Below, in pieces: positions 1-64,000 of a stretch of DNA of 64,000 nt (positions are counted from its first letter, which is position 1; every line of letters starts with the position of its first letter). The stretch comes from Bdellovibrio bacteriovorus W. Its GTDB lineage: Bacteria > Bdellovibrionota > Bdellovibrionia > Bdellovibrionales > Bdellovibrionaceae. The notes beneath the pieces were generated by a model. That model worked only from the letters and a program-made list of their open reading frames with translations. It did not search any database and was not told the origin of the DNA. The translations under genes and the position numbers were made by a program. The stretch spans positions 744,001 to 808,000 of the forward strand of contig CP002190.1 of assembly GCA_000525675.1 (NCBI GenBank), written 5' to 3'.

Positions 1-2
1 CT

Positions 3-1013
3 TATACATCAGATACGATTGCACCATCTCTCTTTCAATTTAAGATCGATGAAGCATCTTTTGTGAACAAGACTTTATTGAACTATTCGGTCATTGGGGA
101 CTCAGCAGATATCGCATCCTATTGTATTTTAGAAAATGATACTGATATACAAAATTGTATTTGGAATTCACCACCTTTACCTCTGACATTAGTGTCAACA
201 GCTCCTCATGGATTTAAAGCATACACTTTGGCATTTAAGGACGCCGTCGGAAATATTTCCAATCGCGTATTTTCTAATACGGTCTATGTTGATATAACTC
301 CACCGACAGAGCCGACCAGCCCGTCGACAGTCCCGCCAACACCGTCTAGTGTGATAGCTCCATTAATCAAGGGCTTTGCTGATCTAGAGACTTCAGAGGT
401 TGCGATTTATAGCGATAGCTTATGTTCAATGACTCTTGGAAGAGGCAGCCGCGATAGCTTTCTGACTACCGGAATTCAAATAACGGTGGGAGTTGGGGCA
501 ACCACTTCTTTATTCGCGCAGGCAAGGGATCTTGCGGGTAATACTTCAAACTGCGTGTATCTCATCGATTATGTCCACCAAAGTGGTGCCTTAACACCTC
601 TAACGGTAGGATACTTTTCTATTTCTCCGTTGTCTCCTTCGGCAAATCAAAACCCTAAAATCAAAGGGTACGCTTCAACAGATGTCGTGAATATTGATTT
701 TTATGGACAGTCTTCCTGTACGGGAACGATAATTGGAGCGGGTATAAAGTCAGAGTTCGAGAGTTCTGGAATTGCTGTGACAGTTAAACCCAATGATTTT
801 ACCGCGATCTATGCGAAGGGATATGACCTTTCTTTAAACCCCACATCATGCGTTCTGATGGCGACATTCCTTCATGACAATGTTGCACCTGTTAATGTCA
901 GCTCGATATCGCACAAAGCTTTTTTCAATAGCACAAGCTTGACGCCAGAAATATCATGGATGGAGACTCAGGCGGATGTGGGCTCAGGAGTATTAAAAAC
1001 GGAATACTCTTAG
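3..1013 (+). CDS. N-terminal part (partial, frameshifted) of giant Ig-like/delta-60 surface protein
   Basis: The reading frame is open to the left edge, so the true start lies outside the window. It encodes Ig-like modules with a recurring pattern: an SPS/PTPS turn, a PxIKG strand, a YSDSxC segment, an AKAxDLxxN segment, and a YVHDN-type end with a conserved cysteine pair. Two such modules are visible here. The frame stops at TAG 1011-1013 in the middle of a module, directly after the residues TEYS. Two later modules read FEYAIGT and YEYALGT at this point, and the +1-shifted continuation reads LGTAP, so this is one protein broken by loss of about one base. An exported adhesin-like role is inferred from the repeats; no function can be assigned. 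Confidence 0.8.
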   Translation, partial: YTSDTIAPSLFQFKIDEASFVNKTLLNYSVIGDSADIASYCILENDTDIQNCIWNSPPLPLTLVSTAPHGFKAYTLAFKDAVGNISNRVFSNTVYVDITPPTEPTSPSTVPPTPSSVIAPLIKGFADLETSEVAIYSDSLCSMTLGRGSRDSFLTTGIQITVGVGATTSLFAQARDLAGNTSNCVYLIDYVHQSGALTPLTVGYFSISPLSPSANQNPKIKGYASTDVVNIDFYGQSSCTGTIIGAGIKSEFESSGIAVTVKPNDFTAIYAKGYDLSLNPTSCVLMATFLHDNVAPVNVSSISHKAFFNSTSLTPEISWMETQADVGSGVLKTEYS

Positions 1014-4000
1014 GCACAGCTCCCGGCGCAGCGGATGTTCGTAACTGGACACTGTTAAATATAAATTCACCTGTGAGTTTTACGGGTCTAACTTTGTTAG
1101 ATACGCATACCTATTTCATTAATTTTCGCACAACGGATAAGGCTCTGAATGTTTCTAATATAGTATCGTCCTTAGGTTGGACGGTGGATGTCAGTGGGCC
1201 ATCATCACCGCCTATTTTTTCAAACTTTGCTCCGCCATCGCCATCAAATTCCACGACTTCACCATTGGTGCGTGGAAGTGTTACTGCAGATACATCTCTT
1301 GTAAAACTCTATTCCGACACAGGATGTAGTTCTCTTATCAAGGTAGGATCAAGGGCTGAGTTTGAAGGTGCAGGTATTCAGTTTAGTCTACAGAGCAACT
1401 CTGAGGTTTCAGTTTATGCAAAAGCTTTTGATGCTGCTGAGAACAGTTCTAGCTGTAGCTTCTTAGGCAGCTATCGACATGACAATATAGCCCCTACGTT
1501 CTCAGGTCTGGCGATCAACGGTGGTCCTTTTATTAAGAACGTCAGTACCAGTTTAAACATCGGAGCAATGACCGGAGAGCCGAGTCAATATTGTCTTTTA
1601 GTCAACAGTACAGATTCTGCAGGATGTGCTTGGCAAAACCTTCCGATGCCATCAGCATTCAACCTAAGCGGTGGAGATGGTAACAAGACTTTATCAGCAT
1701 TCGTGCGTGATAGTGCGGGGAATATCTCAAGTCGCACGGACTCAAACACAGTCATTCTAGACACCGTGGCACCAGTGTGGGCTTTGCCGAATGTTTCATA
1801 TGTAGGAGCTCACAGTTCTGCAATGAGTTCTCCTGTTATTTCTTACTCCCAAACGGCGACAGATTTAAACTCTATTAAATATGAATATGCCCTGGGGACC
1901 GGGACCACTGGGGTGAGCGTCATTGATGTGGTCGATTGGACTCAGGTGACATCAGGCTCATTCACGATCGGTGGATTGGCCTTAAGTGATGGTCTTCGGT
2001 ACTATGTGCGAGTACGGGCGATCGATGCGGCGGGAAATGCTACTGTGTCTCCTGTAAACGCAGGATTTTCGGTCAATGTTAATGTTCCCTCGCCTATGTT
2101 TTTCGCGGCAATTCCTCAAAGTCCATCTGCAGGGTCAACAAATCCAAGGATTAAAGGGTATCTGGATGTTGTCGCCGATGAGGTAACACTATATTCGGAT
2201 TCGGCTTGTAGCATTGTCATCGGTTCTGGGGACAGAGGAACTTTTGAATCTACGGGGGTATTGGTTTCGGTTGCAGCCAACTCCAATTCTACCATCTATG
2301 CTAAAGCAAAAGACCTAACTATCAATAAGAGCAGTGTCTGTGTTTATATGACGAACTACGTTCATGACAACCAGGGACCGATTCCATCAGTCAGTGTCGA
2401 TGATGGTACTTACTCAACATCTTTAACGACTTCTCCGCTAATCTCTTGGGTGGGCGGAGGAACTGACGGTGGTTCTGGTTTTAATCGATTTGAATACGCT
2501 ATTGGAACCAGTCCATTCCTAGATGATATTAAGCCTTGGACATCGGCAGGATCGAGTGTCTCTGTTACGGCTACGGGACTAAATTTAGTGGCAGATACTC
2601 GTTATTATGCCAAGGTTCGATCTGTCGATAACGTGGGCAATATTTCGGAGGTTACAGTTGGAGATGGCTGGATTATCGATACAACAGGGCCATCTGTTGT
2701 TTTCCTGACGCCCTTTGAAAACGACGACGTGATCTCTGATAAGAGATCAGTGGTTGGGATTTGCGAGACCGGTATTGAGGTACAGCTTTCTTATTCAATC
2801 AATGTCTTAGGCCCAGCTACTGTGCCCTGTGTCGAAGGCGAGTTCACGGTTGATATTCTTATCGACGGAATAGACGGGGAAAGAAGTATTTCTGCATATC
2901 AAGTCGATGCCGCCGGAAATAACTCAGGCACTGTAACACGTAAATTTATTTATAAGCCAACTTTTACAATGTTAGGTGATGGGTTGAATGCGGCAGTGTG
3001 GTCTTTGGCGTATACCAATGACGGAACTCGGGATGTCTTAGTTGGAGGAAACTTTACTCAGTTAGGAGATATCACACTCAACCGTATGGTGCGAATAACG
3101 TATAACGGTGATCGGGTCGAATCTTTCAGTATTGGGACAGGGTTTGGCGGTATTGTTTACGCCATTCTTCCCACGAAAGATGGCAGCGGTAAATTTTATG
3201 CAGCTGGAGCCTTTACAAATTTTGATCTTACTACAGGCGCAAGCTACTTGATCCGCTTAAATGCAGATGGTTCTTATGACAATACGTTTACTCCAGTCTT
3301 TAACAATACTGTTTTTTCTCTGGAGTATGGACCTGGAAATACAATTTTTGCAGGTGGTGCATTCACTTCTGTGAATGGTTCTGCGACTTTTTCGAAATTG
3401 GTTCACTTAAACGAAGATGGAAGTACGGTTGCTACCTTCGACGTGAGTACTGGAGGAATAGCTAATGGAGAAGTACGCGCTCTTCGTCTATCCGCAGACT
3501 CAAGTGTTCTTTATGTTGGTGGTAATTTTACTACATACAGAGGCAATACCGTAAATAGAATTGCAAAGCTTGATATTACAGATGGTAGCGTTGTGATGGG
3601 TTGGCCAATGGGGGCGACAGCGGGGCTAACGACTGGATCTTCCTATGTATTTGATATCGAACTTGCTCCAGAAGGAGATGGTGACATTTATGTCGGCGGT
3701 AGTTTTACTCAATACGGAAACGTTGCTAACTCGGCACTGAGATTGGCGCGATTAACATCAAACGGCGCGCTTAGTAGTAAATATAATTTAGCAGCGAGTA
3801 TAACAAATGGTTTTAATGGAATCGTACGGGATATAAATATAGCACGCGATGGTTCCAGTGATATTTATGTGGCTGGAGAGTTCACTAGCTTTCGTGGAAC
3901 AGCTCAAGGTTACTTTGCCAGAGTACAAGCGACAGGATTGTTGAGCGCTGACTTTAGTAATCGTGGATTTTCAGCTGCTACCTATTCTTTGTTGGTGCCG

Positions 4001-5284
4001 CCTAATTCCGTTAATCCCTATGATGATGTTTATGTGGGGGGGAACTTTGCGGCTTACGACGCTTTTGGGTTTGCTCGATTAGCTCGACTGAACGAAAATG
4101 GCACGCCAGATATTGGAATTAATATCGGGACAGGAATTGCCGGTGGATCGGGATTGCTAAAAAAAGTCGTCGAAGTCAATGATGGCTCAGACCGTCTTTT
4201 CCTTGCTGGAAACTTCACGACTTATCGAGGAGTATCATCCCCGTATATAGTTAGAATCCAACAAGATGGTTCAATCGACACAAGCTTTGTTGTCGGGACA
4301 GGATTCAATGGGGAAGTTTCGACTCTCTATTTCGATGAGGATGCAAAAAAGTTATATGTAGGCGGCGCCTTCACCACATATAAAGGTGTCATTGTAAACA
4401 GAATAGCTCGTTTGAATTTCGATGGCAGCTTAGATACGACCTTTTTAACAGGAACGGCCTTCAACAATCAAGTTTATGAAATTACCCCAGCTCCTGACAA
4501 ATCTGGAAAGCTCTACGTAGGTGGGTCTTTCACTACTTATAAAGGAGTCGCATCTAGTCGTTCAATCCGTTTATTTCCGGACGGGATGACTGACACTTCC
4601 TTCAACGTGGGCTCCGGTTTTGGAGGCTCTTATGTTTATGTTATTAAAGCTGCCAATGATGGAACTAATGATGTTTTTATGGCAGGGAACTTTACTTCGT
4701 ATAACGGAACTGCTCGGGCACATATTGTGCGACTCAAAGATACCGGTATTTTAAGTTCGAGTTTTAACGTCGGTACGGGTCCAGCTTATGCGGCTCCAGC
4801 GACATCGCTTGCGATTTATGATCTATTAGTGGCGCCCGACGGAGGGATTTACGTCGCGGGTGTTTATCAAAGATTCCAAGGGCAAACAAAGATGGGATTG
4901 GTAAAGTTAAAAGCTAGCGGTGCATTGGATCCTACATTCAACGCTGGTATGGGGTTAACCTACAAATATACGGCATCCTCAACGACGGTGGATCGTGGAT
5001 ATGTAACGAGTATCGCTATTGCGAAAGACGGTCGAATTTATGCAACTGGCGGATTCACTGGATACTTTAATAATCTAAGTGCTCCACGAATTATCTGTTT
5101 AAACCCGGATGGAAGCATGGATATGTCGTTTGCATTAGGAGCTGGAGTCAATGCAACTGGATGGGGAGTGAAGACGGCCGATGATGGCTCAGGAGACATA
5201 TTCGTTTATGGTGACTTCACTCTTTACAACGGCTTGAACCGCAATGGGCTTGCGAGAATCAAAGAGAACGGGAATACAAACTAG
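956..5284 (+). CDS. C-terminal part of giant protein: Ig-like modules followed by delta-60 repeats
   Basis: This is the continuation of the preceding frame. The first ~18 codons (956 to about 1008) are out-of-frame shadow, and genuine homology starts at LGTAPG. Residues ~20-670 are more Ig/FN3-like modules, including at least two further copies of the YSDSxC...AKAxD...HDN unit. From residue ~680 to the end there are about ten repeats of the delta-60 type, with strands like VGGxFTxYxG followed by xRIARLNxDGSLDxxF. These are typical of secreted or surface propeller-like proteins. The stop at 5282-5284 lies 20 bp before the RHS-core fragment. It is likely one gene with the upstream piece, cell-surface or secreted; the ligand is unknown. 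Confidence 0.8.
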
Positions 5285-5304
5285 CCAATTCGCTATTAGT
5301 TAAA

Positions 5305-5985
5305 ATGAATAAGAAAAATGATGTCGTAAACCATGCTCTAATTCGCGATCATCTAGGTTCCGTTCGTATGATCGTCAATAGTAGCGATGGAAGTATTATT
5401 CAACGAATAGATTATTCTGACTTTGGAAAAGTAATATTCGACTCTAACAAAGGTTTTCAGCCTTATGGTTTTGCTGGTGGAATTTATGATAGTGATACTG
5501 GCATGGTGAAATTTGGTGCTCGTGAGTATGATCCAGAAGTTGGTCGATGGTTGAGTAAGGATCCGATACTGTTTAATGGTGGAGATACTAATCTCTATGG
5601 ATACGTGCAAAATGATCCTGTAAATTGGATTGATCCTGAAGGGACAACTAGAAAATCTGGTCAAGTTTTAGAGAAAGATCCATTCGCTGGCGGTGGTGCT
5701 GGACCATCTGGATCAATTGGCGGATCTCTAGGAGGCTCCTCAGGGCGTAGTTGCCCTATAACGGGATATACTAGGCATGGGATCAATAGCGCAATTTCAA
5801 GAAGTGATGGTGGAAGTATGAGCCCAAGAGTTATTTTGGATACGGTAAAAAATCCGACTTCAGTTACTCCAAACTCAAATGGAGGTGTAATTTACAGTGG
5901 TCCAGGAGGGCAAGTAATATTAAACCCTTCGGGGCACGTAATTACAGTGATACCTTCGAGTTCTGACTCGTTTAGGGGAAAGTAG
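5305..5985 (+). CDS. Displaced RHS core 3' end fused to a putative toxin tip (cassette 1)
   Basis: Residues ~12-113 are the end of the RHS repeat-associated core: [33 protein letters not shown], and the junction motif [10 protein letters not shown], after which RHS proteins become variable. The upstream RHS shell (thousands of bases in a full gene) is missing and no good ribosome site precedes the ATG, so this looks like an orphan tip and not a complete toxin gene. The tip (~114-226) has a Gly/Ser linker and then a compact domain containing [20 protein letters not shown] and HVITVIP. That resembles small RNase-like polymorphic tips of the DUF4258/Ntox50 kind; this is inference from pattern only. 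The neighbouring 90-aa gene is its probable immunity gene. Confidence 0.75.
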
Positions 5986-6011
5986 AAAATCCCATGAGAA
6001 ATGGATGAGTG

Positions 6012-6281
6012 ATGAAAACAGATATGGAAGTAAAAAAGATATTATTGAATGATTGGGACCCGATTGGCATTAAGAATAATCCTAATGCCAAAGCGGAATA
6101 TGACCAGTATGCCTTACGAATTGTTGGTATGCTTTATAGCGGTACGACGCGGACTGAGCTTGCGAAGTATTTAGACTCCGTTGTCACAGATGATTTTGGG
6201 TTATCAGCGAACAAATCACTTTCGCATACAGTTTCTGAGAAATTAATGGCAGTTAATTTAGACAAGTTAAAAAATAAATAA
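6012..6281 (+). CDS. Probable immunity protein (DUF1871-like) for cassette 1
   Basis: An 89-aa cytosolic, all-alpha-looking protein without a signal peptide. The sequence NDWDPIG followed by EYDQYALRIVGML and ELAKYLDSVV resembles DUF1871-type small proteins, which often sit next to polymorphic toxin tips. It starts 26 bp after the RHS tip at 5305-5985, in the same orientation, the usual toxin-then-immunity order. A cytosolic immunity protein would fit a nuclease-type toxin. An alternative in-frame GTG lies one codon upstream (6009). Family assignment is from memory of the motif and is moderate; the role as antitoxin is inferred from position. Confidence 0.6.
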   Translation: MKTDMEVKKILLNDWDPIGIKNNPNAKAEYDQYALRIVGMLYSGTTRTELAKYLDSVVTDDFGLSANKSLSHTVSEKLMAVNLDKLKNK

Positions 6282-6409
6282 TAAGTAAGTGAATGATGCC
6301 CAAACTGTGCTTAAAGGTAGCAGAAGTTCTTGAGATGTAGGTCCAAACCTTTGAACAAAGAGTCGTCATTTCATATGAATTGGCTTCTTCAGAAAAAGAT
6401 GAATGTTAA

Positions 6410-6550
6410 TTTTGCTATGAATATGACTTAGGAGGACGGCTTTCGAAAGTAACGAGGGATGGAGCTATTCTCAGCCAGCATAACTATGACTTTAATCGAA
6501 ATAGGACTAGCGGAATATCAGCGGGTACTCCCTCTGTTGCGACTTTCTAA
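6410..6550 (+). pseudogene. RHS YD-repeat remnant, out of frame with the following core
   Basis: Reading from 6410 in frame 2 gives [16 protein letters not shown], then [12 protein letters not shown]: two YD-type repeats as found in the shell of RHS proteins. This frame stops at TAA 6548-6550, exactly where the RHS core copy begins in frame 3 ([10 protein letters not shown]). The piece is therefore a decayed upstream part of an RHS gene joined out of frame to core copy 2. Confidence 0.65.
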
Positions 6551-7124
6551 CAAAGGTTTTCAGCCTTATGGTTTTGCTGGTGGCATTTATGATAGTGATA
6601 CTGGCATGGTAAAATTTGGTGCTCGTGAGTATGATCCAGAAGTTGGTCGATGGTTGAGTAAGGATCCGATATTGTTTAATGGTGGGGATACGAATTTGTA
6701 TGGGTACGTTGCCAACGATCCTGTTAACTGGGTGGACCCGGTGGGCTTGGCGAGATGTACATTCAGTGGTGGCATTCTCTTATGTACAAGTAACAATGGC
6801 GGAACCACAGTGGCCATCAATGCCTTTACTAGCTCAGGGCCTCAAAATATGACAAACGGTGCAATCCCTGCGGGTACCTATGACATTACAAAACTGCCAG
6901 ATTCACAGTACGGCACTTGGTTCCTTGATCCGGGCGCTTTTTCAAGGAGTCTGTATAAGTTTGGTCTAGGCAGGGGTGGCTTTAACATCCATGCTCCGGG
7001 TAATGCCTCGAACGGATGTATTACAGCCCCTCGGTCCAACAATAACGCCGGGAACATATACAACTTAAACCAACTGCTGACGAACGAGTTGGGAAGCAAT
7101 ACCCTCATAGTACCGGGGAACTAG
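6459..7124 (+). CDS. RHS core fragment fused to an L,D-transpeptidase-like (DUF2778/Tlde1-type) tip (cassette 2)
   Basis: Residues ~30-95 are nearly identical to the core in 5305-5985 (FQPYGFAGG to DPVNWVDP), and the DNA is almost identical over ~160 bp. The first ~28 residues are an out-of-frame reading of YD-repeat DNA, so the annotated start is artificial. After the DPVGL junction the tip contains [18 protein letters not shown] and SNGCIT. The His...Ser-x-Gly-Cys arrangement is the catalytic signature of YkuD-like L,D-transpeptidases as seen in DUF2778/Tlde1 antibacterial effectors. Such effectors act on tetrapeptide stems in the periplasm. The next gene encodes an exported protein, which fits a periplasmic immunity factor. 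A complete delivery gene is absent. Confidence 0.7.
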
Positions 7125-7162
7125 ATCATTACGGATCTAGTTAAAGTACCGAAAGGCATCGA

Positions 7163-7627
7163 ATGAATAGACTGATTATATTTTTACTGACACTGGGCTG
7201 TGGGTCACTAGCTTTCGCAGGTGGCGATTGGTCCGAAGCAAAAGTAGTCACATTTAGCTTTAATGACCGGGCTCAGGTCGTCTTTGAGCTGGAGTGGGTT
7301 AAAGACAATGGTTTTATGACGAAGAGTGATTACAAAAAGCTAGTCTTTGAATTTCACAATTGGCCGTCATCGTCGCATCGTTGGTTTCATCAAGTCCTAC
7401 CTTGGACACCGAGTGATGATAAAGCCTATCCACTCGCAGATGTCGCTATCTGCCAGAACATGCTTTTGGAGGCTTTCAAAAAAGGAACGACTGTTCAGCT
7501 TGGTCAAATGGGAACGGTTCCCTTTCGTCCAAGTGTCTCGACCGAAAATGCTGGAGTGGTTCCGTATGCAAAGATGACGAAGCAAGAAGGTGTCGATGTA
7601 TGCTTTCTCTATGCAGCCCCCATCTAA
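7163..7627 (+). CDS. Exported protein, candidate periplasmic immunity for the L,D-transpeptidase-like tip
   Basis: A 154-aa protein with a clear Sec signal peptide (positive start, hydrophobic run, cleavage near AFAG at ~20). The mature part has a WSEAKVVTFSFNDRAQV strand region and two cysteines (in ICQN and VCFL) that could form a disulfide. A GAAAGG ribosome site precedes the ATG. It starts 38 bp downstream of the putative peptidoglycan-targeting RHS tip. I do not recognise the family. An exported location is what an immunity protein against a periplasmic L,D-transpeptidase-type toxin would need; that role is inference. Confidence 0.55.
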   Translation: MNRLIIFLLTLGCGSLAFAGGDWSEAKVVTFSFNDRAQVVFELEWVKDNGFMTKSDYKKLVFEFHNWPSSSHRWFHQVLPWTPSDDKAYPLADVAICQNMLLEAFKKGTTVQLGQMGTVPFRPSVSTENAGVVPYAKMTKQEGVDVCFLYAAPI

Positions 7628-7843
7628 GAAATACGGTATAAGCGTGCCAAAATTATAGTTCCTCCACGGAATCCGTGCCTGGATCGTGCCAAAAAATTCG
7701 ATAAAATTGGCAACGCTGGCACGATGTACAGAGTGGTCATGGCGCAATCCGTTGACACGCTAAAACAGGGGGTGGCACGGCCTGAAAATGCGACTTGATA
7801 CGAATTTTTTGAAGGAAGACGAAGTTACTGAAAGAGGATTTTG

Positions 7844-7924
7844 ATGATCGAAAACATCGTTCAATTTTTACCGGAAATTTTGAAAATCGGCGTTCCCGCC
7901 ATCGCTAGTTTCTTCAAGATATGA
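7844..7924 (+). CDS. Possible 26-aa hydrophobic peptide in the RHS cassette region
   Basis: A short ORF preceded by GAAAGAGG at 7830-7837. The peptide is strongly hydrophobic with alternating charges (MIENIVQFLPEILKIG then VPAIASFFKI) and would form a helix that can sit on or in a membrane. It lies between the cassette 2 immunity gene and the third RHS-core remnant. It could be a small membrane-active peptide, a remnant of a larger gene, or chance. Confidence 0.3.
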   Translation: MIENIVQFLPEILKIGVPAIASFFKI

Positions 7925-7976
7925 GGCCAAACTGTGGCTAAAAATCGCTCGGCTGGTCCCTGGCCTTGTTGCTGTC

Positions 7977-8090
7977 AGTAGGATCCAGAAGTTAGTCGAC
8001 GGATGAGTACGGATCCAATACTGTTTAATGGCGAAGATGCCAACCTTTATGGGTGAGTTGGCAATAATTTCGTGAATGCGCCGACATTCG
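7977..8090 (+). pseudogene. Decayed RHS core remnant (copy 3)
   Basis: The DNA matches the core copies at 5525-5630 with scattered changes: the DPEV...GRW...[14 protein letters not shown] segment is readable but carries a frame break at the start and a TGA after LYG. No tip is left. It is followed by a 12-bp hairpin (8074-8085 with 8100-8111) and then an immunity-like gene. Confidence 0.65.
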
Positions 8091-8111
8091 GGGCTGAAGG
8101 TCGGCGCATTC
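8074..8111. repeat. Perfect 12-bp inverted repeat at the end of RHS core remnant 3
   Basis: GAATGCGCCGAC at 8074-8085 and its exact complement GTCGGCGCATTC at 8100-8111 flank a 14-nt loop. It lies where a toxin tip would be expected between the core and the immunity gene. No T-run follows, so it is not an obvious terminator; it may be a scar of tip loss. Confidence 0.6.
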
Positions 8112-8136
8112 AGTCAAATTTACCTTGGAAGTAGTA

Positions 8137-8535
8137 ATGAGTAAAACAAACGAAACTATTAAAAGCTTTAAAAAAGATATTTTGGGTATGCAAGTAACAG
8201 ACATCAGAATTGGTTTTTCGACTACCTTAGAGCTTAGTACGGAGGCGAAGTTTTATCGTATCGGCTTGGGTAGCTCAGAAGCGGAAATTTTAGGAGAGAA
8301 GTTTTCTATTGCCCCTATAGATATTCGTTCAAAGCTTATATTAGCCGACTTCTTTAAGAGTGTGGTAAGTGGTTTCGAGGTGGCGGAAAATGGTGATCTT
8401 CTCATCGAGTTTGATAACGGAATGAAAAAAATAAGAAATCCCGCAATTCCTGACTATGAAGCTTGGGAAATAAACACTGCTAGTAATCTCCAAATAATTT
8501 GTACACCCGGCGGAGAAATCACTATTTTTGAATGA
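8137..8535 (+). CDS. Orphan immunity-like protein (DUF6188-like)
   Basis: A 132-aa soluble protein without a signal peptide. It begins with a GMQVTDIRIGFSTTLEL beta-rich segment, has LLIEFDNGMKKI in the second half, and ends in DYEAWEIN followed by ICTPGGEITIFE. The YEAWE and PGGE(l/i)xxx ending is typical of DUF6188-type proteins that accompany polymorphic toxins. It directly follows a decayed RHS core with no intact tip, so it looks like an immunity gene kept after its toxin was lost. An in-frame upstream TTG (8125) exists; the ATG at 8137 is preferred. Confidence 0.55.
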   Translation: MSKTNETIKSFKKDILGMQVTDIRIGFSTTLELSTEAKFYRIGLGSSEAEILGEKFSIAPIDIRSKLILADFFKSVVSGFEVAENGDLLIEFDNGMKKIRNPAIPDYEAWEINTASNLQIICTPGGEITIFE

Positions 8536-8599
8536 ATAAAAAATAAATGGATCCTCCTGGCAGTAGATTGAGTTGCGACACAGAGGTAGGAGAACATTT

Positions 8600-8677
8600 A
8601 AGACGGATACAATAGTACTATTGTGCGCGGCTGTTTGCGGCTGTAGTTTTTTTGAATCGAGTCCCTTATTCGGGTAA
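8600..8677 (+). pseudogene. Possible remnant of a small lipoprotein gene
   Basis: The frame from 8600 reads KTDTIVLLCAAVCGCSFFES and then ends at TAA 8675-8677. It looks like a lipoprotein signal with a lipobox-type VCGC, but the codon where ATG is expected is TTT, 7 nt after an AGGAGA ribosome-site-like sequence (8588-8593). This may be a decayed lipoprotein immunity gene of the cassette array. Weak evidence. Confidence 0.25.
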
Positions 8678-8698
8678 TTTCATATAGATACATTGGTA

Positions 8699-8824
8699 GT
8701 GGAGTTTGGAGCTAGGGGGTATGATCCAGAGGTGGGTCGGTGGGAGAGTACGGACCAGATTCTTTTCAGAGGTGGAGATATGAATCTTTACGGCTGTGGA
8801 AATAGCTGGATAGAAGAGTGGTGA
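8699..8824 (+). pseudogene. Decayed RHS core remnant (copy 4)
   Basis: The frame starting GTG 8699 reads [20 protein letters not shown], then [17 protein letters not shown], and stops at TGA 8822-8824. It is the same core segment as in the copies at 5305 and 6459 but more diverged at the DNA level, suggesting an older duplication or an import from another RHS gene. Confidence 0.65.
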
Positions 8825-8952
8825 TGTTTCGAGAACAATAGAAGAAAGAGAGAAATTGGAACGTATTCATAGCGACTTCGTATAAGATGATTTGCTCTAA
8901 AAATTAAAACGACCGTTAGCATAAGTTTGTACGTTTTAGGGTTCGCTAGTAG

Positions 8953-9066
8953 GATCGAGATGGCAGAGCTGTTGGATTTAAACCTAGTTCTTCTTCCGGA
9001 CCACCGACTATTGACACTAATATTCCTGTCATGCCGGGAATTAAAATAAAATTCACAGGTGAATGA
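8953..9066 (+). pseudogene. C-terminal remnant of an RHS toxin tip (cassette 4)
   Basis: The frame opens after TAG 8950-8952 and reads a low-complexity linker (PSSSSGPPTIDTN) followed by a short basic strand (MPGIKIKFTGE), ending at TGA 9064-9066. The next gene starts at GTG 9059, overlapping by 8 bp, as in a translationally coupled toxin-immunity pair. The catalytic part of the tip is missing, so its activity cannot be inferred. Confidence 0.4.
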
Positions 9067-9406
9067 ATTGATACCTATCAAGCTAAGAGAACAAATACTT
9101 ACTGATTTAGAAGATGATGTCATGGGGCTATGGTTTCTTATCGCTCTAATAAGCGACTTTAGAGAAAGTCATGATGAGGAAAAGTTCAGAGCATTTGTAC
9201 TTGAAGTGATTTTTTCACTTTTGTCCGAAAAGGCAATGAATGCCGGTAATGAAACAAAGAACGGCGGGTTTAAAGCGTGGAAGGGCTCTCCATCTGATAT
9301 CGTTAAGAGAATAGAAAGAGAGTGGATTAAGCTTAATCGTAGACCTAATATCGGAGAAATTGTGAGTTTTTGTCGTCCAGAGGCTGTTGGCAATGTAGAA
9401 GAATAA
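9059..9406 (+). CDS. Immunity-like protein of RHS cassette 4
   Basis: A 115-aa soluble alpha-helical protein starting at GTG 9059. It contains DDVMGLWFLI, EKFRAFVLEVI, GFKAWKGSP and a last section reading IEREWIKLNRRPNIGEIVSF. This layout (a GLW helix, an fxxW loop, and EWxxLxRxPxIGEIxxF near the end) is common in small proteins encoded right after RHS/polymorphic tips. The 8-bp overlap with the tip remnant at 8953-9066 supports an immunity role by position. The exact family is not recognised. Confidence 0.55.
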   Translation: MNELIPIKLREQILTDLEDDVMGLWFLIALISDFRESHDEEKFRAFVLEVIFSLLSEKAMNAGNETKNGGFKAWKGSPSDIVKRIEREWIKLNRRPNIGEIVSFCRPEAVGNVEE

Positions 9407-9435
9407 AAAGGGCTGTTTGGTTCAAATCTTTAGGT

Positions 9436-9471
9436 AAAAAAAAACGAGGTGGTTAACCTCGTTTTTTATTT
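9436..9471. terminator. Bidirectional intrinsic terminator
   Basis: CGAGGT (9445-9450) pairs with ACCTCG (9456-9461) around GGTTA, flanked by an A-run on the left and a T-run on the right. It serves the immunity gene ending at 9406 and the leftward operon ending at 9478. Confidence 0.85.
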
Positions 9472-9477
9472 GTGAAT

Positions 9478-9915
9478 TTAACCATTCCCAGAGCGTTCTT
9501 CTCGCTCGGTGCTCTTTAAAGATTCTAGTAGATCCTTGGCGTCTTTCTTAGGAAGGCTGCGCAGGGCTTGGTCTAACAAGGCTTTGTTTTTCTTATATAG
9601 TGGCATCAGCATTTCTGTCGCAGCTTCGGATGGATCTGTTTTAAATGTCAGAGCAGAGACTCGTACAAGCTCTTTGGCAAACGCTAAATCCATAGACTCT
9701 TTGCCAGTCATCAAATAGTCCACAGCATCTTGAATCGTCTGCAACATGTCTTGAGTTTTTAAAGCCACGGCATCGTCATTGTGATGAAGGCTGATGACTA
9801 AATCTTTATTGCTATAAGATTGAAGCTTCGAGAAATAAGTTTTTAAATCTTTAGCAAAGGCTTGAGAAGAAATAAGTAGAGCGGTCACTAATAAAACTCT
9901 GCTGATTTTTTTCAT
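9478..9915 (-). CDS. Small exported protein of unknown function
   Basis: A 145-aa protein with a Sec signal peptide (KKISRVLLV..., cleavage after SQAFA at ~22). The mature part is helical and charged, without cysteines or recognisable catalytic motifs, and ends in a Glu/Arg-rich tail. It lies 21 bp downstream of the exported NlpC/P60-like protein on the same strand, so the two are probably cotranscribed and end at the shared terminator at 9436-9471. Periplasmic or secreted location is inferred; function unknown. Confidence 0.75.
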   Translation of the reverse strand: MKKISRVLLVTALLISSQAFAKDLKTYFSKLQSYSNKDLVISLHHNDDAVALKTQDMLQTIQDAVDYLMTGKESMDLAFAKELVRVSALTFKTDPSEAATEMLMPLYKKNKALLDQALRSLPKKDAKDLLESLKSTEREERSGNG

Positions 9916-9936
9916 GATAACTTCCTTAAGTTAAAA

Positions 9937-11070
9937 CTATTTCTCTTTAATCATAACACCAATAAGTTGGCGGTTGGAAAGGGTATGATTGGTCGGGCGG
10001 TAGAAGTCACTGACGTATCCTCCGCTTGAGCCCCAGTCCGTTTTAATCTCCACATGGCCCGCATGCTTAGCGTCTCGGGTATTTCTGTAAACTAACACAG
10101 CACCCTTTGGAGCATCTTTAGGATTTTTAATCAGGTCCTTATAGCGAGGATCGTCCATCATATTGATGAAACCACGGCGTTTAAGATCACCCACCGCGTT
10201 TTTTGCTTGAGCCCCTGGAAGATAGTCATCGACTAAGTCTCCGCCCAATAGGGAACGCTTTACATAGCGATAGCAAAGTCGCTTTGAGCGAGTTTCTTTA
10301 TTTCTCATCCCGTATTTAATGGTCTTATCCACTTCCGAACTGGTGGAGTATTTTACAACCCCAGGGAACTGAGCCCATTTTTTGTCGGGGATATCGGGAA
10401 TGTTTTGAATCTTTTCTTGGACAGCACGAATAGCTTCCACATTCCTCTGAGGAGGTCGAGGGGAACTCGTTACGTGATTACAGTCTATGCAAATATCAGC
10501 TTCTGTTTTAGAGGCTGGCTCATCTGCTTTTTCTAAATTTGGATCTAAGGAAGGTTTGGGAACTGGACGCTCTGGCTTTTGTTCACGAAGAATTTCTTCT
10601 TTGCTTGGAAGGCGAGGGGCAGCTACGGCTCCCTCTGGAGTTGGCATGCCTTCACCGTCTTTGATGGCGCGAGAAGTAAGTGCTAATTCAGGGTCCTGAA
10701 TGTCTTCGCCTTCAACGTCTTTCAGAGCTAACCACGGATCCTTTTGCGAAAAGTAAACCCAAGTTTCTTCGCCCTCTTTAGGTAGGTTCTTGGCTTTAGA
10801 GTCACCGACTCGTGTGATGCGAATTTTAATTCCATAGGAGCCTGTGCGGCTGAGTTTGCGAGTCTCAACGACAGTTCCTTCAGTGCCTTCTGGGACTAAA
10901 TACTTTACGTTGCGCGCATTTTTTCTGAAATCTAAAGAGGTGCGACCATTCAAATTACCTGTCAGAACAATGCTTTGCAGTTCTTCAAAGCCCTCTGCAA
11001 ACGCAAAAGAAACTGCGAACAGCACTGAGAAGATAATTCTAAGAGGTTTCCAACACTTTGATCTGAACAA
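9937..11070 (-). CDS. Exported SH3-like plus papain-like (NlpC/P60- or CHAP-type) putative peptidoglycan hydrolase
   Basis: 377 aa from a TTG start with AGGAG six bases upstream. A signal peptide covers residues ~1-25 (SFAFA). Residues ~30-110 contain a beta-rich SH3-like segment (SYGIKIRI, ETWVYFS). A long Pro/Glu linker follows, with a CIDCNH motif at ~195. The C-terminal ~130 residues have LCYRYVKRSLL with a possible catalytic cysteine, GAVLVYRN, and HAGHVEIKTDWG with candidate catalytic histidine; this order fits a cysteine-histidine amidase/peptidase fold. The likely role is cutting cell-wall peptides outside the cytoplasm. Assignment to CHAP versus NlpC/P60 is uncertain. It forms an operon with the small exported protein downstream. 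Confidence 0.65.
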   Translation of the reverse strand: MFRSKCWKPLRIIFSVLFAVSFAFAEGFEELQSIVLTGNLNGRTSLDFRKNARNVKYLVPEGTEGTVVETRKLSRTGSYGIKIRITRVGDSKAKNLPKEGEETWVYFSQKDPWLALKDVEGEDIQDPELALTSRAIKDGEGMPTPEGAVAAPRLPSKEEILREQKPERPVPKPSLDPNLEKADEPASKTEADICIDCNHVTSSPRPPQRNVEAIRAVQEKIQNIPDIPDKKWAQFPGVVKYSTSSEVDKTIKYGMRNKETRSKRLCYRYVKRSLLGGDLVDDYLPGAQAKNAVGDLKRRGFINMMDDPRYKDLIKNPKDAPKGAVLVYRNTRDAKHAGHVEIKTDWGSSGGYVSDFYRPTNHTLSNRQLIGVMIKEK

Positions 11071-11178
11071 ATTGACTCCTATAGTTCCTCATCGGCTTTC
11101 AAGAAGTGAACTAGAGTAAAATCTCGGAAACTCAAGATTAAGGTCGGGTCTAGAAACAAAGGTGGACAAGTTTAGGCG

Positions 11179-11203
11179 AAAAAAAAGCACCCTTTTGGGG
11201 TGC
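11179..11203 (-). terminator. Intrinsic terminator of asnS
   Basis: Read leftward: GCACCC, a 5-nt loop, GGGTGC, then eight T. It sits 19 bp after the asnS stop. Confidence 0.85.
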
Positions 11204-11221
11204 CTCTCAGAATGAGACATT

Positions 11222-12613
11222 TTAGAACAAGGCATTGTTCGGAGTACGAGGGAACGGAATCACGTCACGAATGTTCGACATACCTGTGAGATACATCATC
11301 ATACGCTCGAAACCTAAACCGAATCCGGCATGCGGGAAGCTTCCGTAGCGGCGAAGGTCTGTATAGAAAGAATAGTCCTCTGGAACAAGGCCGATATCTC
11401 TCATGCGTTCTTCTAAGATCGCTAGTTGATCTTCACGCTGAGAACCACCGATGATCTCTCCAATACCTGGAGCTAACAGATCCATCGCTTTCACAGTCTT
11501 TTGATCATCATTGAGCTTCATATAGAAAGCTTTAATACCGCGCGGGTAGTCCGTCACAAACACTGGTTTCTTGAAGTGCTCCTCAGCCAGATATCTTTCG
11601 TGCTCTGACTGCATATCAATGCCCCATTCAACTTTGTGATCAAACTTCTTGCCTGATTTCAGTAAGATCTCAATAGCCTCTGTGTAGGTCACACGGCCGA
11701 AGTCGTTATTAAGAACGTTGTTCAATTTATCAAAGAGACCTTTTTCCACAAATGAGTTGAAGAACTCCATCTCCTCGGGGCACTCATCCATCACATAGCG
11801 AATGATGAACTTGATCATCGCTTCACCCAACTCCATGTTGGCATTGAGGTCTGCAAATGCAATCTCTGGCTCGATCATCCAAAACTCAGCGGCGTGGCGA
11901 GAGGTGTTGGAGTTTTCCGCGCGGAACGTAGGACCGAATGTATAGATGTTTCTAAAAGCCGCGCAATAGGTTTCGCCGTTCAATTGACCACTCACAGTCA
12001 AATGAGTTTCTTTTCCGAAGAAGTCTTTAGAGTTATCAATTTTGCCATCTTCTTTACGGGGAGGCTTATTCATATCCAAAGTTGTTACGCGGAACATTTC
12101 TCCAGCGCCCTCAGCATCTGATCCGGTGATGATTGGAGTATGCACGTTCACAAAGCCATTTTCTTGGAAGAACTTGTGGATCGCATAGGACAAAACCGAA
12201 CGCACTCTGAAAACTGCAGAGAACGTGTTTGTACGTGGTCTCAAGTGTGCAATCTCGCGCAAGAATTCAAAGCTGTGGCGCTTGTTTTGGAGTGGATAAT
12301 CCAGATCTGCTTTTTGGTAGATTTCAATCTCACTGGCTTTGATTTCAAATGTTTGACCTGCGCCTTGAGATTCAATGACTGTACCCTTTACGCGGATAGA
12401 GCTAGACAGAGAAAGCTTTGCAACTTCATCGAAGTTATTTAAACTTTGATCGAAGACCACTTGGACGCCTTTGAAAAAGCTTCCGTCATTCAGTTCGATA
12501 AAACCGAAATTTTTCTGATCACGCATTTTGCGGACCCAGCCTTTAAGTTCGATTTCTTTATTTAGAAATTTATCTGTCTCTCTATATAGGGATTTAACAA
12601 GAGCGATTTCCAT
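11222..12613 (-). CDS. asnS: Asparagine--tRNA ligase
   Basis: Charges tRNA-Asn with asparagine in the cytoplasm. 463 residues, the usual AsnRS length. An OB-fold anticodon-binding domain ([13 protein letters not shown]...) occupies about the first 110 residues. The class II catalytic core follows, with motif 2 ([17 protein letters not shown]) and motif 3 ([15 protein letters not shown]); the AsnRS-type ending [10 protein letters not shown] is present. The ATG at 12613 is chosen because AAAGGA precedes it and the protein then starts like other AsnRS; the frame stays open further upstream but that part has no homology. An intrinsic terminator follows. Confidence 0.97.
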
Positions 12614-12765
12614 GCTGTCCTTTCGTGAAACCCGTCGCTTCTGAAACGAGAAAGTTGCCATCCATAATCTATAAAACTTTCCTGTGGCAAGATAGCTTAA
12701 AAAAGAGCATTTTAAGAACATTTTCGTCCAACCATGCTTGTAAGAGAGACCCACAGAGGACTGAG

Positions 12766-12873
12766 AAAGACTGCCCTAGGAGCTGCAAAGCCGGAGTTCC
12801 GAAGCAGTCTCTCCCAAAGGGAGGAGGTCAGCGAGGGCTGTTCGAGGGATTTGCAGCTCCTAGGGCAGTCTTT
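12766..12873. repeat. Family B palindromic element (copy B1)
   Basis: A 24-bp arm at 12766-12789 is perfectly complementary to 12850-12873. Between them lies a ~60-bp core (CGGAGTTCCGAAGCAGTCTC...CAGCGAGGGCTGTTCGAGG) that, in reverse complement, matches the core of the element at 14289-14410. The arms themselves do not match the other copies. It sits in the divergent asnS/threonine dehydratase gap (12614-13079); the rest of that gap holds only a short ACCAGA/TCTGGT hairpin near 13000. Confidence 0.85.
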
Positions 12874-13079
12874 CCTCATCTCCGAGAGCTCGTATTTTCA
12901 ACGGTTTCTATTCGAGTATTGGGTCATTGAAACAAGGGCTGCTTTGACTATCCTTCTGACGGGGTGCGAGATTGCGGAATCTTCTTAAAAAAACCACCAG
13001 AAAGACTCTCTGGTCCTTGCGTGTCTTGGCATTTTCGAGGACATTATTGCCATAAGTCCCCTGTGAGGAGTTCGAAGCC

Positions 13080-14288
13080 ATGGAAGTGACCTTTTCCGAT
13101 ATTCAAAAAGCCCGTGAACTGATTAAAGACATTATTTGTACCACGGAGATGAGCCATTCTTTGAACGCCAGCAAGTTGATTGGCAGTGATGTTTATTTCA
13201 AGTTTGAAAATACACAAAGAACAGGCAGCTTTAAGTTCCGTGGCGCCTATAATAAAATCTCTAATCTAACGGCTGATGAAAAAGCCCGTGGAGTGGTGGC
13301 AAGTTCTGCCGGGAACCACGCCCAAGGGGTGGCTCTTTCAGCAAGTCTTGCCGGAGTAAAATCCACGATTGTCATGCCGGTGAACGCGAGTTTGAACAAA
13401 GCTTCTGCAACTCAAGCTTATGGAGCTGAAGTTGTTTTGCATGGAGATATCTATGACGAAGCCTACGAGCACGCCCGTCAGTTAGAAAAGGAACATGGTT
13501 ATACTTTCGTGCATCCCTACCAAGATCCTTTTGTCATCGCAGGGCAGGGGACTATCGGTTTGGAAGTTTTAGAAAAGGTTCCTGACTTAGACTCTATCGT
13601 GATTCCAATCGGTGGTGGCGGGCTTATTAGTGGGATCGCTTTGGCAGCTAAGACTATTAATCCAAAGATTAAAATTTATGGCGTTCAAAGTGATCGCTCT
13701 CCGGGAATGCTTAACTTGTTTAAGGGCGTACAGCCAACAGATATTAAACGTCCTCCAACAATCGCCGATGGCATTGCCATTAAGTATCCATCCCAAATCA
13801 TTTACGATAATTTTATTTCCAAGTACGTTGATGAAGTGGTCTCTGTCAGTGATGATGAAATCGCTGAAGCGATTGTGTTTCTGATGGAAAGAGCCAAAAC
13901 AGTGGCTGAAGGATCTGGAGCAGCTGCGATGGCGGCGGCTATGTCGAGAGGATTAAACCTCGGCAAGAAGACTTGTATTATTATTAGCGGTGGTAATATT
14001 GATTTGAATTTAGTTTCAAAAATTATCGATCGAGGACAGATTGTGAGAGGACGCCTTTGCGACCTTTCCGTTGTCGTCGATGACCTTCCAGGAAACTTGA
14101 GCAAACTCACTCAAGCCATTGCCTCTCAAAAAGCTAACGTTATTGAAGTACGCCATGACCGCGTTCATCAAGGTTTATCATTGCGTGAAACTCGTATCGA
14201 CTTTACTCTGGAGACAACCAGCGTGGAGCATATTCAGCGTATTAAAAAGTGCCTAGAAGACGCGGGCGCCAAAGTCGTTAAAATTTAA
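13080..14288 (+). CDS. ilvA: Threonine ammonia-lyase (threonine dehydratase) with C-terminal ACT domain
   Basis: Converts threonine to 2-oxobutyrate and ammonia, the first step toward isoleucine or a catabolic route. 402 aa. A PLP-dependent fold-type II domain spans ~1-320: SFKFRGAYNK carries the PLP lysine, SAGNHAQGVA binds substrate carboxylate, GGGGLISG is the phosphate-binding loop, and ISGGNIDLN closes the active site. Residues ~325-402 form an ACT-like domain (LSVVVDDLPGNLSKL), as in the ~400-residue IlvA/TdcB forms. Whether it is the biosynthetic or catabolic enzyme cannot be told from sequence. ATG at 13080 has GAGGAG upstream. A family B palindrome starts right after its stop. Confidence 0.92.
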   Translation: MEVTFSDIQKARELIKDIICTTEMSHSLNASKLIGSDVYFKFENTQRTGSFKFRGAYNKISNLTADEKARGVVASSAGNHAQGVALSASLAGVKSTIVMPVNASLNKASATQAYGAEVVLHGDIYDEAYEHARQLEKEHGYTFVHPYQDPFVIAGQGTIGLEVLEKVPDLDSIVIPIGGGGLISGIALAAKTINPKIKIYGVQSDRSPGMLNLFKGVQPTDIKRPPTIADGIAIKYPSQIIYDNFISKYVDEVVSVSDDEIAEAIVFLMERAKTVAEGSGAAAMAAAMSRGLNLGKKTCIIISGGNIDLNLVSKIIDRGQIVRGRLCDLSVVVDDLPGNLSKLTQAIASQKANVIEVRHDRVHQGLSLRETRIDFTLETTSVEHIQRIKKCLEDAGAKVVKI

Positions 14289-14410
14289 GTAGACCGGCTC
14301 TAGGTCAGTCAGGGCTACAAACCCCTCGGACAGTCCTCGCTGACGTCCTCCCTTCGGGAGAGACTGCTGCGGAACTCGGGTTTTGTATCCCTGACTGACC
14401 TACAGCCTAC
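14289..14410. repeat. Family B palindromic element (copy B2)
   Basis: The left arm (about 14289-14324) pairs with the right arm (about 14378-14410): AGGTCAGTCAGGG..ACAAACCC against GGGTTTTGTA.CCCTGACTGACCT, two mismatches in the inner 23 bp. The core (CGGACAGTCCTCGCTGAC...GAGACTGCTGCGGAACTC) is shared with B1 and partly with B3/B4. It lies between convergent genes directly after the threonine dehydratase stop. Confidence 0.85.
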
Positions 14411-14482
14411 TCTTTAGATTCGGCATCTCCCAATTTACAAATCTGCAAAAAATAAAAAAGAGAGTGTAGATAGGAGAGGGGT

Positions 14483-14977
14483 TTAGAAGGTTATTTTTCT
14501 TTCCCAATGGCATGTGTAGCCGTCTGGTTTTTTCTCTAAATATTTTTGATGGTAATCTTCAGCTTTCCAGAAGGTGGCGCCGCTGGCGATTTCTGTGACG
14601 AGTGGGGCTTTCCAGGCTCCGCTTTGATTAACTCTGTCTATGACTTTTTGAGCCATGGCTTGGTGTTCTTGGGATTCTGTAAAGATCACACTTCGGTACT
14701 GGCTACCGATGTCGTTTCCCTGTTGATCTAAAGTCGTTGGATTGTGAATTTTAAAGAAGTAAAGCAGCAGATCTTCAAAGCTCAAAACTTTAGGATCAAA
14801 AACGACTTTGACGGTTTCGGCGTGATGAGTGACACCCGTGCTGACTTGTTCGTAGGTGGGGTTCGGGCGCACTCCTCCCATATAGCCCACTTCGGTTTCT
14901 AAAACTCCGGGAAGTTTCGCGATAAGATCTTCAAGACCCCAAAAGCATCCGCCGGCAAGATAAGTCGTCTCAGACAT
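14483..14977 (-). CDS. msrA: Peptide-methionine (S)-S-oxide reductase
   Basis: Repairs oxidised methionine in proteins. 164 aa, typical MsrA length. The catalytic cysteine is in GGCFWG near residue 12, followed by the family motifs GYMGG, HAETVKVVFDP and QGNDIGSQYRS, and an ending EDYHQKYLEKKP. The ATG at 14977 (MSETTYL) is preferred because AGAGGTG precedes it; the longer frame upstream adds unrelated residues. No fused MsrB domain. It stands alone on the minus strand, facing threonine dehydratase across the B2 palindrome. Confidence 0.95.
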   Translation of the reverse strand: MSETTYLAGGCFWGLEDLIAKLPGVLETEVGYMGGVRPNPTYEQVSTGVTHHAETVKVVFDPKVLSFEDLLLYFFKIHNPTTLDQQGNDIGSQYRSVIFTESQEHQAMAQKVIDRVNQSGAWKAPLVTEIASGATFWKAEDYHQKYLEKKPDGYTCHWERKITF

Positions 14978-15037
14978 TGAAGCACCTCTAGTTGATTGTT
15001 CAAAGAGCAAGAGACTCCATGTCTCGAAGCTCTTAAG

Positions 15038-16447
15038 TTAGGATGGGCTTTGTTTATCGAAACAAATTCCACACTCAGTCGCAAGTTTAAAAGTGCTGTT
15101 CTTTTTTAAAACAGTATCCCCTTGGGCTTGCAAGACTTGTTCAGAGTCTTTGCTGTCTAGAACTTTAAACTGTGTGATCGATTTCCTGACAAAGCTTTTT
15201 GGCAAGCGCGGTGAGTGTGTCGTCAGATCTGTCATCCAACGAAGTTGAATATCAGATTGTGCTTTAATACCAAATTCAACGCCACGACCGCCAGATTGTT
15301 TAAAGGTGTCCTCAGTGGCTCCTTTAAATTTAACTTCTGTCACTAGCACCGGAAGGCCGGTTTCAATTTTTTCAATCGAGACCGTAGAGCTTGTTGCAGC
15401 TCCACCGGATTGTTGATGAGAAGCGCCGCCGCCAATAGCAAATTGCAGAGCCGAAGATTGCGTATCCGACTCGAGCTGAATTTGCGTGGACACTCCGCAA
15501 TTGATCGCGACTGGTGTCTTGCTATGAATCTGTGAAAGAGCCAATTCGATCGCATTCTTCAAAGCTGCTGCACCTACTGTCACACCTCGGTAAGCTGGCG
15601 ATGGGTACTTTGCATTGAGCCAGCAAACTGTCGGTGAAACAATCTGCAATGTGGAAAAAGAACCACTGTTCGCAAGGTGTGTGAACTTATAAAATTGGCT
15701 AATGGCATAAAAGCAAATTCCGTAAACAGCAGATTCAGTCAGGAAGGTCATCTTGCCAGCAGTTGTGCCGCTGAAATCGAGATTGATTTTGCCATCATGA
15801 ATTTCCATGGAGACACGTAAAAGTTCGCCGCTATCTAGTTGTACATCGACGCGAGTCTCCCCAGAAGCGGAGTCAGAAATCTTGTGAACGGCTGCTTTTT
15901 TAGAAGCGGAAATATAATCACTGATAATTTCAGGAGTCACTTGCAGACCCGAGAACTCAATGCTCTCGTGAAGGCGTTTCGCCGCATTTTGCATTTTTGC
16001 AATTTCAGCTTTCACCCAATCAACCAAATGAGCTGGGCAGAGAGGGTGAGCTCCCATCGCGCCAAGAATCATCTCGTTGATATGCCCATTCATTAAAATC
16101 GGTGTTGGAGGAATTCTTAAGCCCTCTTCTTCAATGGACTTTGCAAAGGCAAAGTTTTCGCAGAGAGGCACTTTGCGCATCCACAAGATATCTTCGGAGA
16201 CGGCCATTACAAAAGTCATCTCATTCAGAGTTGATCCGCCACTATAAGGATCGTTAAGAATCGCGACGTCGTTTTCCTTAAGCTTTAAATACTTACTCAC
16301 AGTCGTTGCGGCAGCGGCTAATGTTCCATAGATCGCCGGAGCTTCTCCGCGAACGGCAAGGACAGTTCCATCTGTAAGCATAAGGGCCGCGTCTTCATTT
16401 AAAAAAGAATTTAAGAGGGAGTGGAAAAGTTCTGTTTGATAGTTCAT
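15038..16447 (-). CDS. Hydantoinase B/oxoprolinase (HyuB)-like protein, divergent
   Basis: 469 aa. It resembles the B subunit of ATP-dependent hydantoinases/oxoprolinases: NDPYSGGSTLNEMTF and, further on, LCPAHLVDWVKAEI, INLDFSGTT and the SPAYRGVTVG region correspond to family motifs (DPYxGGTHLxDxxx, aHxxDvGG, DfxGts). It is shorter than usual HyuB (often >500 aa) and the glycine-rich C-terminal section is reduced. It starts at the base next to the stop of the upstream HyuA-like gene, so the pair is cotranscribed and probably forms a complex. The substrate is unknown, and activity may be altered. Confidence 0.7.
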   Translation of the reverse strand: MNYQTELFHSLLNSFLNEDAALMLTDGTVLAVRGEAPAIYGTLAAAATTVSKYLKLKENDVAILNDPYSGGSTLNEMTFVMAVSEDILWMRKVPLCENFAFAKSIEEEGLRIPPTPILMNGHINEMILGAMGAHPLCPAHLVDWVKAEIAKMQNAAKRLHESIEFSGLQVTPEIISDYISASKKAAVHKISDSASGETRVDVQLDSGELLRVSMEIHDGKINLDFSGTTAGKMTFLTESAVYGICFYAISQFYKFTHLANSGSFSTLQIVSPTVCWLNAKYPSPAYRGVTVGAAALKNAIELALSQIHSKTPVAINCGVSTQIQLESDTQSSALQFAIGGGASHQQSGGAATSSTVSIEKIETGLPVLVTEVKFKGATEDTFKQSGGRGVEFGIKAQSDIQLRWMTDLTTHSPRLPKSFVRKSITQFKVLDSKDSEQVLQAQGDTVLKKNSTFKLATECGICFDKQSPS

Positions 16448-17803
16448 CTATTTACCCTCCGTATATTTAGCGCCACAAAGAGCCAATGCCATAGACTCAT
16501 GGAATTCTTCTGTGAAGATCATAGAGTTTTTATCTTTTTTAAAAGCGTTTCCAAAGACAGAAGCCAGAGGGCCCATAATTAGAAGTTTCTGAGTTTTGCG
16601 TTTTAAAAAAGCTTCCATAGCTAGGCGTTGCAGACTCAAGCTTTGTAGATCTTTGCTTAGCTTAGGGACGTCGCTGTCTTTCATGCTGCTAATTTTTGAC
16701 ATAGCAAAAATAGCATTTTTAAATCTTTGTACACCCGTTGCTTGAACTCGCTCTTGCAGGCTTTCTAAAGCCTGTAATTTTGGATTTTCAGCCCATAGAT
16801 CGATCAAAGTGGGTTTCTGACCTCGCCCTAAAAGCATAGGACCTGGTTCCCAACCTGTGATGTTGTTGTCAAAGTCGAAACGGCCAAAGTCATTTAAGCC
16901 AATACACGCAGTCGGTTGAATCTCGAGTTCTTCCATGCGAGCATGTTTTGCGGCAACAGGCCCCCATGGGCTTTGCCAAGTGTCGCTCCACTCATCGGCA
17001 TAAATAAAAGTAAAAGACTCTAAGCCAAGGTAGAGAATATCAGCCTTGTTCTTTTCGCCATAAGTTAAAGCCATCGCAGTTGAAGCAGAAAAGAAATCCC
17101 CTATAGGATGTGAGCTCAAGTGGGGAGTAGCGTGACCTTCTGAATTCATCAGGAAGATGTTTTCTTTTTCAAGTACACCTTCAAGGCCTGCAAAGATCTC
17201 TTCTTTGCGCTCGTTTAAAACTCCTGAAACAGTCGCGTTCAAAGAGTTTTTGTTCCAGCGCAAAACCTCGGAATCGTCAGTCGAAATTGGAGTGAAAACT
17301 TCAAAACCTTGTTCTAGTAAGAAGCTTTTTGCTTGTTCCTCATGAAGAGGATTTTTATTAGCGTGCAGAAAATGAATACATACTTTCGAGCACTGCGCTT
17401 CTTTAATTTTTTGCGCAACTTCTTTGAGGTGTTCGATTTCAAGAGCTTGAACAACATCGCCATTTGCTGAAAGTCTTTCTTGAATAGGAAAAACCAAGCT
17501 CTGCTCTGTCAGTGGTAAAGATTTTCCACAGATGTTTAGCCAGTCCTCAAAACCCGCAGTGGTTAGGTGAGCTGCTGGGCCACTGAGCTTAAAATCCAAA
17601 AGGCGCTTTGGCAGCCGAAGACTGATAAAAGCCTTCTCAGGTTTTGAATCCGAGTTGTCTTGCAGAAACTGTTGAAGATTTGATTTGAGATTATCTCTGG
17701 AGAAATAAATTCTTTTGAGTGCTACGGCTTTATCGCCCGACAACAGTGCGAATTCGGCGAAGGACTCTCCTACGCTGATTCCTAACAAGAAACTCTTTTG
17801 CAT
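16448..17803 (-). CDS. Hydantoinase A/oxoprolinase (HyuA)-like protein, degenerate
   Basis: 451 aa. Position before a HyuB-like gene and general layout identify it as a HyuA-type actin-fold subunit. The usual N-terminal phosphate loop (GxDxGGTFTD) is replaced by LGISVGESFAEF, and the second phosphate motif (DMGGTS) by LGLESFTFIY. The late region with GRGQKPTLIDLW resembles the HyuA segment GG..PT.TDA. Loss of the acidic and glycine residues suggests weak or no ATP hydrolysis. It is translated directly into the HyuB-like gene (no gap). Physiological role unknown. Confidence 0.6.
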   Translation of the reverse strand: MQKSFLLGISVGESFAEFALLSGDKAVALKRIYFSRDNLKSNLQQFLQDNSDSKPEKAFISLRLPKRLLDFKLSGPAAHLTTAGFEDWLNICGKSLPLTEQSLVFPIQERLSANGDVVQALEIEHLKEVAQKIKEAQCSKVCIHFLHANKNPLHEEQAKSFLLEQGFEVFTPISTDDSEVLRWNKNSLNATVSGVLNERKEEIFAGLEGVLEKENIFLMNSEGHATPHLSSHPIGDFFSASTAMALTYGEKNKADILYLGLESFTFIYADEWSDTWQSPWGPVAAKHARMEELEIQPTACIGLNDFGRFDFDNNITGWEPGPMLLGRGQKPTLIDLWAENPKLQALESLQERVQATGVQRFKNAIFAMSKISSMKDSDVPKLSKDLQSLSLQRLAMEAFLKRKTQKLLIMGPLASVFGNAFKKDKNSMIFTEEFHESMALALCGAKYTEGK

Positions 17804-17897
17804 TAAATCGCTCTCTATAATTGAAATTGCTACGAAATATGTTAAAGCTAGGCGGACAACTATAGCAAAAAAAATGTCTTAAGCAAAGGACTCTAAA

Positions 17898-19019
17898 GTG
17901 AAGATTTCTCCCGAAATTCTGAATCTGGTTCCCTATAAGCCAGGTAAGCCGATTTCTGAAACGCAAAGAGAATATGGATTGACGACCGTTTATAAATTGG
18001 CGAGTAACGAAAATCCTTTGGGTCCGAGTCAAAAGGCTTTAAGTGCGGTAAAGGCAGCTTTAGAGCAACAACATCTCTATCCAGATCCATCGCACTATGC
18101 ACTTCTGCAAACTTTATCAGCAGAATGGGGCTTTTCTAAAGACCGACTTGCTATAGGAAACGGCAGTGATGAAATTATTGATCTTTTAAATCGCATTTAT
18201 TGCGAGCCCGGAGACGGTGTTTTAACTTCGGAGGCAGCGTTTAATGCCTATGAAGTGAGCGCTCCGGCAAATCGTGCGAAGCTTTATAAAGTGCCAATGA
18301 AATCGGGGTATCAATTTGATTTAGAGGCTATTGCAGAGGAATATTTCGCGCATCCTGAAAGAAAAATCCGTTTAATCTTTGTTTCAAATCCGAATAATCC
18401 TACTGGAACTTTTGCTCCTAAAAAGGATGTCGAAGCGTTTTTGAAAAAACTTGGCAATCGCGACGATGTTTTGATCGTTTTTGATGAAGCTTATAATGAG
18501 TTTGTCAGAGATCCGAGTTACTCTTCGGCTCAGAATTATCTAAATGATTACAGCAATTTGATTGTCTTACGAACATTCTCAAAAATCTATGGATTAGCTG
18601 GCTTCCGCGTGGGAGCCATGATTGCGCCTAAAGAGGTTATCGAAGTTTATAACCGGGTGCGCAAACCGTTCAATGTCAACGATTTAGCTCAAGTGGCAGC
18701 AAATGCGGCTCTGCAAGATAAAGAATTTATTGAGCGATCGCAGCAGATCTGTTGGAAAGGGCTTGATTACTTTTACGAGAAGTTAGAAGAATTAGGCCTG
18801 CCCTACATACCCTCGCAAGGGAACTTTGTGATGTTCGACACACTTCGCGACGCCGCGAAAGTGAACGAAGCCCTATTGAAGCGCGGGATTATCATGAGAC
18901 CTCTCTTAAACTACGGTTTTAAGACACACTTGAGACTCAGTGTGGGGCTAGAGCATGAGAATGAGGCGGCCATGAAAGCATTGGCTGAGGTTCTTAAAGA
19001 GGTTCCGGTTTTACCTTAA
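17898..19019 (+). CDS. hisC: Histidinol-phosphate aminotransferase
   Basis: A PLP aminotransferase acting in histidine biosynthesis (imidazole-acetol phosphate to histidinol phosphate). 373 aa from a GTG start. HisC features: YKLASNENPLGPS near residue 35, GNGSDEIIDLL at ~90, SNPNNPTG at ~170, FDEAYNEF at ~195, and the PLP lysine in TFSKIYGLAGFRVG at ~230. No other his genes are adjacent. It begins a rightward run (hisC, cmk, rpsA, sppA) on the strand opposite to the HyuAB-like pair. Some HisC-like enzymes also act on aromatic amino acids. Confidence 0.92.
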   Translation: MKISPEILNLVPYKPGKPISETQREYGLTTVYKLASNENPLGPSQKALSAVKAALEQQHLYPDPSHYALLQTLSAEWGFSKDRLAIGNGSDEIIDLLNRIYCEPGDGVLTSEAAFNAYEVSAPANRAKLYKVPMKSGYQFDLEAIAEEYFAHPERKIRLIFVSNPNNPTGTFAPKKDVEAFLKKLGNRDDVLIVFDEAYNEFVRDPSYSSAQNYLNDYSNLIVLRTFSKIYGLAGFRVGAMIAPKEVIEVYNRVRKPFNVNDLAQVAANAALQDKEFIERSQQICWKGLDYFYEKLEELGLPYIPSQGNFVMFDTLRDAAKVNEALLKRGIIMRPLLNYGFKTHLRLSVGLEHENEAAMKALAEVLKEVPVLP

Positions 19020-19065
19020 GCAGAGAAAAACCGAAATGTCGAAAGACGCTTGGAGAGTTATGGGA

Positions 19066-19713
19066 ATGGTGATTACGATTGATGGGCCTGCGGCCTCTGG
19101 AAAATCTTCTGTTAGTAGAGAGTTGGCGCGCAGACTTGGGTGGAACTGGGTTTCCACAGGAGCCTTCTATCGTGGACTGGCTTTTGCGGCTTTAAAACTG
19201 CAAATCGATTTGGACGATGTTCAAGCTTTAACAGACCTGACTTCAAATCCTGCATGGAGTGTTCGATTGGCCGATGAAAGAACGAAAGTTTTCTTCGGCG
19301 AAGAAGATGTTACAGATCTAATTGCTCATGAAGATGTTGGTAACTTTGCAAGCAAGGTGAGTCATTATCCAGAAGTTCGCAAAGCTCTTCTTCAAGTTCA
19401 GCGTAACTGCGCTGAAGGACGTGAAGGTTTGGTGGCTGAAGGACGTGACTGTGGAACTGTGGTTTTCCCAGATGCAGAAGCTAAGGTTTATCTAACAGCC
19501 AACAGCGAATTGCGTGCGGCTCGTCGTGCGACTGAATTGGGGCTTGATCAAGGCGATATGGTAAAGGCACAGCAACAGCGCGATATGCAAGATTCCACTC
19601 GCAAAGTGGCGCCAATGGCGATCCCAGAAAACGCTTTCGTTTTAGATTCGACAGAGTTGAATTTCGACCAAGTTGTTTCAAAAGTTGAAGAGTTTGTTAG
19701 AACGAAAATTTAG
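19066..19713 (+). CDS. cmk: Cytidylate kinase
   Basis: Phosphorylates CMP/dCMP with ATP. The P-loop TIDGPAASGKSS lies at the very N-terminus, and VAEGRDCGTVVFPDA is the CMK-specific loop. The ending (RKVAPMAIPENAFVLDSTEL) also matches. About 215 aa from the ATG at 19066, which has GGAG 10 bases upstream and gives the usual short lead before the P-loop; an upstream ATG at 19036 is possible and would add ten residues. It lies between hisC and rpsA, the common cmk-rpsA order. An intrinsic terminator follows. Confidence 0.95.
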   Translation: MVITIDGPAASGKSSVSRELARRLGWNWVSTGAFYRGLAFAALKLQIDLDDVQALTDLTSNPAWSVRLADERTKVFFGEEDVTDLIAHEDVGNFASKVSHYPEVRKALLQVQRNCAEGREGLVAEGRDCGTVVFPDAEAKVYLTANSELRAARRATELGLDQGDMVKAQQQRDMQDSTRKVAPMAIPENAFVLDSTELNFDQVVSKVEEFVRTKI

Positions 19714-19744
19714 TTTTTCGAGTTTCATTTAGAGATTTTAAAAA

Positions 19745-19770
19745 GGAGCCCATGCCGGCTCTTTTTTTTT
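19745..19770 (+). terminator. Intrinsic terminator after cmk
   Basis: GAGCC (19746-19750) pairs with GGCTC (19757-19761), followed by nine or ten T. Confidence 0.8.
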
Positions 19771-19863
19771 TGATACTTTGTGAAAGTTTTTTGAGGTAGA
19801 TCACGTGATCCTCAACCCTCATGGTGTCTTTACGCAGATAAAGACCCACCCATTTTGAACCAA

Positions 19864-20253
19864 TTAAAATATAAAGATATTTCTTAAAGCAGAATAGACG
19901 GCAAAGCGCAGAAGATTAAAGTCGATACCAGCGGTATTTTTATTCGAACAATATAACAGTTGTTCTGTGCTTACTGAGTACCCAAAGTGCTCAGTAGTTT
20001 CTTTAGTCACTGTTGCGACCTTTTCTTGGTGTTGAGCAAGATCATTAGGAGTTTTGAATTTCATTCTTTTGCCCGAATAAAGTTTTTCAAGACTTTCTAC
20101 GATAGAATAGTGTTGGTAGTCGTGAATTTGCTGCTGCGACGGATTTTCTATATCTGCTGGTTCGTTAAATTTATCGCAAAAATTTGTAAGACTTTGAGCA
20201 TGCGTTGAGAAACTTGCAAAGAAGACTAAGCTTAGAGCTAGTAACGCTTTCAT
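19864..20253 (-). CDS. Small exported protein of unknown function
   Basis: 129 aa with a Sec signal peptide (cleavage after THAQ at ~20) and two cysteines (NFCDKF, LLYCSN) that could form a disulfide bridge. No family recognised. It is encoded alone on the minus strand, between the cmk terminator and the long leader of rpsA. Confidence 0.7.
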   Translation of the reverse strand: MKALLALSLVFFASFSTHAQSLTNFCDKFNEPADIENPSQQQIHDYQHYSIVESLEKLYSGKRMKFKTPNDLAQHQEKVATVTKETTEHFGYSVSTEQLLYCSNKNTAGIDFNLLRFAVYSALRNIFIF

Positions 20254-20520
20254 AAACGTCCTTTATGTTTGTTATGGGAGACGGATAACAAAGGCAGTTG
20301 TTTGTAGCAAATCAAACCCTCGGATTAGAAAAAAGTTCAGATGCCCATTCTTGAATCTGCAAGCTCTCCTTTGGCGGGCAGGGCAAGAGTTCGAGGATGT
20401 GTCGAGCGGGTTCAGCTCTCTCCGGATTGGGGGTATCCTCACGTGGCTTCAGAGCTTGAGATATGTCTCAGCTTGGCTCTCAGCTCTCATATATTGCAGA
20501 TGAGGCCGGAGCTTCGAAAA
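20254..20520. other. Intergenic stretch without recognised gene
   Basis: From the start of the exported-protein gene to the rpsA promoter region. A 69-codon frame at 20341-20550 has no ribosome site or recognisable sequence. A small inverted repeat (GCTTGAGA/TCTCAGC near 20455-20475) is visible; nothing else. Confidence 0.5.
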
Positions 20521-20551
20521 TTGTCCTTTTTTGACCTAACTACCTTATAAT
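20521..20551 (+). promoter_or_regulatory. Probable rpsA promoter
   Basis: A perfect TATAAT at 20546-20551. The best -35 candidate is TTGTCC at 20521-20526 (19-bp spacing, longer than ideal). It would give a 5' leader of about 140 nt before the rpsA start. Confidence 0.4.
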
Positions 20552-20581
20552 GCAGGACTATCGAAAAACTCGCTGGACTGC

Positions 20582-20674
20582 GTAAAACCTTTGACTTTAC
20601 ACCCCATAGGTCGCTAAACCAGTGTTTCGCCTATGAGCGAAGAAAGGTAACGGGTAGAGCCCAAGAGGTTTTAC
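20582..20674 (+). promoter_or_regulatory. Structured 5' leader of rpsA, candidate autoregulatory element
   Basis: GTAAAACCT at 20582-20590 is perfectly complementary to AGGTTTTAC at 20666-20674, closing a domain just upstream of the ribosome site GGGAGG (20679-20684). Inside it CATAGG and CCTATG form another hairpin. Ribosomal-protein leaders often fold this way for feedback control; S1 is known to repress its own translation in enterobacteria. Specific control here is inferred. Confidence 0.45.
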
Positions 20675-20698
20675 TACGTGGGAGGTTCCAAAATCTAT

Positions 20699-22498
20699 AT
20701 GACGAAACAATTAAACAAAGCCGAGCTTGAGAGACAAAAAGTCCTAGCTTTCTTGGATGCTGAAGATGCAAAAGTACCTGCAAATCCTGGCATTCTAAAC
20801 GCAAAAGCGGAAAAAGGTGATTTCGAAAACCTTTTCGAAGCTTCCATGAAAGAACAAGATTTTAAAGTCGGCGACGTTGTTACAGGAACAGTTGTAGAAG
20901 TTCAATCTGACTACGTTCTTGTGGACATCAACTACAAGTCTGAAGGTTTAATCGCGATCAATGAATTCCGTATCGTTGACGGTGTTCGCGAAGTGAAAGC
21001 TGGAGACAAAGTAGAAGTTCTTATCGACCGTATCGAAAACGAAAACGGAATGATCGTTCTATCTAAAGACAAAGCTGACATGCTACGTGCATGGACTGAC
21101 ATCTCTAAAGCAGCTGAGAACGAAGAAGTTATCGAAGGTACTGTTGTTGCTAAAGTTAAAGGTGGCTTGAGCGTTGATATCGGCGTTAAAGCATTCTTGC
21201 CTGGATCTCAAATCGATCTACGCCCTGTTCGCAACATGGACGTTTACCTTGGCAAAAAATTCAAATTCAAAGTTATCAAATTCAACAAGAAACGTGGCAA
21301 CATCGTTCTTTCTCGCCGCGCACTTCTTGAAGAAGAGCGTGACAGTCTTCGTTCACAAACTCTTGATACAATGGCGGAAGGTTCAGTTGTTACTGGTGTT
21401 GTTAAAAACATCACTGACTACGGTGCGTTCATTGATCTTGGTGGTATGGACGGATTGTTACACATCACTGATATGTCTTGGGGCCGCGTAAAACATCCTT
21501 CAGAAATGTTGAATGTTGGCGACGAAATCCAAGTTAAAGTTCTTAAGTATGACAAAGAAAAAGAACGCGTATCTTTAGGTATGAAGCAACTTCACAATGA
21601 TCCATGGGAATCAGTTAAAGCTGAATACACTCCTGGAACTAAGCTTAAAGGAAAAGTTGTATCTCTTGCTGAGTACGGCGCATTTGTTGAGCTAGGTGAA
21701 GGCATTGAAGGTCTTATCCACGTTTCTGAAATGTCTTGGACAAAACGTGTGAAACACCCTTCACAAGTAGTAGCAGTAGATCAAGAAGTAGAAGTTGTAG
21801 TTCTTGAAGTTGACACTGAAAACCGCCGCATCAGCTTGGGCATGAAACAGCTTCAAGCAAATCCATGGGTTGAGTTGAAAGAGTCTTATGCTCCTGGAAC
21901 AATCATCGAAGGTGAAGTGAAATCAGTAACTGATTTCGGTATCTTCATCGGTATCGAAGATGGTATCGACGGTCTAGTTCATATCTCTGACTTCTCTTGG
22001 ACTAAACGTGTTAACCACCCAAGCGAAATGTTCACTAAAGGACAAAAACTTCGCGCGGTTGTTCTTGGTGTAGACATCGAGAACGAAAGATTCTCTCTAG
22101 GTATTAAACAACTTGAGGGTGATCCTTGGTCAAATATCGAAGCGAAATACGCTATCGGTACACAACACGATGTTAAAGTAACTAAAACTGCTGACTTCGG
22201 CGCATTCGTTGAGCTTGAGTCTGACATCGAAGGTTTGATCCACATTTCTGAGTTAACTACAGATAAGATCAACTCTGTTGAAGATTTCATCCAACCAGGT
22301 GGAGTTGTAAAAGCAGAAGTAATCTCTATCGATAAAGACGCTCGTAAGATCGGTCTTTCTTCGAAGCTAGTTAAACTTCGTGAATCAAAAGCTGACGTTG
22401 AAGATTACGTTAAAAAAGCGACTGCAACTTCTAAGTCTACTTTCGGTGACTTGTTTGCAGATCAACTTAAAAACGTAAAAACTGACGGCAATCAGTAA
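20699..22498 (+). CDS. rpsA: 30S ribosomal protein S1
   Basis: Binds mRNA on the 30S subunit and helps initiate translation. 599 aa from the ATG at 20699, chosen because GGGAGG lies 14 bases upstream; the GTG at 20678 overlaps that site. Six S1 repeats are visible, starting near residues 53, 138, 226, 313, 400 and 488, several with the TDYGAFIDLGG...GLLHITDMSW pattern. Codon use is strongly biased, as expected of a highly expressed gene. It follows cmk, the classical order, and ends at a strong terminator. Confidence 0.97.
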   Translation: MTKQLNKAELERQKVLAFLDAEDAKVPANPGILNAKAEKGDFENLFEASMKEQDFKVGDVVTGTVVEVQSDYVLVDINYKSEGLIAINEFRIVDGVREVKAGDKVEVLIDRIENENGMIVLSKDKADMLRAWTDISKAAENEEVIEGTVVAKVKGGLSVDIGVKAFLPGSQIDLRPVRNMDVYLGKKFKFKVIKFNKKRGNIVLSRRALLEEERDSLRSQTLDTMAEGSVVTGVVKNITDYGAFIDLGGMDGLLHITDMSWGRVKHPSEMLNVGDEIQVKVLKYDKEKERVSLGMKQLHNDPWESVKAEYTPGTKLKGKVVSLAEYGAFVELGEGIEGLIHVSEMSWTKRVKHPSQVVAVDQEVEVVVLEVDTENRRISLGMKQLQANPWVELKESYAPGTIIEGEVKSVTDFGIFIGIEDGIDGLVHISDFSWTKRVNHPSEMFTKGQKLRAVVLGVDIENERFSLGIKQLEGDPWSNIEAKYAIGTQHDVKVTKTADFGAFVELESDIEGLIHISELTTDKINSVEDFIQPGGVVKAEVISIDKDARKIGLSSKLVKLRESKADVEDYVKKATATSKSTFGDLFADQLKNVKTDGNQ

Positions 22499-22577
22499 TT
22501 GTCGTTAGGTTTCCTTAAGTCGCCGCAAGGCGACGAAGGAAAACGAAATTCAGAGCGTTGACTGATAAGTCTTAAAA

Positions 22578-22606
22578 GAGGAACCTATATAGGTTCCTCT
22601 TTTTTT
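22578..22606 (+). terminator. Intrinsic terminator of rpsA
   Basis: GAGGAACCT and AGGTTCCTC form a 9-bp perfect stem with loop ATAT at 22578-22599, followed by seven T. A second small hairpin (TCGCC/GGCGA) lies about 50 bp upstream. Confidence 0.92.
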
Positions 22607-22633
22607 ATCTTCACCAGTGTAAGCGAGCTCTGT

Positions 22634-23590
22634 ATGAAAAATAATTTCTTTAAAAAACTGATCATTCTAATCGTTGTTTTCTTAGGTTTGGGCTTTATTG
22701 TTGGAAAGCTAAATCTCGACGGACAAGCTCCACAAAAAATCACTCAAAACTCAATTCTTCGTCTGGACATGAATGGTGTTATTCTGAATGGTAAGAAGTT
22801 TCTAGCAAACGTCGATGGCTACGCTAAAAACGATCACATCAAGGCAGTTCTCATTGATATCAATTCTCCAGGAGGCGCAGTGGGGCCTTCTCAGGAGATG
22901 TTCCAAGCGATCAAAAATATCAAAGACGGTCTTAAGAAACCCGTGGTCTGTGTAACTACAGGAATCATGGCCAGTGGTGCTTATTATGCAGGTGTGGCTT
23001 GCGATAAGATCGTTGTGGCTCCAGGAGCCTTGATCGGTTCCATTGGGGTTATCTTTGAATTTGCAAACATGGAAAAGCTCTATGATTGGGCGAAGATCTC
23101 TCGCTATTCTATCACTTCTGGAAAGTATAAAGACTCAGGAGCTGAATACAGATCTATGCGTGATGATGAGAAAGCTCTTTTCCAAGGGCTTGTTGATGAA
23201 GTCTATGCTCAGTTCCGCGACACTGTAAAAACATCTCGTAATCTAGCGGATGATAAATTAGATCAGTACGCAGATGGCCGCGTCTTCACAGGTGTGACTG
23301 CGGTTAAAGAAGGTTTTGCGGATCAGATTGGTTTTTACAACGACGCAGTTAAACTAGCTGCGGAGATGGCAAAGCTTGGTGACAACTACACTGTCTTTAC
23401 TCCACCGAAAAAGAAAACTTCGATTTTTGATATCGGAGCTGAACGCGAAGATTCTTTGAACTCTCTCGTAGAGTTTGCGGATTCTTTGAAAGCGCAAAAA
23501 GGTCTTTCTTTAGAAGATGCGTTTAAATTCCTTCTTAAGACTCGCTACCTAAATCAGCCGATGTACCTAATGCCAGGAGTATGGGAGTAA
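22634..23590 (+). CDS. sppA: Signal peptide peptidase SppA, S49 family
   Basis: A membrane-bound serine protease that degrades cleaved signal peptides and membrane protein debris. 318 aa, one N-terminal membrane segment (FFKKLIILIVVFLGLGF). S49 motifs: INSPGGAVGPSQE at ~80, GIMASGAYYAG with the nucleophilic serine at ~118, and ITSGKYKDSG with the candidate catalytic lysine at ~170. This is the short single-domain form, as in Bacillus SppA. The last bases overlap the ribosome site of the next gene, so it is coupled to the HIT protein gene. Confidence 0.92.
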   Translation: MKNNFFKKLIILIVVFLGLGFIVGKLNLDGQAPQKITQNSILRLDMNGVILNGKKFLANVDGYAKNDHIKAVLIDINSPGGAVGPSQEMFQAIKNIKDGLKKPVVCVTTGIMASGAYYAGVACDKIVVAPGALIGSIGVIFEFANMEKLYDWAKISRYSITSGKYKDSGAEYRSMRDDEKALFQGLVDEVYAQFRDTVKTSRNLADDKLDQYADGRVFTGVTAVKEGFADQIGFYNDAVKLAAEMAKLGDNYTVFTPPKKKTSIFDIGAEREDSLNSLVEFADSLKAQKGLSLEDAFKFLLKTRYLNQPMYLMPGVWE

Positions 23591-23592
23591 GC

Positions 23593-24147
23593 ATGTCAGA
23601 GACTAAGGCTCCGGAGAAAACAGCTTTCCTGCAAATCGATAAAGAGGTTTGGCCTCTTGAAAGGGACGTCTTAGCACGCCCTGATCGCATGAAGTACGTC
23701 AGGAAGCTAGTAAAGCCGGAGGGCTGCGTATTTTGCACAGCAGCCCAAGAGATCTCTGAAGACTCACTTTGTGTTTTTAAATCAAAGCACTCCATGGTTG
23801 TGATTAATAAGTATCCTTACAACAGTGGGCATGTTCTCGTTCTGCCGCAAAGACACTGCGGAGATGTTCTTCAACTTTCTGATGAAGAATACATGGATCT
23901 ACAAAATCTTCTGCGCTTATCCATGAAAGTTATTACGGAAGCCTATGAGCCCGGCGGTATCAACGTCGGATTAAATCATGGCGCGGTAGCTGGTGCTGGG
24001 ATACCTGAGCACTTACATTTTCACGTGATCCCTCGATGGGCAGGGGATGTAAATTTTTTCCCACTGATTGCCGAGACAAAAGTCTTGGTTGAAAGTCTTG
24101 AGCAGACCTACGCTAAGCTATGGAGTATTTTTAAAAACTATGAATAG
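23593..24147 (+). CDS. HIT-family nucleotide hydrolase/phosphorylase
   Basis: The histidine-triad motif HLHFHVIPRW is at ~142-151, with GGINVGLNHGAVAGAG before it and CVFC near residue 46, a possible zinc-binding pair seen in Ap4A phosphorylase/GalT-like HIT proteins. 184 aa from the ATG at 23593, preceded by GGGAGT; a four-codon longer start overlaps the sppA stop. HIT proteins cleave nucleotide-phosphate conjugates such as Ap4A; the exact substrate is unknown. It starts 2 bp after the sppA stop and overlaps the rhomboid gene by 8 bp. Confidence 0.9.
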   Translation: MSETKAPEKTAFLQIDKEVWPLERDVLARPDRMKYVRKLVKPEGCVFCTAAQEISEDSLCVFKSKHSMVVINKYPYNSGHVLVLPQRHCGDVLQLSDEEYMDLQNLLRLSMKVITEAYEPGGINVGLNHGAVAGAGIPEHLHFHVIPRWAGDVNFFPLIAETKVLVESLEQTYAKLWSIFKNYE

Positions 24148-24901
24148 AGGCGTATCATTTCAAACAGCTCCAGTAACTCCAATGGTAAAATGGCTACTTA
24201 TTGCCAACATTGGAATCTGGTTTCTTGTTCAGGTTATTGGTGAAGGTTTTTTAAAACTTCCTGTGATGAGCATCTTTGCTCTATACCCAGGTAAAGTTCT
24301 TTTTAATTTCGAAATTTGGCAGCTTTTTTCTTATATGTTCCTGCACTCCATGCAGATCACACATATTCTTTTTAATATGTTGATGCTTTGGTTCTTTGGA
24401 GCAGAGCTTGAGCAAAAATGGGGTTCTAAGTTCTTTTTGATTTATTACCTATTCTCGGGTGTTGGTGCTGGGATTCTTTACTGCCTCGGTGTATGGGTCT
24501 ATGCCTTAGCAACCGGCTCTTCAACAGGTCTCATCGTGCCTGTCGTGGGAGCTTCTGGTGCGATCTTTGGGTTATTGTTAGCTCAAGGTATCTTGTTTGG
24601 GGATCGCATCGTTTATTTCTTTATGCTCTTCCCGATGAAGGTTCGCTACTTCGTGGCCTTGATGGGATTTGTGCAGATTGCCTCCATGATGACCTCAAGT
24701 GTCAGCGGTGGAGAAGTAGCTTATCTTGCCCACATCGGCGGGATCGTTGCTGGGTATATCTGCCTTAAGCTGAAAGACTTTAATGACCGTCGCAAGATGG
24801 ACAAGCGTCGCCAAACTAAGTCTAAGGGGCGCAATCTTCGCCTTGTCGTGGATAATGAGAAGGGGAGTAGCAGCGATAAGCCCCCAAAATACTGGAACTA
24901 G
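24140..24901 (+). CDS. Rhomboid-family intramembrane serine protease
   Basis: About 253 aa with six predicted membrane segments, starting at the ATG at 24140 that overlaps the HIT gene stop. Rhomboid signatures: the HILFNMLMLWFFG helix containing the conserved His-Asn pair, the catalytic serine in GASGAIFGLL, and the catalytic histidine in AHIGGIVAGY. The tail after the last helix is very basic (KMDKRRQTKSKGRN) and probably cytoplasmic. It would cleave membrane protein substrates within the bilayer; the substrate is unknown. A family A palindrome begins three bases after the stop. Confidence 0.92.
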   Translation: MNRGVSFQTAPVTPMVKWLLIANIGIWFLVQVIGEGFLKLPVMSIFALYPGKVLFNFEIWQLFSYMFLHSMQITHILFNMLMLWFFGAELEQKWGSKFFLIYYLFSGVGAGILYCLGVWVYALATGSSTGLIVPVVGASGAIFGLLLAQGILFGDRIVYFFMLFPMKVRYFVALMGFVQIASMMTSSVSGGEVAYLAHIGGIVAGYICLKLKDFNDRRKMDKRRQTKSKGRNLRLVVDNEKGSSSDKPPKYWN

Positions 24902-24903
24902 GC

Positions 24904-25029
24904 GAGGTTGGTGAAAAGCGGGCGTCTGCTGCGTTGTCAGACCCCGTCCTCTCTCCGGCGTACTTAGAGTACGCCTACGTTGCGGGCGGAACCTTCCGCC
25001 TTGCATACATCCACTTTTGACCAACCTCG
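24904..25029. repeat. Family A palindromic repeat (copy A1)
   Basis: Ends GAGGTTGGTGAAAA and TTTTGACCAACCTC are inverted. The core contains CTCTCTCCGGCGTAC...GTACGCCTACGTTGCGGGC, shared with A3 and A4. It starts directly after the rhomboid stop. Confidence 0.9.
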
Positions 25030-25043
25030 GTTGGTGGGTTTGC

Positions 25044-25167
25044 GGTTGGTGAAAAAGGCTCATCTGACTTCGTTGTCGGCAGGCTTTCTCGCTCCGACGT
25101 GCTTGGAGCACGCCTGCGCTGTGAGAGCCCACCTCCGCCTCGCATCTGAACCTTTTTGACCAACCTC
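25044..25167. repeat. Family A palindromic repeat (copy A2)
   Basis: GGTTGGTGAAAAAGG at the left and CCTTTTTGACCAACC at the right are inverted with one mismatch. The core has the variant TTTCTCGCTCCGACGTGCTTGG..., closest to A5. It is in tandem with A1; together they fill most of the gap 24902-25262. Confidence 0.9.
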
Positions 25168-25262
25168 GGTTATTGGGTTTGCGGGTATTGAGTTTTCGGG
25201 GGTGGGGTAGACGCCGCTCAATTTTTAGGCTATAAGAATTATCTGTAACAGAGGGAGTTTAT

Positions 25263-25445
25263 ATGTCTTTAGCTCAGGCTACGAAGAAGTTGAAATTTGA
25301 TACACGTCTTTTAGAATCAAATGTAACAAAAGGTGAGTTGTCTAAAGAAGAGCTGAAGAAACACATTGAAGCACTTCCGGATGTTTCTGGGAATTCAGAG
25401 ACGTTTAAATTAGACGGGAAACACACCCAAGAAGACTCTCACTAA
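25263..25445 (+). CDS. Small hypothetical protein, 60 aa
   Basis: ATG at 25263 with AGAGGGAG nine bases upstream. A short, charged, Lys/Glu-rich soluble protein (SKEELKKHIEALPDVSGNSE) with a final KHTQEDSH, no signal peptide and no membrane segment. It stands between family A palindromes (A2 before, A3 starting right after the stop). The good ribosome site and coding-like composition support a real gene; function unknown. Confidence 0.65.
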   Translation: MSLAQATKKLKFDTRLLESNVTKGELSKEELKKHIEALPDVSGNSETFKLDGKHTQEDSH

Positions 25446-25447
25446 GA

Positions 25448-25572
25448 AGGTCGGTGAAAAAGGCTCACCTGACTGCGTTGTCGGACTTCGTCCTCTCTCC
25501 GGCGTACATTGAGTACGCCTACGTTGCGGGCGAAATCCTTCGCCTTGCATCTGAACCTTTTTGACCAACCTT
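25448..25572. repeat. Family A palindromic repeat (copy A3)
   Basis: GGTCGGTGAAAAAGG and CCTTTTTGACCAACC at the ends; inner hairpin GGCGTAC.../GTACGCC. It begins directly after the stop of the 60-aa gene. Confidence 0.9.
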
Positions 25573-25604
25573 TGTTTTTTGGATTTATAAGTTCAAATAC
25601 AAAT

Positions 25605-25633
25605 AAAAAAGCCCTCGAGTGAGGGCTTTTTTT
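25605..25633. terminator. Bidirectional intrinsic terminator
   Basis: GCCCTC (25611-25616) and GAGGGC (25621-25626) with A-run before and T-run after, between the rightward small gene and the leftward L,D-transpeptidase gene. Confidence 0.88.
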
Positions 25634-25642
25634 GTTTTTCTT

Positions 25643-26668
25643 TTAGTTGGGTTGAGCTGCGGGTTGAGAAGCTTGGGTGGCTGTGAAACGATCCTTGGCG
25701 ATGGCTTCGGCGACTTTTTGTTCGCTGAATGGAAGCCACTCTTCGCGGATAATTTTAAAGCTCTCACCGTCTTTCAGGGCGTAAATAGTTTTTACTCCGT
25801 AATCAACGTGCTTGTCGGATTCATATCTCTGAAGTGTCTTTACAACCAATTGTTCTTTGTGTTGAACAATGTAGGGTTGAGAAAGATGGACTTTGATGTA
25901 TCCATATTTCTTCTTCAGATTTTCTTTATGCTTTTTCCAAGAGTTGAAATTAAAACCTGGAGCTTTGAAGTCTTGATCGTAAAAGCTCATATAAGAGTCT
26001 AAGTCTTGGTTTTCCCAAGCCTGTCTCCAAGATTCTACGAAGCTATTGAGTTCAAGGCGGCGCTTTTCGTGATTGTCTTTTGAAATATAATTAACCTGAT
26101 CAAAAATAAGAATCGGTGTTTCACGAAGCTTGATGTAATCCGACAGGCCTTTAATTACGTCATTTCGAACTACCACGCAGCCGCGAGAACCTCTCGTGAG
26201 CGGAACAGAGTCTGGGATTGCGTGAAGCCAGATGCCTGAACCTGTTTTGTTTTCGCGCTTATCGAAGACATTCGGGTAGTTGGTTGTGAATGCCAAACTT
26301 CCGTAAAGACTGAAAGGAATATCTGGTTGCGAGAGCTTTTGTTCTAAGAAGTAAATTCCTTCAGGAGTTTTGTGATCGTCTCTTTTGGTTTTATTTCCAC
26401 CCATCTTACCGATGTCAGTGGGTACCTCTTGAACTTTGCGGATTTTTTCGCCATTTCTTTCATAGACTCGCAAGAGTCTTTCGCCTTTATCAACTAAGAA
26501 TACATATCGAGAGAAGGCTTCCGTTTCGGAAATCTGCAAAAGAGAGTCAGGTAATAACTCTGTGTCACTTTGAGAATGATTGGTTTTTGCTAAAGTAGGC
26601 TGCGCTAGAATTGCTGCCAGAAGCCCTACCGTCGCAAATCCTGTTCTGAATAGTCTCATAAATATCAT
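25643..26668 (-). CDS. Exported L,D-transpeptidase (YkuD) with C-terminal NTF2-like domain
   Basis: 341 aa from the ATG at 26668 (26659 is equally possible; the frame stays open upstream without a signal-like start). Signal peptide at ~1-26 (QPTLA). The YkuD domain spans ~50-190: FLVDKGERLLRVYE, TPEGIYFL, and the catalytic segment HAIPD...TRGSRGCVVV with active-site cysteine. The C-terminal ~130 residues (FVESWRQAWENQDLDSYMSF...) have the pattern of SnoaL/NTF2-like domains. Such enzymes make 3-3 crosslinks or attach proteins to peptidoglycan in the periplasm; Bdellovibrio species are known to use L,D-transpeptidases on prey wall. A prey-related role for this one is inference. Confidence 0.88.
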   Translation of the reverse strand: MIFMRLFRTGFATVGLLAAILAQPTLAKTNHSQSDTELLPDSLLQISETEAFSRYVFLVDKGERLLRVYERNGEKIRKVQEVPTDIGKMGGNKTKRDDHKTPEGIYFLEQKLSQPDIPFSLYGSLAFTTNYPNVFDKRENKTGSGIWLHAIPDSVPLTRGSRGCVVVRNDVIKGLSDYIKLRETPILIFDQVNYISKDNHEKRRLELNSFVESWRQAWENQDLDSYMSFYDQDFKAPGFNFNSWKKHKENLKKKYGYIKVHLSQPYIVQHKEQLVVKTLQRYESDKHVDYGVKTIYALKDGESFKIIREEWLPFSEQKVAEAIAKDRFTATQASQPAAQPN

Positions 26669-26771
26669 TATGCTTGAAAGGGCCCAAACCTTGTCAAGAC
26701 ATGAAAACCCCATGTCTAAAGCTTAGACGTTTTCTCGCAAACAAAATTGATATTTTGACAGTGAATTACAT

Positions 26772-26798
26772 TAAGACAAAGGCCCGAAAATCCGATAC
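26772..26798 (+). promoter_or_regulatory. Sigma28 (FliA)-like promoter before fliL
   Basis: TAAGACAA at 26772-26779, 11 bp, then TCCGATAC at 26791-26798. It is close to the flagellar sigma factor consensus TAAAGTTT-N11-GCCGATAA in its -10 part, 24 bp before the fliL ATG. The -35 match is partial. Confidence 0.45.
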
Positions 26799-26821
26799 CG
26801 CATAGGTAACGGGGAAGAAAT

Positions 26822-27328
26822 ATGGCTGAAACACAAGAACAAGCAGCACCAAAGCGCAATCTGGGGAAATTCCTTCAGATCGGATTTGCTGTTTTGAATT
26901 TAGCAGTGATGGGCTTTGGGACTTATCTGGTTTATGCCTCGACAATAGGATGGGAAAGTCCACAGGTCACTGAAGAATCCGCAGATCGAGAGCTGGCCTC
27001 TGTTGCAGATAACTTTGATTTCGAGCCCATGGTCTATACGATGGACAAGTTTACCGTGAATTTAGGCGGTGAACCTCAGCGCACCATTCGTCTAGAAGTA
27101 AACCTACAAATGCTAGGTAAAGACGGGTTTGAAGAGGTGATGGAGCCAGAGAATCGCGCCAAGGCCCGAGATAAAATTGTTCGTCTTCTAAATGATAAGA
27201 ACTTTTCAGATATCGATAGTATCCAAGGCAAACTCTTTCTTAAAGACAAAATTGCTGGCGAGGTAAATGGTATCCTTCGTCGCGGTGTCGTGAAAGATGT
27301 TTTCTTCTCTGATTTTGTTGTTCAATAA
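26822..27328 (+). CDS. fliL: Flagellar basal-body-associated protein FliL
   Basis: An inner-membrane protein around the stator of the flagellar motor. 168 aa: a short cytoplasmic N-terminus, one membrane helix (FLQIGFAVLNLAVMGFGTYL) and a periplasmic domain with FTVNLGG, the typical FliL start of the folded part, and RGVVKDVFFSDFVVQ at the end. GGGGAAG lies upstream of the ATG. It is a single gene here, away from a flagellar operon, with its own flagellar-type promoter. Bdellovibrio is polar-flagellated, so expression in the motile attack phase is expected. Confidence 0.9.
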   Translation: MAETQEQAAPKRNLGKFLQIGFAVLNLAVMGFGTYLVYASTIGWESPQVTEESADRELASVADNFDFEPMVYTMDKFTVNLGGEPQRTIRLEVNLQMLGKDGFEEVMEPENRAKARDKIVRLLNDKNFSDIDSIQGKLFLKDKIAGEVNGILRRGVVKDVFFSDFVVQ

Positions 27329-27474
27329 AATCGACTTTCATCCATATTACACACATAAGCAGGGCGTTTTCCTTAAGTCCTGCCAAAAGTCTTAAATCCT
27401 CGCAACGTCGTTGTCTTAATCCCGATCGACACTCAAAATGTGGTCTATCTGATTAATCAACGAAAGAAGCGTCT

Positions 27475-28869
27475 ATGAAAAAAATTGCTCTCAGTTTGTT
27501 ATCGACTCTTATGCTTCAGCCGGCATTTGCGGTTGAACCATTGCCGACAACAAAGCCGTCAAAAGATGTGATTGACGCCATCAAAGGATGGACTGACTCT
27601 AGTGATCTTAAGATCTCATTACCAGTAACTAAGTTTGTTCTTAAGAACGGGCTGACAGTACTTCTTCTCGAAGATCACACTGTTCCGATGATTAGCTACC
27701 ACACTTGGTACCGTGTGGGTTCACGTGACGAAGCTCCTGGTGTCACTGGGGCAGCACATATGCTTGAACATATGATGTTTAAAGGTGCCAAAAAATATTC
27801 CGGCAAAGACTTCGATCGTACGTTGCATGAAAACGGCATTACTAATAATGCGTTTACTTCGAATGACTACACTGGATTCTATGAAAATATCCCAAGTGAT
27901 AAGTTAGAGCTTATAATGGATATCGAAGTGGATCGTATGAGTTCTTTACTTATTAGTCCAGACGATCTTAAGAGTGAAAAAGAAGTTGTCGCAGAAGAGC
28001 GCCGTTGGAGAGTGGACAACAATCCAATGGGAGTTTTGCGCGAACAAATGATGTCGACAATTTTTAAGAAGAGTAACTATCGCTGGCCAGTGATCGGTCA
28101 CATGAAAGATATTCAAGATTATGATGCCGAAAAATTACGTTATTTTTATAACTCTTACTATGGACCGAACAACGCTGTTCTGGTGATCGTGGGTGACTTT
28201 AAGACCAGCAACGTGAAGTCATTGGTAGAGAAGTATTACGGTAAGCTTGAGAAAAGAGAAATTCCTCAAAAAGAATATCCAACAGAGCCAGCACAAAAAG
28301 TTCAACAAAATGCGATCACGCGTAGAGATGTTCAGAACTCATCTTTCGTAGTAGCATTTCAAGGTCCTAAACAGGGCGAAGCAGATATGTATGCGATGGA
28401 CTTAGCCGCAAATATTCTTGGCAATGGATCTTCAAGCCGACTTTACCGTCGCTTGGTGTATCAACAACAGCAAGCCACTTCAGCTTACTCCTATAACCAC
28501 ACAATGAGAGATGCAGGCATCTTTGCAGTGGGTGTGAACATGAAACCAGGGTTAGAGACTTCATCGGCTCTTGAAAGCGTTTATAATGAGATTTATAAAA
28601 TGCGTTCACAGAAGGTGACAGACAAAGAACTTGAGAAAGCAAAAACTCAAGTCATGAAAGACTACGTGGACTCATTGCGCACGATGGACGGGAAGGCCCG
28701 CGCCCTTGCGGTGAATGAAATTGTCACTGGTTCTTACGACAGTCTTTTCTCAGACCTTGAAAAGTATCAAGCAGTAACAGCGGACGATATCCTAAAGGTA
28801 ATGGCTAAATACACTCAGCAAAATCAACGCTCGATCATCACTCTGGCTCCAAAGGCTAAGAAGGAGTAG
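27475..28869 (+). CDS. M16-family zinc metallopeptidase, exported, active subunit
   Basis: 464 aa with a signal peptide (cleavage after QPAFA at ~20). The inverted zinc motif HxxEH is intact in AHMLEHMMFKG (~100), with a downstream Glu in EKEVVAEERRWR completing the M16 site. Two M16 half-domains are recognisable, the second around FQGPKQGEADMYAMDLA. It is followed after 4 bp by a second M16 protein lacking the zinc motif: the typical alpha/beta pair, as in bacterial M16B heterodimers. It likely degrades peptides in the periplasm. Confidence 0.92.
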   Translation: MKKIALSLLSTLMLQPAFAVEPLPTTKPSKDVIDAIKGWTDSSDLKISLPVTKFVLKNGLTVLLLEDHTVPMISYHTWYRVGSRDEAPGVTGAAHMLEHMMFKGAKKYSGKDFDRTLHENGITNNAFTSNDYTGFYENIPSDKLELIMDIEVDRMSSLLISPDDLKSEKEVVAEERRWRVDNNPMGVLREQMMSTIFKKSNYRWPVIGHMKDIQDYDAEKLRYFYNSYYGPNNAVLVIVGDFKTSNVKSLVEKYYGKLEKREIPQKEYPTEPAQKVQQNAITRRDVQNSSFVVAFQGPKQGEADMYAMDLAANILGNGSSSRLYRRLVYQQQQATSAYSYNHTMRDAGIFAVGVNMKPGLETSSALESVYNEIYKMRSQKVTDKELEKAKTQVMKDYVDSLRTMDGKARALAVNEIVTGSYDSLFSDLEKYQAVTADDILKVMAKYTQQNQRSIITLAPKAKKE

Positions 28870-28873
28870 GACC

Positions 28874-30304
28874 ATGATTAAAAGATATATCTCTCCAATT
28901 CTGACTCTTTCACTGGCTGCTACGGTGGTTATGAGTGTGTCGTGTTCTACGAGTTCTAAAAACAATCAGCAGAGCATTCCTGCGGGTTATAAAGTTTTGG
29001 GTAATAGCAGTTTTAAACTGCTGCCATTTAAAGAAAAGACTTTAGAAAATGGTCTTAAGATTGTTTACGTTCGCGATGCTTCTCTTCCGCGCGTGAGTTT
29101 CACGGCGTTAGTGAGAGCTGGCAATGTGCAAGATCCTGCAGGTAAAGATGGCTTGAACTCATTGACGGCTTATCTGTTAGAGCAGGGGACTCAATCTCGC
29201 AATGCTCTAAAGATTGCCGATGATTTAGGTCAGATGGGAACGGGTTTAGATATCTCAGCGGGATCTGATCTTACGACGATTTATGCAGATTCTTTATCGA
29301 AGTCTTCTGAAGAGCTTCTTGCTCTTTACTCAGACATTGTGATGAATCCAAGCTTTGATGCGGGGGAAATCACTCGCATGAAGTCGCAGATGACTGCTGC
29401 GTTACGTAAGAAAGTAGATAACCCTTCAAACTTTGCTAACGATGAGATGGATAAGTTTTTATTCGGTGCTCATCCTTATGCTAAAGATGTAAATGGAAGC
29501 ATCGAAACTTTGCGTGGTCTTTCAAAGCAGGATGTTATTAAGCACTACCTAACTTTCTTCCGTCCCAATAACACTAGTCTTGCTGTTGTAGGTAATTTCA
29601 ATGATGCCTTTGAAGCCAGAGTGGAAGAGGTGTTTGGAAAATGGGTGAAGAGAACAATTCCAGAAGTGAAGACGGCGGCGGCTCCGACTTTTGACAAAAC
29701 TGAAGTTCGCTTGATCGTGAAAAAGGGCTTGGAGCAGACTCAGATTCGCATCGCCCAATTGGGGATTGAAAGAGATGACCCACGCTTTTTGACTCTACGT
29801 TTGGGTAACGAAGTTTTAGGTGGAAGCTTTGCCAGTAAGTTGAACCAAAAAGTAAGAGACGATCTTGGACTAACATATTCGATCTATTCTTATTTTGATG
29901 CTCGTAAGCAACCGGGCGGCTTTAAAGTTTCAACTTTTACAAAGAATGAAACGGCTGGGGTGACGCTAGATGAAACTTTGAAAGTTATTAGCGAATACTC
30001 AGCAAATGGAGCTACAAGCAAAGAACTTTCTGCTGGTAAGAATCAACTTGTGGGGCAATTCCCAAGAGCTATTGAGACAGCGGATCGTCTTGCCTATAAT
30101 ATTCTGGCACTTGAGTTCTATGGAGTTCCACTCAGCTATCTGACGGATTTCAATAAGAATGTAAATGGAATCTCTTTAAAAACTTCTAACGCTGCTATTC
30201 AAGAAACGATGGGTACTGGGAAGTTTAAGATTCTGGTTTATGGAAATGAAAGTATCATTCCACAGTTTGAGAAGTATAAGCCTGAAATTATTCGCATGAA
30301 GTAG
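28874..30304 (+). CDS. M16-family lipoprotein, catalytically inactive partner subunit
   Basis: 476 aa with a lipoprotein signal (VVMSVSCSTSS, cysteine near residue 25). M16 fold: RDASLPRVSFTALVRAGNVQDPAG, FFRPNNTSLAVVGNF and LGLTYSIYSYF. Where the active subunit has HxxEH, this one has LTAYLLEQGT, so zinc ligands are missing. It starts four bases after the active M16 gene and is followed by a terminator, so the two form an operon and presumably one complex anchored to a membrane. Confidence 0.9.
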   Translation: MIKRYISPILTLSLAATVVMSVSCSTSSKNNQQSIPAGYKVLGNSSFKLLPFKEKTLENGLKIVYVRDASLPRVSFTALVRAGNVQDPAGKDGLNSLTAYLLEQGTQSRNALKIADDLGQMGTGLDISAGSDLTTIYADSLSKSSEELLALYSDIVMNPSFDAGEITRMKSQMTAALRKKVDNPSNFANDEMDKFLFGAHPYAKDVNGSIETLRGLSKQDVIKHYLTFFRPNNTSLAVVGNFNDAFEARVEEVFGKWVKRTIPEVKTAAAPTFDKTEVRLIVKKGLEQTQIRIAQLGIERDDPRFLTLRLGNEVLGGSFASKLNQKVRDDLGLTYSIYSYFDARKQPGGFKVSTFTKNETAGVTLDETLKVISEYSANGATSKELSAGKNQLVGQFPRAIETADRLAYNILALEFYGVPLSYLTDFNKNVNGISLKTSNAAIQETMGTGKFKILVYGNESIIPQFEKYKPEIIRMK

Positions 30305-30336
30305 ATTTTTGTAAAGAGAACTGACTTAGGTGAGAA

Positions 30337-30369
30337 AGTCCCGGCGTAAGTTGCGTCGGGACTTTTTTT
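30337..30369 (+). terminator. Intrinsic terminator of the M16 operon
   Basis: AGTCCCG at 30337 and CGGGACT ending at 30363, followed by a T-run; it may also serve the convergent gene ending at 30379 less well. Confidence 0.8.
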
Positions 30370-30378
30370 AATTCGCGT

Positions 30379-32592
30379 CTAGCGGTAAACGTCTGTGACA
30401 CACCTGAATCCAATATGAGAGGCTTTTCCTGAGGCTGCAGATTCTAGATTGTAAACCCCCGCCTTGTCTGGGGTGGCGCTGTTGTTAGAGCCGCCCCGTA
30501 AAATAATTAACGAACTAACAGCGGGATCTGAAGCTGGCATATCAATACGCCCAAGACCACAGCCGGATATTGGGGTAGTGCAAACATGCGGATGCGCCTT
30601 TAAATGAGGAAATACTTTACTCCAAGGCGGAGGCGCGAGAGTTTCTAGGTCGCTAATGACAAGTTCGTCTACGAGAGTCGACGGGATATCGAAAACCTCT
30701 TGTGTGGCTTCTGTTAGATTCCCGGAAAAGTCGTAGATATTTTGACTATTGCTTAGGATAAGTCGTCGGTTGTTAACCCTCCAAAGAGTATCGCTACACT
30801 GAGGTCCAGCAGAATAGTCTGCGCATGGGAAATCAGGGTCTTGCATTCCGAGGGGAGGTGCTGAGGTGATATTGCCTACAGGGAGTTCTGCGTCAGTAGG
30901 GCCTTTCCAGTTTACTGAGTTTTGGCGAAGGTCATTGGCAATGTGGTTCCATTCAATGGTGCTTGGCAGGCGGCCATTGAGTGTTTGCGGAAAACTTGTT
31001 CGGCAAAGGTGCGCCATGTTCTCATAGGAAATGTTATGAATAGGAGTTTTCGCAGAAGAAAGTTCTGCAGCTGTGACCAGTTTAGTTTGGATAGTGGGAT
31101 CGTTTAGTGCGTCAGCGTCAGCTGAAGTTCCATCGTCCCAGCGCATTTCCCGACTAGCAATGCAGAACTCAGATAAGTACAGTCCGTTCGAGGTGTTGGC
31201 AGGCGGCGAAATTACGAAGCCTGGCGGGCAGAGATCCTTATCTGTTGCGACAGACCAAGGGAAGCTTCGTCCATGGAAATCTATATAAGCGGTTTTTATG
31301 TTTCCCGCAGCAGGGCGATCCATGCGGAACACAATTACATTTCCAGGATTAACGGAAACGCTCTGAGAAAACTCACTAACATTAGAGCAAGCTCCCATAG
31401 CTTTATTACAGACACGCGCTTCAGAGGTGACTCTTAGAGAGAGGGGGCCAGCGGTTATACTGTCAAATTTGAATGTTTCTTCGACAGCAGGTCCTTCTCC
31501 TATTCCTGGCACGGAGACCCTCTTAGAAGGAATAAAGAAGTTTGTTTCTGAAACTGACCAAGGAATTTTCAAGACTTCAGATCGATTTCCGAGTTCGTCC
31601 AGCGCTGAAACCTCAACAGTATAGAGTTGAGGAGTTGCTTTTAGTTCGTCTATTAAAGTTTGAAAATCTAATGTGCCTGCTGTTTCTGTGATGAGCTGCC
31701 AAGGCATTACAATCGCATTGTCGCGAGATCGTTTAATTCGATAGTTTAGTTCTTTAAATCCTACTTGTGCTAATGAGGCAGGCTCAAGCTCGGCCATATT
31801 GAGAATTGTGACAATAGGATTTTTAATAAAAGAACCACGATCTTCGATTAAAGGCAGAGGGAATATTTTAGGAATTGATGGTGCTTGATCATCGACAATG
31901 ATTTGATTAAGAGGAGCACAATTAATGATTTCTCCCATTATATCTTTGTACTCCACGAAAACCTTGTAGGGGGATTGGGATGGGGGAATATTAAAAAACA
32001 TTGGTAAGGCGATGTTTTGTGGATAGCTCTCCGAGCAATCGGTCTCATATGAAAAGAAAGCAAAAACTGGGAAGGGGCTATTAGTGGTTGTTCCCATGCG
32101 TGCCAGTGATGTTGGTATATATGAATGCGTTCCTTTAGGGACTGAACCAGCAACATCTAAAGGGGCAACATCAAGTGGCTGGGTGAATAAGAAAATGGAG
32201 TCAGCAAAACAATCACTTGTTTCTCCACCAGTTGTTTTAAACTTCGCACTGACCTCTTTGATGCCATCACCTACAGAAAGAACATAAGCAGCTTCGCTTT
32301 GATAAGGGAAAGTGTTGAGTGGCGCTCCTATGCATTCTTTATTGTTAAAGATCTGAACTGTTTCGGCGCTGTAGTATTGTAAGTTAACGCGAACATTTCG
32401 ATTTTTTGTGAACTTTTCACCAGTGGTAGGAGAAGTCCAATCGGCTTGGAAGCTGACTTCGGATTTGATAATGCCTCTTTCAACTTCTGACGATGACTCA
32501 AATGAACCGCCGCACGCTGAAAAGCAAAGGCTCAAAAGACACAGCCAGAGCGTGCGTTTTTTCGCATAAGATTTTGAGATTGTGATTTCCAT
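30379..32592 (-). CDS. Lipoprotein with Ig-like modules and a formylglycine-generating-enzyme-like C-terminal domain
   Basis: 737 aa. Lipoprotein signal with lipobox FSACGG (cysteine near residue 27). Residues ~50-450 are beta-rich Ig-like modules. From ~460 the protein resembles the SUMF1/FGE-sulfatase fold: FCIASREM, MAHLCRTSF, GRLPSTIEWNHIA, then RGGSNNSATPDKA and the closing GFRCV. This fold also serves as a sugar/peptide-binding or structural module in many exported proteins, and the catalytic cysteine pair of true formylglycine enzymes cannot be placed with certainty. It is a surface or periplasmic lipoprotein; function unknown. It shares the Ig-like style of the giant protein at the left edge. 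Confidence 0.75.
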   Translation of the reverse strand: MEITISKSYAKKRTLWLCLLSLCFSACGGSFESSSEVERGIIKSEVSFQADWTSPTTGEKFTKNRNVRVNLQYYSAETVQIFNNKECIGAPLNTFPYQSEAAYVLSVGDGIKEVSAKFKTTGGETSDCFADSIFLFTQPLDVAPLDVAGSVPKGTHSYIPTSLARMGTTTNSPFPVFAFFSYETDCSESYPQNIALPMFFNIPPSQSPYKVFVEYKDIMGEIINCAPLNQIIVDDQAPSIPKIFPLPLIEDRGSFIKNPIVTILNMAELEPASLAQVGFKELNYRIKRSRDNAIVMPWQLITETAGTLDFQTLIDELKATPQLYTVEVSALDELGNRSEVLKIPWSVSETNFFIPSKRVSVPGIGEGPAVEETFKFDSITAGPLSLRVTSEARVCNKAMGACSNVSEFSQSVSVNPGNVIVFRMDRPAAGNIKTAYIDFHGRSFPWSVATDKDLCPPGFVISPPANTSNGLYLSEFCIASREMRWDDGTSADADALNDPTIQTKLVTAAELSSAKTPIHNISYENMAHLCRTSFPQTLNGRLPSTIEWNHIANDLRQNSVNWKGPTDAELPVGNITSAPPLGMQDPDFPCADYSAGPQCSDTLWRVNNRRLILSNSQNIYDFSGNLTEATQEVFDIPSTLVDELVISDLETLAPPPWSKVFPHLKAHPHVCTTPISGCGLGRIDMPASDPAVSSLIILRGGSNNSATPDKAGVYNLESAASGKASHIGFRCVTDVYR

Positions 32593-32724
32593 AGAGTCTC
32601 TCTTTGTAAATAAGAAATTAGTTACAAAGAAGCTATCGGCAGCTTTTTACAGGAAATGAAATATTTCTCGCAATTATTAGAGGGACCCTTCTAGTGGCTA
32701 GATAAAGGTCGAGGTATGGGGATT

Positions 32725-32752
32725 AAAAAAAAGCCAGGGGATTAGCCCTGGC
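32725..32752 (-). terminator. Intrinsic terminator after the leftward KKKKKR protein gene
   Basis: GCCAGGG (32733-32739) and CCCTGGC (32746-32752); on the minus strand it is followed by eight T. Confidence 0.82.
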
Positions 32753-32769
32753 TTGGAAGTCTAGAGAGA

Positions 32770-33489
32770 TTATCTCTTCTTTTTCTTTTTAGCACGAAGG
32801 TAGATAACGGCACCTAAGGCTGCTAGGACCAAAGCTCCCAATAGCAGAATGCTCTTATTGCCTTTTTTGCCATCGCCGAAGCCTTCGCCTTCTAACATAT
32901 CAGCAGGCATTGCTGAGCCAATCGGGCCTCCAAGAGTTTCAGATCCTGGACGAATAGGGCCTAGCTCAGGGCGCGCCAGAAGATTTTTCGATGCAATCAC
33001 GCGAAGACTCATTACTGCTTTGAAAAAGTCTTGGCTATATTTTGTATAGAATTGTTTATGAGCACTGAAGGTAACAAGGATCGCAATCTTATCTTTGATC
33101 GTTGCAAGGTATCGAGTGAAGTAGTTAGGAACTTCTGACCCAAGATGAAGAGCATCTAACCAAGACTGATCGTTAATTTTAACGTTTTTAGAAGCATAAA
33201 CGACTTTTGAATCGCCACCACCACGCACGTTAGAAGAGATCGGAGAGTTTAAGTGAGATTCATAGAGAGGGAAGGAGTCCGTAGGACCAACTTCTTTCGC
33301 TGTTAAAATGATAATAGCTTCTTTAGCCTCTTTGCCTTGTTCACTACGGCAAACCCACTCTGTTTGCTCTAGGTTACATTTCCAAGTTTCTGGCATTTCA
33401 AAAGAAATGTAAGCATTACGAAAGACTTTTGCTTGTGCGGTGAAACTGAGTAGAATAACAGGCAAAATCAATAAAGCTTTGAATTTCAT
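32770..33489 (-). CDS. Exported protein with C-terminal membrane anchor
   Basis: 239 aa. Signal peptide (SFTAQA, ~20). The mature part begins with FRNAYISFEMPETWKCNLEQ, a PsbP/Mog1-like style opening with a possible disulfide (WKC...WVC). A Pro/Gly-rich stretch leads to one hydrophobic helix at ~213-230 followed by a basic end (RAKKKKKR). The layout suggests an exported domain held at the inner membrane with a short cytoplasmic tail, resembling sorting-type tails but without a clear PEP or LPXTG motif. Divergent from the LysR gene. Function unknown. Confidence 0.75.
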   Translation of the reverse strand: MKFKALLILPVILLSFTAQAKVFRNAYISFEMPETWKCNLEQTEWVCRSEQGKEAKEAIIILTAKEVGPTDSFPLYESHLNSPISSNVRGGGDSKVVYASKNVKINDQSWLDALHLGSEVPNYFTRYLATIKDKIAILVTFSAHKQFYTKYSQDFFKAVMSLRVIASKNLLARPELGPIRPGSETLGGPIGSAMPADMLEGEGFGDGKKGNKSILLLGALVLAALGAVIYLRAKKKKKR

Positions 33490-33565
33490 GCAGACCTCAT
33501 GTTGGTTATGAAATGATTATAATAACAAATGAGCGCCGGATCAAAGAACAAAGGAGAGTTTTTCT

Positions 33566-34465
33566 GTGAAGAATATTTATCAGCTATCCACCTTTGTCAC
33601 CGTAGTGAGTGAGGGAAGCATGACTGCAGCGGCAGATAAGCTTTATCTTACTCAACCAGCAGTTTCTCAACAGATTCGCAACCTAGAGGAAGAGCTAGGC
33701 TGTGAGCTTCTGGTGCGTGGGGTGCGCCAAGTAAAACCCACTCCTCAAGGGGAGGTGTTATTTGAATACGCCAGAAAAATTATCAATCTGACACAACAAG
33801 CAGAAGTAGCCATTAAATCTATCGGAACTCAGATGCGTGGACAGCTTCGTATTGGAACTTTGAACTCGCTAGGCTTGCATCTCATGAGTCCCGTAGTGGG
33901 ACGTCTTATGCGCCATAATCCAGAGTTGATGCTTAAGATCGAGTATGAAAGAGGCGATGAACTGATCAAGGCTTATCGCAAAGGTAAGTACGATGTTTTG
34001 CTGCTTCCGAATGCGATGGAAGAATTTCACGAGGATTTAGAGAACTCGGAGAAAAAGTTTCTTTTAAAAGAAGAGATGTGGCTTGTGGGTTCGAATAAAA
34101 TCGAAAAGCTGCCTGACCAAATCAATTTCAACGAAATCGGAATGTTTCCTTTGGTGAGTTTCACAGACGAGTTTCCATCATTCCATGAAATGTTCCAAAA
34201 ACACATTCAAGGTTTGCAAGTGAAACAAGTTTTTGAATCTTCAAACGTTGGAACTTTAAAACGAGTGATCGAAGCTGGATTGGGTTGGGGATTTTTACCA
34301 GCACACTCGATCAAAAAACAAGTTCGCTCAGGCCGTCTTGAAAGAGTCTATGTCAGAGACATGCACTACGAAATGGATCTGATGTTCTACTTCAAACGTT
34401 CGGCAGACAACAAAGCTCTGATCGACATCCTTTACCAAACGATGGCTCAGCAGGATAAGTCTTAA
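33566..34465 (+). CDS. LysR-family transcriptional regulator
   Basis: 299 aa from GTG 33566 with AAAGGAGAG upstream. The N-terminal winged helix-turn-helix (STFVTVVSEGSMTAAADKLY then LTQPAVSQQIRNLEEELG) is a clear LysR DNA-binding domain. The rest is the effector-binding domain (GQLRIGTLNSLGLHLMSPVV..., GWGFLPAHSI). LysR proteins often control a divergent neighbour; here that is the exported anchored protein at 32770-33489, 76 bp away. The effector is unknown. A family B palindrome follows. Confidence 0.92.
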   Translation: MKNIYQLSTFVTVVSEGSMTAAADKLYLTQPAVSQQIRNLEEELGCELLVRGVRQVKPTPQGEVLFEYARKIINLTQQAEVAIKSIGTQMRGQLRIGTLNSLGLHLMSPVVGRLMRHNPELMLKIEYERGDELIKAYRKGKYDVLLLPNAMEEFHEDLENSEKKFLLKEEMWLVGSNKIEKLPDQINFNEIGMFPLVSFTDEFPSFHEMFQKHIQGLQVKQVFESSNVGTLKRVIEAGLGWGFLPAHSIKKQVRSGRLERVYVRDMHYEMDLMFYFKRSADNKALIDILYQTMAQQDKS

Positions 34466-34483
34466 GGCGGAGAGACTTGCTCG

Positions 34484-34618
34484 CGCTAGCAGAGGGTTTC
34501 CCCCTTGGTGCTGCTGCGGGCAGTCCTCGGTCGCTTTTCTTTTTGGGTGGCTTCGCAGTTTTTTAGTGGGCGACCTGCGGAACTTGCAGCCCCAAGGGGG
34601 AATCCCTCCGCTACCGCG
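34484..34618. repeat. Family B palindromic element (copy B3)
   Basis: Left arm 34488-34514 (AGCAGAGGGTTTCCCCCTTG...) pairs with right arm 34586-34612, three mismatches in 27. The core from GCTGCTGCGGGCAGTCCTCG to CTGCGGAACTTGCAGC matches, in reverse complement, the core of B4. Just after the LysR stop. Confidence 0.85.
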
Positions 34619-34927
34619 TCCATATCCCTCTTTCTATCGTTATTGATTCGGGGATTGTTTGAATATTTTCAATTGTTATTATCTTTGTTATCCATAACTG
34701 AATCTTTAATTTGAGCACCGCACACCAAATCAAGACCATATAAATTCGCTCAAACTTTAATGAAGCCAACGAAAGCACGCGACGGAGAAATAGCGCATAG
34801 AAATATGGCGCGGAGAATTTTAATAAAAAATCAAATTAGTAAATTATCCAAAGAACAAACTATCAAAATTCACTCTAAAACCTTGCCCCTAAAAAAAACT
34901 GAATGAAAAACACGAATTCACGAACGG
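34619..34927. other. AT-rich intergenic stretch, nothing recognised
   Basis: About 310 bp between the two family B palindromes in the convergent LysR/ppsR gap. AT-rich, with no ORF of note, no ribosome site and no clear hairpin. Confidence 0.6.
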
Positions 34928-35052
34928 GGGAGGGCGGTACCTTAAGGGTGCAGCAAGTTCCGCAAGCTCGCCACAAAATCACTGGCGAAGCCAAGAGGGA
35001 AAGACACGAGCGAGGACTGTCCGCAGCAGCACCCTTAAGGTACCGCCCTCCC
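34928..35052. repeat. Family B palindromic element (copy B4)
   Basis: Perfect 24-bp arms at 34928-34951 and 35029-35052 (GGGAGGGCGGTACCTTAAGG... and complement). The core (GCAGCAAGTTCCGCAAGCTC...GAGCGAGGACTGTCCGCAGC) matches B3 in the opposite orientation. Located 20 bp after the ppsR stop. Confidence 0.88.
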
Positions 35053-35072
35053 TCGCTCCGAGAACGTCGCGC

Positions 35073-35912
35073 TTAGAATATGACACTGTCTGGTAGCCCA
35101 AGACGAGCCGCGATGATGCGAACGATTTCACTGGCTGTTTCTTCAAGGGCTCTTTCAGTCACGTTGAAGACTGGCCATCTGCGATTTTGTTTGTAGATCT
35201 TTTCTGCGTATTCGATTTCTTGTGCGATGTGAGCCATTGAAGCGTAGGACCCGCCAGGATCTTGACCGAATTTTTCTAAACGGCTCTTGCGAATTCTTTG
35301 CAGAGAATCCATGTCGATGATCAGCCCGACAATACGTCGTTGATCGATTTTAAAAAGTTCTTCAGGCAGGGGAGTGTTAAGTACCAGTGGTACGTTGGCG
35401 ACCTTCCAGCCCTTATGACTTAGAAAAATTGAAAGTGGAGTTTTACTTGTGCGCGAGATTCCCACAAGAACGATGTCAGCTTTATCAAGCTCAGCAAAAG
35501 TTTTTCCATCGTCGTGTTTAACCGTGTACTCAATCGCTTCGATGCGTTTGAAATATCTTTCATCAACAGCGCGAAGAACACCAACGTGAGACTCGGAATG
35601 ATCGCCAAGATAAGTGTCCAATGTGCCTAAAAGAGGCCCGAGAAGATCGTGATAGGGAATGCCTTTGCCTGAAGCCATCTCGCGAATCTTGGCACGCAAG
35701 TGGGGGCTTGCCACGGTGTAGGCAAGCATGCCGCGATTTTCAAAACACTCTTCAATCACGGCTTCTGCTTGCAAGTCTGTGCGCACATTTTTGTGACGAA
35801 CAATATTGATCTCGCGATTAGAGTACTGCACTAAGGCTGCGCGGATCATTGTGGCGGCTGTTTCACCTGTAGAGTCAGATAAAATATAAACGGTATAAGT
35901 TCTATCCGACAT
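35073..35912 (-). CDS. ppsR: Bifunctional kinase/pyrophosphorylase of the PPSR/PDRP family
   Basis: A DUF299-type regulator that phosphorylates with ADP and dephosphorylates with phosphate either PEP synthase or pyruvate phosphate dikinase, switching gluconeogenic PEP formation. 279 aa, family length. N-terminal YILSDSTGETA; the ADP-binding P-loop is GISRTSKTPLS near residue 150, followed by NVPLVL and the late motif SYASMAHIAQEIEYAE. The target enzyme is not in the window, so PEP synthase versus PPDK cannot be decided. Two bases separate it from the upstream 184-aa gene. Confidence 0.92.
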   Translation of the reverse strand: MSDRTYTVYILSDSTGETAATMIRAALVQYSNREINIVRHKNVRTDLQAEAVIEECFENRGMLAYTVASPHLRAKIREMASGKGIPYHDLLGPLLGTLDTYLGDHSESHVGVLRAVDERYFKRIEAIEYTVKHDDGKTFAELDKADIVLVGISRTSKTPLSIFLSHKGWKVANVPLVLNTPLPEELFKIDQRRIVGLIIDMDSLQRIRKSRLEKFGQDPGGSYASMAHIAQEIEYAEKIYKQNRRWPVFNVTERALEETASEIVRIIAARLGLPDSVIF

Positions 35913-35914
35913 AA

Positions 35915-36469
35915 TTAATCCGCAAAACCACTGATGAGCTCATTGCTGATAGAAGAGATATGATCCTTCAGCCAAATATCAGGAAGCTTAGAAAATAGAA
36001 CGTAAGCAAAGTCAGGGCTGACTTTGATAAGTAAGCAACTCAATTTATTTTCTGGATCTAGTTTGCCTAGATGTAGTTTTGCTAAAACGCTGCGTGCATC
36101 TGTTTTCAAGATAGTGAGCAAATCAACTTGTGGAAAAGAAATGGAGCACTGAGCTTTGGCTGAGATTAGATGACTATGTCCATTTTCGAAATAAGCTTGA
36201 GACATCCACTGGCCGTCATTGTTCTCTAAAAGAATACCCACATCGAACAACATGCTTAAACGCGAGAAGACCACGATAGCGCGATCAATATGATCATCAG
36301 GCAGAGCTTGAGTGAGGCCACGAATAAGATCTTCAGATCTTGAGGGCTCAAACGGCGCTAGCTTAGCAGCTTCTTGATCGATTTTACTAAAGTCATTGTC
36401 GAGGATGGATTCAAAGCGTCTTTGTAGACGATTGATTTTGGCCAAAATAGTTTGAGAAATCCGTTCCAT
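35915..36469 (-). CDS. Hypothetical cytosolic protein upstream of ppsR
   Basis: 184 aa, no signal peptide. Helical N-terminus (ILAKINRLQRRFESILDNDF) and a C-terminal half with beta strands (DVGILLENNDGQWM, SFPQVDLLTI, VSPDFAYVLFSK) that has the look of a GAF/PAS-like sensory fold, but I cannot assign a family. Only 2 bp before ppsR, so translationally linked to it; a regulatory partner is a possibility only. Confidence 0.7.
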   Translation of the reverse strand: MERISQTILAKINRLQRRFESILDNDFSKIDQEAAKLAPFEPSRSEDLIRGLTQALPDDHIDRAIVVFSRLSMLFDVGILLENNDGQWMSQAYFENGHSHLISAKAQCSISFPQVDLLTILKTDARSVLAKLHLGKLDPENKLSCLLIKVSPDFAYVLFSKLPDIWLKDHISSISNELISGFAD

Positions 36470-36545
36470 GGTACTTCACCAATTCCTATGAGAAAGTTCT
36501 TAATCCGTCGTGGATATCTATTTAATTGTGAAGAGAAAACAGGGA

Positions 36546-36995
36546 TTAATCAAGCACCACAGTGAAATCTTCGAAGTCACTTTGGTTCTTCCAAGCCATT
36601 TGAAATTGGCCGGTGCTTTGTTTAGGTGGGAAGAAAACACGTAAACTTGGTTTTTGCAGGGAGTTCCAAACTTTGGCGATTTCCTGAGTCCAAGAATCTA
36701 GGTTTTCATTCCATGGAAGTACAACCACCCACTTGTTCGGTAGATGGTGAGAAGACGCAATCATAAGGTTTGAATCGGCGTAGGAAAGTTCCAAGGGAGG
36801 AAGTTCCGTGGCTTTTTGAACTTCTTGAATGAAGTCTGGTGTTTCGGCCTTCTCATGGCGAAGGGCCTTAGAGATCTGAAAATTCAAATACCAGTCAATG
36901 CGTGCTGTCCATTGCGATTGCTCTAAAGCTGGCAGAACCCAAAGTTCTGCCCCCGGATTAAGAGCACTGGCTTGAGACAGGACGCTGAGACTCAT
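36546..36995 (-). CDS. Hypothetical protein coupled to nusB
   Basis: 149 aa. Its ATG overlaps the nusB stop by four bases, so it is the third gene of the nrdR-nusB operon. No signal peptide of clear type. It contains Trp/Leu-rich segments (ELWVLPALEQSQW, KWVVVLPWNENLDSW) and ends WKNQSDFEDFTVVLD. It is not recognised; length and position suggest a small conserved accessory protein. Confidence 0.7.
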   Translation of the reverse strand: MSLSVLSQASALNPGAELWVLPALEQSQWTARIDWYLNFQISKALRHEKAETPDFIQEVQKATELPPLELSYADSNLMIASSHHLPNKWVVVLPWNENLDSWTQEIAKVWNSLQKPSLRVFFPPKQSTGQFQMAWKNQSDFEDFTVVLD

Positions 36996-37411
36996 GAATG
37001 ACCTTTAGCGACTTGGTCTAGGAGGCCGTTCACAAAACTAGCAGACTCCGTCGTGCCGTAGCGTTTTGCGATTTCCACCGCTTCGTTGATCACGATCCCT
37101 GGTTGAACAGGATCTTTAGCAAAAGCGATTTCATAAACAGCCATGCGTAGGATGTTGCGATCAATCGTTGCCATGCGCTCGACTTTCCAGTGAGCACTTG
37201 AAGCTTGAATTTTAGAATCAATCGCTGGCAAGTGAGCTTGAACCCCACGAATAAGGCCATCGGCATAGTCACGAACGTCTGGTTCCATGCTTTGCTCATA
37301 GAGCTCTAAGAATGTGTGAATACTGATTTGCGGAGCAAACTCAGTTTGGAAGAGAATCTGTAGTGCGAGCTCTCGGGCTTGGCGTCTTGTCGTCAGTTTC
37401 ATGGGTAACAT
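36992..37411 (-). CDS. nusB: Transcription antitermination protein NusB
   Basis: Part of the rRNA antitermination complex with NusE/S10. 139 aa from the ATG at 37411 (start could be three codons later, MKLTTRRQ). Typical NusB ends: TTRRQARELALQILFQ at the N-terminus, RNILRMAVYEIAF and VINEAVEIAKRYGTTESASF near the C-terminus. It overlaps the 3' end of nrdR by about 70 bp, indicating tight coupling. nrdR next to nusB is a frequent bacterial arrangement. Confidence 0.93.
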   Translation of the reverse strand: MLPMKLTTRRQARELALQILFQTEFAPQISIHTFLELYEQSMEPDVRDYADGLIRGVQAHLPAIDSKIQASSAHWKVERMATIDRNILRMAVYEIAFAKDPVQPGIVINEAVEIAKRYGTTESASFVNGLLDQVAKGHS

Positions 37412-37922
37412 GTTTCTCGTTATCAAAGTTCAATGCAGTCAAAGGTAATTGTGGATTGCTGGCATCTACAAAATCAAGAAGTTCTGCATCCTCAAGAGTT
37501 TCAACAAACTCCTGAACGTCTTTGAATGTTCTGTAGACACTTGCGAAACGGATATAGGCAACGTCGTCGAGTTGTTTAAGTTCTGCCATGACCTTTTTCC
37601 CGATGAGGCGAGAAGAGATCTCACTTTCACCACGATTTACGACCCAAGAGGCAATCTTTTCAACAACAGCGTCTATTTGCGGAAGGCTGACAGGGCGCTT
37701 TTGGCAGGCAGCTTGAAGACCTTTAAGAACTTTTTCTTTGTTAAAGGGCTCGCGGCGTCCGTCTTTTTTGATAATGAAAGGCATTGCAAGCATGATCGTT
37801 TCAACAGTAGAGAATCGAGCCTTACATTCAAGGCACTCCCTACGTCGGCGGATGCTTCCATCTTTCTGCACCCGCGTATCTAGTACTCGGTCGTCGCTAT
37901 GACTACAAAAAGGGCATTTCAT
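37341..37922 (-). CDS. nrdR: Ribonucleotide reductase repressor NrdR
   Basis: A zinc- and nucleotide-binding repressor of nrd genes. 193 aa from the ATG at 37922 (MKCPFCS); the frame extends further upstream without homology. The zinc ribbon is MKCPFC...CLECKARF with four cysteines, followed by the ATP-cone (IIKKDGRREPFNKEKVLKGL, VVEKIASWV, DDVAYIRFASVYR). The last ~40 residues extend beyond the usual ~150-aa protein and overlap nusB, so the tail may be an add-on of this lineage. Confidence 0.95.
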   Translation of the reverse strand: MKCPFCSHSDDRVLDTRVQKDGSIRRRRECLECKARFSTVETIMLAMPFIIKKDGRREPFNKEKVLKGLQAACQKRPVSLPQIDAVVEKIASWVVNRGESEISSRLIGKKVMAELKQLDDVAYIRFASVYRTFKDVQEFVETLEDAELLDFVDASNPQLPLTALNFDNEKHVTHETDDKTPSPRARTTDSLPN

Positions 37923-38083
37923 TCTTGCTAATTCCTGTCTTAAAAGAGCTGAAAAACTCGACTGGAGATTAGGTATCCGCGCCTTCAGAGTCAACGGGTC
38001 CAAAACGACATGACATAATGCATTACGGCCTTAACGGCTCTATTAAAATCTGAGTACAATAGAGACTCAAATATGAGGTGCCT

Positions 38084-38707
38084 GTGAAGACTTTTCTTAC
38101 TTTGATTTTCTCCTTGATGATGACTCAATTGGCATGGGGCCAAGAAGCTCCAGTGGTGGGCCGAGACGCTGCCGCAAAATACTTCCAGAAGCGGGATCCC
38201 GCACAGAGCTACAATTCTGGAAACTCAAACTCGGATCACTTCCTTGCGATTCATTTTGGTCGCTATATGGGGTCTCAGTCTTATGATTGGTCGAAGCAGG
38301 GGCAAAAAGACGATGTGGGCGGGAATAACTTCGGGGTGACTTACAGAATGGGAGAGTGGCAAAACTCCATGGATTTGCACATTCGTATTGATTATACAGA
38401 GTTTGATCTTCCAGAGGAAAACGCTTCGAAATTGTCTTTCATGCCGCTCATTACATTCCCTGATGCGAGCTCACGCTTTCCTCTGTATTTCGGAGCGGGC
38501 CTCGGTTTAGGTGTTTTTTTCAAACAGGTTAGTGATAAGTCTGCACTTTCTTTAGACTACCAGCTGGTACTTGGAGCACGTTTCTTTGATATTTTTGAAA
38601 ACACTGGATTCTTTATTGAAGCTGGTCTAAAAAACCACATTCATGTTTTATCCTCTGGTCAATTTAACGGCACCTTTTTAGCGGGTGGATTGGTATTTAC
38701 GTTTTGA
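38084..38707 (+). CDS. Exported beta-barrel-like protein
   Basis: 207 aa from GTG 38084, preceded by GAGGTG; a GTG two codons earlier is less well placed. Signal peptide to ~LAWGQ (residue 20). The mature part alternates beta strands and glycine-aromatic turns (FLAIHFGRYMG, GVTYRMGEW, YFGAGLGLGVFF, LDYQLVLGARFF) and ends GLVFTF, with the terminal phenylalanine typical of outer-membrane barrels. It is likely a small OMP. Its stop overlaps the start of rsmB. Confidence 0.75.
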   Translation: MKTFLTLIFSLMMTQLAWGQEAPVVGRDAAAKYFQKRDPAQSYNSGNSNSDHFLAIHFGRYMGSQSYDWSKQGQKDDVGGNNFGVTYRMGEWQNSMDLHIRIDYTEFDLPEENASKLSFMPLITFPDASSRFPLYFGAGLGLGVFFKQVSDKSALSLDYQLVLGARFFDIFENTGFFIEAGLKNHIHVLSSGQFNGTFLAGGLVFTF

Positions 38708-39891
38708 AAATTCATAAGCTTCTCGTAGTCACAGTTGTTCAGGCCCTTGATGAGATTTTTGAGCAAGGCGCTTATGCTGATAAAGTTATTCAGCGAAATC
38801 TAAAAAACCAACGCCAATGGGGCGCTCGTGATCGTCGTTTTTTTGCTGAAACTGTGTACGAGATAGTTCGCTGGGAAAGGCTTTTAGCTTACCTTGCTGA
38901 TGACAATGATCTTTGGAAGATCTGGGCGGCCTACTGGGTTCGTCAGGGGCATGAACTCCCTGATTGGCCAGAGTTAGAAGGCTTTTCTGCAGAGAAAATC
39001 AAACAACGCCAAAAAGATATCCCTTCATTTGCGATCGCTCAGTCGATTCCTGATTGGATGGACAAGGTTCTGAGTCAAGAAATCGGTCCTGAATATAAAG
39101 AAGTTGTGCGCGCTTTGAATCAGCCGGCAGAAGTGTTTTTAAGAGTGAATGGCTTAAAGACGACAGTTGAAGAATTAATTCCTGTTCTTAAAGAGGCGGG
39201 GATCGATGCTGAAAGAGTGAGCGATGATTTGCCTTTCGCACTTCGTTTGAAAGAACGTAAAAATGTTTTCATCACTGAGCCCTTTAAAAAAGGTCTTTTT
39301 GAAGTTCAAGATGCCGCTTCTCAGATGGTAGCTCCATTATTGGATGTTCAACCTGGACATCGAGTGATTGATGCTTGTGCGGGGGCTGGCGGGAAAAGCT
39401 TGCACTTAGCGGCTTTGATGAAAAATAAGGGCAAGATTTTGTCTCTGGATATTCACGAGTGGAAATTGAAAGAGTTAAAAGTTCGTGCTCGTCGTGACGG
39501 TGTGGATGTGATTGAGACTCGTCCGATTGAATCCAGCAAGGTCATTAAGCGCCTTTATGATACTGCAGATCGAGTTTTGCTCGATGTTCCGTGCTCAGGC
39601 ATGGGCGTTTTACGCCGCAATCCTGACTCTAAGTGGAAGCTCAATGAAGATGAAATTGCTCGCCTTCACGATCTTCAGTACGAAATTCTTACAAATTACT
39701 CAGGTATGACGAAAAAAGGCGGAAAACTTGTTTATGCAACTTGCAGCCTTTTACCGAGTGAAAACGAGCAGCAAATACAGAAGTTCCTACAAGCCAACGG
39801 CGATAAGTGGACTTTGGAGAAAGAAATCCACTTGCGCCCTGATCGAGAGGGCTTTGACGGATTCTATGCAGCATTACTGAAGCGTCATTAA
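38704..39891 (+). CDS. rsmB: 16S rRNA m5C967 methyltransferase RsmB-like (NOL1/NOP2/Sun family)
   Basis: 395 aa from a TTG start that overlaps the previous stop. N-terminal ~140 residues have a NusB-like RNA-binding fold (VVQALDEIF...RDRRFFAETVYEIVRW). The SAM-binding motif DACAGAGGKSLHLAAL lies at ~225, and the two catalytic cysteines are in VPCSGMGVLRR and YATCSLLPSENE. The NusB-like domain favours RsmB over RsmF; exact target base is inferred from that. Confidence 0.88.
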   Translation: MKIHKLLVVTVVQALDEIFEQGAYADKVIQRNLKNQRQWGARDRRFFAETVYEIVRWERLLAYLADDNDLWKIWAAYWVRQGHELPDWPELEGFSAEKIKQRQKDIPSFAIAQSIPDWMDKVLSQEIGPEYKEVVRALNQPAEVFLRVNGLKTTVEELIPVLKEAGIDAERVSDDLPFALRLKERKNVFITEPFKKGLFEVQDAASQMVAPLLDVQPGHRVIDACAGAGGKSLHLAALMKNKGKILSLDIHEWKLKELKVRARRDGVDVIETRPIESSKVIKRLYDTADRVLLDVPCSGMGVLRRNPDSKWKLNEDEIARLHDLQYEILTNYSGMTKKGGKLVYATCSLLPSENEQQIQKFLQANGDKWTLEKEIHLRPDREGFDGFYAALLKRH

Positions 39892-39992
39892 AAGCGAGCG
39901 CTCAGCGTCACTAACCGAAAAATGACATTTTTTTTATTTGAATGACCTAGGCCCCCTTGGTAGAACGGCACGCAACATATAAAGGGGGTCAT

Positions 39993-40733
39993 ATGTTACG
40001 TTCAATGACAGCGATGCTTTTAACACTAGGCATGGCGATTCCGTCTTTTGCAATGGATAGAGAATATTATTCAATCAAAGACGTAAAAGTAACTGACGTT
40101 ACGGATGTTACGAATCAAGCAGAAGTTTTCTCAAGATATGATGGTTTTGGTCTAAACCAAGACTGCAATTCAAGCGCTAAGTTCCTACCTAAATACTCTA
40201 ACGAAACTTTATTAGATAATTTGAACCCACTTGATGCGGTTGAAGTTATCGTTGATAAAATCATCAACATTGGAAAGAAAATTTTCGCAGTTGTTGATGC
40301 TGGTAAACCAGTTGTGAATGTAAAGTTAGATACTGCGAATGCACTTCCTCAAGGGCTTACTTGCTGGTCAGATCTTTCTGGATGGCAGATTCCTCAATCT
40401 AAAGTGTACAATGTTAAATACAAAAATGCGTACGGTATGACTGTTGTTGATTACACTTACCGTGTGACTTACACAGCGGGCGGTTCCGTTGATGGTATTG
40501 GAAAATACATCACGAACGCAACTTTCCAACCGGCGAACATCTACGTTGCTTGGGGTTTCCAATTTGATGCGACGGCAGTAGTGCCTTCTGTCTTCAATAC
40601 AGGTAGCCGTCAAGATCCTGTAGCTGGTATGCAGATGAATATGCAATGGAAAGTAACATCTCCATTGGCGCATGCACAAAGCACTGAAACGTACTTTGTA
40701 AGCGGCGAAAACAAACTAGTAGAACTAGATTAG
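39993..40733 (+). CDS. Exported protein of unknown function, 246 aa
   Basis: ATG at 39993 with AAAGGGGG upstream; the longer frame from 39957 lacks this. Signal peptide (LLTLGMAIPSFA, ~20). The mature protein contains repeated TDVTDVT, a cysteine pair (DCNSS and TCWSD), and a long beta-rich C-terminal half. Biased, A/T-poor-wobble codons and the strong ribosome site suggest high expression. No family recognised. A family A palindrome begins 5 bp after the stop. Confidence 0.75.
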   Translation: MLRSMTAMLLTLGMAIPSFAMDREYYSIKDVKVTDVTDVTNQAEVFSRYDGFGLNQDCNSSAKFLPKYSNETLLDNLNPLDAVEVIVDKIINIGKKIFAVVDAGKPVVNVKLDTANALPQGLTCWSDLSGWQIPQSKVYNVKYKNAYGMTVVDYTYRVTYTAGGSVDGIGKYITNATFQPANIYVAWGFQFDATAVVPSVFNTGSRQDPVAGMQMNMQWKVTSPLAHAQSTETYFVSGENKLVELD

Positions 40734-40737
40734 GTTC

Positions 40738-40859
40738 GATTGGTGAAATGGGCCCATCTGCTTTGTTGGCGGGCCCAGTCCTCTCTCCGGCGTACATAGA
40801 GTACGTCTACGTTGCGGGCCGAGCCCTTCGCCGCGCATCTGAACCCATTTGACCAATCT
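40738..40859. repeat. Family A palindromic repeat (copy A4)
   Basis: GATTGGTGAAATGGGC and GCATCTGAACCCATTTGACC at the ends. The inner hairpin GGCGTAC/GTACGTC and TACGTTGCGGGC are as in A1 and A3. The outer-stem change AAATGGG is matched by CCCATTT on the other side, a compensatory substitution relative to AAAAAGG/CCTTTTT. Confidence 0.9.
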
Positions 40860-40950
40860 CTAAGGTCAGTGCAGAAATCGCGATTCTGCTACTTTAAATT
40901 ATTAAAATATAAAATTTCATTTTTTTAGATGGTATTACAGTGAGTAGTGA

Positions 40951-41104
40951 GGAATTTGCAGCAAGAAGTTTGCAAGCTCCTGCGCGGAAGTGGCCTTTGC
41001 GGGGGCCTGGACGGCCCGAACCGCTGCCAAAGGCAGCGGCCGCATTGAGCCTGGATGGCGTGCCACTGCAGAGTGGGAGCTTGCAAACTTATTGCTGCAA
41101 ATCC
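40951..41104. repeat. Family B-like palindromic element (copy B5)
   Basis: Arms of about 30 bp at 40951-40980 and 41075-41104 (GGATTTGCAGCAA.AAGTTTGCAAGC type), about 27 of 30 paired. The core is GC-rich with nested stems AGTGGC/GCCACT and GCTGCC/GGCAGC and does not match the B1-B4 core. Together with A4 it fills most of 40734-41264. Confidence 0.8.
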
Positions 41105-41264
41105 CGCCGCAGATCATCTCGTATTTCTTTTCTCGTATATGGGAAGTTCGCTATTTAAAAATATAATGCGCAGTAGAAGTTTTTGATGAAAATCTGGACA
41201 TGGCTTTGTTTTATAGGTTTGATTGAAAATCATTCTATTTACGATCCAACAGAAGGGCTTCCCC

Positions 41265-42323
41265 GTGGTTCATGATATTGATCCCTTTGCACTCAGAATT
41301 GCTGGCGACTTTGGAATTCGCTGGTATGGCCTGTCTTACATGCTCGGTTTTATCTGTGCTTATTTTATTATTAAATGGCTAGCACAACGCCAAAGAGCAG
41401 GTCTGACTCCGCAAATGGTCGGTGATTTTATTACTTACACCGCTATCGGAACACTTGTGGGTGGACGTCTTGGCTATGTTTTGTTTTATAGCCCTGATCT
41501 TCTAACCAAGTTTAAAAGTACACTTCCGTTCTGGGGAGTTCTTGCTGTCAACGAAGGTGGAATGGCCAGTCACGGTGGAATCATCGGGATTGTGATTGCA
41601 GCTTTGCTCTTTGCTCGTAAGCATTCGATCAATGGGCTGTATCTTCTAGATCTTGTCTCTGTGGCAGGTCCTGTGGGTGTGTTCTATGGGCGTATTGCGA
41701 ACTTCATTAACGGAGAACTTGTCGGCCGCCCTTGTGAGCCGGATTACCCATTAGCGGTGAAATTTCCCCAAGATATTTTAAATTGGCCATCTCAAGATTT
41801 TAACAAACTCTCTGAGCTTGCTCCCGTGGTTGATAAAATCGGAGTCGGAAGAGAACAATGGTTAGATCTTCTTGAGAAGTTCAGATTCGATGTTCCTGCT
41901 CGTGAAGAGGTTTACACACTTCTTAATAAAATCATTGAATCCATTCAAGATGGCAACGTCGCTGCAAAAGAAGCTATCGCGCCTTTATTGACTTCGCGCT
42001 ATCCATCGCAGTTGTTTGCTGCTTTTGGTGAAGGTCTTTTCTTATTTGTTATTCTTTTCCTTCTTTGGAGAAAACCAAGAAAGCCAGGCTTTATCGCTGC
42101 TAGCTTTATTGTTCTCTATGCCATCGTAAGGGTTTGGGATGAGCAATACCGTATGCCAGACGCGCATATTGGACTCCAGTGGTTGGATCTTACGCGTGGT
42201 CAGTGGCTGAGTATTGCAATGTTCACTGTCGGTATTATTCTTATGTTTATTTGGAATCGCGCGAGCTCGTTAAAGATTTCGGGTTGGGGGAGAGGGCACT
42301 CCATCAAACTAAACCGCAAATAG
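41265..42323 (+). CDS. lgt: Prolipoprotein diacylglyceryl transferase
   Basis: Transfers diacylglycerol from phosphatidylglycerol to the lipobox cysteine of prelipoproteins in the inner membrane. About 352 aa from GTG 41265 (an in-frame TTG at 41223 adds 14 residues). Lgt motifs: IRWYGLSYMLGF, the GRLGYVLFY helix, HGGIIGI, and the signature GRIANFINGELVGRP. The segment after the signature is unusually long, with roughly 70 extra residues (PSQDFNKLSELAPVVDKIG... up to RYPSQLFAAF) in the loop that is short in most Lgt. Many lipoproteins in this window depend on it. Confidence 0.92.
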   Translation: MVHDIDPFALRIAGDFGIRWYGLSYMLGFICAYFIIKWLAQRQRAGLTPQMVGDFITYTAIGTLVGGRLGYVLFYSPDLLTKFKSTLPFWGVLAVNEGGMASHGGIIGIVIAALLFARKHSINGLYLLDLVSVAGPVGVFYGRIANFINGELVGRPCEPDYPLAVKFPQDILNWPSQDFNKLSELAPVVDKIGVGREQWLDLLEKFRFDVPAREEVYTLLNKIIESIQDGNVAAKEAIAPLLTSRYPSQLFAAFGEGLFLFVILFLLWRKPRKPGFIAASFIVLYAIVRVWDEQYRMPDAHIGLQWLDLTRGQWLSIAMFTVGIILMFIWNRASSLKISGWGRGHSIKLNRK

Positions 42324-42325
42324 GG

Positions 42326-42450
42326 AAGCTTGGTGAAAAAGGCCTGTCTGCTTCGTTGTCGGCAGGCTTTCTCGCTCCGACGTGCTTCTAGCACGCCTGC
42401 GCTGCGAGAGCCTACCTCCGCCTCGCATCCAAACCTTTTTGACCAACCTT
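42326..42450. repeat. Family A palindromic repeat (copy A5)
   Basis: AAGCTTGGTGAAAAAGG and CCTTTTTGACCAACCTT at the ends. The core variant with TTTCTCGCTCCGACGTGCTT is shared with A2. Starts three bases after the lgt stop. Confidence 0.9.
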
Positions 42451-42497
42451 CTGGGGTGGTTGAGGGGATTGAGGTTCTTCTTGAGTGTTTTATAGGT

Positions 42498-42528
42498 AAA
42501 AAAAGGGAGTTGTGAGACTCCCTTTTTT
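42498..42528. terminator. Bidirectional intrinsic terminator between lgt and hisS
   Basis: GGGAGT (42505-42510) and ACTCCC (42517-42522) flanked by A- and T-runs. Confidence 0.88.
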
Positions 42529-42554
42529 ATTTTGAAAGTGTGATTTTTTTTAGA

Positions 42555-43802
42555 TTAAGCTTTGATGTGGGTGATTAGTTCCGAGCGAGGAACTTCTTTT
42601 TGCTCACCGGTTTTTAGATTTTTAACTGTGGCCGTTTTACCTTCTACTTCTTGTGAACCTAAGATCACAGCGAAGTGAGCACCAAACTTATCGGCCTTTT
42701 GCATTTTCTTGCCGACTTTTCCTGTCAAAAAGTTTTCAGTGAGTAGCCCTGCGCTGCGAAGTTCGTGAGCGACAACAACACTTTCATTATTGCCGAGATC
42801 ATCGGCTCCAAGAACAGCCACTCTTGTAATTTCAGGAGCTTGATATTCTGCGGAGCAGAGTTCTGCTAAACGATCAATTCCCGCAGCCCAACCAACTCCG
42901 GGAGTTTTTGGACCACCCATCATTTCTACAAGGCCATCGTATCTTCCGCCAGCAAGCACTGTTCCTTGGGCTCCAAGTTTTTGAGTCGTGAACTCGAAAA
43001 CTGTATGGCAATAATAATCTAAACCACGCACAAGGCGAGAGTTGAGGACGTAAGGAATTTTTAAAGCTTCGATTCCTTGAATAACTTGCGCAAAAAAATC
43101 TTTGGCTGAAGGAGTGAGGTGGTCTTCTAAGCGAGGAGCATTTTCAATCAATGCGCGGTCTCCGGCATCTTTTGAATCTAAAATTCGCAAAGGATTTTTC
43201 TCTAAGCGCATTTGGCTGTCGGCAGACAGGGAGCCTGAGTGAGATTTGAAATAGGCCACAAGAGCCTCGCGGTAAGCTGTGCGGCTTTCGGCGTCCCCGA
43301 GAGTGTTGATCTCGAGTTGGCAGTCTTTAGAAAGACCAATAGCTTTTAAAAGATCCCACGCATAAGAAATGCTTTCTACATCTGCAAGTGGAGACTCATA
43401 CCCTAAACACTCAGCACCTAATTGATAGAACTGACGGTAACGACCTTTTTGAGGACGCTCGTAACGAAACATCGGACCTGAATAATAAAATTTAAGAGGC
43501 AGGTTCTGCATCATTCCTTCAGAGATAAAAGCACGAGCAACACCGGCAGTGCCTTCGGGGCGCAAAGTGAGACTTTCTCCTCCGCGATCTGTGAAATCAT
43601 AGGTTTCCTTATTTACGACGTCAGAGGACTCGCCCAAAGTACGATGAAAGACCTCAGAGAATTCAAAAATGGGAGTTTCAATCTCTCCATAACCGTAAAG
43701 TAGAGCTTTTTGATAGGCAGTTTCTTCGACAAATCTGAATAAAAGATTGTCGGATGGTAATAAATCGCGTGTGCCTCTGACTTTTTGAATTTTGCTACTC
43801 AT
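42555..43802 (-). CDS. hisS: Histidine--tRNA ligase
   Basis: Charges tRNA-His in the cytoplasm. 415 aa from the ATG at 43802, preceded by AAGGA; the frame runs eight codons further up. HisRS features: [10 protein letters not shown] at the start, motif 2 [17 protein letters not shown], histidine-binding [14 protein letters not shown] and AGGRYDGL, motif 3 [11 protein letters not shown], and a C-terminal anticodon-binding domain from ~325. Ordinary length. Confidence 0.97.
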
Positions 43803-43912
43803 TGTACGTCCTTCTAACAATAACAAGATTCCGTTATAGCAGAGGCGGGCAGAGCGCGCAAAGCTTGCATTTAAAAGGGCTGGAGTTTTTAATGAACTCT
43901 GGGTGGTTTTAA

Positions 43913-44359
43913 ATGAAAAAAGGTCTTTTAGTCGGTGGTATTGCTGCCGTTGTCGTGGTGATAGCCATTGTTGTGAAATTTATGATGCCCTCTGCTGGAA
44001 TCGGCGGAGTCGAGGTTGATTGGCGGCTTTTAGGAGAAATGGATTATATCTCCGGAAAAGCGTCGTCTGAATTGACAGCATTGAATGGGCACAAAGTGAA
44101 AATTCCAGGTTTCATGGTTCCCCTTGAAGATGAAGAACGTCAGGTTGTTGAGTTTTTATTAGTTCCGAGTGCGCAAGCCTGCATTCACGTTCCACCACCA
44201 CCTCCGAATCAAATGGTTTATGTCAAAATGCCTAAGGGGCATAAAGTGATGATGGGACCCATTTGGATTTATGGTACACTGAACTTGGTTACAAAACGAT
44301 CTATGTACGGAGATGCTTCTTTCGAGTTTATTGCGGATCGAATTGAACCCTATAAATAA
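43913..44359 (+). CDS. DUF3299 protein, membrane-anchored (ZrgD-like)
   Basis: 148 aa: an N-terminal membrane segment ([19 protein letters not shown]) and an exported DUF3299 domain with [32 protein letters not shown] and FADRIEPY-like ending. The [11 protein letters not shown] segment is the family hallmark. It is the first of four genes in a row (DUF3299, DUF2796, ABC ATPase, FtsX permease). That gene set is found together in many Gram-negatives; in Vibrio cholerae the related zrg genes are zinc-controlled and linked to zinc uptake. Zinc linkage here is inference. Confidence 0.85.
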
Positions 44360-44371
44360 ATGGAGGTTAGT

Positions 44372-44854
44372 ATGTTTAAGATTCTAGCGCTTTCTATTTT
44401 AGTGTCTGCGGCCCCTTCTCAAAAAGCCCATGTTCATGGCAGCGGAAAAGTTGATATTGCATTTGATAATCTGAAAGGGAAAATTCTTTTTCACGCTCCC
44501 GCTGAAAGCATTATTGGCTTTGAGCACCAGGCAAAAAGTAAAAAAGATCAGCAGAAAAAAGATGCTGCCCTTAATAAATTGCACGAGTCTTTAGCTGAGA
44601 TGATTTCATTTGATCCAAGCCTTGGATGTGAAATTCGTATGGAGATGTACGAAGTCATCGCAGAAGCAAAGCATTCAGATGTGGAAGCTGAGTATGGCGT
44701 GACTTGCCAGAAGACCCCTAAAGATTCTTCAGTGACTTTTAAATTTCAAAATAAATTTCCAAAGTTAAAAAATGTTCAGGTTAATTTTGTGATCGGAGAT
44801 TTGCAAAAGAGTCTGACAGTTACCAAAGACGGAGAAATCCTTGAGCTCAAGTAA
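44372..44854 (+). CDS. DUF2796 (ZrgA-like) exported protein
   Basis: About 160 aa from the ATG at 44372 with GGAGG upstream. Signal peptide of ~18 residues, then the mature N-terminus QKAHVHGSGKVDIAF, the AHVHG opening typical of DUF2796 proteins, with two histidines suited to metal binding; further acidic and histidine residues (EAKHSDVEAEY) follow. ZrgA of Vibrio belongs to this family and binds zinc. Two cysteines (GCEIR, TCQKT) may pair. Likely the periplasmic component of the transporter encoded downstream. Confidence 0.8.
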   Translation: MFKILALSILVSAAPSQKAHVHGSGKVDIAFDNLKGKILFHAPAESIIGFEHQAKSKKDQQKKDAALNKLHESLAEMISFDPSLGCEIRMEMYEVIAEAKHSDVEAEYGVTCQKTPKDSSVTFKFQNKFPKLKNVQVNFVIGDLQKSLTVTKDGEILELK

Positions 44855-45536
44855 TATCCTGATCGAGATTAAAGACTTGGAGTATCGCTACAATGAAGAC
44901 GCTTCTCCAACTCTTGTGATTCCAGAATTTTCTGTAGTGCGTGGCGAAGAGCTTTTCCTCTATGGCCCCAGTGGGTCGGGCAAGACAACATTGTTAGAGA
45001 TCTTAGCTGGGATCTTGCAGCCACAGAAGGGTTCCGTGAAAATCCTAGGGATGGATTTCTCTTCCATGAGCTCCGCAGAGCGCGACGCCTTTCGTGCCGA
45101 GCACATGGGATATGTCTTTCAAAGCTTCAATCTTATTCCTTACCTCAGTGTTCTTGAAAACATACAACTGCCTTTGCATTTAAGTGCAAATCGCCGTGCA
45201 CGTCTGGGGAGCGTGGATGCTGAAATGGTTATTCGCGCTATTTGTGGAAACCTTGGCATCGCTGATCTTCTTGGTAAAAAAGTGATCGAGTTAAGTGTGG
45301 GGCAGCAGCAACGAGTCGCCGTGGCAAGAGCCTTGCTTGGCAAGCCAGATTTGATTTTAGCAGATGAGCCGACTTCGGCCCTCGATGTTGAGCATCGCGA
45401 GAAGTTCTTAAAACTGATGTTTGAGATTTCTGAACTTTATGGAACAACAGTTGTTTTTGTCTCTCATGATCGCAGCATTGAAAAGCTATTCAGTCGTTCT
45501 ATTTCTTTAGAATCCATCAACGGGACAGCACAATGA
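44841..45536 (+). CDS. ABC transporter ATP-binding protein (LolD/MacB type)
   Basis: 231 aa, starting at TTG 44841 inside the end of the DUF2796 gene. Walker A GPSGSGKTT, Q-loop VFQSFNLIPYLSV, Walker B PDLILADEPTSALD and switch histidine VFVSHD are intact. The signature motif reads ELSVGQQQRVAVARAL, with valine where LSGGQ has glycine. The overlap with both neighbours (14 bp upstream, 4 bp downstream) indicates an operon with the FtsX-like permease. Substrate unknown; context suggests metal or envelope function. Confidence 0.9.
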   Translation: MSSSNILIEIKDLEYRYNEDASPTLVIPEFSVVRGEELFLYGPSGSGKTTLLEILAGILQPQKGSVKILGMDFSSMSSAERDAFRAEHMGYVFQSFNLIPYLSVLENIQLPLHLSANRRARLGSVDAEMVIRAICGNLGIADLLGKKVIELSVGQQQRVAVARALLGKPDLILADEPTSALDVEHREKFLKLMFEISELYGTTVVFVSHDRSIEKLFSRSISLESINGTAQ

Positions 45537-46774
45537 TTTTTCTTAAGTTAGCTTTAAAGTCCTTGCGCAATAGAATGTTTTCATCTGTTTTGACGGTGAT
45601 CTCTATCGCACTCAGTGTGGCGTTACTCCTTTCAGTAGATCGCGCTAAGCGCGCGGCAGAGGAAGGATTTACTCAAGCCATCAGTAAGACGGACTTAATT
45701 GTCGGAGCACGCAGTGGTTCGTTACAGTTAATTCTTTATACGGTTTTTAATATGGGAAATGCGACTCATAATATTTCCTACGATACCTACCAGAAGGTTC
45801 GCGAAAATCCAGCTATTGATTGGACGATTCCATACTCATTAGGGGATTCTCATAAAGGATATCGTGTCGTTGGTACTAACTCAGACTTTTTTAAACACTA
45901 TCATTATCGCGGAAATCGCACTGTCGATTTAGCTAAGGGGAATGAGTTTTCCTCGCTGTGGGACGTGGTCATCGGTTCTGAAGTGGCAAGAAAGTTACGT
46001 TACTCGGTAGGGGAGAGAATTGTTCTTACTCATGGTGTGACTCGTGGTGAAGGTTTTCAACACCATGACGACAGACCCTTTACAGTGACGGGAATTTTGG
46101 AGCCGACAGGCACAGCTTTGGACCGTGCGGTTTATATTTCCCTAGAGGGAATGGAAGCTCTGCATATGGACTGGCAAAGTGGGCAGTTCAAAAATGTGGG
46201 GGACGTTAAAGATGTCAAAGTCGAAACCATCACCGCTTTTTTTGTTGGAGCTAAATCAAGAATTGAAACACTCTCTTTGCAACGTGCGATCAATAACTTT
46301 AAAGACGAACCTCTGTTAGCGATTATTCCAGGGGTGGCTTTGAGTGAGTTATGGCATGGCCTTTCTTATGTTGAAGGGACGCTGAAGGCAATTTCTTGGA
46401 TGGTCGTCATTGTCGGTCTTGTTGGGATGCTGATTGCTTTAACATCTACGCTGAACGAACGTCGCCGCGAGATGGCGATCCTCAGAGCTCTTGGCGCAAC
46501 GGCGACTCAGATTAGTGGGTTGTTGGTGTTTGAATCCTGCCTGCTGACGCTGTCGGGGATAGTTTTGGGCGTTGTGATCACAGGGCTTTTGACTCTGGTT
46601 CTAAGCCCTTGGTTGATTACTACTTTTGGAATTTATATCGCAGGTAAGTTTTTCAGCTCAACGATGTGGATCTATATTGCAGCCACGCTGACTGGTGGAG
46701 TCTTGATTGGTTTCATTCCAGCGATTCGCGCTCGTACCACGGCGCTTAAAGACGGCCTCTCTGTTAGACAGTAA
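45533..46774 (+). CDS. FtsX/MacB-type ABC transporter permease
   Basis: 413 aa. One N-terminal membrane helix (FSSVLTVISIALSVALLLSV), a large exported MacB-PCD-like domain (~50-280), and three C-terminal membrane helices with the FtsX pattern (ISWMVVIVGLVGMLIALTST, NERRREMAILRALGATA, and the last around IYIAATLTGGVLIGF). The coupling sequence RRREMAILRALGAT is characteristic. It pairs with the ATPase upstream. Such four-helix transporters act as mechanotransmitters, not classical channels; role here inferred from the gene group. Confidence 0.9.
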   Translation: MIFLKLALKSLRNRMFSSVLTVISIALSVALLLSVDRAKRAAEEGFTQAISKTDLIVGARSGSLQLILYTVFNMGNATHNISYDTYQKVRENPAIDWTIPYSLGDSHKGYRVVGTNSDFFKHYHYRGNRTVDLAKGNEFSSLWDVVIGSEVARKLRYSVGERIVLTHGVTRGEGFQHHDDRPFTVTGILEPTGTALDRAVYISLEGMEALHMDWQSGQFKNVGDVKDVKVETITAFFVGAKSRIETLSLQRAINNFKDEPLLAIIPGVALSELWHGLSYVEGTLKAISWMVVIVGLVGMLIALTSTLNERRREMAILRALGATATQISGLLVFESCLLTLSGIVLGVVITGLLTLVLSPWLITTFGIYIAGKFFSSTMWIYIAATLTGGVLIGFIPAIRARTTALKDGLSVRQ

Positions 46775-48598
46775 TTAGGCCGCTTGAATCTTAACTTTAT
46801 CAGCACTCTCTGCTTCATAATCAGAGTAGGGAGTGCGAACTTCTACCATCGATCCATCCTCTGCGCGATAACCTCTGACTTTGAACATCTTCAAGGCTTC
46901 CGAGCGACCTTTCACTTCCGCAGCTCCAGCAAGTTCAATTTGAAACTCGTCACCGATTTTTTCAATGACTGAATCTGAGATCAGCAAATCTGCGCCAAAA
47001 GCCTTCGTTGAAGCTTCAATTCGCGAGGCCGTGTTCACTGTGTTACCAATGACGGTGTACTCCATGCGTTCATCAGAACCAATGGTGCCAGAAATCGCAG
47101 AACCTGCGTGCAGGCCCATTCCTATATTGATAGGAGGTTGATTTCTAGCAATGCGTTTTTCATTTAAAAACTCCAAAGCTCTGCGCATTTCCAAACAAGC
47201 GCGCACCGCTTGGTGAGCATCTCGCTCTGTGCTTTGCGGGGCACCCCAAACAGCCATAATCGCATCGCCGATAAATTTATCAACGACACCACCATGAGAG
47301 TTGATGATTTTCACCATCACTTCAAAGTATTCATTGAGCATCTCGACGACTTCTTCCGGAGATCTTTTTTCAGAGAAAGCTGTGAAACCGCGAATATCAG
47401 AGAAGAAGACGACGACGTTTTTGGCTTGGCCACCAACCCCGATGTCTTTGCTGATAAGGTCTTCTGCGACTGAAGAACCGTGGAACTTTGAGAATAAGCT
47501 TTTCACTTTGTCGCGCTCTTTAAGTCCTTCGGTCATGTGGTCGAAGGCTTCTGCAAGATCGCCGACTTCGTCCTGAGAGCGTACAAGGCTTCGCGCTTTG
47601 ACGTCAAAATTACCCTTAGAGACAAGGTTGATAAGTCCTGCCAACTTTTCAATAGGAGAGGTGAGAGTCATGGAGAATAAAAAGATAAAGAAAATAGCCA
47701 GTGACACCGCAGAGCCTGCGACAAAGATGGCACGGCGACGAACTTCTTTTGAAACTTCCAAGATAATATCCTCAGAAATTTGCGACACGACAGCGCCGCC
47801 AAAAGAGGTTTTTACGGAAGCTCCAAAATAGTTTGTCTTATTGGATTCATCGACAAACTTCGTCTGATATTGTGGAGCTTTTTGAGCCAGAGCTTTTTGC
47901 ACAAAAGAATTTCCCATCATTGATGCGCGTGCCGTTGAAAGCTTCTCATTTTTGTGGGCAAGTAAAGTCCCGTGCTTATCAATTAAAAATTGGGTTCTCT
48001 CAGAGGGATCAGAGAACGGTTTTTCAAAAACAGACAGTGCAATATCAGCGAGGGCGATATGTGAGATTTTACCTTGGGCATCTTTAACCAAAGGGATGCC
48101 AATAGTGATCAAAGCAGGGCCATTAGTGTAAGAAGCGTTGACAAGTTCAATGCTTCCTTCAGAAACAGCTCTGAAGGGGAACTTCTGCCAAGCACGCAGA
48201 TGAATAAAGTAACTAGAATTTAAATTGAAGGGACTTAAGAGTTCATTTTTCTGACGTTGCGCAATTGTTTGTACAGTGCCGTTTCCAATTCGGATCACTT
48301 CAATAGAATAGATACTGCGATCTTTTCTAAAATTTAGATCAAAAGAGTTATCTATGCGCTCGGCTTGAGACTCTTTAAGAAGAGTGCTTGCGTAGTTAGT
48401 AATTTTATCTACGTAGCTTGTGGTGATGGCGTCAATTTCTTTAGATTTTGCCATCGCGGCTTCAAGATTGGCGATATCAACTTGTTCCGCAGATTTTTTT
48501 TCAAAATAGTCTGAAGAGATCCAAGTGATCGTCCCAGTCGCGATGACTAGAATTAGAATCGTCACGGAGATTAGTTTGGTTGAAATAGGGATTCTCAT
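46775..48598 (-). CDS. Membrane adenylate/guanylate cyclase with exported sensor, HAMP and class III catalytic domain
   Basis: 607 aa from the second of two adjacent ATGs (48598; AGGAG five bases upstream). Membrane helix at ~7-25, a Cache-like exported sensor (~35-275), a second membrane helix (~285-305), HAMP (~310-360) and a class III cyclase domain (~390-560). Catalytic details: FFSDIRGFTAF and KFIGDAIMAVWG supply metal-binding aspartates and the specificity lysine; EYTVIGNTVNTASRIE has Thr at the second specificity position, favouring ATP, but Asn replaces the Asp common after VIG. Product is probably cAMP. It is last in an operon with a FecR-like protein and an outer-membrane barrel. 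Confidence 0.9.
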   Translation of the reverse strand: MRIPISTKLISVTILILVIATGTITWISSDYFEKKSAEQVDIANLEAAMAKSKEIDAITTSYVDKITNYASTLLKESQAERIDNSFDLNFRKDRSIYSIEVIRIGNGTVQTIAQRQKNELLSPFNLNSSYFIHLRAWQKFPFRAVSEGSIELVNASYTNGPALITIGIPLVKDAQGKISHIALADIALSVFEKPFSDPSERTQFLIDKHGTLLAHKNEKLSTARASMMGNSFVQKALAQKAPQYQTKFVDESNKTNYFGASVKTSFGGAVVSQISEDIILEVSKEVRRRAIFVAGSAVSLAIFFIFLFSMTLTSPIEKLAGLINLVSKGNFDVKARSLVRSQDEVGDLAEAFDHMTEGLKERDKVKSLFSKFHGSSVAEDLISKDIGVGGQAKNVVVFFSDIRGFTAFSEKRSPEEVVEMLNEYFEVMVKIINSHGGVVDKFIGDAIMAVWGAPQSTERDAHQAVRACLEMRRALEFLNEKRIARNQPPINIGMGLHAGSAISGTIGSDERMEYTVIGNTVNTASRIEASTKAFGADLLISDSVIEKIGDEFQIELAGAAEVKGRSEALKMFKVRGYRAEDGSMVEVRTPYSDYEAESADKVKIQAA

Positions 48599-48606
48599 CA
48601 TATCTC

Positions 48607-48840
48607 CTAAAATGCCCACTCGGCAAAAATGTTGAGGTAATTACCGACTACAGTGGATTCATTCTTATCGCCATCAGTTGCAAGGTTTGAATTGTTAGGA
48701 ACTGCGCTGTATGAAATTTTGTCTTCGCGACGAGCATAGCCGACAAGACCTGTGAAGTTTTCTGTAAAGCGATAGCTTCCTAAGAATCCAAATTGTGTTG
48801 AAAGTGTTGGATGCAGATCACGTCCATTGGGAGTTTTCAT
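48607..48840 (-). CDS. C-terminal end of the outer-membrane barrel, out of frame with its N-terminal part
   Basis: 77 codons reading beta-barrel strands (TLSTQFGFLGSYRFTENFTG, YLNIFAEWAF) with a final phenylalanine, the beta-signal for outer-membrane insertion. No ribosome site. It overlaps the 3' end of 48818-50236 by 23 bp, and the two join after ...HMYISLVW if one base of the GGG run near 48840 is removed (or two are added). It is therefore the missing end of the neighbouring protein and not a separate gene. Confidence 0.8.
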   Translation of the reverse strand: MKTPNGRDLHPTLSTQFGFLGSYRFTENFTGLVGYARREDKISYSAVPNNSNLATDGDKNESTVVGNYLNIFAEWAF

Positions 48841-50236
48841 CCCAAACTAAAGAAATATACATATGAGCATTCGCCTGAAGTCCCAGGCGGGGAGTGAGAG
48901 AGTACCAATATTCTCCACCGAGATGAGCACCAAGGGCTGCTATATTATAGTCACTTGTAGAGTGCGTGTGCGGATCGCCGACGGTTTCAGGCAATTCTTT
49001 ATAATAAGGACCTGCCTGCAGGCGAACCTCTGCACGGTCGCTGACTAAACGGCGATAGACGGCATTGGCCTCAAGTGAAGCAAAAGTTTTAGTGTCACCA
49101 TTAAAAGTAAAACCACTGAGGTCCATAATACCTAAGAATCCCCATGTTTCGCGCGGCTTAAACCAACCCAAACCGACACGTGCCGTTCCACCAAGAGCGT
49201 CGTAAGAAACCGCAGAGTTATGCTCTGGATTTTTTGAAGCGTATTGAATCTCTGTCACCAAATAGCTTGCGATGCCGTACCAGCCGGAAGCTCTTTCAAT
49301 AGATCTTCGCATGATGACTTTCATTTCAGCGGCAGGGGAACGATCACCGTTAATCACCGTAAATTGAGTTTTCGCAAGTGCGCTCGATTTACGCAGATGT
49401 CCTTTGCTGCGAACTACTACTTGGTAGTTTCCACCTGGCCAAGTGCTATCAAAATCGAGCATTTCCGTTGCGGTGTTTTCAAAGACTTTAAAACGAGCCC
49501 ACTTTTTTTGTTGAACATCGTACTTAAAGATCACCACGTCATAGTTTTCAGTATATGCAGGCTTTGTCCAACGGATGTCCCTTACGAATTCAGACTCAGG
49601 TTTAGTAATCTTGGGCGCCGAAAGTTCTTTACCAATCACCGTGAAATTGATTGTTTGACTGGTTTCACTGCGAATTCCGCGATTACTTCCAGCTACAACT
49701 TTCCAAGAGTATTGATTAGCTACTGGAACTGTGAGGGAGTGTTTATTTTTTTCAATTTTTTTACTATCAATGACAACACCGTTGCCATCGAAAATTTCAA
49801 TCTCGTAAAAATCAGCACCATCGACAGGTGCCCAAGTAAGGTTTACCAAACTCTTTTCAGACTCTGAAGTTGATAAGATCGCCGCCGCGCGAGGCTCCAT
49901 TTTAGAAACAGGATCAAGTCCTACGTGGAAGTCACTATCAGGGCTCCAGTCTCCAGGAACGTTTCGATGATCTGAAGAACGAAGACGAATAATATAGTTG
50001 CCTGGCGCTAGATGGCCTTTCCAAGAAGGAAGGGCCACTTTAAAAGTGTGGCGTTTTCCTTGAGAGATATCTTCTTTGGCTTCGTTTGGTGCGCGGCGAA
50101 TTTCAAGTTCATAATTCTTCGCGCCTTCAATAGCTTCCCATTCAAAACTTACAAGACGACGATAGGGCGCCGAAGCCTGTGCTGGGCTTTCTAAAAAAAG
50201 AATCGCAAAAATAAATGCTAGAAAGAGTCCCTTCAT
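48818..50236 (-). CDS. Outer-membrane protein with FN3-like modules and beta-barrel domain (frameshifted at 3' end)
   Basis: 472 aa before the break. Signal peptide (ESPAQA, ~22). Residues ~25-290 are three FN3/Ig-like modules with repeated SFEWEAIEGAKNYELEIRRA / NLTWAPVDGADFYEIEIFDG patterns. From ~300 on there are barrel-type strands (ASGWYGIASYLVTEIQYA, ARVGLGWFKP, VRLQAGPYY, RLGLQANAHMYISLVW). The frame then runs into NSQWT and stops, while the real end lies in 48607-48840. The ATG follows the FecR gene's stop with no gap, so they are cotranscribed. Probably an envelope sensor or structural protein working with the FecR-like protein, sharing its FN3 style. Confidence 0.8.
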   Translation of the reverse strand: MKGLFLAFIFAILFLESPAQASAPYRRLVSFEWEAIEGAKNYELEIRRAPNEAKEDISQGKRHTFKVALPSWKGHLAPGNYIIRLRSSDHRNVPGDWSPDSDFHVGLDPVSKMEPRAAAILSTSESEKSLVNLTWAPVDGADFYEIEIFDGNGVVIDSKKIEKNKHSLTVPVANQYSWKVVAGSNRGIRSETSQTINFTVIGKELSAPKITKPESEFVRDIRWTKPAYTENYDVVIFKYDVQQKKWARFKVFENTATEMLDFDSTWPGGNYQVVVRSKGHLRKSSALAKTQFTVINGDRSPAAEMKVIMRRSIERASGWYGIASYLVTEIQYASKNPEHNSAVSYDALGGTARVGLGWFKPRETWGFLGIMDLSGFTFNGDTKTFASLEANAVYRRLVSDRAEVRLQAGPYYKELPETVGDPHTHSTSDYNIAALGAHLGGEYWYSLTPRLGLQANAHMYISLVWDENSQWT

Positions 50237-52033
50237 TTAATTCACTTGAATCCTTTTTAGTGTCGGAGCTTTGACGTTGGACTTATCTGGAACAATCAAT
50301 TTTCTGGCAGGTGAGGCCTGTCCCATCCGTCCGTGATTATCCTCGGCAACGATTTCAATTTCGTACTCTCCGGGTAGGAGATTGCGTAGGGCCGTTTTGT
50401 TGTTTTGATATTTGCTGCGGCGAACTTCTTTGCCGTTCTTACGAATCGTCAACCAGTAGTCCTTTGCGCCGTCAATTTCTTGCCACTCTAAACTTGTTCT
50501 ACCATCCATGCTGGCGCGTAAAGGCCCCTCCGCAGGATAAAATTGAACTGAAGGTAATAGAGGGAGTGGAACTACGTTGAAAATTTTAGAAGGACTTGTC
50601 GCAATGACTAAGCCGTTGCTATCTAACGCTTCAATGGAAGCGATATAGCGCCCTGGTTTGTTCAGTGGAGCTTTAAACTGTGTACCCTTTAAATCTAAGC
50701 GTGCTGCTTTTAAACGAGTGGATTCTTCTTCCACATGAACGCGCCAAAGACTGACGTTGTCGGCGTTATTGGCTTTCCATGAGAAATCCAGTTGTGGTGC
50801 TTGGATGTAAAAGTAATTTTCTTGTTCCGTGTTCTCACCAAATTGAATGTTCACCTTTTCTGGGATAGCCGCCAAAGAGCGAGCTTTCTCCGGAGAGGAA
50901 AGTGTAAAAGATTGCAGGCGCCCTACGATAGGTTTATTAGAACCGTCAAAGTAAGAGCTCATGCGCCAATAGAAAACACCAGGTGGTAGAGCAAGGACAG
51001 TGTAGGAGTCTTCCGTGGCGAAATTCTTTTCGGTAATTTTATGCTTAAGATCTGGATCTGACCAAACTTCGAGTGTCGACATCTTTGTGTCATCACTTTT
51101 TTGCCATTTGAATGTCATATCATAGGAATCTTCAGTAATTGGAATGATCGCTGAGGCCAATGGGAAGACAACGGTCGGGGCATAGCGCGCGACAATTTCA
51201 ACTCTATAGGTTGGAGATTCAGCAATGACTTTTCCATCAGGAGTGGCCGCAGTTAGTTTCCAAAAGTGGCGCCCAAATGGAAGGCTGATGGCAGTGTGTG
51301 ATTGATTTATAGGAACAACTTGCGCTTCTTTCAAGAGACGACGAGATGGTCCTGTCCATACTGTGACTTGTGTCTCTCTAGGAAAACCTTGCCACTGAAA
51401 CGGGATGGGAGAAAGATCGTCCACGTTTTTTAAAATAGGGCGCGTTGGCAATGGAGTGAGAATTCGAACATTCGTTCTGTTTTCAACATCACGACTTTCT
51501 CCGTTACTTCCTTTAATAGAAGCTTTACCTTCTAGAACTTGAACGTCGACGGTACCACTGCGTGATTTTGAAAGTGAGGCGGAGGCTTTTGAGAGATCCA
51601 CTTTTCCACTGTCAGAGTTGAGGACGATGGCTGGTTGTTTATCGGAAGTATTCTTAGCGTTGACGAATAAGCTACCTTCCATCAAATCCAGCGCAATATC
51701 ACCATTGTCTTTTTTAATAACAATCAAAGAATCTGGCTCCAAATCAAGAAAGGAGTCAGAGTCCACGAATTGGATTCGCACTTCGCCGCGTTCACTCGTG
51801 CGAACAGCTTCTCCGTTATAGAGAGGTTCTCCTGTGTAGATGAGCTGCCACAGTAGGCGACTGGCGGGACGTCTTTGAATATCATCTTGAAGCTTTGCAA
51901 CGTAAGCGACAGGTTTCTCGGCCCCGCGGTCAGAATTGTCGGAAGCAGAGTGTTTATACCAGAGATAAGTACCTGTAAAAACAGACGATGAAATAACTGC
52001 TGCAATAGCAAGACGCTGAATCTGTTTTTTCAT
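50237..52033 (-). CDS. FecR-domain protein with FN3/Ig-like repeats, membrane-anchored
   Basis: 598 aa. One N-terminal membrane segment (LAIAAVISSSVFTGTYLWY), then a FecR-type domain at ~75-190: LYNGEAVRTSERGEVRIQF, LEPDSLIVI, EGSLFVNA, VLEGKASIKG. The remaining ~400 residues are four or five FN3-like modules (FKWQKSDDTKMSTLEVWSDP, FYWRMSSY, SLEWQEIDGAKDYWLTIRK). FecR domains occur in periplasmic regulators, but here there is no sigma factor; the partners are an outer-membrane barrel and an adenylate cyclase. First gene of that three-gene operon. Role in envelope sensing is inference. Confidence 0.82.
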   Translation of the reverse strand: MKKQIQRLAIAAVISSSVFTGTYLWYKHSASDNSDRGAEKPVAYVAKLQDDIQRRPASRLLWQLIYTGEPLYNGEAVRTSERGEVRIQFVDSDSFLDLEPDSLIVIKKDNGDIALDLMEGSLFVNAKNTSDKQPAIVLNSDSGKVDLSKASASLSKSRSGTVDVQVLEGKASIKGSNGESRDVENRTNVRILTPLPTRPILKNVDDLSPIPFQWQGFPRETQVTVWTGPSRRLLKEAQVVPINQSHTAISLPFGRHFWKLTAATPDGKVIAESPTYRVEIVARYAPTVVFPLASAIIPITEDSYDMTFKWQKSDDTKMSTLEVWSDPDLKHKITEKNFATEDSYTVLALPPGVFYWRMSSYFDGSNKPIVGRLQSFTLSSPEKARSLAAIPEKVNIQFGENTEQENYFYIQAPQLDFSWKANNADNVSLWRVHVEEESTRLKAARLDLKGTQFKAPLNKPGRYIASIEALDSNGLVIATSPSKIFNVVPLPLLPSVQFYPAEGPLRASMDGRTSLEWQEIDGAKDYWLTIRKNGKEVRRSKYQNNKTALRNLLPGEYEIEIVAEDNHGRMGQASPARKLIVPDKSNVKAPTLKRIQVN

Positions 52034-52155
52034 GTTACCTCCTTGAATCTATTTCGGCTGGAGTGAGCATAAGTTTTATAGTTCTAAGGTCTAGACAGGG
52101 CCGAAACTGTGAGTATTATTAGAGAAGTTTAAGAATTTGAAGGCGGAGCGTGGCC

Positions 52156-52641
52156 ATGAGTACAAAAAATTATATAACTCCCTCAGGTTTAGCTGGACTA
52201 AGAGAGGAGCTTCATCAGTTGTTGCAAGTCGAACGTCCAAAGGTCGTTGAGGTGGTGGCTTGGGCCGCAAGCAATGGGGATCGTTCTGAGAATGCCGATT
52301 ATCAATATGGGAAACGTCGTCTGCGTGAGATCGACAAACGTGTTCATTTTCTTACTAAGCGTATTGAAGATGCTGAGGTTGTAGATCCACTGGCGATGAA
52401 GGGCGAGAAAGTTCTTTTTAGCGCCACAGTCACAGTGATGAACGAAGATGAGGAAGAGATTGTCTATCAAATCGTCGGCGAAGATGAGACAAATCCAAAG
52501 TTAGGCAGAATCTCGTGGAAGTCCCCGGTGGCTAAAGCTCTTCTAGGTAAAAAACTTGGCGACGAAGTGCGAATCGTTAAGCCTGCAGGCGAAGAATTTG
52601 TGACGATCGAAAACGTGGAATACAAACAGATCTCGAACTGA
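52156..52641 (+). CDS. greB: Transcription elongation factor GreB
   Basis: Rescues stalled RNA polymerase by stimulating transcript cleavage. 161 aa from the ATG at 52156 (a GTG two codons upstream is possible). N-terminal coiled coil with YITPSGLAGLREELHQLL and GDRSENADYQYGKRRLREID, where the acidic tip DRSENAD is at the usual place; the C-terminal FKBP-like domain ends ISWKSPVAKALLGKKLGDEV. The pattern YQYGKRRLREIDKRVHFLTKR points to GreB over GreA. Confidence 0.93.
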   Translation: MSTKNYITPSGLAGLREELHQLLQVERPKVVEVVAWAASNGDRSENADYQYGKRRLREIDKRVHFLTKRIEDAEVVDPLAMKGEKVLFSATVTVMNEDEEEIVYQIVGEDETNPKLGRISWKSPVAKALLGKKLGDEVRIVKPAGEEFVTIENVEYKQISN

Positions 52642-52677
52642 TTCAAAAAATATTTTAAAAAATAAATCAGCTCGCTT

Positions 52678-53364
52678 TTACTTGATAGAGAAGAAAAAGC
52701 GACTGAGCCAAAGTTTCATGCTGGGATAGTGTTGAGGAGTGAGGCCTGAGTCGGTGACTTTGACTCGCATAATTGCTTCGGGCTGAATGCTTTGAGAAAG
52801 TGCGACGCTAAGTAAGTTGTGTTTGGGAGGTTGAGGAAAGGTCTCTAACCAAGAACTTTTACTAAAGCCCCAAGTTTCGCAAAAGAAATCACTCGAAGTC
52901 GTGCGGTTTTTTTCTAAAATGATCTTAGCAAAAAGCTCGTCATGTTGAAGGCGTTTTGACTTTTCAATTTTCAGTTTTGTGAAGTTACGTTCCCCCCAGG
53001 CCCATTTCTTCTCACTGATTGTCGTCTGCAGAACTTTGAATAAGTCTCCAAGAGGAGTGGCAAGGTTTTCATCTGCGACAATGATGAACTCTCCACGCGC
53101 AGAAAGAATCGCACGATGAAGTGCTGAGGTCTTTGTTCCGCGCTCTTCTAATTCAACTAAAGAAAGAAAACCATCCGAGTTGTCAGGCTTCTCCTGAGGA
53201 GGGGCTTTTGCGGGATTGAGCCAAATTACTTCGTAGGGCGTTTGAAAGCGCCCGAAGAAGGCTCTGATATCAGCGAGAGAACGCTGCATTGTGGCGAGCT
53301 TTGGCCCGCTTTTATAGCTGTGTATTACTAAAGTAAAATGAACTTGTGAATCTCGCTCTGTCAT
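52678..53364 (-). CDS. Glycosyltransferase family 2-like protein, possibly non-catalytic
   Basis: About 228 aa. The beginning (FTLVIHSYKSGPKLATMQRS), then YEVIWLN, TSALHRAILSARGEFIIVADENLATP, follow the GT-A fold of family 2, where the last would be the GExxxxxDaD metal site; here it reads VADENLATP, so only part of the DxD motif is present. No membrane segments. The start is uncertain (ATG 53364 or 53382; neither has a good ribosome site). It might transfer a sugar with altered metal use or be a binding protein. Divergent from the Slt gene. Confidence 0.55.
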   Translation of the reverse strand: MTERDSQVHFTLVIHSYKSGPKLATMQRSLADIRAFFGRFQTPYEVIWLNPAKAPPQEKPDNSDGFLSLVELEERGTKTSALHRAILSARGEFIIVADENLATPLGDLFKVLQTTISEKKWAWGERNFTKLKIEKSKRLQHDELFAKIILEKNRTTSSDFFCETWGFSKSSWLETFPQPPKHNLLSVALSQSIQPEAIMRVKVTDSGLTPQHYPSMKLWLSRFFFSIK

Positions 53365-53457
53365 GCGGTTAGATAATATCAATATTTCCTTTAATCGCTA
53401 TTAGTTTCTGGGTATGGTAGCAAAAATGACTTGAACGGACGTCAGCGGGAGATTGCT

Positions 53458-55695
53458 GTGTTAAGTGGAAAAATTGCGATTCTAAGTTTACTAGCCGCGA
53501 ACCTGATGATGGCACCTGCGGCAATGGGACAGGTTTTAAAAGTAGATCTAAAAAAAGATTTAGCTGGAAACGTTATTGATCTTTATCAAGTTAAAGGCGC
53601 AAAACCAAAGGGCTTAGGGCCTCTGGCGCAATTGAAAGACTTTGAATTAAATCTGAAATGGCAAGAGTGCACAAATCATGCTCCGGAAGTTTATGGTACC
53701 AATGTTAGTCTACGTGGTTGGATTGGTAAAACTTGGCTTTCTTGCTTAACTCAACATCATCGCAAGGCGCCGTCTCCTGCTCTTGTAAGTAAAGCTTTAG
53801 AGACTATTGAGAAAACACCATCTCTATTTTCTTCAGGTCCTTGGTCAAAAGATCTTCAACAGATGTGGTTGGATCTTAAAATGGATCAACTCGATTCATT
53901 GGTCGCAAAGAAAACACAATCTGCAGCTGATTCCATTGATAAGCTGCTCTCACAAAATATTTCTTTGAGTCGTGATCAAAATTCGAAGCTCTATCAGATG
54001 CTAGGTGATTTAGCATTAGCGCGTGTTAATTATCCTGAAGCACGATTCTTTTATGAAGAAGCGCAATCCTACCGAGACAATACCTACCTTCAAGAAAAAA
54101 TAGACTTTCTGAAAAAAGCAGCTAGCGAAGTCGTTGAAACAAAAACTTCTCCAGTTTCATCGGAAGTCGGCGGAGATGAGCTGAGACTTGAAGCGAGGGC
54201 ACGACAAAGTCTTGCTGCCGGAGAGTCCGTTGCGGCTCTTAAAGATATCATGGCAATTCTTGGTAAGTATCCAGGGAGTGCCACGGCAAAGAAAATCAAA
54301 GATGCGCCTTTAGAAATTTACTATGCAAACTCTGAAGCGGCGGTTCGTACAAAAGTATTATCAGAGATGGAGACTGCAGATTCGGGAAGAATTTTGGATT
54401 GGGCTCAGAGTCTTCATCGTCGCACCGAGCACGCGGCGGCTTTTCAGTTAGCACGCAAAGCGATTGATAAGTTAGAAGGCTCTAGTCAGTTAACTTCAGC
54501 ACTTTGGATTGCCGGAAGATCTGCGCACTTCACAGGTCAGTATGAAAAAGCCCTTGAGTATTACTCTCGCTTAGCAAATCAGGCAGCGGGGACCGATGAG
54601 GCAGCAGAAGCCCTTTTTAGAGCCTCGTTGATTCACTATCGCAAGAAAGATTATTCCAGTGCTGCGGCTTTATTAGAAAAAGTACTTTTGACGAATAAAG
54701 ACCGCTACGAGTTGAACGGCAGATATTGGCTTGTGCGCTCTTTGCAGGAAACAAATCCAGAGCGAGCTAAGAGTGAATCTGACAAATTGGTCGAGAAATT
54801 TCCCTTTTCTTACTATGGATTACGTCTAAGAGCTGAGGCTCATGGTGGGCTCTATGCGTGGCCAAAGGTCGCTGAAAAAGCAGGAGTTTTAAAAACTGAT
54901 TTTTATCTGGTAGGGGAGCAAAAGACCTCTTGGAGAAGGTATAAGTCGCTTTCAAGTGCGGGGTGGATTGTAGAGGCTCAGTCAGAGCTGACGTACTTGC
55001 CATTTATGCAAGACCCGTCATTGAAAGTTTTCTTGGCTGAGAAGTTTTCTGCACGAGGGCAGTTTGTTACGGCAATTCGCCTGATGAATGAAGCGATGGA
55101 TGCGGACCCAGTCTTTCGTCGTGAGGAGTTCATCAAGTTCGGCTACCCGACGGCATTTGCCAAGCTCTATGAACAAGAAGGGGCGCGATATAATGTGGCT
55201 CCTTCGATCTTGAGAAGTCTCACACGTCAGGAGAGTGCATTTAACGTCCAGGCTGTCTCTTCATCCAATGCTCTTGGATTGATGCAGATGATCCCTCCGA
55301 CGGCTCAAGAAGTGGCAAAAAAACTAGGACTTCAGGTCGAGTTGCCAGGAGATATGTTCCGCCCATTTGTGAATATCCCTATGGGTTCATTCTATATTTC
55401 GCAAATGCTAGACCAGTTTGATCGTCATCTTCCATTTGCTTTGGCGGCCTATAATGCTGGGCCGACGCGTTTACGGCAATGGGTGAATATGCGCCCAGAG
55501 GTTCAGGAGAGCATGACTCGCAAGACAGGTGATGTGCGAGATGAAATCTGGTTTGATGAATTGCCTTGGTCTGAGACGAGTTTTTATGTGAAAGCGATTC
55601 TACGCAATATGCTTATTTATAGGCTGATTGACGAGAAAAGCTTTACAGTCACGACTTCGGCGTGGCAGGACTTGCTAGAAAAAAAGGCAAAATAA
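53458..55695 (+). CDS. slt: Soluble lytic murein transglycosylase (Slt70-like) with TPR-type superhelix
   Basis: Cleaves the glycan strands of peptidoglycan in the periplasm. About 745 aa from GTG 53458 with GGGAG upstream (the frame also opens at TTG 53431). Signal peptide (MMAPAAMGQ, ~25). Residues ~100-560 are helical TPR-like repeats (ALWIAGRSAHFTGQYEKALE, YYSRLANQA...). The C-terminal ~170 residues form the lysozyme-like domain: SLTRQESAFN with catalytic Glu, SNALGLMQMIPPTAQEVA, LPFALAAYNAGPTRLRQW. Immediately upstream of an MltD-like gene; the pair forms a cell-wall cluster. Confidence 0.92.
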   Translation: MLSGKIAILSLLAANLMMAPAAMGQVLKVDLKKDLAGNVIDLYQVKGAKPKGLGPLAQLKDFELNLKWQECTNHAPEVYGTNVSLRGWIGKTWLSCLTQHHRKAPSPALVSKALETIEKTPSLFSSGPWSKDLQQMWLDLKMDQLDSLVAKKTQSAADSIDKLLSQNISLSRDQNSKLYQMLGDLALARVNYPEARFFYEEAQSYRDNTYLQEKIDFLKKAASEVVETKTSPVSSEVGGDELRLEARARQSLAAGESVAALKDIMAILGKYPGSATAKKIKDAPLEIYYANSEAAVRTKVLSEMETADSGRILDWAQSLHRRTEHAAAFQLARKAIDKLEGSSQLTSALWIAGRSAHFTGQYEKALEYYSRLANQAAGTDEAAEALFRASLIHYRKKDYSSAAALLEKVLLTNKDRYELNGRYWLVRSLQETNPERAKSESDKLVEKFPFSYYGLRLRAEAHGGLYAWPKVAEKAGVLKTDFYLVGEQKTSWRRYKSLSSAGWIVEAQSELTYLPFMQDPSLKVFLAEKFSARGQFVTAIRLMNEAMDADPVFRREEFIKFGYPTAFAKLYEQEGARYNVAPSILRSLTRQESAFNVQAVSSSNALGLMQMIPPTAQEVAKKLGLQVELPGDMFRPFVNIPMGSFYISQMLDQFDRHLPFALAAYNAGPTRLRQWVNMRPEVQESMTRKTGDVRDEIWFDELPWSETSFYVKAILRNMLIYRLIDEKSFTVTTSAWQDLLEKKAK

Positions 55696-55762
55696 TCGAG
55701 ATCATTGATTGAAAAGTCTGGCTAAGTTCAGTAGCCTGAAGGCTGTTATAAAGGAGAGGCTC

Positions 55763-57334
55763 ATGATGAGACTTTTTGCAGCAAGCTTGATTTTGGCCCT
55801 CGTTGCAGGGTGTGCCCACAAGGATGGGGGTAACAACGGGACCAGAACAACAGGATCTGGCTCTACGTCAGAATCAGATTTAAAAGATATTGCCTCGTTC
55901 AGATTGTCAGACCCAGAGGGTCCTAAGGTTGTCGATCAAGAATTAGAATCTATTCCTACTGAAGTGAATCCGTTGGTTGAAAAGTGGATTGCTTATTTTC
56001 AAGGAAGAGGCCGTCCTCACATGGAACGCTATTTAGCGCGTTCAACTCGTTATGAAAAACTAATGAAGAAAGTTTTACGAGATAACGGTTTACCAGAGGA
56101 CCTTTTCTACATCGCCTTGATTGAATCAGGATTCAGCGCAAAGGCGACTTCCCATGCAGCTGCTGTAGGTTACTGGCAGTTTATTCGTGGTACCGGAAAG
56201 CGCTATGGTTTAGAGATCAACTCATTTATCGATGAACGTCGTGACCCTGTATTTGCAACTCAAGCAGCTGCTGAGTATTTCAAAGGTCTCTATAGCGTGT
56301 TCGGATCTTGGTATTTAGCTATGGCTTCTTATAACGTCGGTGAAAACCGTGTTAAACGTGAGGTGATGAATCACTACACGAGAGATTTCTGGGAGCTAGC
56401 GAGAAAGAAACGTTTCCCAGCTGAGACGATCAATTACGTTCCAAAGTTTATCGCGGCTAAGATGATCGGTAAAGATCCGGCAAAGTATGGTTTTGATGAG
56501 ATCGACTACTTACCACCGATCGAGTTTGATCATGTGACTGTTAAAACCGCAGTGAATCTTCGTCAGATGGCAGAAAAAATGAACATCAACTACGAAGACT
56601 TCAAAGCATTGAATCCTAAATTCCGCGGTGAAGTAGCTCCGTTAAGATCGACAGAGCTAACTCTGAGAGTACCTCCTGGAATGACGGAGAGTGCAACTGT
56701 AGCAGCGCTTGAGAGTGTTGTTCAGAATGTTCAGTTCGTTGCGGACTCTGGAGAAACTCAAACATATCGCATTCGCCCTGGTGATAACTTAAGTTCAATT
56801 GCAAAACGCTACCGCACAACGGTTGCGTACTTAAGAGACATCAACAACCTTCCGCGTAAGCAGCCGCTTCGTGTGGGGATGAGATTACAGGTTCCTGATC
56901 GTACTCCACTGAAGAGTCGTCCTGCGGCAGCGGCACCATCACGCCAAGTGGCTAAGTCAAAAGCTCAGTCTCCAGCGGTTGGTCAAAAGGTTGCAACTCC
57001 AGATGGACGTTACTACATCGTACAATCGGGAGATTCACTATTTTCAATCGCAAAGAAATACAACACAACGGTTGCTGAGTTACAAAAAATCAACAGCATC
57101 CGCAGAGGTCGTGTTTTAAAAGTTGGAATGAAACTTAAAGTTCCAGGCATGGATAGCACAGCAACTCGTGCAACATCTAAAGCGAAAGTTCACGTAGTTC
57201 GCCGCGGAGAGAATCTTTCCCTAATCGCAGCTAAGTATAAAGTGACGACAGCGGACTTGAAGGCAAATAATAAGCTTCGCAATCCGTCCTCTCTAGCTGT
57301 TGGCGAGAGAATTGTGATTCCCTCTGAGAACTAA
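55763..57334 (+). CDS. mltD: Membrane-bound lytic transglycosylase MltD-like with three LysM domains
   Basis: 523 aa from the ATG at 55763 (AAAGGAGAGG upstream). Lipoprotein signal with lipobox LVAGC. The catalytic domain at ~90-230 has FYIALIESGFSAKATSHAAA with catalytic Glu, VGYWQFIRGTGKRYGL, and LAMASYNVGENRV. Three LysM modules follow: YRIRPGDNLSSIAKRY, YYIVQSGDSLFSIAKKY and HVVRRGENLSLIAAKY, separated by basic Pro/Ala linkers. It anchors to a membrane and cuts glycan strands. Follows slt after ~65 bp and ends at a strong terminator. Confidence 0.93.
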   Translation: MMRLFAASLILALVAGCAHKDGGNNGTRTTGSGSTSESDLKDIASFRLSDPEGPKVVDQELESIPTEVNPLVEKWIAYFQGRGRPHMERYLARSTRYEKLMKKVLRDNGLPEDLFYIALIESGFSAKATSHAAAVGYWQFIRGTGKRYGLEINSFIDERRDPVFATQAAAEYFKGLYSVFGSWYLAMASYNVGENRVKREVMNHYTRDFWELARKKRFPAETINYVPKFIAAKMIGKDPAKYGFDEIDYLPPIEFDHVTVKTAVNLRQMAEKMNINYEDFKALNPKFRGEVAPLRSTELTLRVPPGMTESATVAALESVVQNVQFVADSGETQTYRIRPGDNLSSIAKRYRTTVAYLRDINNLPRKQPLRVGMRLQVPDRTPLKSRPAAAAPSRQVAKSKAQSPAVGQKVATPDGRYYIVQSGDSLFSIAKKYNTTVAELQKINSIRRGRVLKVGMKLKVPGMDSTATRATSKAKVHVVRRGENLSLIAAKYKVTTADLKANNKLRNPSSLAVGERIVIPSEN

Positions 57335-57354
57335 AAATCGACAGTATATCTACT

Positions 57355-57384
57355 TAAAAAGCCCTTCGAAGAAGGGCTTTTTTT
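57355..57384. terminator. Bidirectional intrinsic terminator after mltD
   Basis: GCCCTTC (57361-57367) and GAAGGGC (57371-57377) with A-run before and T-run after; also serves the convergent gene ending at 57411. Confidence 0.9.
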
Positions 57385-57410
57385 ATTTCTAAAATCGTAT
57401 TTCTAATATT

Positions 57411-58502
57411 TTATAAATCTCGAATACTGAGAAACTCAATGGCTGCTTTGATTTTCTGAATCGAGAGATTGCGTTCAGGAGTGGCTGTACCTTCACGAAC
57501 TTCGTAGCGTCTTCCTTGATACAAGTAGTACATATAGTCTTGAAGAGTCTCTTCTGAAATATCTGGATGTTGATGAGCCATGTTGCGCAGTTCTTTGATT
57601 TGCACAGCTACAAAGGCCAAGGTTGTTACCGCAGCATTTTCAGGAACCTTTAAATCACTTTTTTCGATCTTATAGTGTTCGCTAATAACTGGTGGAATCT
57701 GTTTAATCTGAGTAGGCCCACGGCTGTTATGAGAAGTATCTAAACCATTGCCTTTTAGAATAGATACCACAACTGGGGCTGTTTGTTTGAGTTGGTATTT
57801 CCAGTTACTACCAAAATCTGTTTCAGGTGAGAGGACGCCAAAAGCAAATTCAGCGAGCATGTTGTATTCGTCGTTATCAATCTTTAGGAGTTGCATCAAA
57901 GTTGCTTTTTCATTTTGCAAAGTGCGCACATAGCGTTTTGAAAAGGAATCCGTAGCTGCGACCTCGAATTGGCTTTGGCGAACTTTTAGATTGCTTGGAG
58001 AGTAGTTGAAGTCAGGACGATGGCGCAGAACTTTAGCCGCATTAAAAATCAACTCTTCATTGCGTAGACGGAATTTATGATCTGCAGACTCAGGGAGAAG
58101 GTAGATCGGCGTTCCCGCCGCGAGTTGAACTTCTCCGAAGAAAAGCCCGCGAATCTCTTCGTCACTTTGAGTTCTACCATAGGTATAAGAAGACTTCGTC
58201 CCAGCAAAATAGTAAATGCCGGCTCCGCCTTCGTCTTTTTCGTCTCCTGGGTAAGTGGTTACTTTTTCTTGTTTCAGAATTTTACCAGCACGATCATAGA
58301 CTTTAAGAGTTTTCGTTTTCTTATCTACGATAGCAAAGTCTGAAGGATTTAACTCTCGGTGATAGAAAGAGATGATCTCTGTATTTGATTTCTGATTCAG
58401 CTCGTTACGGATCTTTGCATAGTCTTGAAAACTTTCGAATTGCACAGCCCATGCACTGGGGGCAATGGCGAGGGTTATAAAAGCAGTTATCAGTTTTTTC
58501 AC
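57411..58502 (-). CDS. Exported protein combining a degenerate YkuD-like half and a transglycosylase-like half
   Basis: 363 aa with signal peptide (APSAWA, ~20). Residues ~50-150 resemble the start of a YkuD domain (FAIVDKKTKTLKVYDRAGKI, then AGIYYFAG) but the His...SxGC active-site segment is absent. Residues ~210-300 look like a lysozyme-like fold: LAEFAFGVLSPETDFGSNWK with a candidate Glu, and NSRGPTQIKQIPP where transglycosylases have SxGxxQI. Rest helical. This could be a peptidoglycan-binding or cutting protein; neither activity is certain. Convergent with mltD. Confidence 0.6.
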   Translation of the reverse strand: MKKLITAFITLAIAPSAWAVQFESFQDYAKIRNELNQKSNTEIISFYHRELNPSDFAIVDKKTKTLKVYDRAGKILKQEKVTTYPGDEKDEGGAGIYYFAGTKSSYTYGRTQSDEEIRGLFFGEVQLAAGTPIYLLPESADHKFRLRNEELIFNAAKVLRHRPDFNYSPSNLKVRQSQFEVAATDSFSKRYVRTLQNEKATLMQLLKIDNDEYNMLAEFAFGVLSPETDFGSNWKYQLKQTAPVVVSILKGNGLDTSHNSRGPTQIKQIPPVISEHYKIEKSDLKVPENAAVTTLAFVAVQIKELRNMAHQHPDISEETLQDYMYYLYQGRRYEVREGTATPERNLSIQKIKAAIEFLSIRDL

Positions 58503-58662
58503 AGTCGCTCTCTTTACTCTTTAAGATTTCAATAAATTATCAAGAATTTATAGAGCAAAAAGGCGGCCTGTAAGCAGTGGGGTAGGATGAAAATCACGGG
58601 CTCTAGGCGCAGTGATAGCTAGAGTGGCTTGTATAGAATTTGTGCGGGTGACGAAAAAAGGC

Positions 58663-58706
58663 AAAAAAAAAGCTTGCGAGTACTCTTCAATGAACTCTCG
58701 CAAGCT
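58663..58706 (-). terminator. Intrinsic terminator of the c-di-GMP riboswitch RNA
   Basis: On the minus strand AGCTTGCGAG and CTCGCAAGCT (58671-58680 with 58697-58706) form a 10-bp perfect stem followed by nine T. No ORF lies between the aptamer and this terminator. Confidence 0.88.
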
Positions 58707-58880
58707 AAGGGGAATGAAACCAATCCTTGAATGTATTTTTTCCTTCCATAAGCAGACCTCTAATTCCGCAGGTTTCTCACCTTTGGCAGCTGGCTGACGT
58801 GGTTGCATTGCGCAGACCGACACCCCTTTAGCTTTGCGTCCCGCTGTTTCCAACGGTTTGCCTTGAGGCAAAGGAAGGAT
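58663..58880 (-). ncRNA. Free-standing c-di-GMP-I (GEMM) riboswitch RNA, merRNA-like
   Basis: The aptamer at 58780-58874 (minus strand) has the c-di-GMP-I hallmarks: GGCAAACC, a P2 helix CCGTTG-GAAA-CAGCGG closed by a GNRA tetraloop, then GGGACGCAAAGC. The outer helix P1 is CCTTTG (58874-58869) with CAAAGG (58785-58780). About 75 nt after the aptamer the RNA ends at an intrinsic terminator, and no gene follows on that strand: the next is the 363-aa gene, whose start is 160 bp beyond the terminator. In B. bacteriovorus a very abundant attack-phase RNA of this class (merRNA) has been described and proposed to bind or store c-di-GMP; this looks like its homolog. The upstream boundary is approximate because I cannot place the promoter. 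Confidence 0.82.
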
Positions 58881-58926
58881 CTAAATCCTAACGAGTCTAA
58901 CCCTAGGAACCTCCTTTGAGCTAATG

Positions 58927-59049
58927 TTAGATCCTAACCTGTTCATCATTTTTTTTAGAGGCCTGAACAGCAACCTCTTTGTAATAAACCTGGTGATCGC
59001 GTCGTCACTTTGGTGGGCCATCACGATGGTCGTAAATCCGATCTTGCAT
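58927..59049 (-). pseudogene. Possible small ORF interrupted by one in-frame TGA
   Basis: The ATG at 59049 has GAGGAGGAC 6 bases upstream, an unusually strong ribosome site. The frame encodes 14 residues (MQDRIYDHRDGPPK), meets TGA at 59007-59005, and without it would continue for 25 coding-like residues (RRDHQVYYKEVAVQASKKND...) to TAA at 58929-58927. A single base change from TGG would explain it. Another overlapping frame on the same strand (58881-59138) lacks a ribosome site but is also open, so the interpretation is uncertain. Confidence 0.35.
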
Positions 59050-59209
59050 CTTGTGTCCTCCTCGTATCTGTCTTGATGACATTTACAGGTTAGCTGGACT
59101 TTTGGGGAAGTTTCAAGGCAGGGGCTTTCGATTATCAAAATAGGTCGAAATAGTGTTTAGCTCTGAGATTGCCTTAGAAAAATAAGATTTGAAATGTTCC
59201 AAGCAGATA

Positions 59210-59243
59210 CAAAAAAAGCTCTGATGACAACATCAGAGCTTTT
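59210..59243 (-). terminator. Intrinsic terminator of mrp
   Basis: AGCTCTGATG (59217-59226) and CATCAGAGCT (59231-59240), loop ACAA; the minus-strand side is followed by a T-run. Confidence 0.88.
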
Positions 59244-59267
59244 AAGAAAGACCAAAGAATTAAATTT

Positions 59268-60062
59268 CTATGGAAGAATTGTGCGAATTTGTTCAGCGAT
59301 GCGCATGAACTCTTGGGCTTCAGCGCCATTTGCATTGGCTTCGACAATTGGAATACCAGCTTCACACGCAAGACCCACAGAAGGGTTGAATGGAACTTCG
59401 CCGATTTTCTTGAAGCCTTTTGCTTCAGCGTATTTGTCGATTTCTCCCTTAGGGAAGAGCTGCATTTTTTCGCCATTTACCGGGTTGATCATATAGGCCA
59501 TGTTTTCAATCATACCTAGAACCGGAACGTTCACGCGCTCATACATATCAACTGCTTTTTTCACGTCAAGCAACGCAACGTTTTGCGGAGTTGAAATGAC
59601 CACAGCTCCTGCCACAGGAACTTTTTGCGCAAGAGTTAATTGGATGTCACCAGTGCCCGGTGGAAGATCGATAAGAAGATAATCAAGCTCGCCCCAGTTC
59701 ACATCGCGAAGGAACTGATCCATTGCTTTAAAGAGCATCGGGCCACGCCATACCACTGCTGAGTTTTCTTCGATCAAGAAGCCAATACTCATTAGCTTGA
59801 TGCCGTAGCGAGTGATGGGCTCTAGCTGGTTTGTTTCAGGGTTAATTTGAGGTTTTTGTCCGAGAGTTCCTAACATTCGAGGAATGCTCGGTCCGTAAAT
59901 ATCAGCATCTAAAAGACCCACTCTCGACTTTTTACCAAGAGCCATTGCGAGGTTCGTTGCAACCGTGCTTTTACCAACACCGCCCTTACCAGAACTGACG
60001 GCAATAATATGTTTCACTCCGGGAATTGGGGTCTGTTTTTCGAACGGATTTGGGGCTGCCAT
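59268..60062 (-). CDS. mrp: Mrp/ApbC/NBP35-family P-loop ATPase, without the CXXC iron-sulfur motif
   Basis: 264 aa. Family proteins carry and transfer Fe-S clusters. The deviant Walker A SSGKGGVGKSTVATNLA is at ~24, followed by LLDADIYGPSIPRM (switch I), DYLLIDLPPGTGDIQL (switch II) and STPQNVALLDV. In most Mrp proteins the segment after IENM reads as a CPHC-type cysteine pair; here it reads AYMINPVNGEKMQLF with no cysteines. The N-terminal DUF59 domain found in many Mrp proteins is also absent. ATPase function looks intact, while classical cluster binding is doubtful. Confidence 0.88.
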   Translation of the reverse strand: MAAPNPFEKQTPIPGVKHIIAVSSGKGGVGKSTVATNLAMALGKKSRVGLLDADIYGPSIPRMLGTLGQKPQINPETNQLEPITRYGIKLMSIGFLIEENSAVVWRGPMLFKAMDQFLRDVNWGELDYLLIDLPPGTGDIQLTLAQKVPVAGAVVISTPQNVALLDVKKAVDMYERVNVPVLGMIENMAYMINPVNGEKMQLFPKGEIDKYAEAKGFKKIGEVPFNPSVGLACEAGIPIVEANANGAEAQEFMRIAEQIRTILP

Positions 60063-60112
60063 TGATAGGACTCCTTGCTAAAAAATTGCACTCAACGAAT
60101 AATAGATATTGC

Positions 60113-60568
60113 ATGAATAGCCAAGACTTTTTGACATTGAATCTGGTAGGCGCAGGGGCTTTCGTTCTGTGGTACCTCTTATCGCGAGGAGGGGCGCGCC
60201 GTCCCACTCAATTAAACCTTCATGCAAAAGATAGCGCACCGCCCATTCTGCCTCCAGAAGAGGCTTTGGTGACTTCTCTGCAGCGTTCTGTTGCTACTCC
60301 GAACTCGTCAACTCCTGCCACTGCGCAAAGTTATCGTTCACCGCACATCAAGCCTGAAGCCACGCCAGAGGTTAAAGTGCTTAATGTGATGTTTAATTAT
60401 AACGGGCATTCTTGGGATGCTTATGAAGTTTTGGGAGTACCAGCAGGGGCTTCGTTGCGAATGGTGACGGAGGCTTATCAGTTGGCGATTCAAAGATCGG
60501 CAAAGGAATCTTTGGAGTTTTTGGAAACGGCTTATTCAGCGATCTTAAACGCGAAAACGCGGCTCTAG
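60113..60568 (+). CDS. Membrane-anchored protein with J-domain-like C-terminus
   Basis: 151 aa from the ATG at 60113; the frame opens further up without signal. N-terminal membrane helix (LNLVGAGAFVLWYLLS), a Pro/Ser/Thr-rich linker (~30-100), and a C-terminal ~45-residue segment WDAYEVLGVPAGASLRMVTE then AYQLAIQRS that follows the DnaJ pattern (aYeVLgvp.gas...i..Ay). The HPD tripeptide needed to stimulate Hsp70 is missing, so it is a J-like protein. Divergent from mrp; function unknown. Confidence 0.65.
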   Translation: MNSQDFLTLNLVGAGAFVLWYLLSRGGARRPTQLNLHAKDSAPPILPPEEALVTSLQRSVATPNSSTPATAQSYRSPHIKPEATPEVKVLNVMFNYNGHSWDAYEVLGVPAGASLRMVTEAYQLAIQRSAKESLEFLETAYSAILNAKTRL

Positions 60569-60597
60569 TTCAAAGTTCTTAGATTTTAAAAATAGAA

Positions 60598-61059
60598 TCA
60601 GATTGAGTAAAGGCAGCTAAATCCTTGGCCATTATGGCTGCGCTCCCAAAGGAATTTTCCAGTATCATCTAAAATGACCATGTCTTCATTTACGAGGCTG
60701 ACCTCAGTTTGCTTTTCACGCATCACAGTTTCTTCTACATAGCGAATGACGTTTTCTTCACGCACGGAATAGGAAACGATTTTCTTTGTACCTGATTGTG
60801 ATTTTAGATGTTTTACTTTTTTCGGGCGATTGATATCACAAAAAGAAACTGTAAATTTATCCGCACTATCTTTAAGTTCAAAGCCATTGCAGTTTTTCTT
60901 TTTCCAAACAATCGAGCTAGGGCAGCCTTGAGTTCCTGATGCTAACCAAAACAAATGCTGGGTAGTACCTTGGCTCTGAGGTGCGCGCGCGGGACTCTGG
61001 AAGGACTCCCAACTCAAACTCAATAAAAATAAGCACAAAAATAAATTCGAAATATTCAT
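60598..61059 (-). CDS. Exported protein of unknown function, 153 aa
   Basis: Begins with a hydrophobic signal (ISNLFLCLFLLSLSW). The mature part has four cysteines (GCPSS, NCNGF, FCDIN, SCLYSI), which could form two disulfides, and basic, beta-rich segments. It ends GQGFSCLYSI. No family recognised. Convergent with the J-like gene 29 bp away; a promoter would lie in 61060-61185. Confidence 0.65.
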   Translation of the reverse strand: MNISNLFLCLFLLSLSWESFQSPARAPQSQGTTQHLFWLASGTQGCPSSIVWKKKNCNGFELKDSADKFTVSFCDINRPKKVKHLKSQSGTKKIVSYSVREENVIRYVEETVMREKQTEVSLVNEDMVILDDTGKFLWERSHNGQGFSCLYSI

Positions 61060-61185
61060 ATCGACTTTTAGTAAAGCAATGAGGATGCCTTCTGAGCTGA
61101 AAGCAAAGGGCAGGGCAGCGAGAGTTTCTCATTGTGAAACGTCGAAGTGATCTTTGAGTGACAAAAAACGGAGACAATCAGAGAG

Positions 61186-61231
61186 GAAGAAACTTTTCTT
61201 AAGGCGCTAACCGAATAAGAAAAGTTTCTTC
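61186..61231. terminator. Perfect 16-bp stem-loop downstream of the RND pump gene
   Basis: GAAGAAACTTTTCTTA (61186-61201) and TAAGAAAAGTTTCTTC (61216-61231) pair perfectly around a 14-nt loop. It lies 18 bp past the pump stop on the minus strand. There is no strong T-run, so it may terminate weakly or protect the 3' end. Confidence 0.6.
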
Positions 61232-61248
61232 GCGAACAGGGAATTGAA

Positions 61249-64000
61249 TTAGAGATCAACTTCTTTTTTCTTAGATTCCAATGGAGAAAGCATCAAGTAC
61301 AGCGCAGGGACCACAAACAACGTTAGAATAGTTGAAACAATGGTTCCACCAATGATTGATAAACCCATTGGGATACGAGTCTCTGCGCCCATGCCGCCAC
61401 CTAAAACTAATGGAGCTGCCGCAGCGACTGTTGCCACAGAAGTCATAAGAATAGGGCGTAAGCGAACGGGGCAGGCCTCTTTCAACGCTTGGGTAATGTC
61501 GGTGACACCTTTTTTGCGAACTTGATTTGTGAACTCCACCAATAAAATAGAATTCTTCTTAGAAATACCCATCAAAACAATCAATCCAATGAAACTAAAT
61601 AGATTCAACGAAATATCAAACATCCACAAAGCAACCAAAGCTCCAGAAACACTAAACGGAAGTGCGACAAGAACAGAGATCGGGTGGATGAAGGAGTTAA
61701 ACTGAATCGCTAAGATCATATACGCAACTAGAATACCTACCAATAAAGCCGAGTAGAGACTTTTGAACGAATCGGCAAAACCTGCTGAGGCTCCCTCAAG
61801 TGCAAAAGAATATCCCGTCGGTAAAATTTCTTTAGCTATGGCTCCGGCGCGATCTAAAACAATGGCTTGAGATTGGCCGGCGGCCAAGTTACCAAAAACG
61901 GAAATCGCTCTTTGACGATTCACGCGGGAAATCCCTTGGATGGCATTGTCCTCTTTGATATTCACGATCTCAGAAAGCGGGATCAGGTTCCCAAAATTAT
62001 TGCGCACATAAAGACGTTTGAAGTCCTTTGCCGAGCGAATTTGATTTTCTTTGATCTTAAAGCGTATGTCATAGCGGCGCCCATCGGCAGTGTAGCGGCC
62101 TTGGCGAAGACCCCCTACGCCAGCAGCTAGAACTTGACCCACGTCCTCAACAGAAACACCCCTGTCCGCCATGGCTTGACGATTTGGAGTGAGTACGAGT
62201 TCAGGGATTCCAGTTCTAAAATCAGTATCAAGATCGACAGCTAGATTTTCTTCTTCAAGGCGCTTCATAAGTTCTTCGGATTTTTCTAAAAGAACTTTTA
62301 AGTCAGGTCCCCGTAAGTTCACAGCTAGGGGATTTTGACGACCCGAAGAAAGATTGCGTGAGGAGATGTCACGCATTGTAACGCGAATTCCCTTAACGGC
62401 TTTGAATTCTTCGCGCAAGTCAGCCATGACTTGAGTGTGAGTTTTCTCTCTCTTAGATCGATCTACTAGTGTGACAGGCATGAAAACCTGATTCACGTTA
62501 GAGCCTCCACCGCCGCCCCCCACAGAGACGAAGAAGCCTAGAATATCTTTGTTCTTAGCAAGAATCGCTTCCAGTTCAGCAGCTCTATTGCTGGTGATCT
62601 CTAAAGATGTGCCTGGGGGAGTTTGCGCACTTAAGATTATTAAATTTTGGTCCTGTGCCGGGACGAATTCTTGGCGAACTTTTGCGATAAGTAATAAAGA
62701 AACGCCAAAGAAAACTAACGAAGAAAGCACGATGAGATATTTCCATCTCAGTGTTTTTAGTAAAACCCATTGATAGGCATGGGCAAGTTTTTCAAAGGTT
62801 TCATCTAAGAATCTTTCTAAACGAGAGATCTCGGGTTCACTGCTGAGGAAGGCCGCCGCTCGCATCGGAGTGATTGTTACGGCTTCTAAAAGAGACAGCA
62901 TTACCGCCGCACTCATAGTCACACCAAATTGGAAAAAGAATTTTCCGATGATGCCATCCATGAAGATAACCGGTAAGAAGACGGCCACAACGGCTAGAGT
63001 TGCAGCAACAGCCGCCGGTAAAACCTCTTTGGCTCCATCGGAGGCAGCTTTAGCTGAGCCCTTCCCCATGCGATAGTGGCGCACGATATTTTCCAAGAGC
63101 ATAATTGCATCATCGACAACAATCGAAATTGAAAGAGTCAGTGCCAAAAGTGTAAAAAGATTTAGAGAGAAACCAGAGAAGTAAAGTATCGTGAACGTGC
63201 CCACGATAGAGGTAGGGATCGAGAAAAGAATGTTAACGGCTGCCTGAATGCTTCCTAAGAAAAGAAAACACACAAGAATGGTAATAAGAGCCGCTACCCA
63301 AAGTTTCTCAATGGTCAAACCGACGGTAGCTTCTGTGGAGCGTGTGTAGTCGACGTTCACGCGATAGTCGAAGCCCTCGGGGAATCTATCTTTGAGCTCA
63401 GCCATCTTATTAAGAACAGTGTTGGCAACGACGACCTCATTGGTTCCGCGTTGTTTGCGAATCATCATCGCGACAGCTTGTTGGCCATCGACACGAGCCA
63501 CGCGGCGAATATCAGAAAGGCCGTCTTCTACAGTTGCAACATCGCGGATATAGATTTCACGGTCGTGAATTCGTTGGCCTCCACGGCGTAAGATTTGAAT
63601 ATTTTTAACTTCATCAACACTTGTGGCCTCACCCAACCAGCGCACACGAAGCTCGCGACCTTTTTCGGTAAATTGACCTGCGGCACTTTCTAAGTGTTGA
63701 GTGTTAATTGCGCTGACGACGTCACTGATTGTGAGATAGTGATCTTCTAGTTTTTTAGTATCCACCCAAATGCGAAGATTGCGTTGGCTGAATCCCGCAA
63801 TACTCACTTCACCGACATCAGGGAGGAAACGCAGTTGATCCAAAAGATAATTCTCTGTCCAATTCAGCATCTCGCGAAGAGGGGCTTTGCCGTAAACAGA
63901 GATAATGATGATGGGATCTTCTTCGGGATTTTGCTTACGAATTGTTGGAGGGTCCACTCCAGGAGGCATGCGCATACGACCAAGGGCTGTTTGCACCTCT
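61249..64000 (-). CDS. RND-family efflux pump inner-membrane subunit (AcrB/HAE1 type), partial
   Basis: The frame is open to the right edge, so the first ~100 residues are outside the window; about 917 codons are visible. AcrB-type features: LEAVTITPMRAAAFL, TLALTLSISIVVDDAIMLLENI with the proton-relay aspartates, VRQEFVPAQDQNLI at the start of the second half, GYSFALEGA, and the end LMGISKKNSILLVEFTNQVR and ETRIPMGLSIIGGTIVSTIL. Twelve membrane helices expected in total. It exports drugs or envelope substrates with a periplasmic adaptor and an outer-membrane channel, not visible here. The C-terminus is complete (KKKEVDL). Confidence 0.92.
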   Translation of the reverse strand, partial: EVQTALGRMRMPPGVDPPTIRKQNPEEDPIIIISVYGKAPLREMLNWTENYLLDQLRFLPDVGEVSIAGFSQRNLRIWVDTKKLEDHYLTISDVVSAINTQHLESAAGQFTEKGRELRVRWLGEATSVDEVKNIQILRRGGQRIHDREIYIRDVATVEDGLSDIRRVARVDGQQAVAMMIRKQRGTNEVVVANTVLNKMAELKDRFPEGFDYRVNVDYTRSTEATVGLTIEKLWVAALITILVCFLFLGSIQAAVNILFSIPTSIVGTFTILYFSGFSLNLFTLLALTLSISIVVDDAIMLLENIVRHYRMGKGSAKAASDGAKEVLPAAVAATLAVVAVFLPVIFMDGIIGKFFFQFGVTMSAAVMLSLLEAVTITPMRAAAFLSSEPEISRLERFLDETFEKLAHAYQWVLLKTLRWKYLIVLSSLVFFGVSLLLIAKVRQEFVPAQDQNLIILSAQTPPGTSLEITSNRAAELEAILAKNKDILGFFVSVGGGGGGSNVNQVFMPVTLVDRSKREKTHTQVMADLREEFKAVKGIRVTMRDISSRNLSSGRQNPLAVNLRGPDLKVLLEKSEELMKRLEEENLAVDLDTDFRTGIPELVLTPNRQAMADRGVSVEDVGQVLAAGVGGLRQGRYTADGRRYDIRFKIKENQIRSAKDFKRLYVRNNFGNLIPLSEIVNIKEDNAIQGISRVNRQRAISVFGNLAAGQSQAIVLDRAGAIAKEILPTGYSFALEGASAGFADSFKSLYSALLVGILVAYMILAIQFNSFIHPISVLVALPFSVSGALVALWMFDISLNLFSFIGLIVLMGISKKNSILLVEFTNQVRKKGVTDITQALKEACPVRLRPILMTSVATVAAAAPLVLGGGMGAETRIPMGLSIIGGTIVSTILTLFVVPALYLMLSPLESKKKEVDL

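Follow-up and report, generated by a model that had tools for sequence, protein, structure and literature searches.

A free-standing c-di-GMP-I riboswitch RNA of Bdellovibrio bacteriovorus W: support for a merRNA orthologue with a conserved leader peptide gene

The locus and its aptamer

Our study concerns a c-di-GMP-I riboswitch RNA encoded on the reverse strand of the Bdellovibrio bacteriovorus W chromosome, within a window of 64,000 nucleotides (GenBank contig CP002190.1, positions 744,001 to 808,000) to which all coordinates below refer. A cmscan of the 64-kb window with Rfam 15 returned one match, to RF01051, of 57.2 bits (E = 1.5e-8), well above the gathering score of 35 bits, which spans model positions 1-87 and hence the full length of the family; it is the single RF01051 match in the whole 3.0 Mb genome. 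The covariance model thus bears out the aptamer proposed in a preliminary description, which had been made from the letters alone. That account called the aptamer nearly canonical, and this holds for the GAAA tetraloop; it does not hold for the tetraloop receptor in P3, where the consensus CUAA is absent. P1 is closed by CCUUUG/CAAAGG, with UCCUUCC/GGAAGGA as an alternative extension. Given this atypical receptor, nanomolar affinity cannot be assumed.

Position 20 of the aptamer, which we take to be the G of the GGC/GGU that precedes the A-rich junction, is a G in essentially all members of the order. A GEMM-Ib riboswitch selective for cGAMP becomes a binder of c-di-GMP through the exchange A20G (PMC6456294), and the G found here is consistent with c-di-GMP, rather than cGAMP, as the predicted ligand.

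The aptamer is flanked by a candidate promoter on its 5' side and by an intrinsic terminator, whose U run lies 114 nt past the aptamer end. The upstream gene is mrp (ORF 59268-60062), and the next gene on the same strand (57411-58502) begins 160 nt downstream of the terminator. The view that the RNA ends at a terminator without a gene stands as far as the terminator and genes of ordinary length are concerned; it overlooked two mini-ORFs, one on either side of the aptamer (Table 1).

Table 1. Features of the c-di-GMP-I RNA locus in the order of transcription.
Feature	Position in window	Strand	Detail
Predicted promoter	59116-59087	-	-35 TTGAAA (59116-59111), 18 nt, -10 TAACCT (59092-59087)
Shine-Dalgarno of mini-ORF 1, GAGGAGGACAC	59053-59063	-	from sequence
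Mini-ORF 1, MQDRIYDHRDGPPK-stop	59049-59005	-	5' of aptamer; from order comparison
Start-less AGGAGG box, within CAAAGGAGGUUCC	58910-58915	-	37 nt 5' of aptamer
P0 5' strand UCCUUCC	58873-58879	-	overlaps P1 5' strand CCUUUG (58874-58869)
c-di-GMP-I aptamer (RF01051)	58782-58872	-	cmscan
Mini-ORF 2, MEGKNTFKDWFHSP-stop	58749-58705	-	weak Shine-Dalgarno UAGAGGUC at 58762-58755
P0 3' strand GGAAGGA	58741-58747	-	pairs with 58879-58873; about 30 nt past aptamer
C-rich box UUUCAUUCCCCUUAG	58705-58719	-	just 5' of terminator; near-invariant in family alignment
Intrinsic terminator	58706-58663	-	10-bp stem, then nine U; hairpin about -17.6 kcal/mol

Relationship to merRNA and distribution

One of the genomes compared (G006, 3,782,950 bp) we recognised as that of B. 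bacteriovorus HD100. Its sole RF01051 match, at 1,073,951-1,073,868 on the reverse strand, falls within the published merRNA, and this agreement of coordinates supports the identification. HD100 merRNA is a 445-nt RNA (1,074,185-1,073,741, reverse strand) that reaches 2,038,479 RPKM in the attack phase against 407 in the growth phase, a difference of about 5,000-fold, with reads roughly equal to those of all protein-coding genes together (Karunker et al., 2013; PMC3627812). It was described as non-coding and proposed to hold c-di-GMP, with no conserved downstream ORF and no conservation beyond the Bdellovibrio lineage (PMC3627812); in stator mutants it is reported to be down-regulated (PMC11323537, published in 2024).

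The window locus can be aligned with HD100 merRNA from promoter to terminator, and the two share the aptamer, its single copy, the order of the elements, the upstream mrp gene and the terminator. They differ in the 5' leader, which is shorter in the window, and in the end of its small ORF, where the window keeps GPPK and HD100 has DDELK. The alignment and the position of the single-copy HD100 element inside merRNA support the window locus as the merRNA orthologue, as the preliminary description had suspected when it saw here the counterpart of the attack-phase RNA.

The comparison also extends the RNA. The interval first assigned to it, 58663-58880, takes in the aptamer and the 3' part and lacks about 200 nt on the 5' side, because HD100 merRNA starts 234 nt upstream of its aptamer and the -35 and -10 elements of the window align with the promoter regions of merRNA in HD100 and in other members of the genus. 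The window RNA is accordingly expected to run from about 59080 to 58663 as one transcription unit of some 420 nt. The published HD100 5' end lies 22 nt past a -10-like TATCCT, and from this gap the true start in HD100 may be about 15 nt further 5'.

No genome of the phylum has more than one RF01051 match; 137 of the 369 genomes carry one, among them 89 of the 141 that belong to the order. In 82 of these 89 the aptamer is followed by a hairpin and U run resembling a terminator, and in 40 an upstream mrp gene was identified on the same strand. The downstream neighbours change: of the 84 loci with an identified next ORF (counting ORFs of at least 80 aa, some of them possibly spurious), 61 have it in convergent orientation, and 57411-58502 adjoins the RNA in just three other genomes. 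Together, the terminator and the changing neighbours indicate that the RNA is free-standing by inheritance and not in the window alone, in agreement with the initial reading. At the level of sequence it is a stand-alone transcript that ends at its terminator, and the conserved regulated gene that would mark the 5' leader of a cis riboswitch is missing. Control of 57411-58502 by terminator read-through, for which its strand and its closeness to the terminator would speak, is highly improbable given the strength of the terminator and the inconstancy of this neighbour.

In the window, 55709-57334 encodes a lytic transglycosylase with LysM repeats, and a relative is the next gene after the RNA, mostly convergent, in nearly 30 other genomes (cluster c0). 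Parts of the neighbourhood are therefore old, despite the altered gene order.

Predicted leader peptide, start-less box and closing helix

A scan for short ORFs led by a Shine-Dalgarno sequence, run with no filter on the peptide, recovered one shared small ORF upstream of the aptamer in most members of the order. This mini-ORF 1 is present in 64 of 88 usable order loci (G038 and G074 having been added by eye) and was not found in the other 24, which include genera g6 and g34 and family f6. Within most of the genus the AGGAGGAC preceding its ATG is kept. The peptide takes the forms MKNRIHDHHDEPPK-stop and ...DEAPK-stop in the genus, with MRTHEHHDDELK-stop in HD100; elsewhere in the Bdellovibrionaceae it ends in ...HNDKSPK, ...LADPKPK or ...LADPGYE, and in families f4 and f10 in ...WRLDPPPK or ...ADPPPE, that is, in DPPP[K/E]-stop. 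The HD100 clade has lost the prolines and ends in DDELK-stop. A second scan retained only peptides with certain endings and may therefore inflate the conservation of the last codons; the unfiltered scan lists the same peptides.

Codon variation in mini-ORF 1 follows the pattern of a coding sequence. In f4 and f10 together the mean pairwise diversity at codon positions 1, 2 and 3 is 0.21, 0.11 and 0.55, and synonymous changes make up 67.5% of the codon differences, against 20% after column permutation and 6-8% in the other frames; in the genus the figure is 50.3% against 21.1%. None of 300 controls reached the observed value in either comparison, neither of which is corrected for kinship. All three stop codons are in use in f4 and f10, and every proline codon occurs in all four synonymous forms. 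The pattern GAYCCNCCNCCNRAGTRR identified the merRNA locus in 17 of 17 whole genomes and matched one other place, with a single match for the reversed control. These data support protein-level selection on mini-ORF 1, which is, judged by its codons, a translated leader peptide gene that much of the order has kept. By the same measure, seen in the relatives of HD100 and in the window, the label non-coding does not fit merRNA. Where the published RNA was described as non-coding and confined to the Bdellovibrio lineage, the RNA described here has two mini-ORFs, a 5' half with a predicted leader peptide and an order-wide distribution.

The end of the peptide suggests what its translation might do. 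A Shine-Dalgarno sequence, a short ORF and a conserved C-terminus at the stop are the features of ribosome-arresting leader peptides, and all are present here. Without EF-P, ribosomes stall strongly at PPP when D, E, K, Q or R comes before it (PMC4176338), and EF-P is encoded in the genome; the end of mini-ORF 1 is consistent with EF-P-dependent stalling in many lineages, the HD100 clade excepted. Because that clade has no prolines and mini-ORF 1 is missing from 24 of 88 loci, polyproline stalling cannot be essential everywhere. The proline codons could pair with what lies downstream of the stop; this hairpin scored above shuffled sequence, not above partner-swapped controls.

The last codon of mini-ORF 1 is AAG or GAG in the great majority of loci. 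In f1, f4 and f10 it is never GAA and rarely AAA, while the other codons vary at the third position. Some loci arrange their ORFs differently. One in family f2 (L006, genome G045) has tandem leader ORFs 5' of the aptamer, MAKVKIFRLDPPPE-stop and MKLHSKQWNLFPPPI-stop, both with PPP before the last residue. Two in family f6 (L005 and L017, genomes G041 and G048) encode a short RNA in which a promoter-like sequence lies only some 40 nt upstream of the aptamer and mini-ORF 1 is missing; here an AAGGAGG-led proline-rich ORF follows the aptamer (MDITPIFRPPYPPP... and MDTMPIFSPPTPPP...) and extends into a terminator with a poly-C loop.

Between mini-ORF 1 and the aptamer lies a second conserved Shine-Dalgarno-like element. 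AGGAGG occurs 12-75 nt before the aptamer in 73 of 88 order loci, against a same-strand background of 9 in 1,468 windows (0.6%). It does not appear to serve a start codon, since just 10 of the 73 loci have one 4-12 nt further on, against 16 in a shifted control.

Around the aptamer itself, UCCUUCC and GGAAGGA can form a further helix, P0. One outer pair is C-G in 45, A-U in 7, U-G in 3 and U-A in 2 of 58 family members, and in f10 the helix reaches up to 9 bp (AAUCCUUCC/GGGAGGAUU). In the window's family shuffled 3' parts give a mean helix score of 12.0 and partner swaps reach at most 16.6, below the mean of 16.8 for the native helix; in f4 and f10 the native mean lies above the shuffles and not above every partner swap. 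The data support P0 as a covarying helix that closes the aptamer, with all partner swaps surpassed in the window's family only.

A competing arrangement can be drawn in which AAAGGAGG, containing the box, pairs with CUUCCUUU and dissolves P1 and P0. With the two states forced, the P0 fold is lower by 4.4-5.8 kcal/mol in the three cores compared, a gap that makes a ligand-tipped equilibrium a plausible, predicted possibility; the unconstrained minimum-energy fold of the HD100 core contains neither state. As the box is nearly constant, the AGGAGG/CUUCCUU alternative shows no covariation. Folds also show the AAGGAGG box paired with a 3' CCCCUUA box, a pairing that was set aside for want of covariation.

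On the 3' side, the Bdellovibrionaceae encode AUGGAAGG...DWFHSP-stop after the aptamer. The ATG of this mini-ORF 2 is in frame with the FHSP box in 43 of the 46 family loci that have both, with variable spacing, and in the window's family the final base of the start codon and codons 2-3 lie within P0. Its C-terminal codons are invariant at third positions too, which makes an RNA-level role of UUUCAUUCCCCUUAG likely in addition to coding and protein-level selection on mini-ORF 2 less certain. A counterpart is absent from f4 and f10, and we do not regard mini-ORF 2 as an order-wide gene.

Model for a translated c-di-GMP reservoir, and its alternatives

We favour, as the probable though by no means assured explanation, that the window RNA is a merRNA orthologue acting as a c-di-GMP-binding reservoir, coupled to translation through its folding and stability, and that it is neither a classical cis switch nor purely non-coding. 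Binding of c-di-GMP would stabilise P1 and P0; without ligand, the AAAGGAGG box would pair with CUUCCUUU and P1 and P0 would dissolve. With ligand bound, this competition should leave the AGGAGG box accessible and the start of mini-ORF 2 covered; once the ligand is lost, the opposite is expected. In most lineages the x-P-K/E-stop or DPPP[K/E]-stop end of mini-ORF 1 would slow the ribosomes that translate it, and these may shield the 5' part of the RNA and contribute to its extreme attack-phase abundance. The abundant RNA would then hold c-di-GMP, as Karunker et al. proposed (PMC3627812).

The simplest alternative is that merRNA does no more than bind and store c-di-GMP, its mini-ORFs serving transcript stability only or being relics. 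The extreme abundance in HD100 attack cells (PMC3627812), the free-standing layout with its terminator and the several lineages that do without mini-ORF 1 all fit a pure store. Binding, however, needs neither peptide-level selection across the order nor an AGGAGG box distributed more widely than the ORF, and we consider this alternative unlikely. The conservation of a predicted translated leader ORF together with a start-less Shine-Dalgarno box points beyond an inert sponge.

Less likely still is that the RNA is a ribosome trap that retains 30S or 70S particles in non-growing attack cells by means of its Shine-Dalgarno sites and an arrest-type leader, with c-di-GMP setting the number retained. 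The three Shine-Dalgarno-like sites (one having no start codon), the DPPP[K/E]-stop leader and a transcript whose HD100 reads rival those of all protein-coding genes (PMC3627812) could be understood in this way; against it, the HD100 peptide has no prolines, and the start-less box could be merely a pairing partner of P1/P0. In its fullest form, which we would put forward as speculation with the odds well against it, merRNA would be ribosome-engaging rather than a passive store: the aptamer would expose or hide the arrest leader and the box, c-di-GMP would set how many ribosomes are parked, and they would be released on prey entry.

That the C-rich box UUUCAUUCCCCUUAG pairs with the Shine-Dalgarno regions of mRNAs under c-di-GMP gating, making merRNA a trans-acting regulator, strikes us as very doubtful. 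Its near-invariance in the family exceeds the needs of coding, and its place just 5' of the terminator would suit such a role, but the box is not kept in f4 and f10 and it also encodes the end of mini-ORF 2. A CsrB-like sponge for CsrA is hardly credible: csrA is present in the genome and, as in CsrB and RsmZ, an abundant stand-alone RNA carries several AGGA motifs, but its 12 GGA motifs compare with 9.1 +- 2.2 in dinucleotide shuffles, numbers are near expectation in most relatives, and a CsrA-sponge role is thus left unsupported.

The window RNA can be set beside two known kinds of RNA. Stalling ORFs precede regulated genes in the proline-codon leaders of mgtA and mgtC and in the TnaC and Erm leaders. 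The window RNA shares with these a short Shine-Dalgarno-led ORF, a conserved C-terminus right before the stop and a position 5' of a structured sensor; it differs in that no structural gene follows and that stalling is here a prediction. With RF01051 (GEMM-I) riboswitches it shares the full-length match, the G at position 20 and the GAAA tetraloop, and it departs from them in its atypical P3 receptor and in having no regulated downstream gene. It would be unusual for a metabolite aptamer to be joined to a leader peptide with no ordinary gene to regulate. In the open-access literature searched, we found no description of the coding leader, the start-less box or the order-wide distribution, and nothing relevant on leader peptides in the setting of merRNA. 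Few transcripts of Bdellovibrio attack cells are as abundant as merRNA, whose function has been a question since 2013; the conservation of the RNA across the order, with its predicted leader peptide and start-less box, turns the sponge question into features that can be mutated separately in HD100, namely the start codon, the last codons, the box, P0 and the binding residue.

Elsewhere in the phylum, five loci (L103, L105, L104, L096 and L094, in genomes G307, G312, G315, G322 and G337) show a c-di-GMP-I RNA followed by a hairpin of the GGGGGGUCCCC...GGACCCCC type, a second G+C-rich hairpin and then a conserved gene of 224-245 aa that resembles queE, the radical SAM 7-carboxy-7-deazaguanine synthase.
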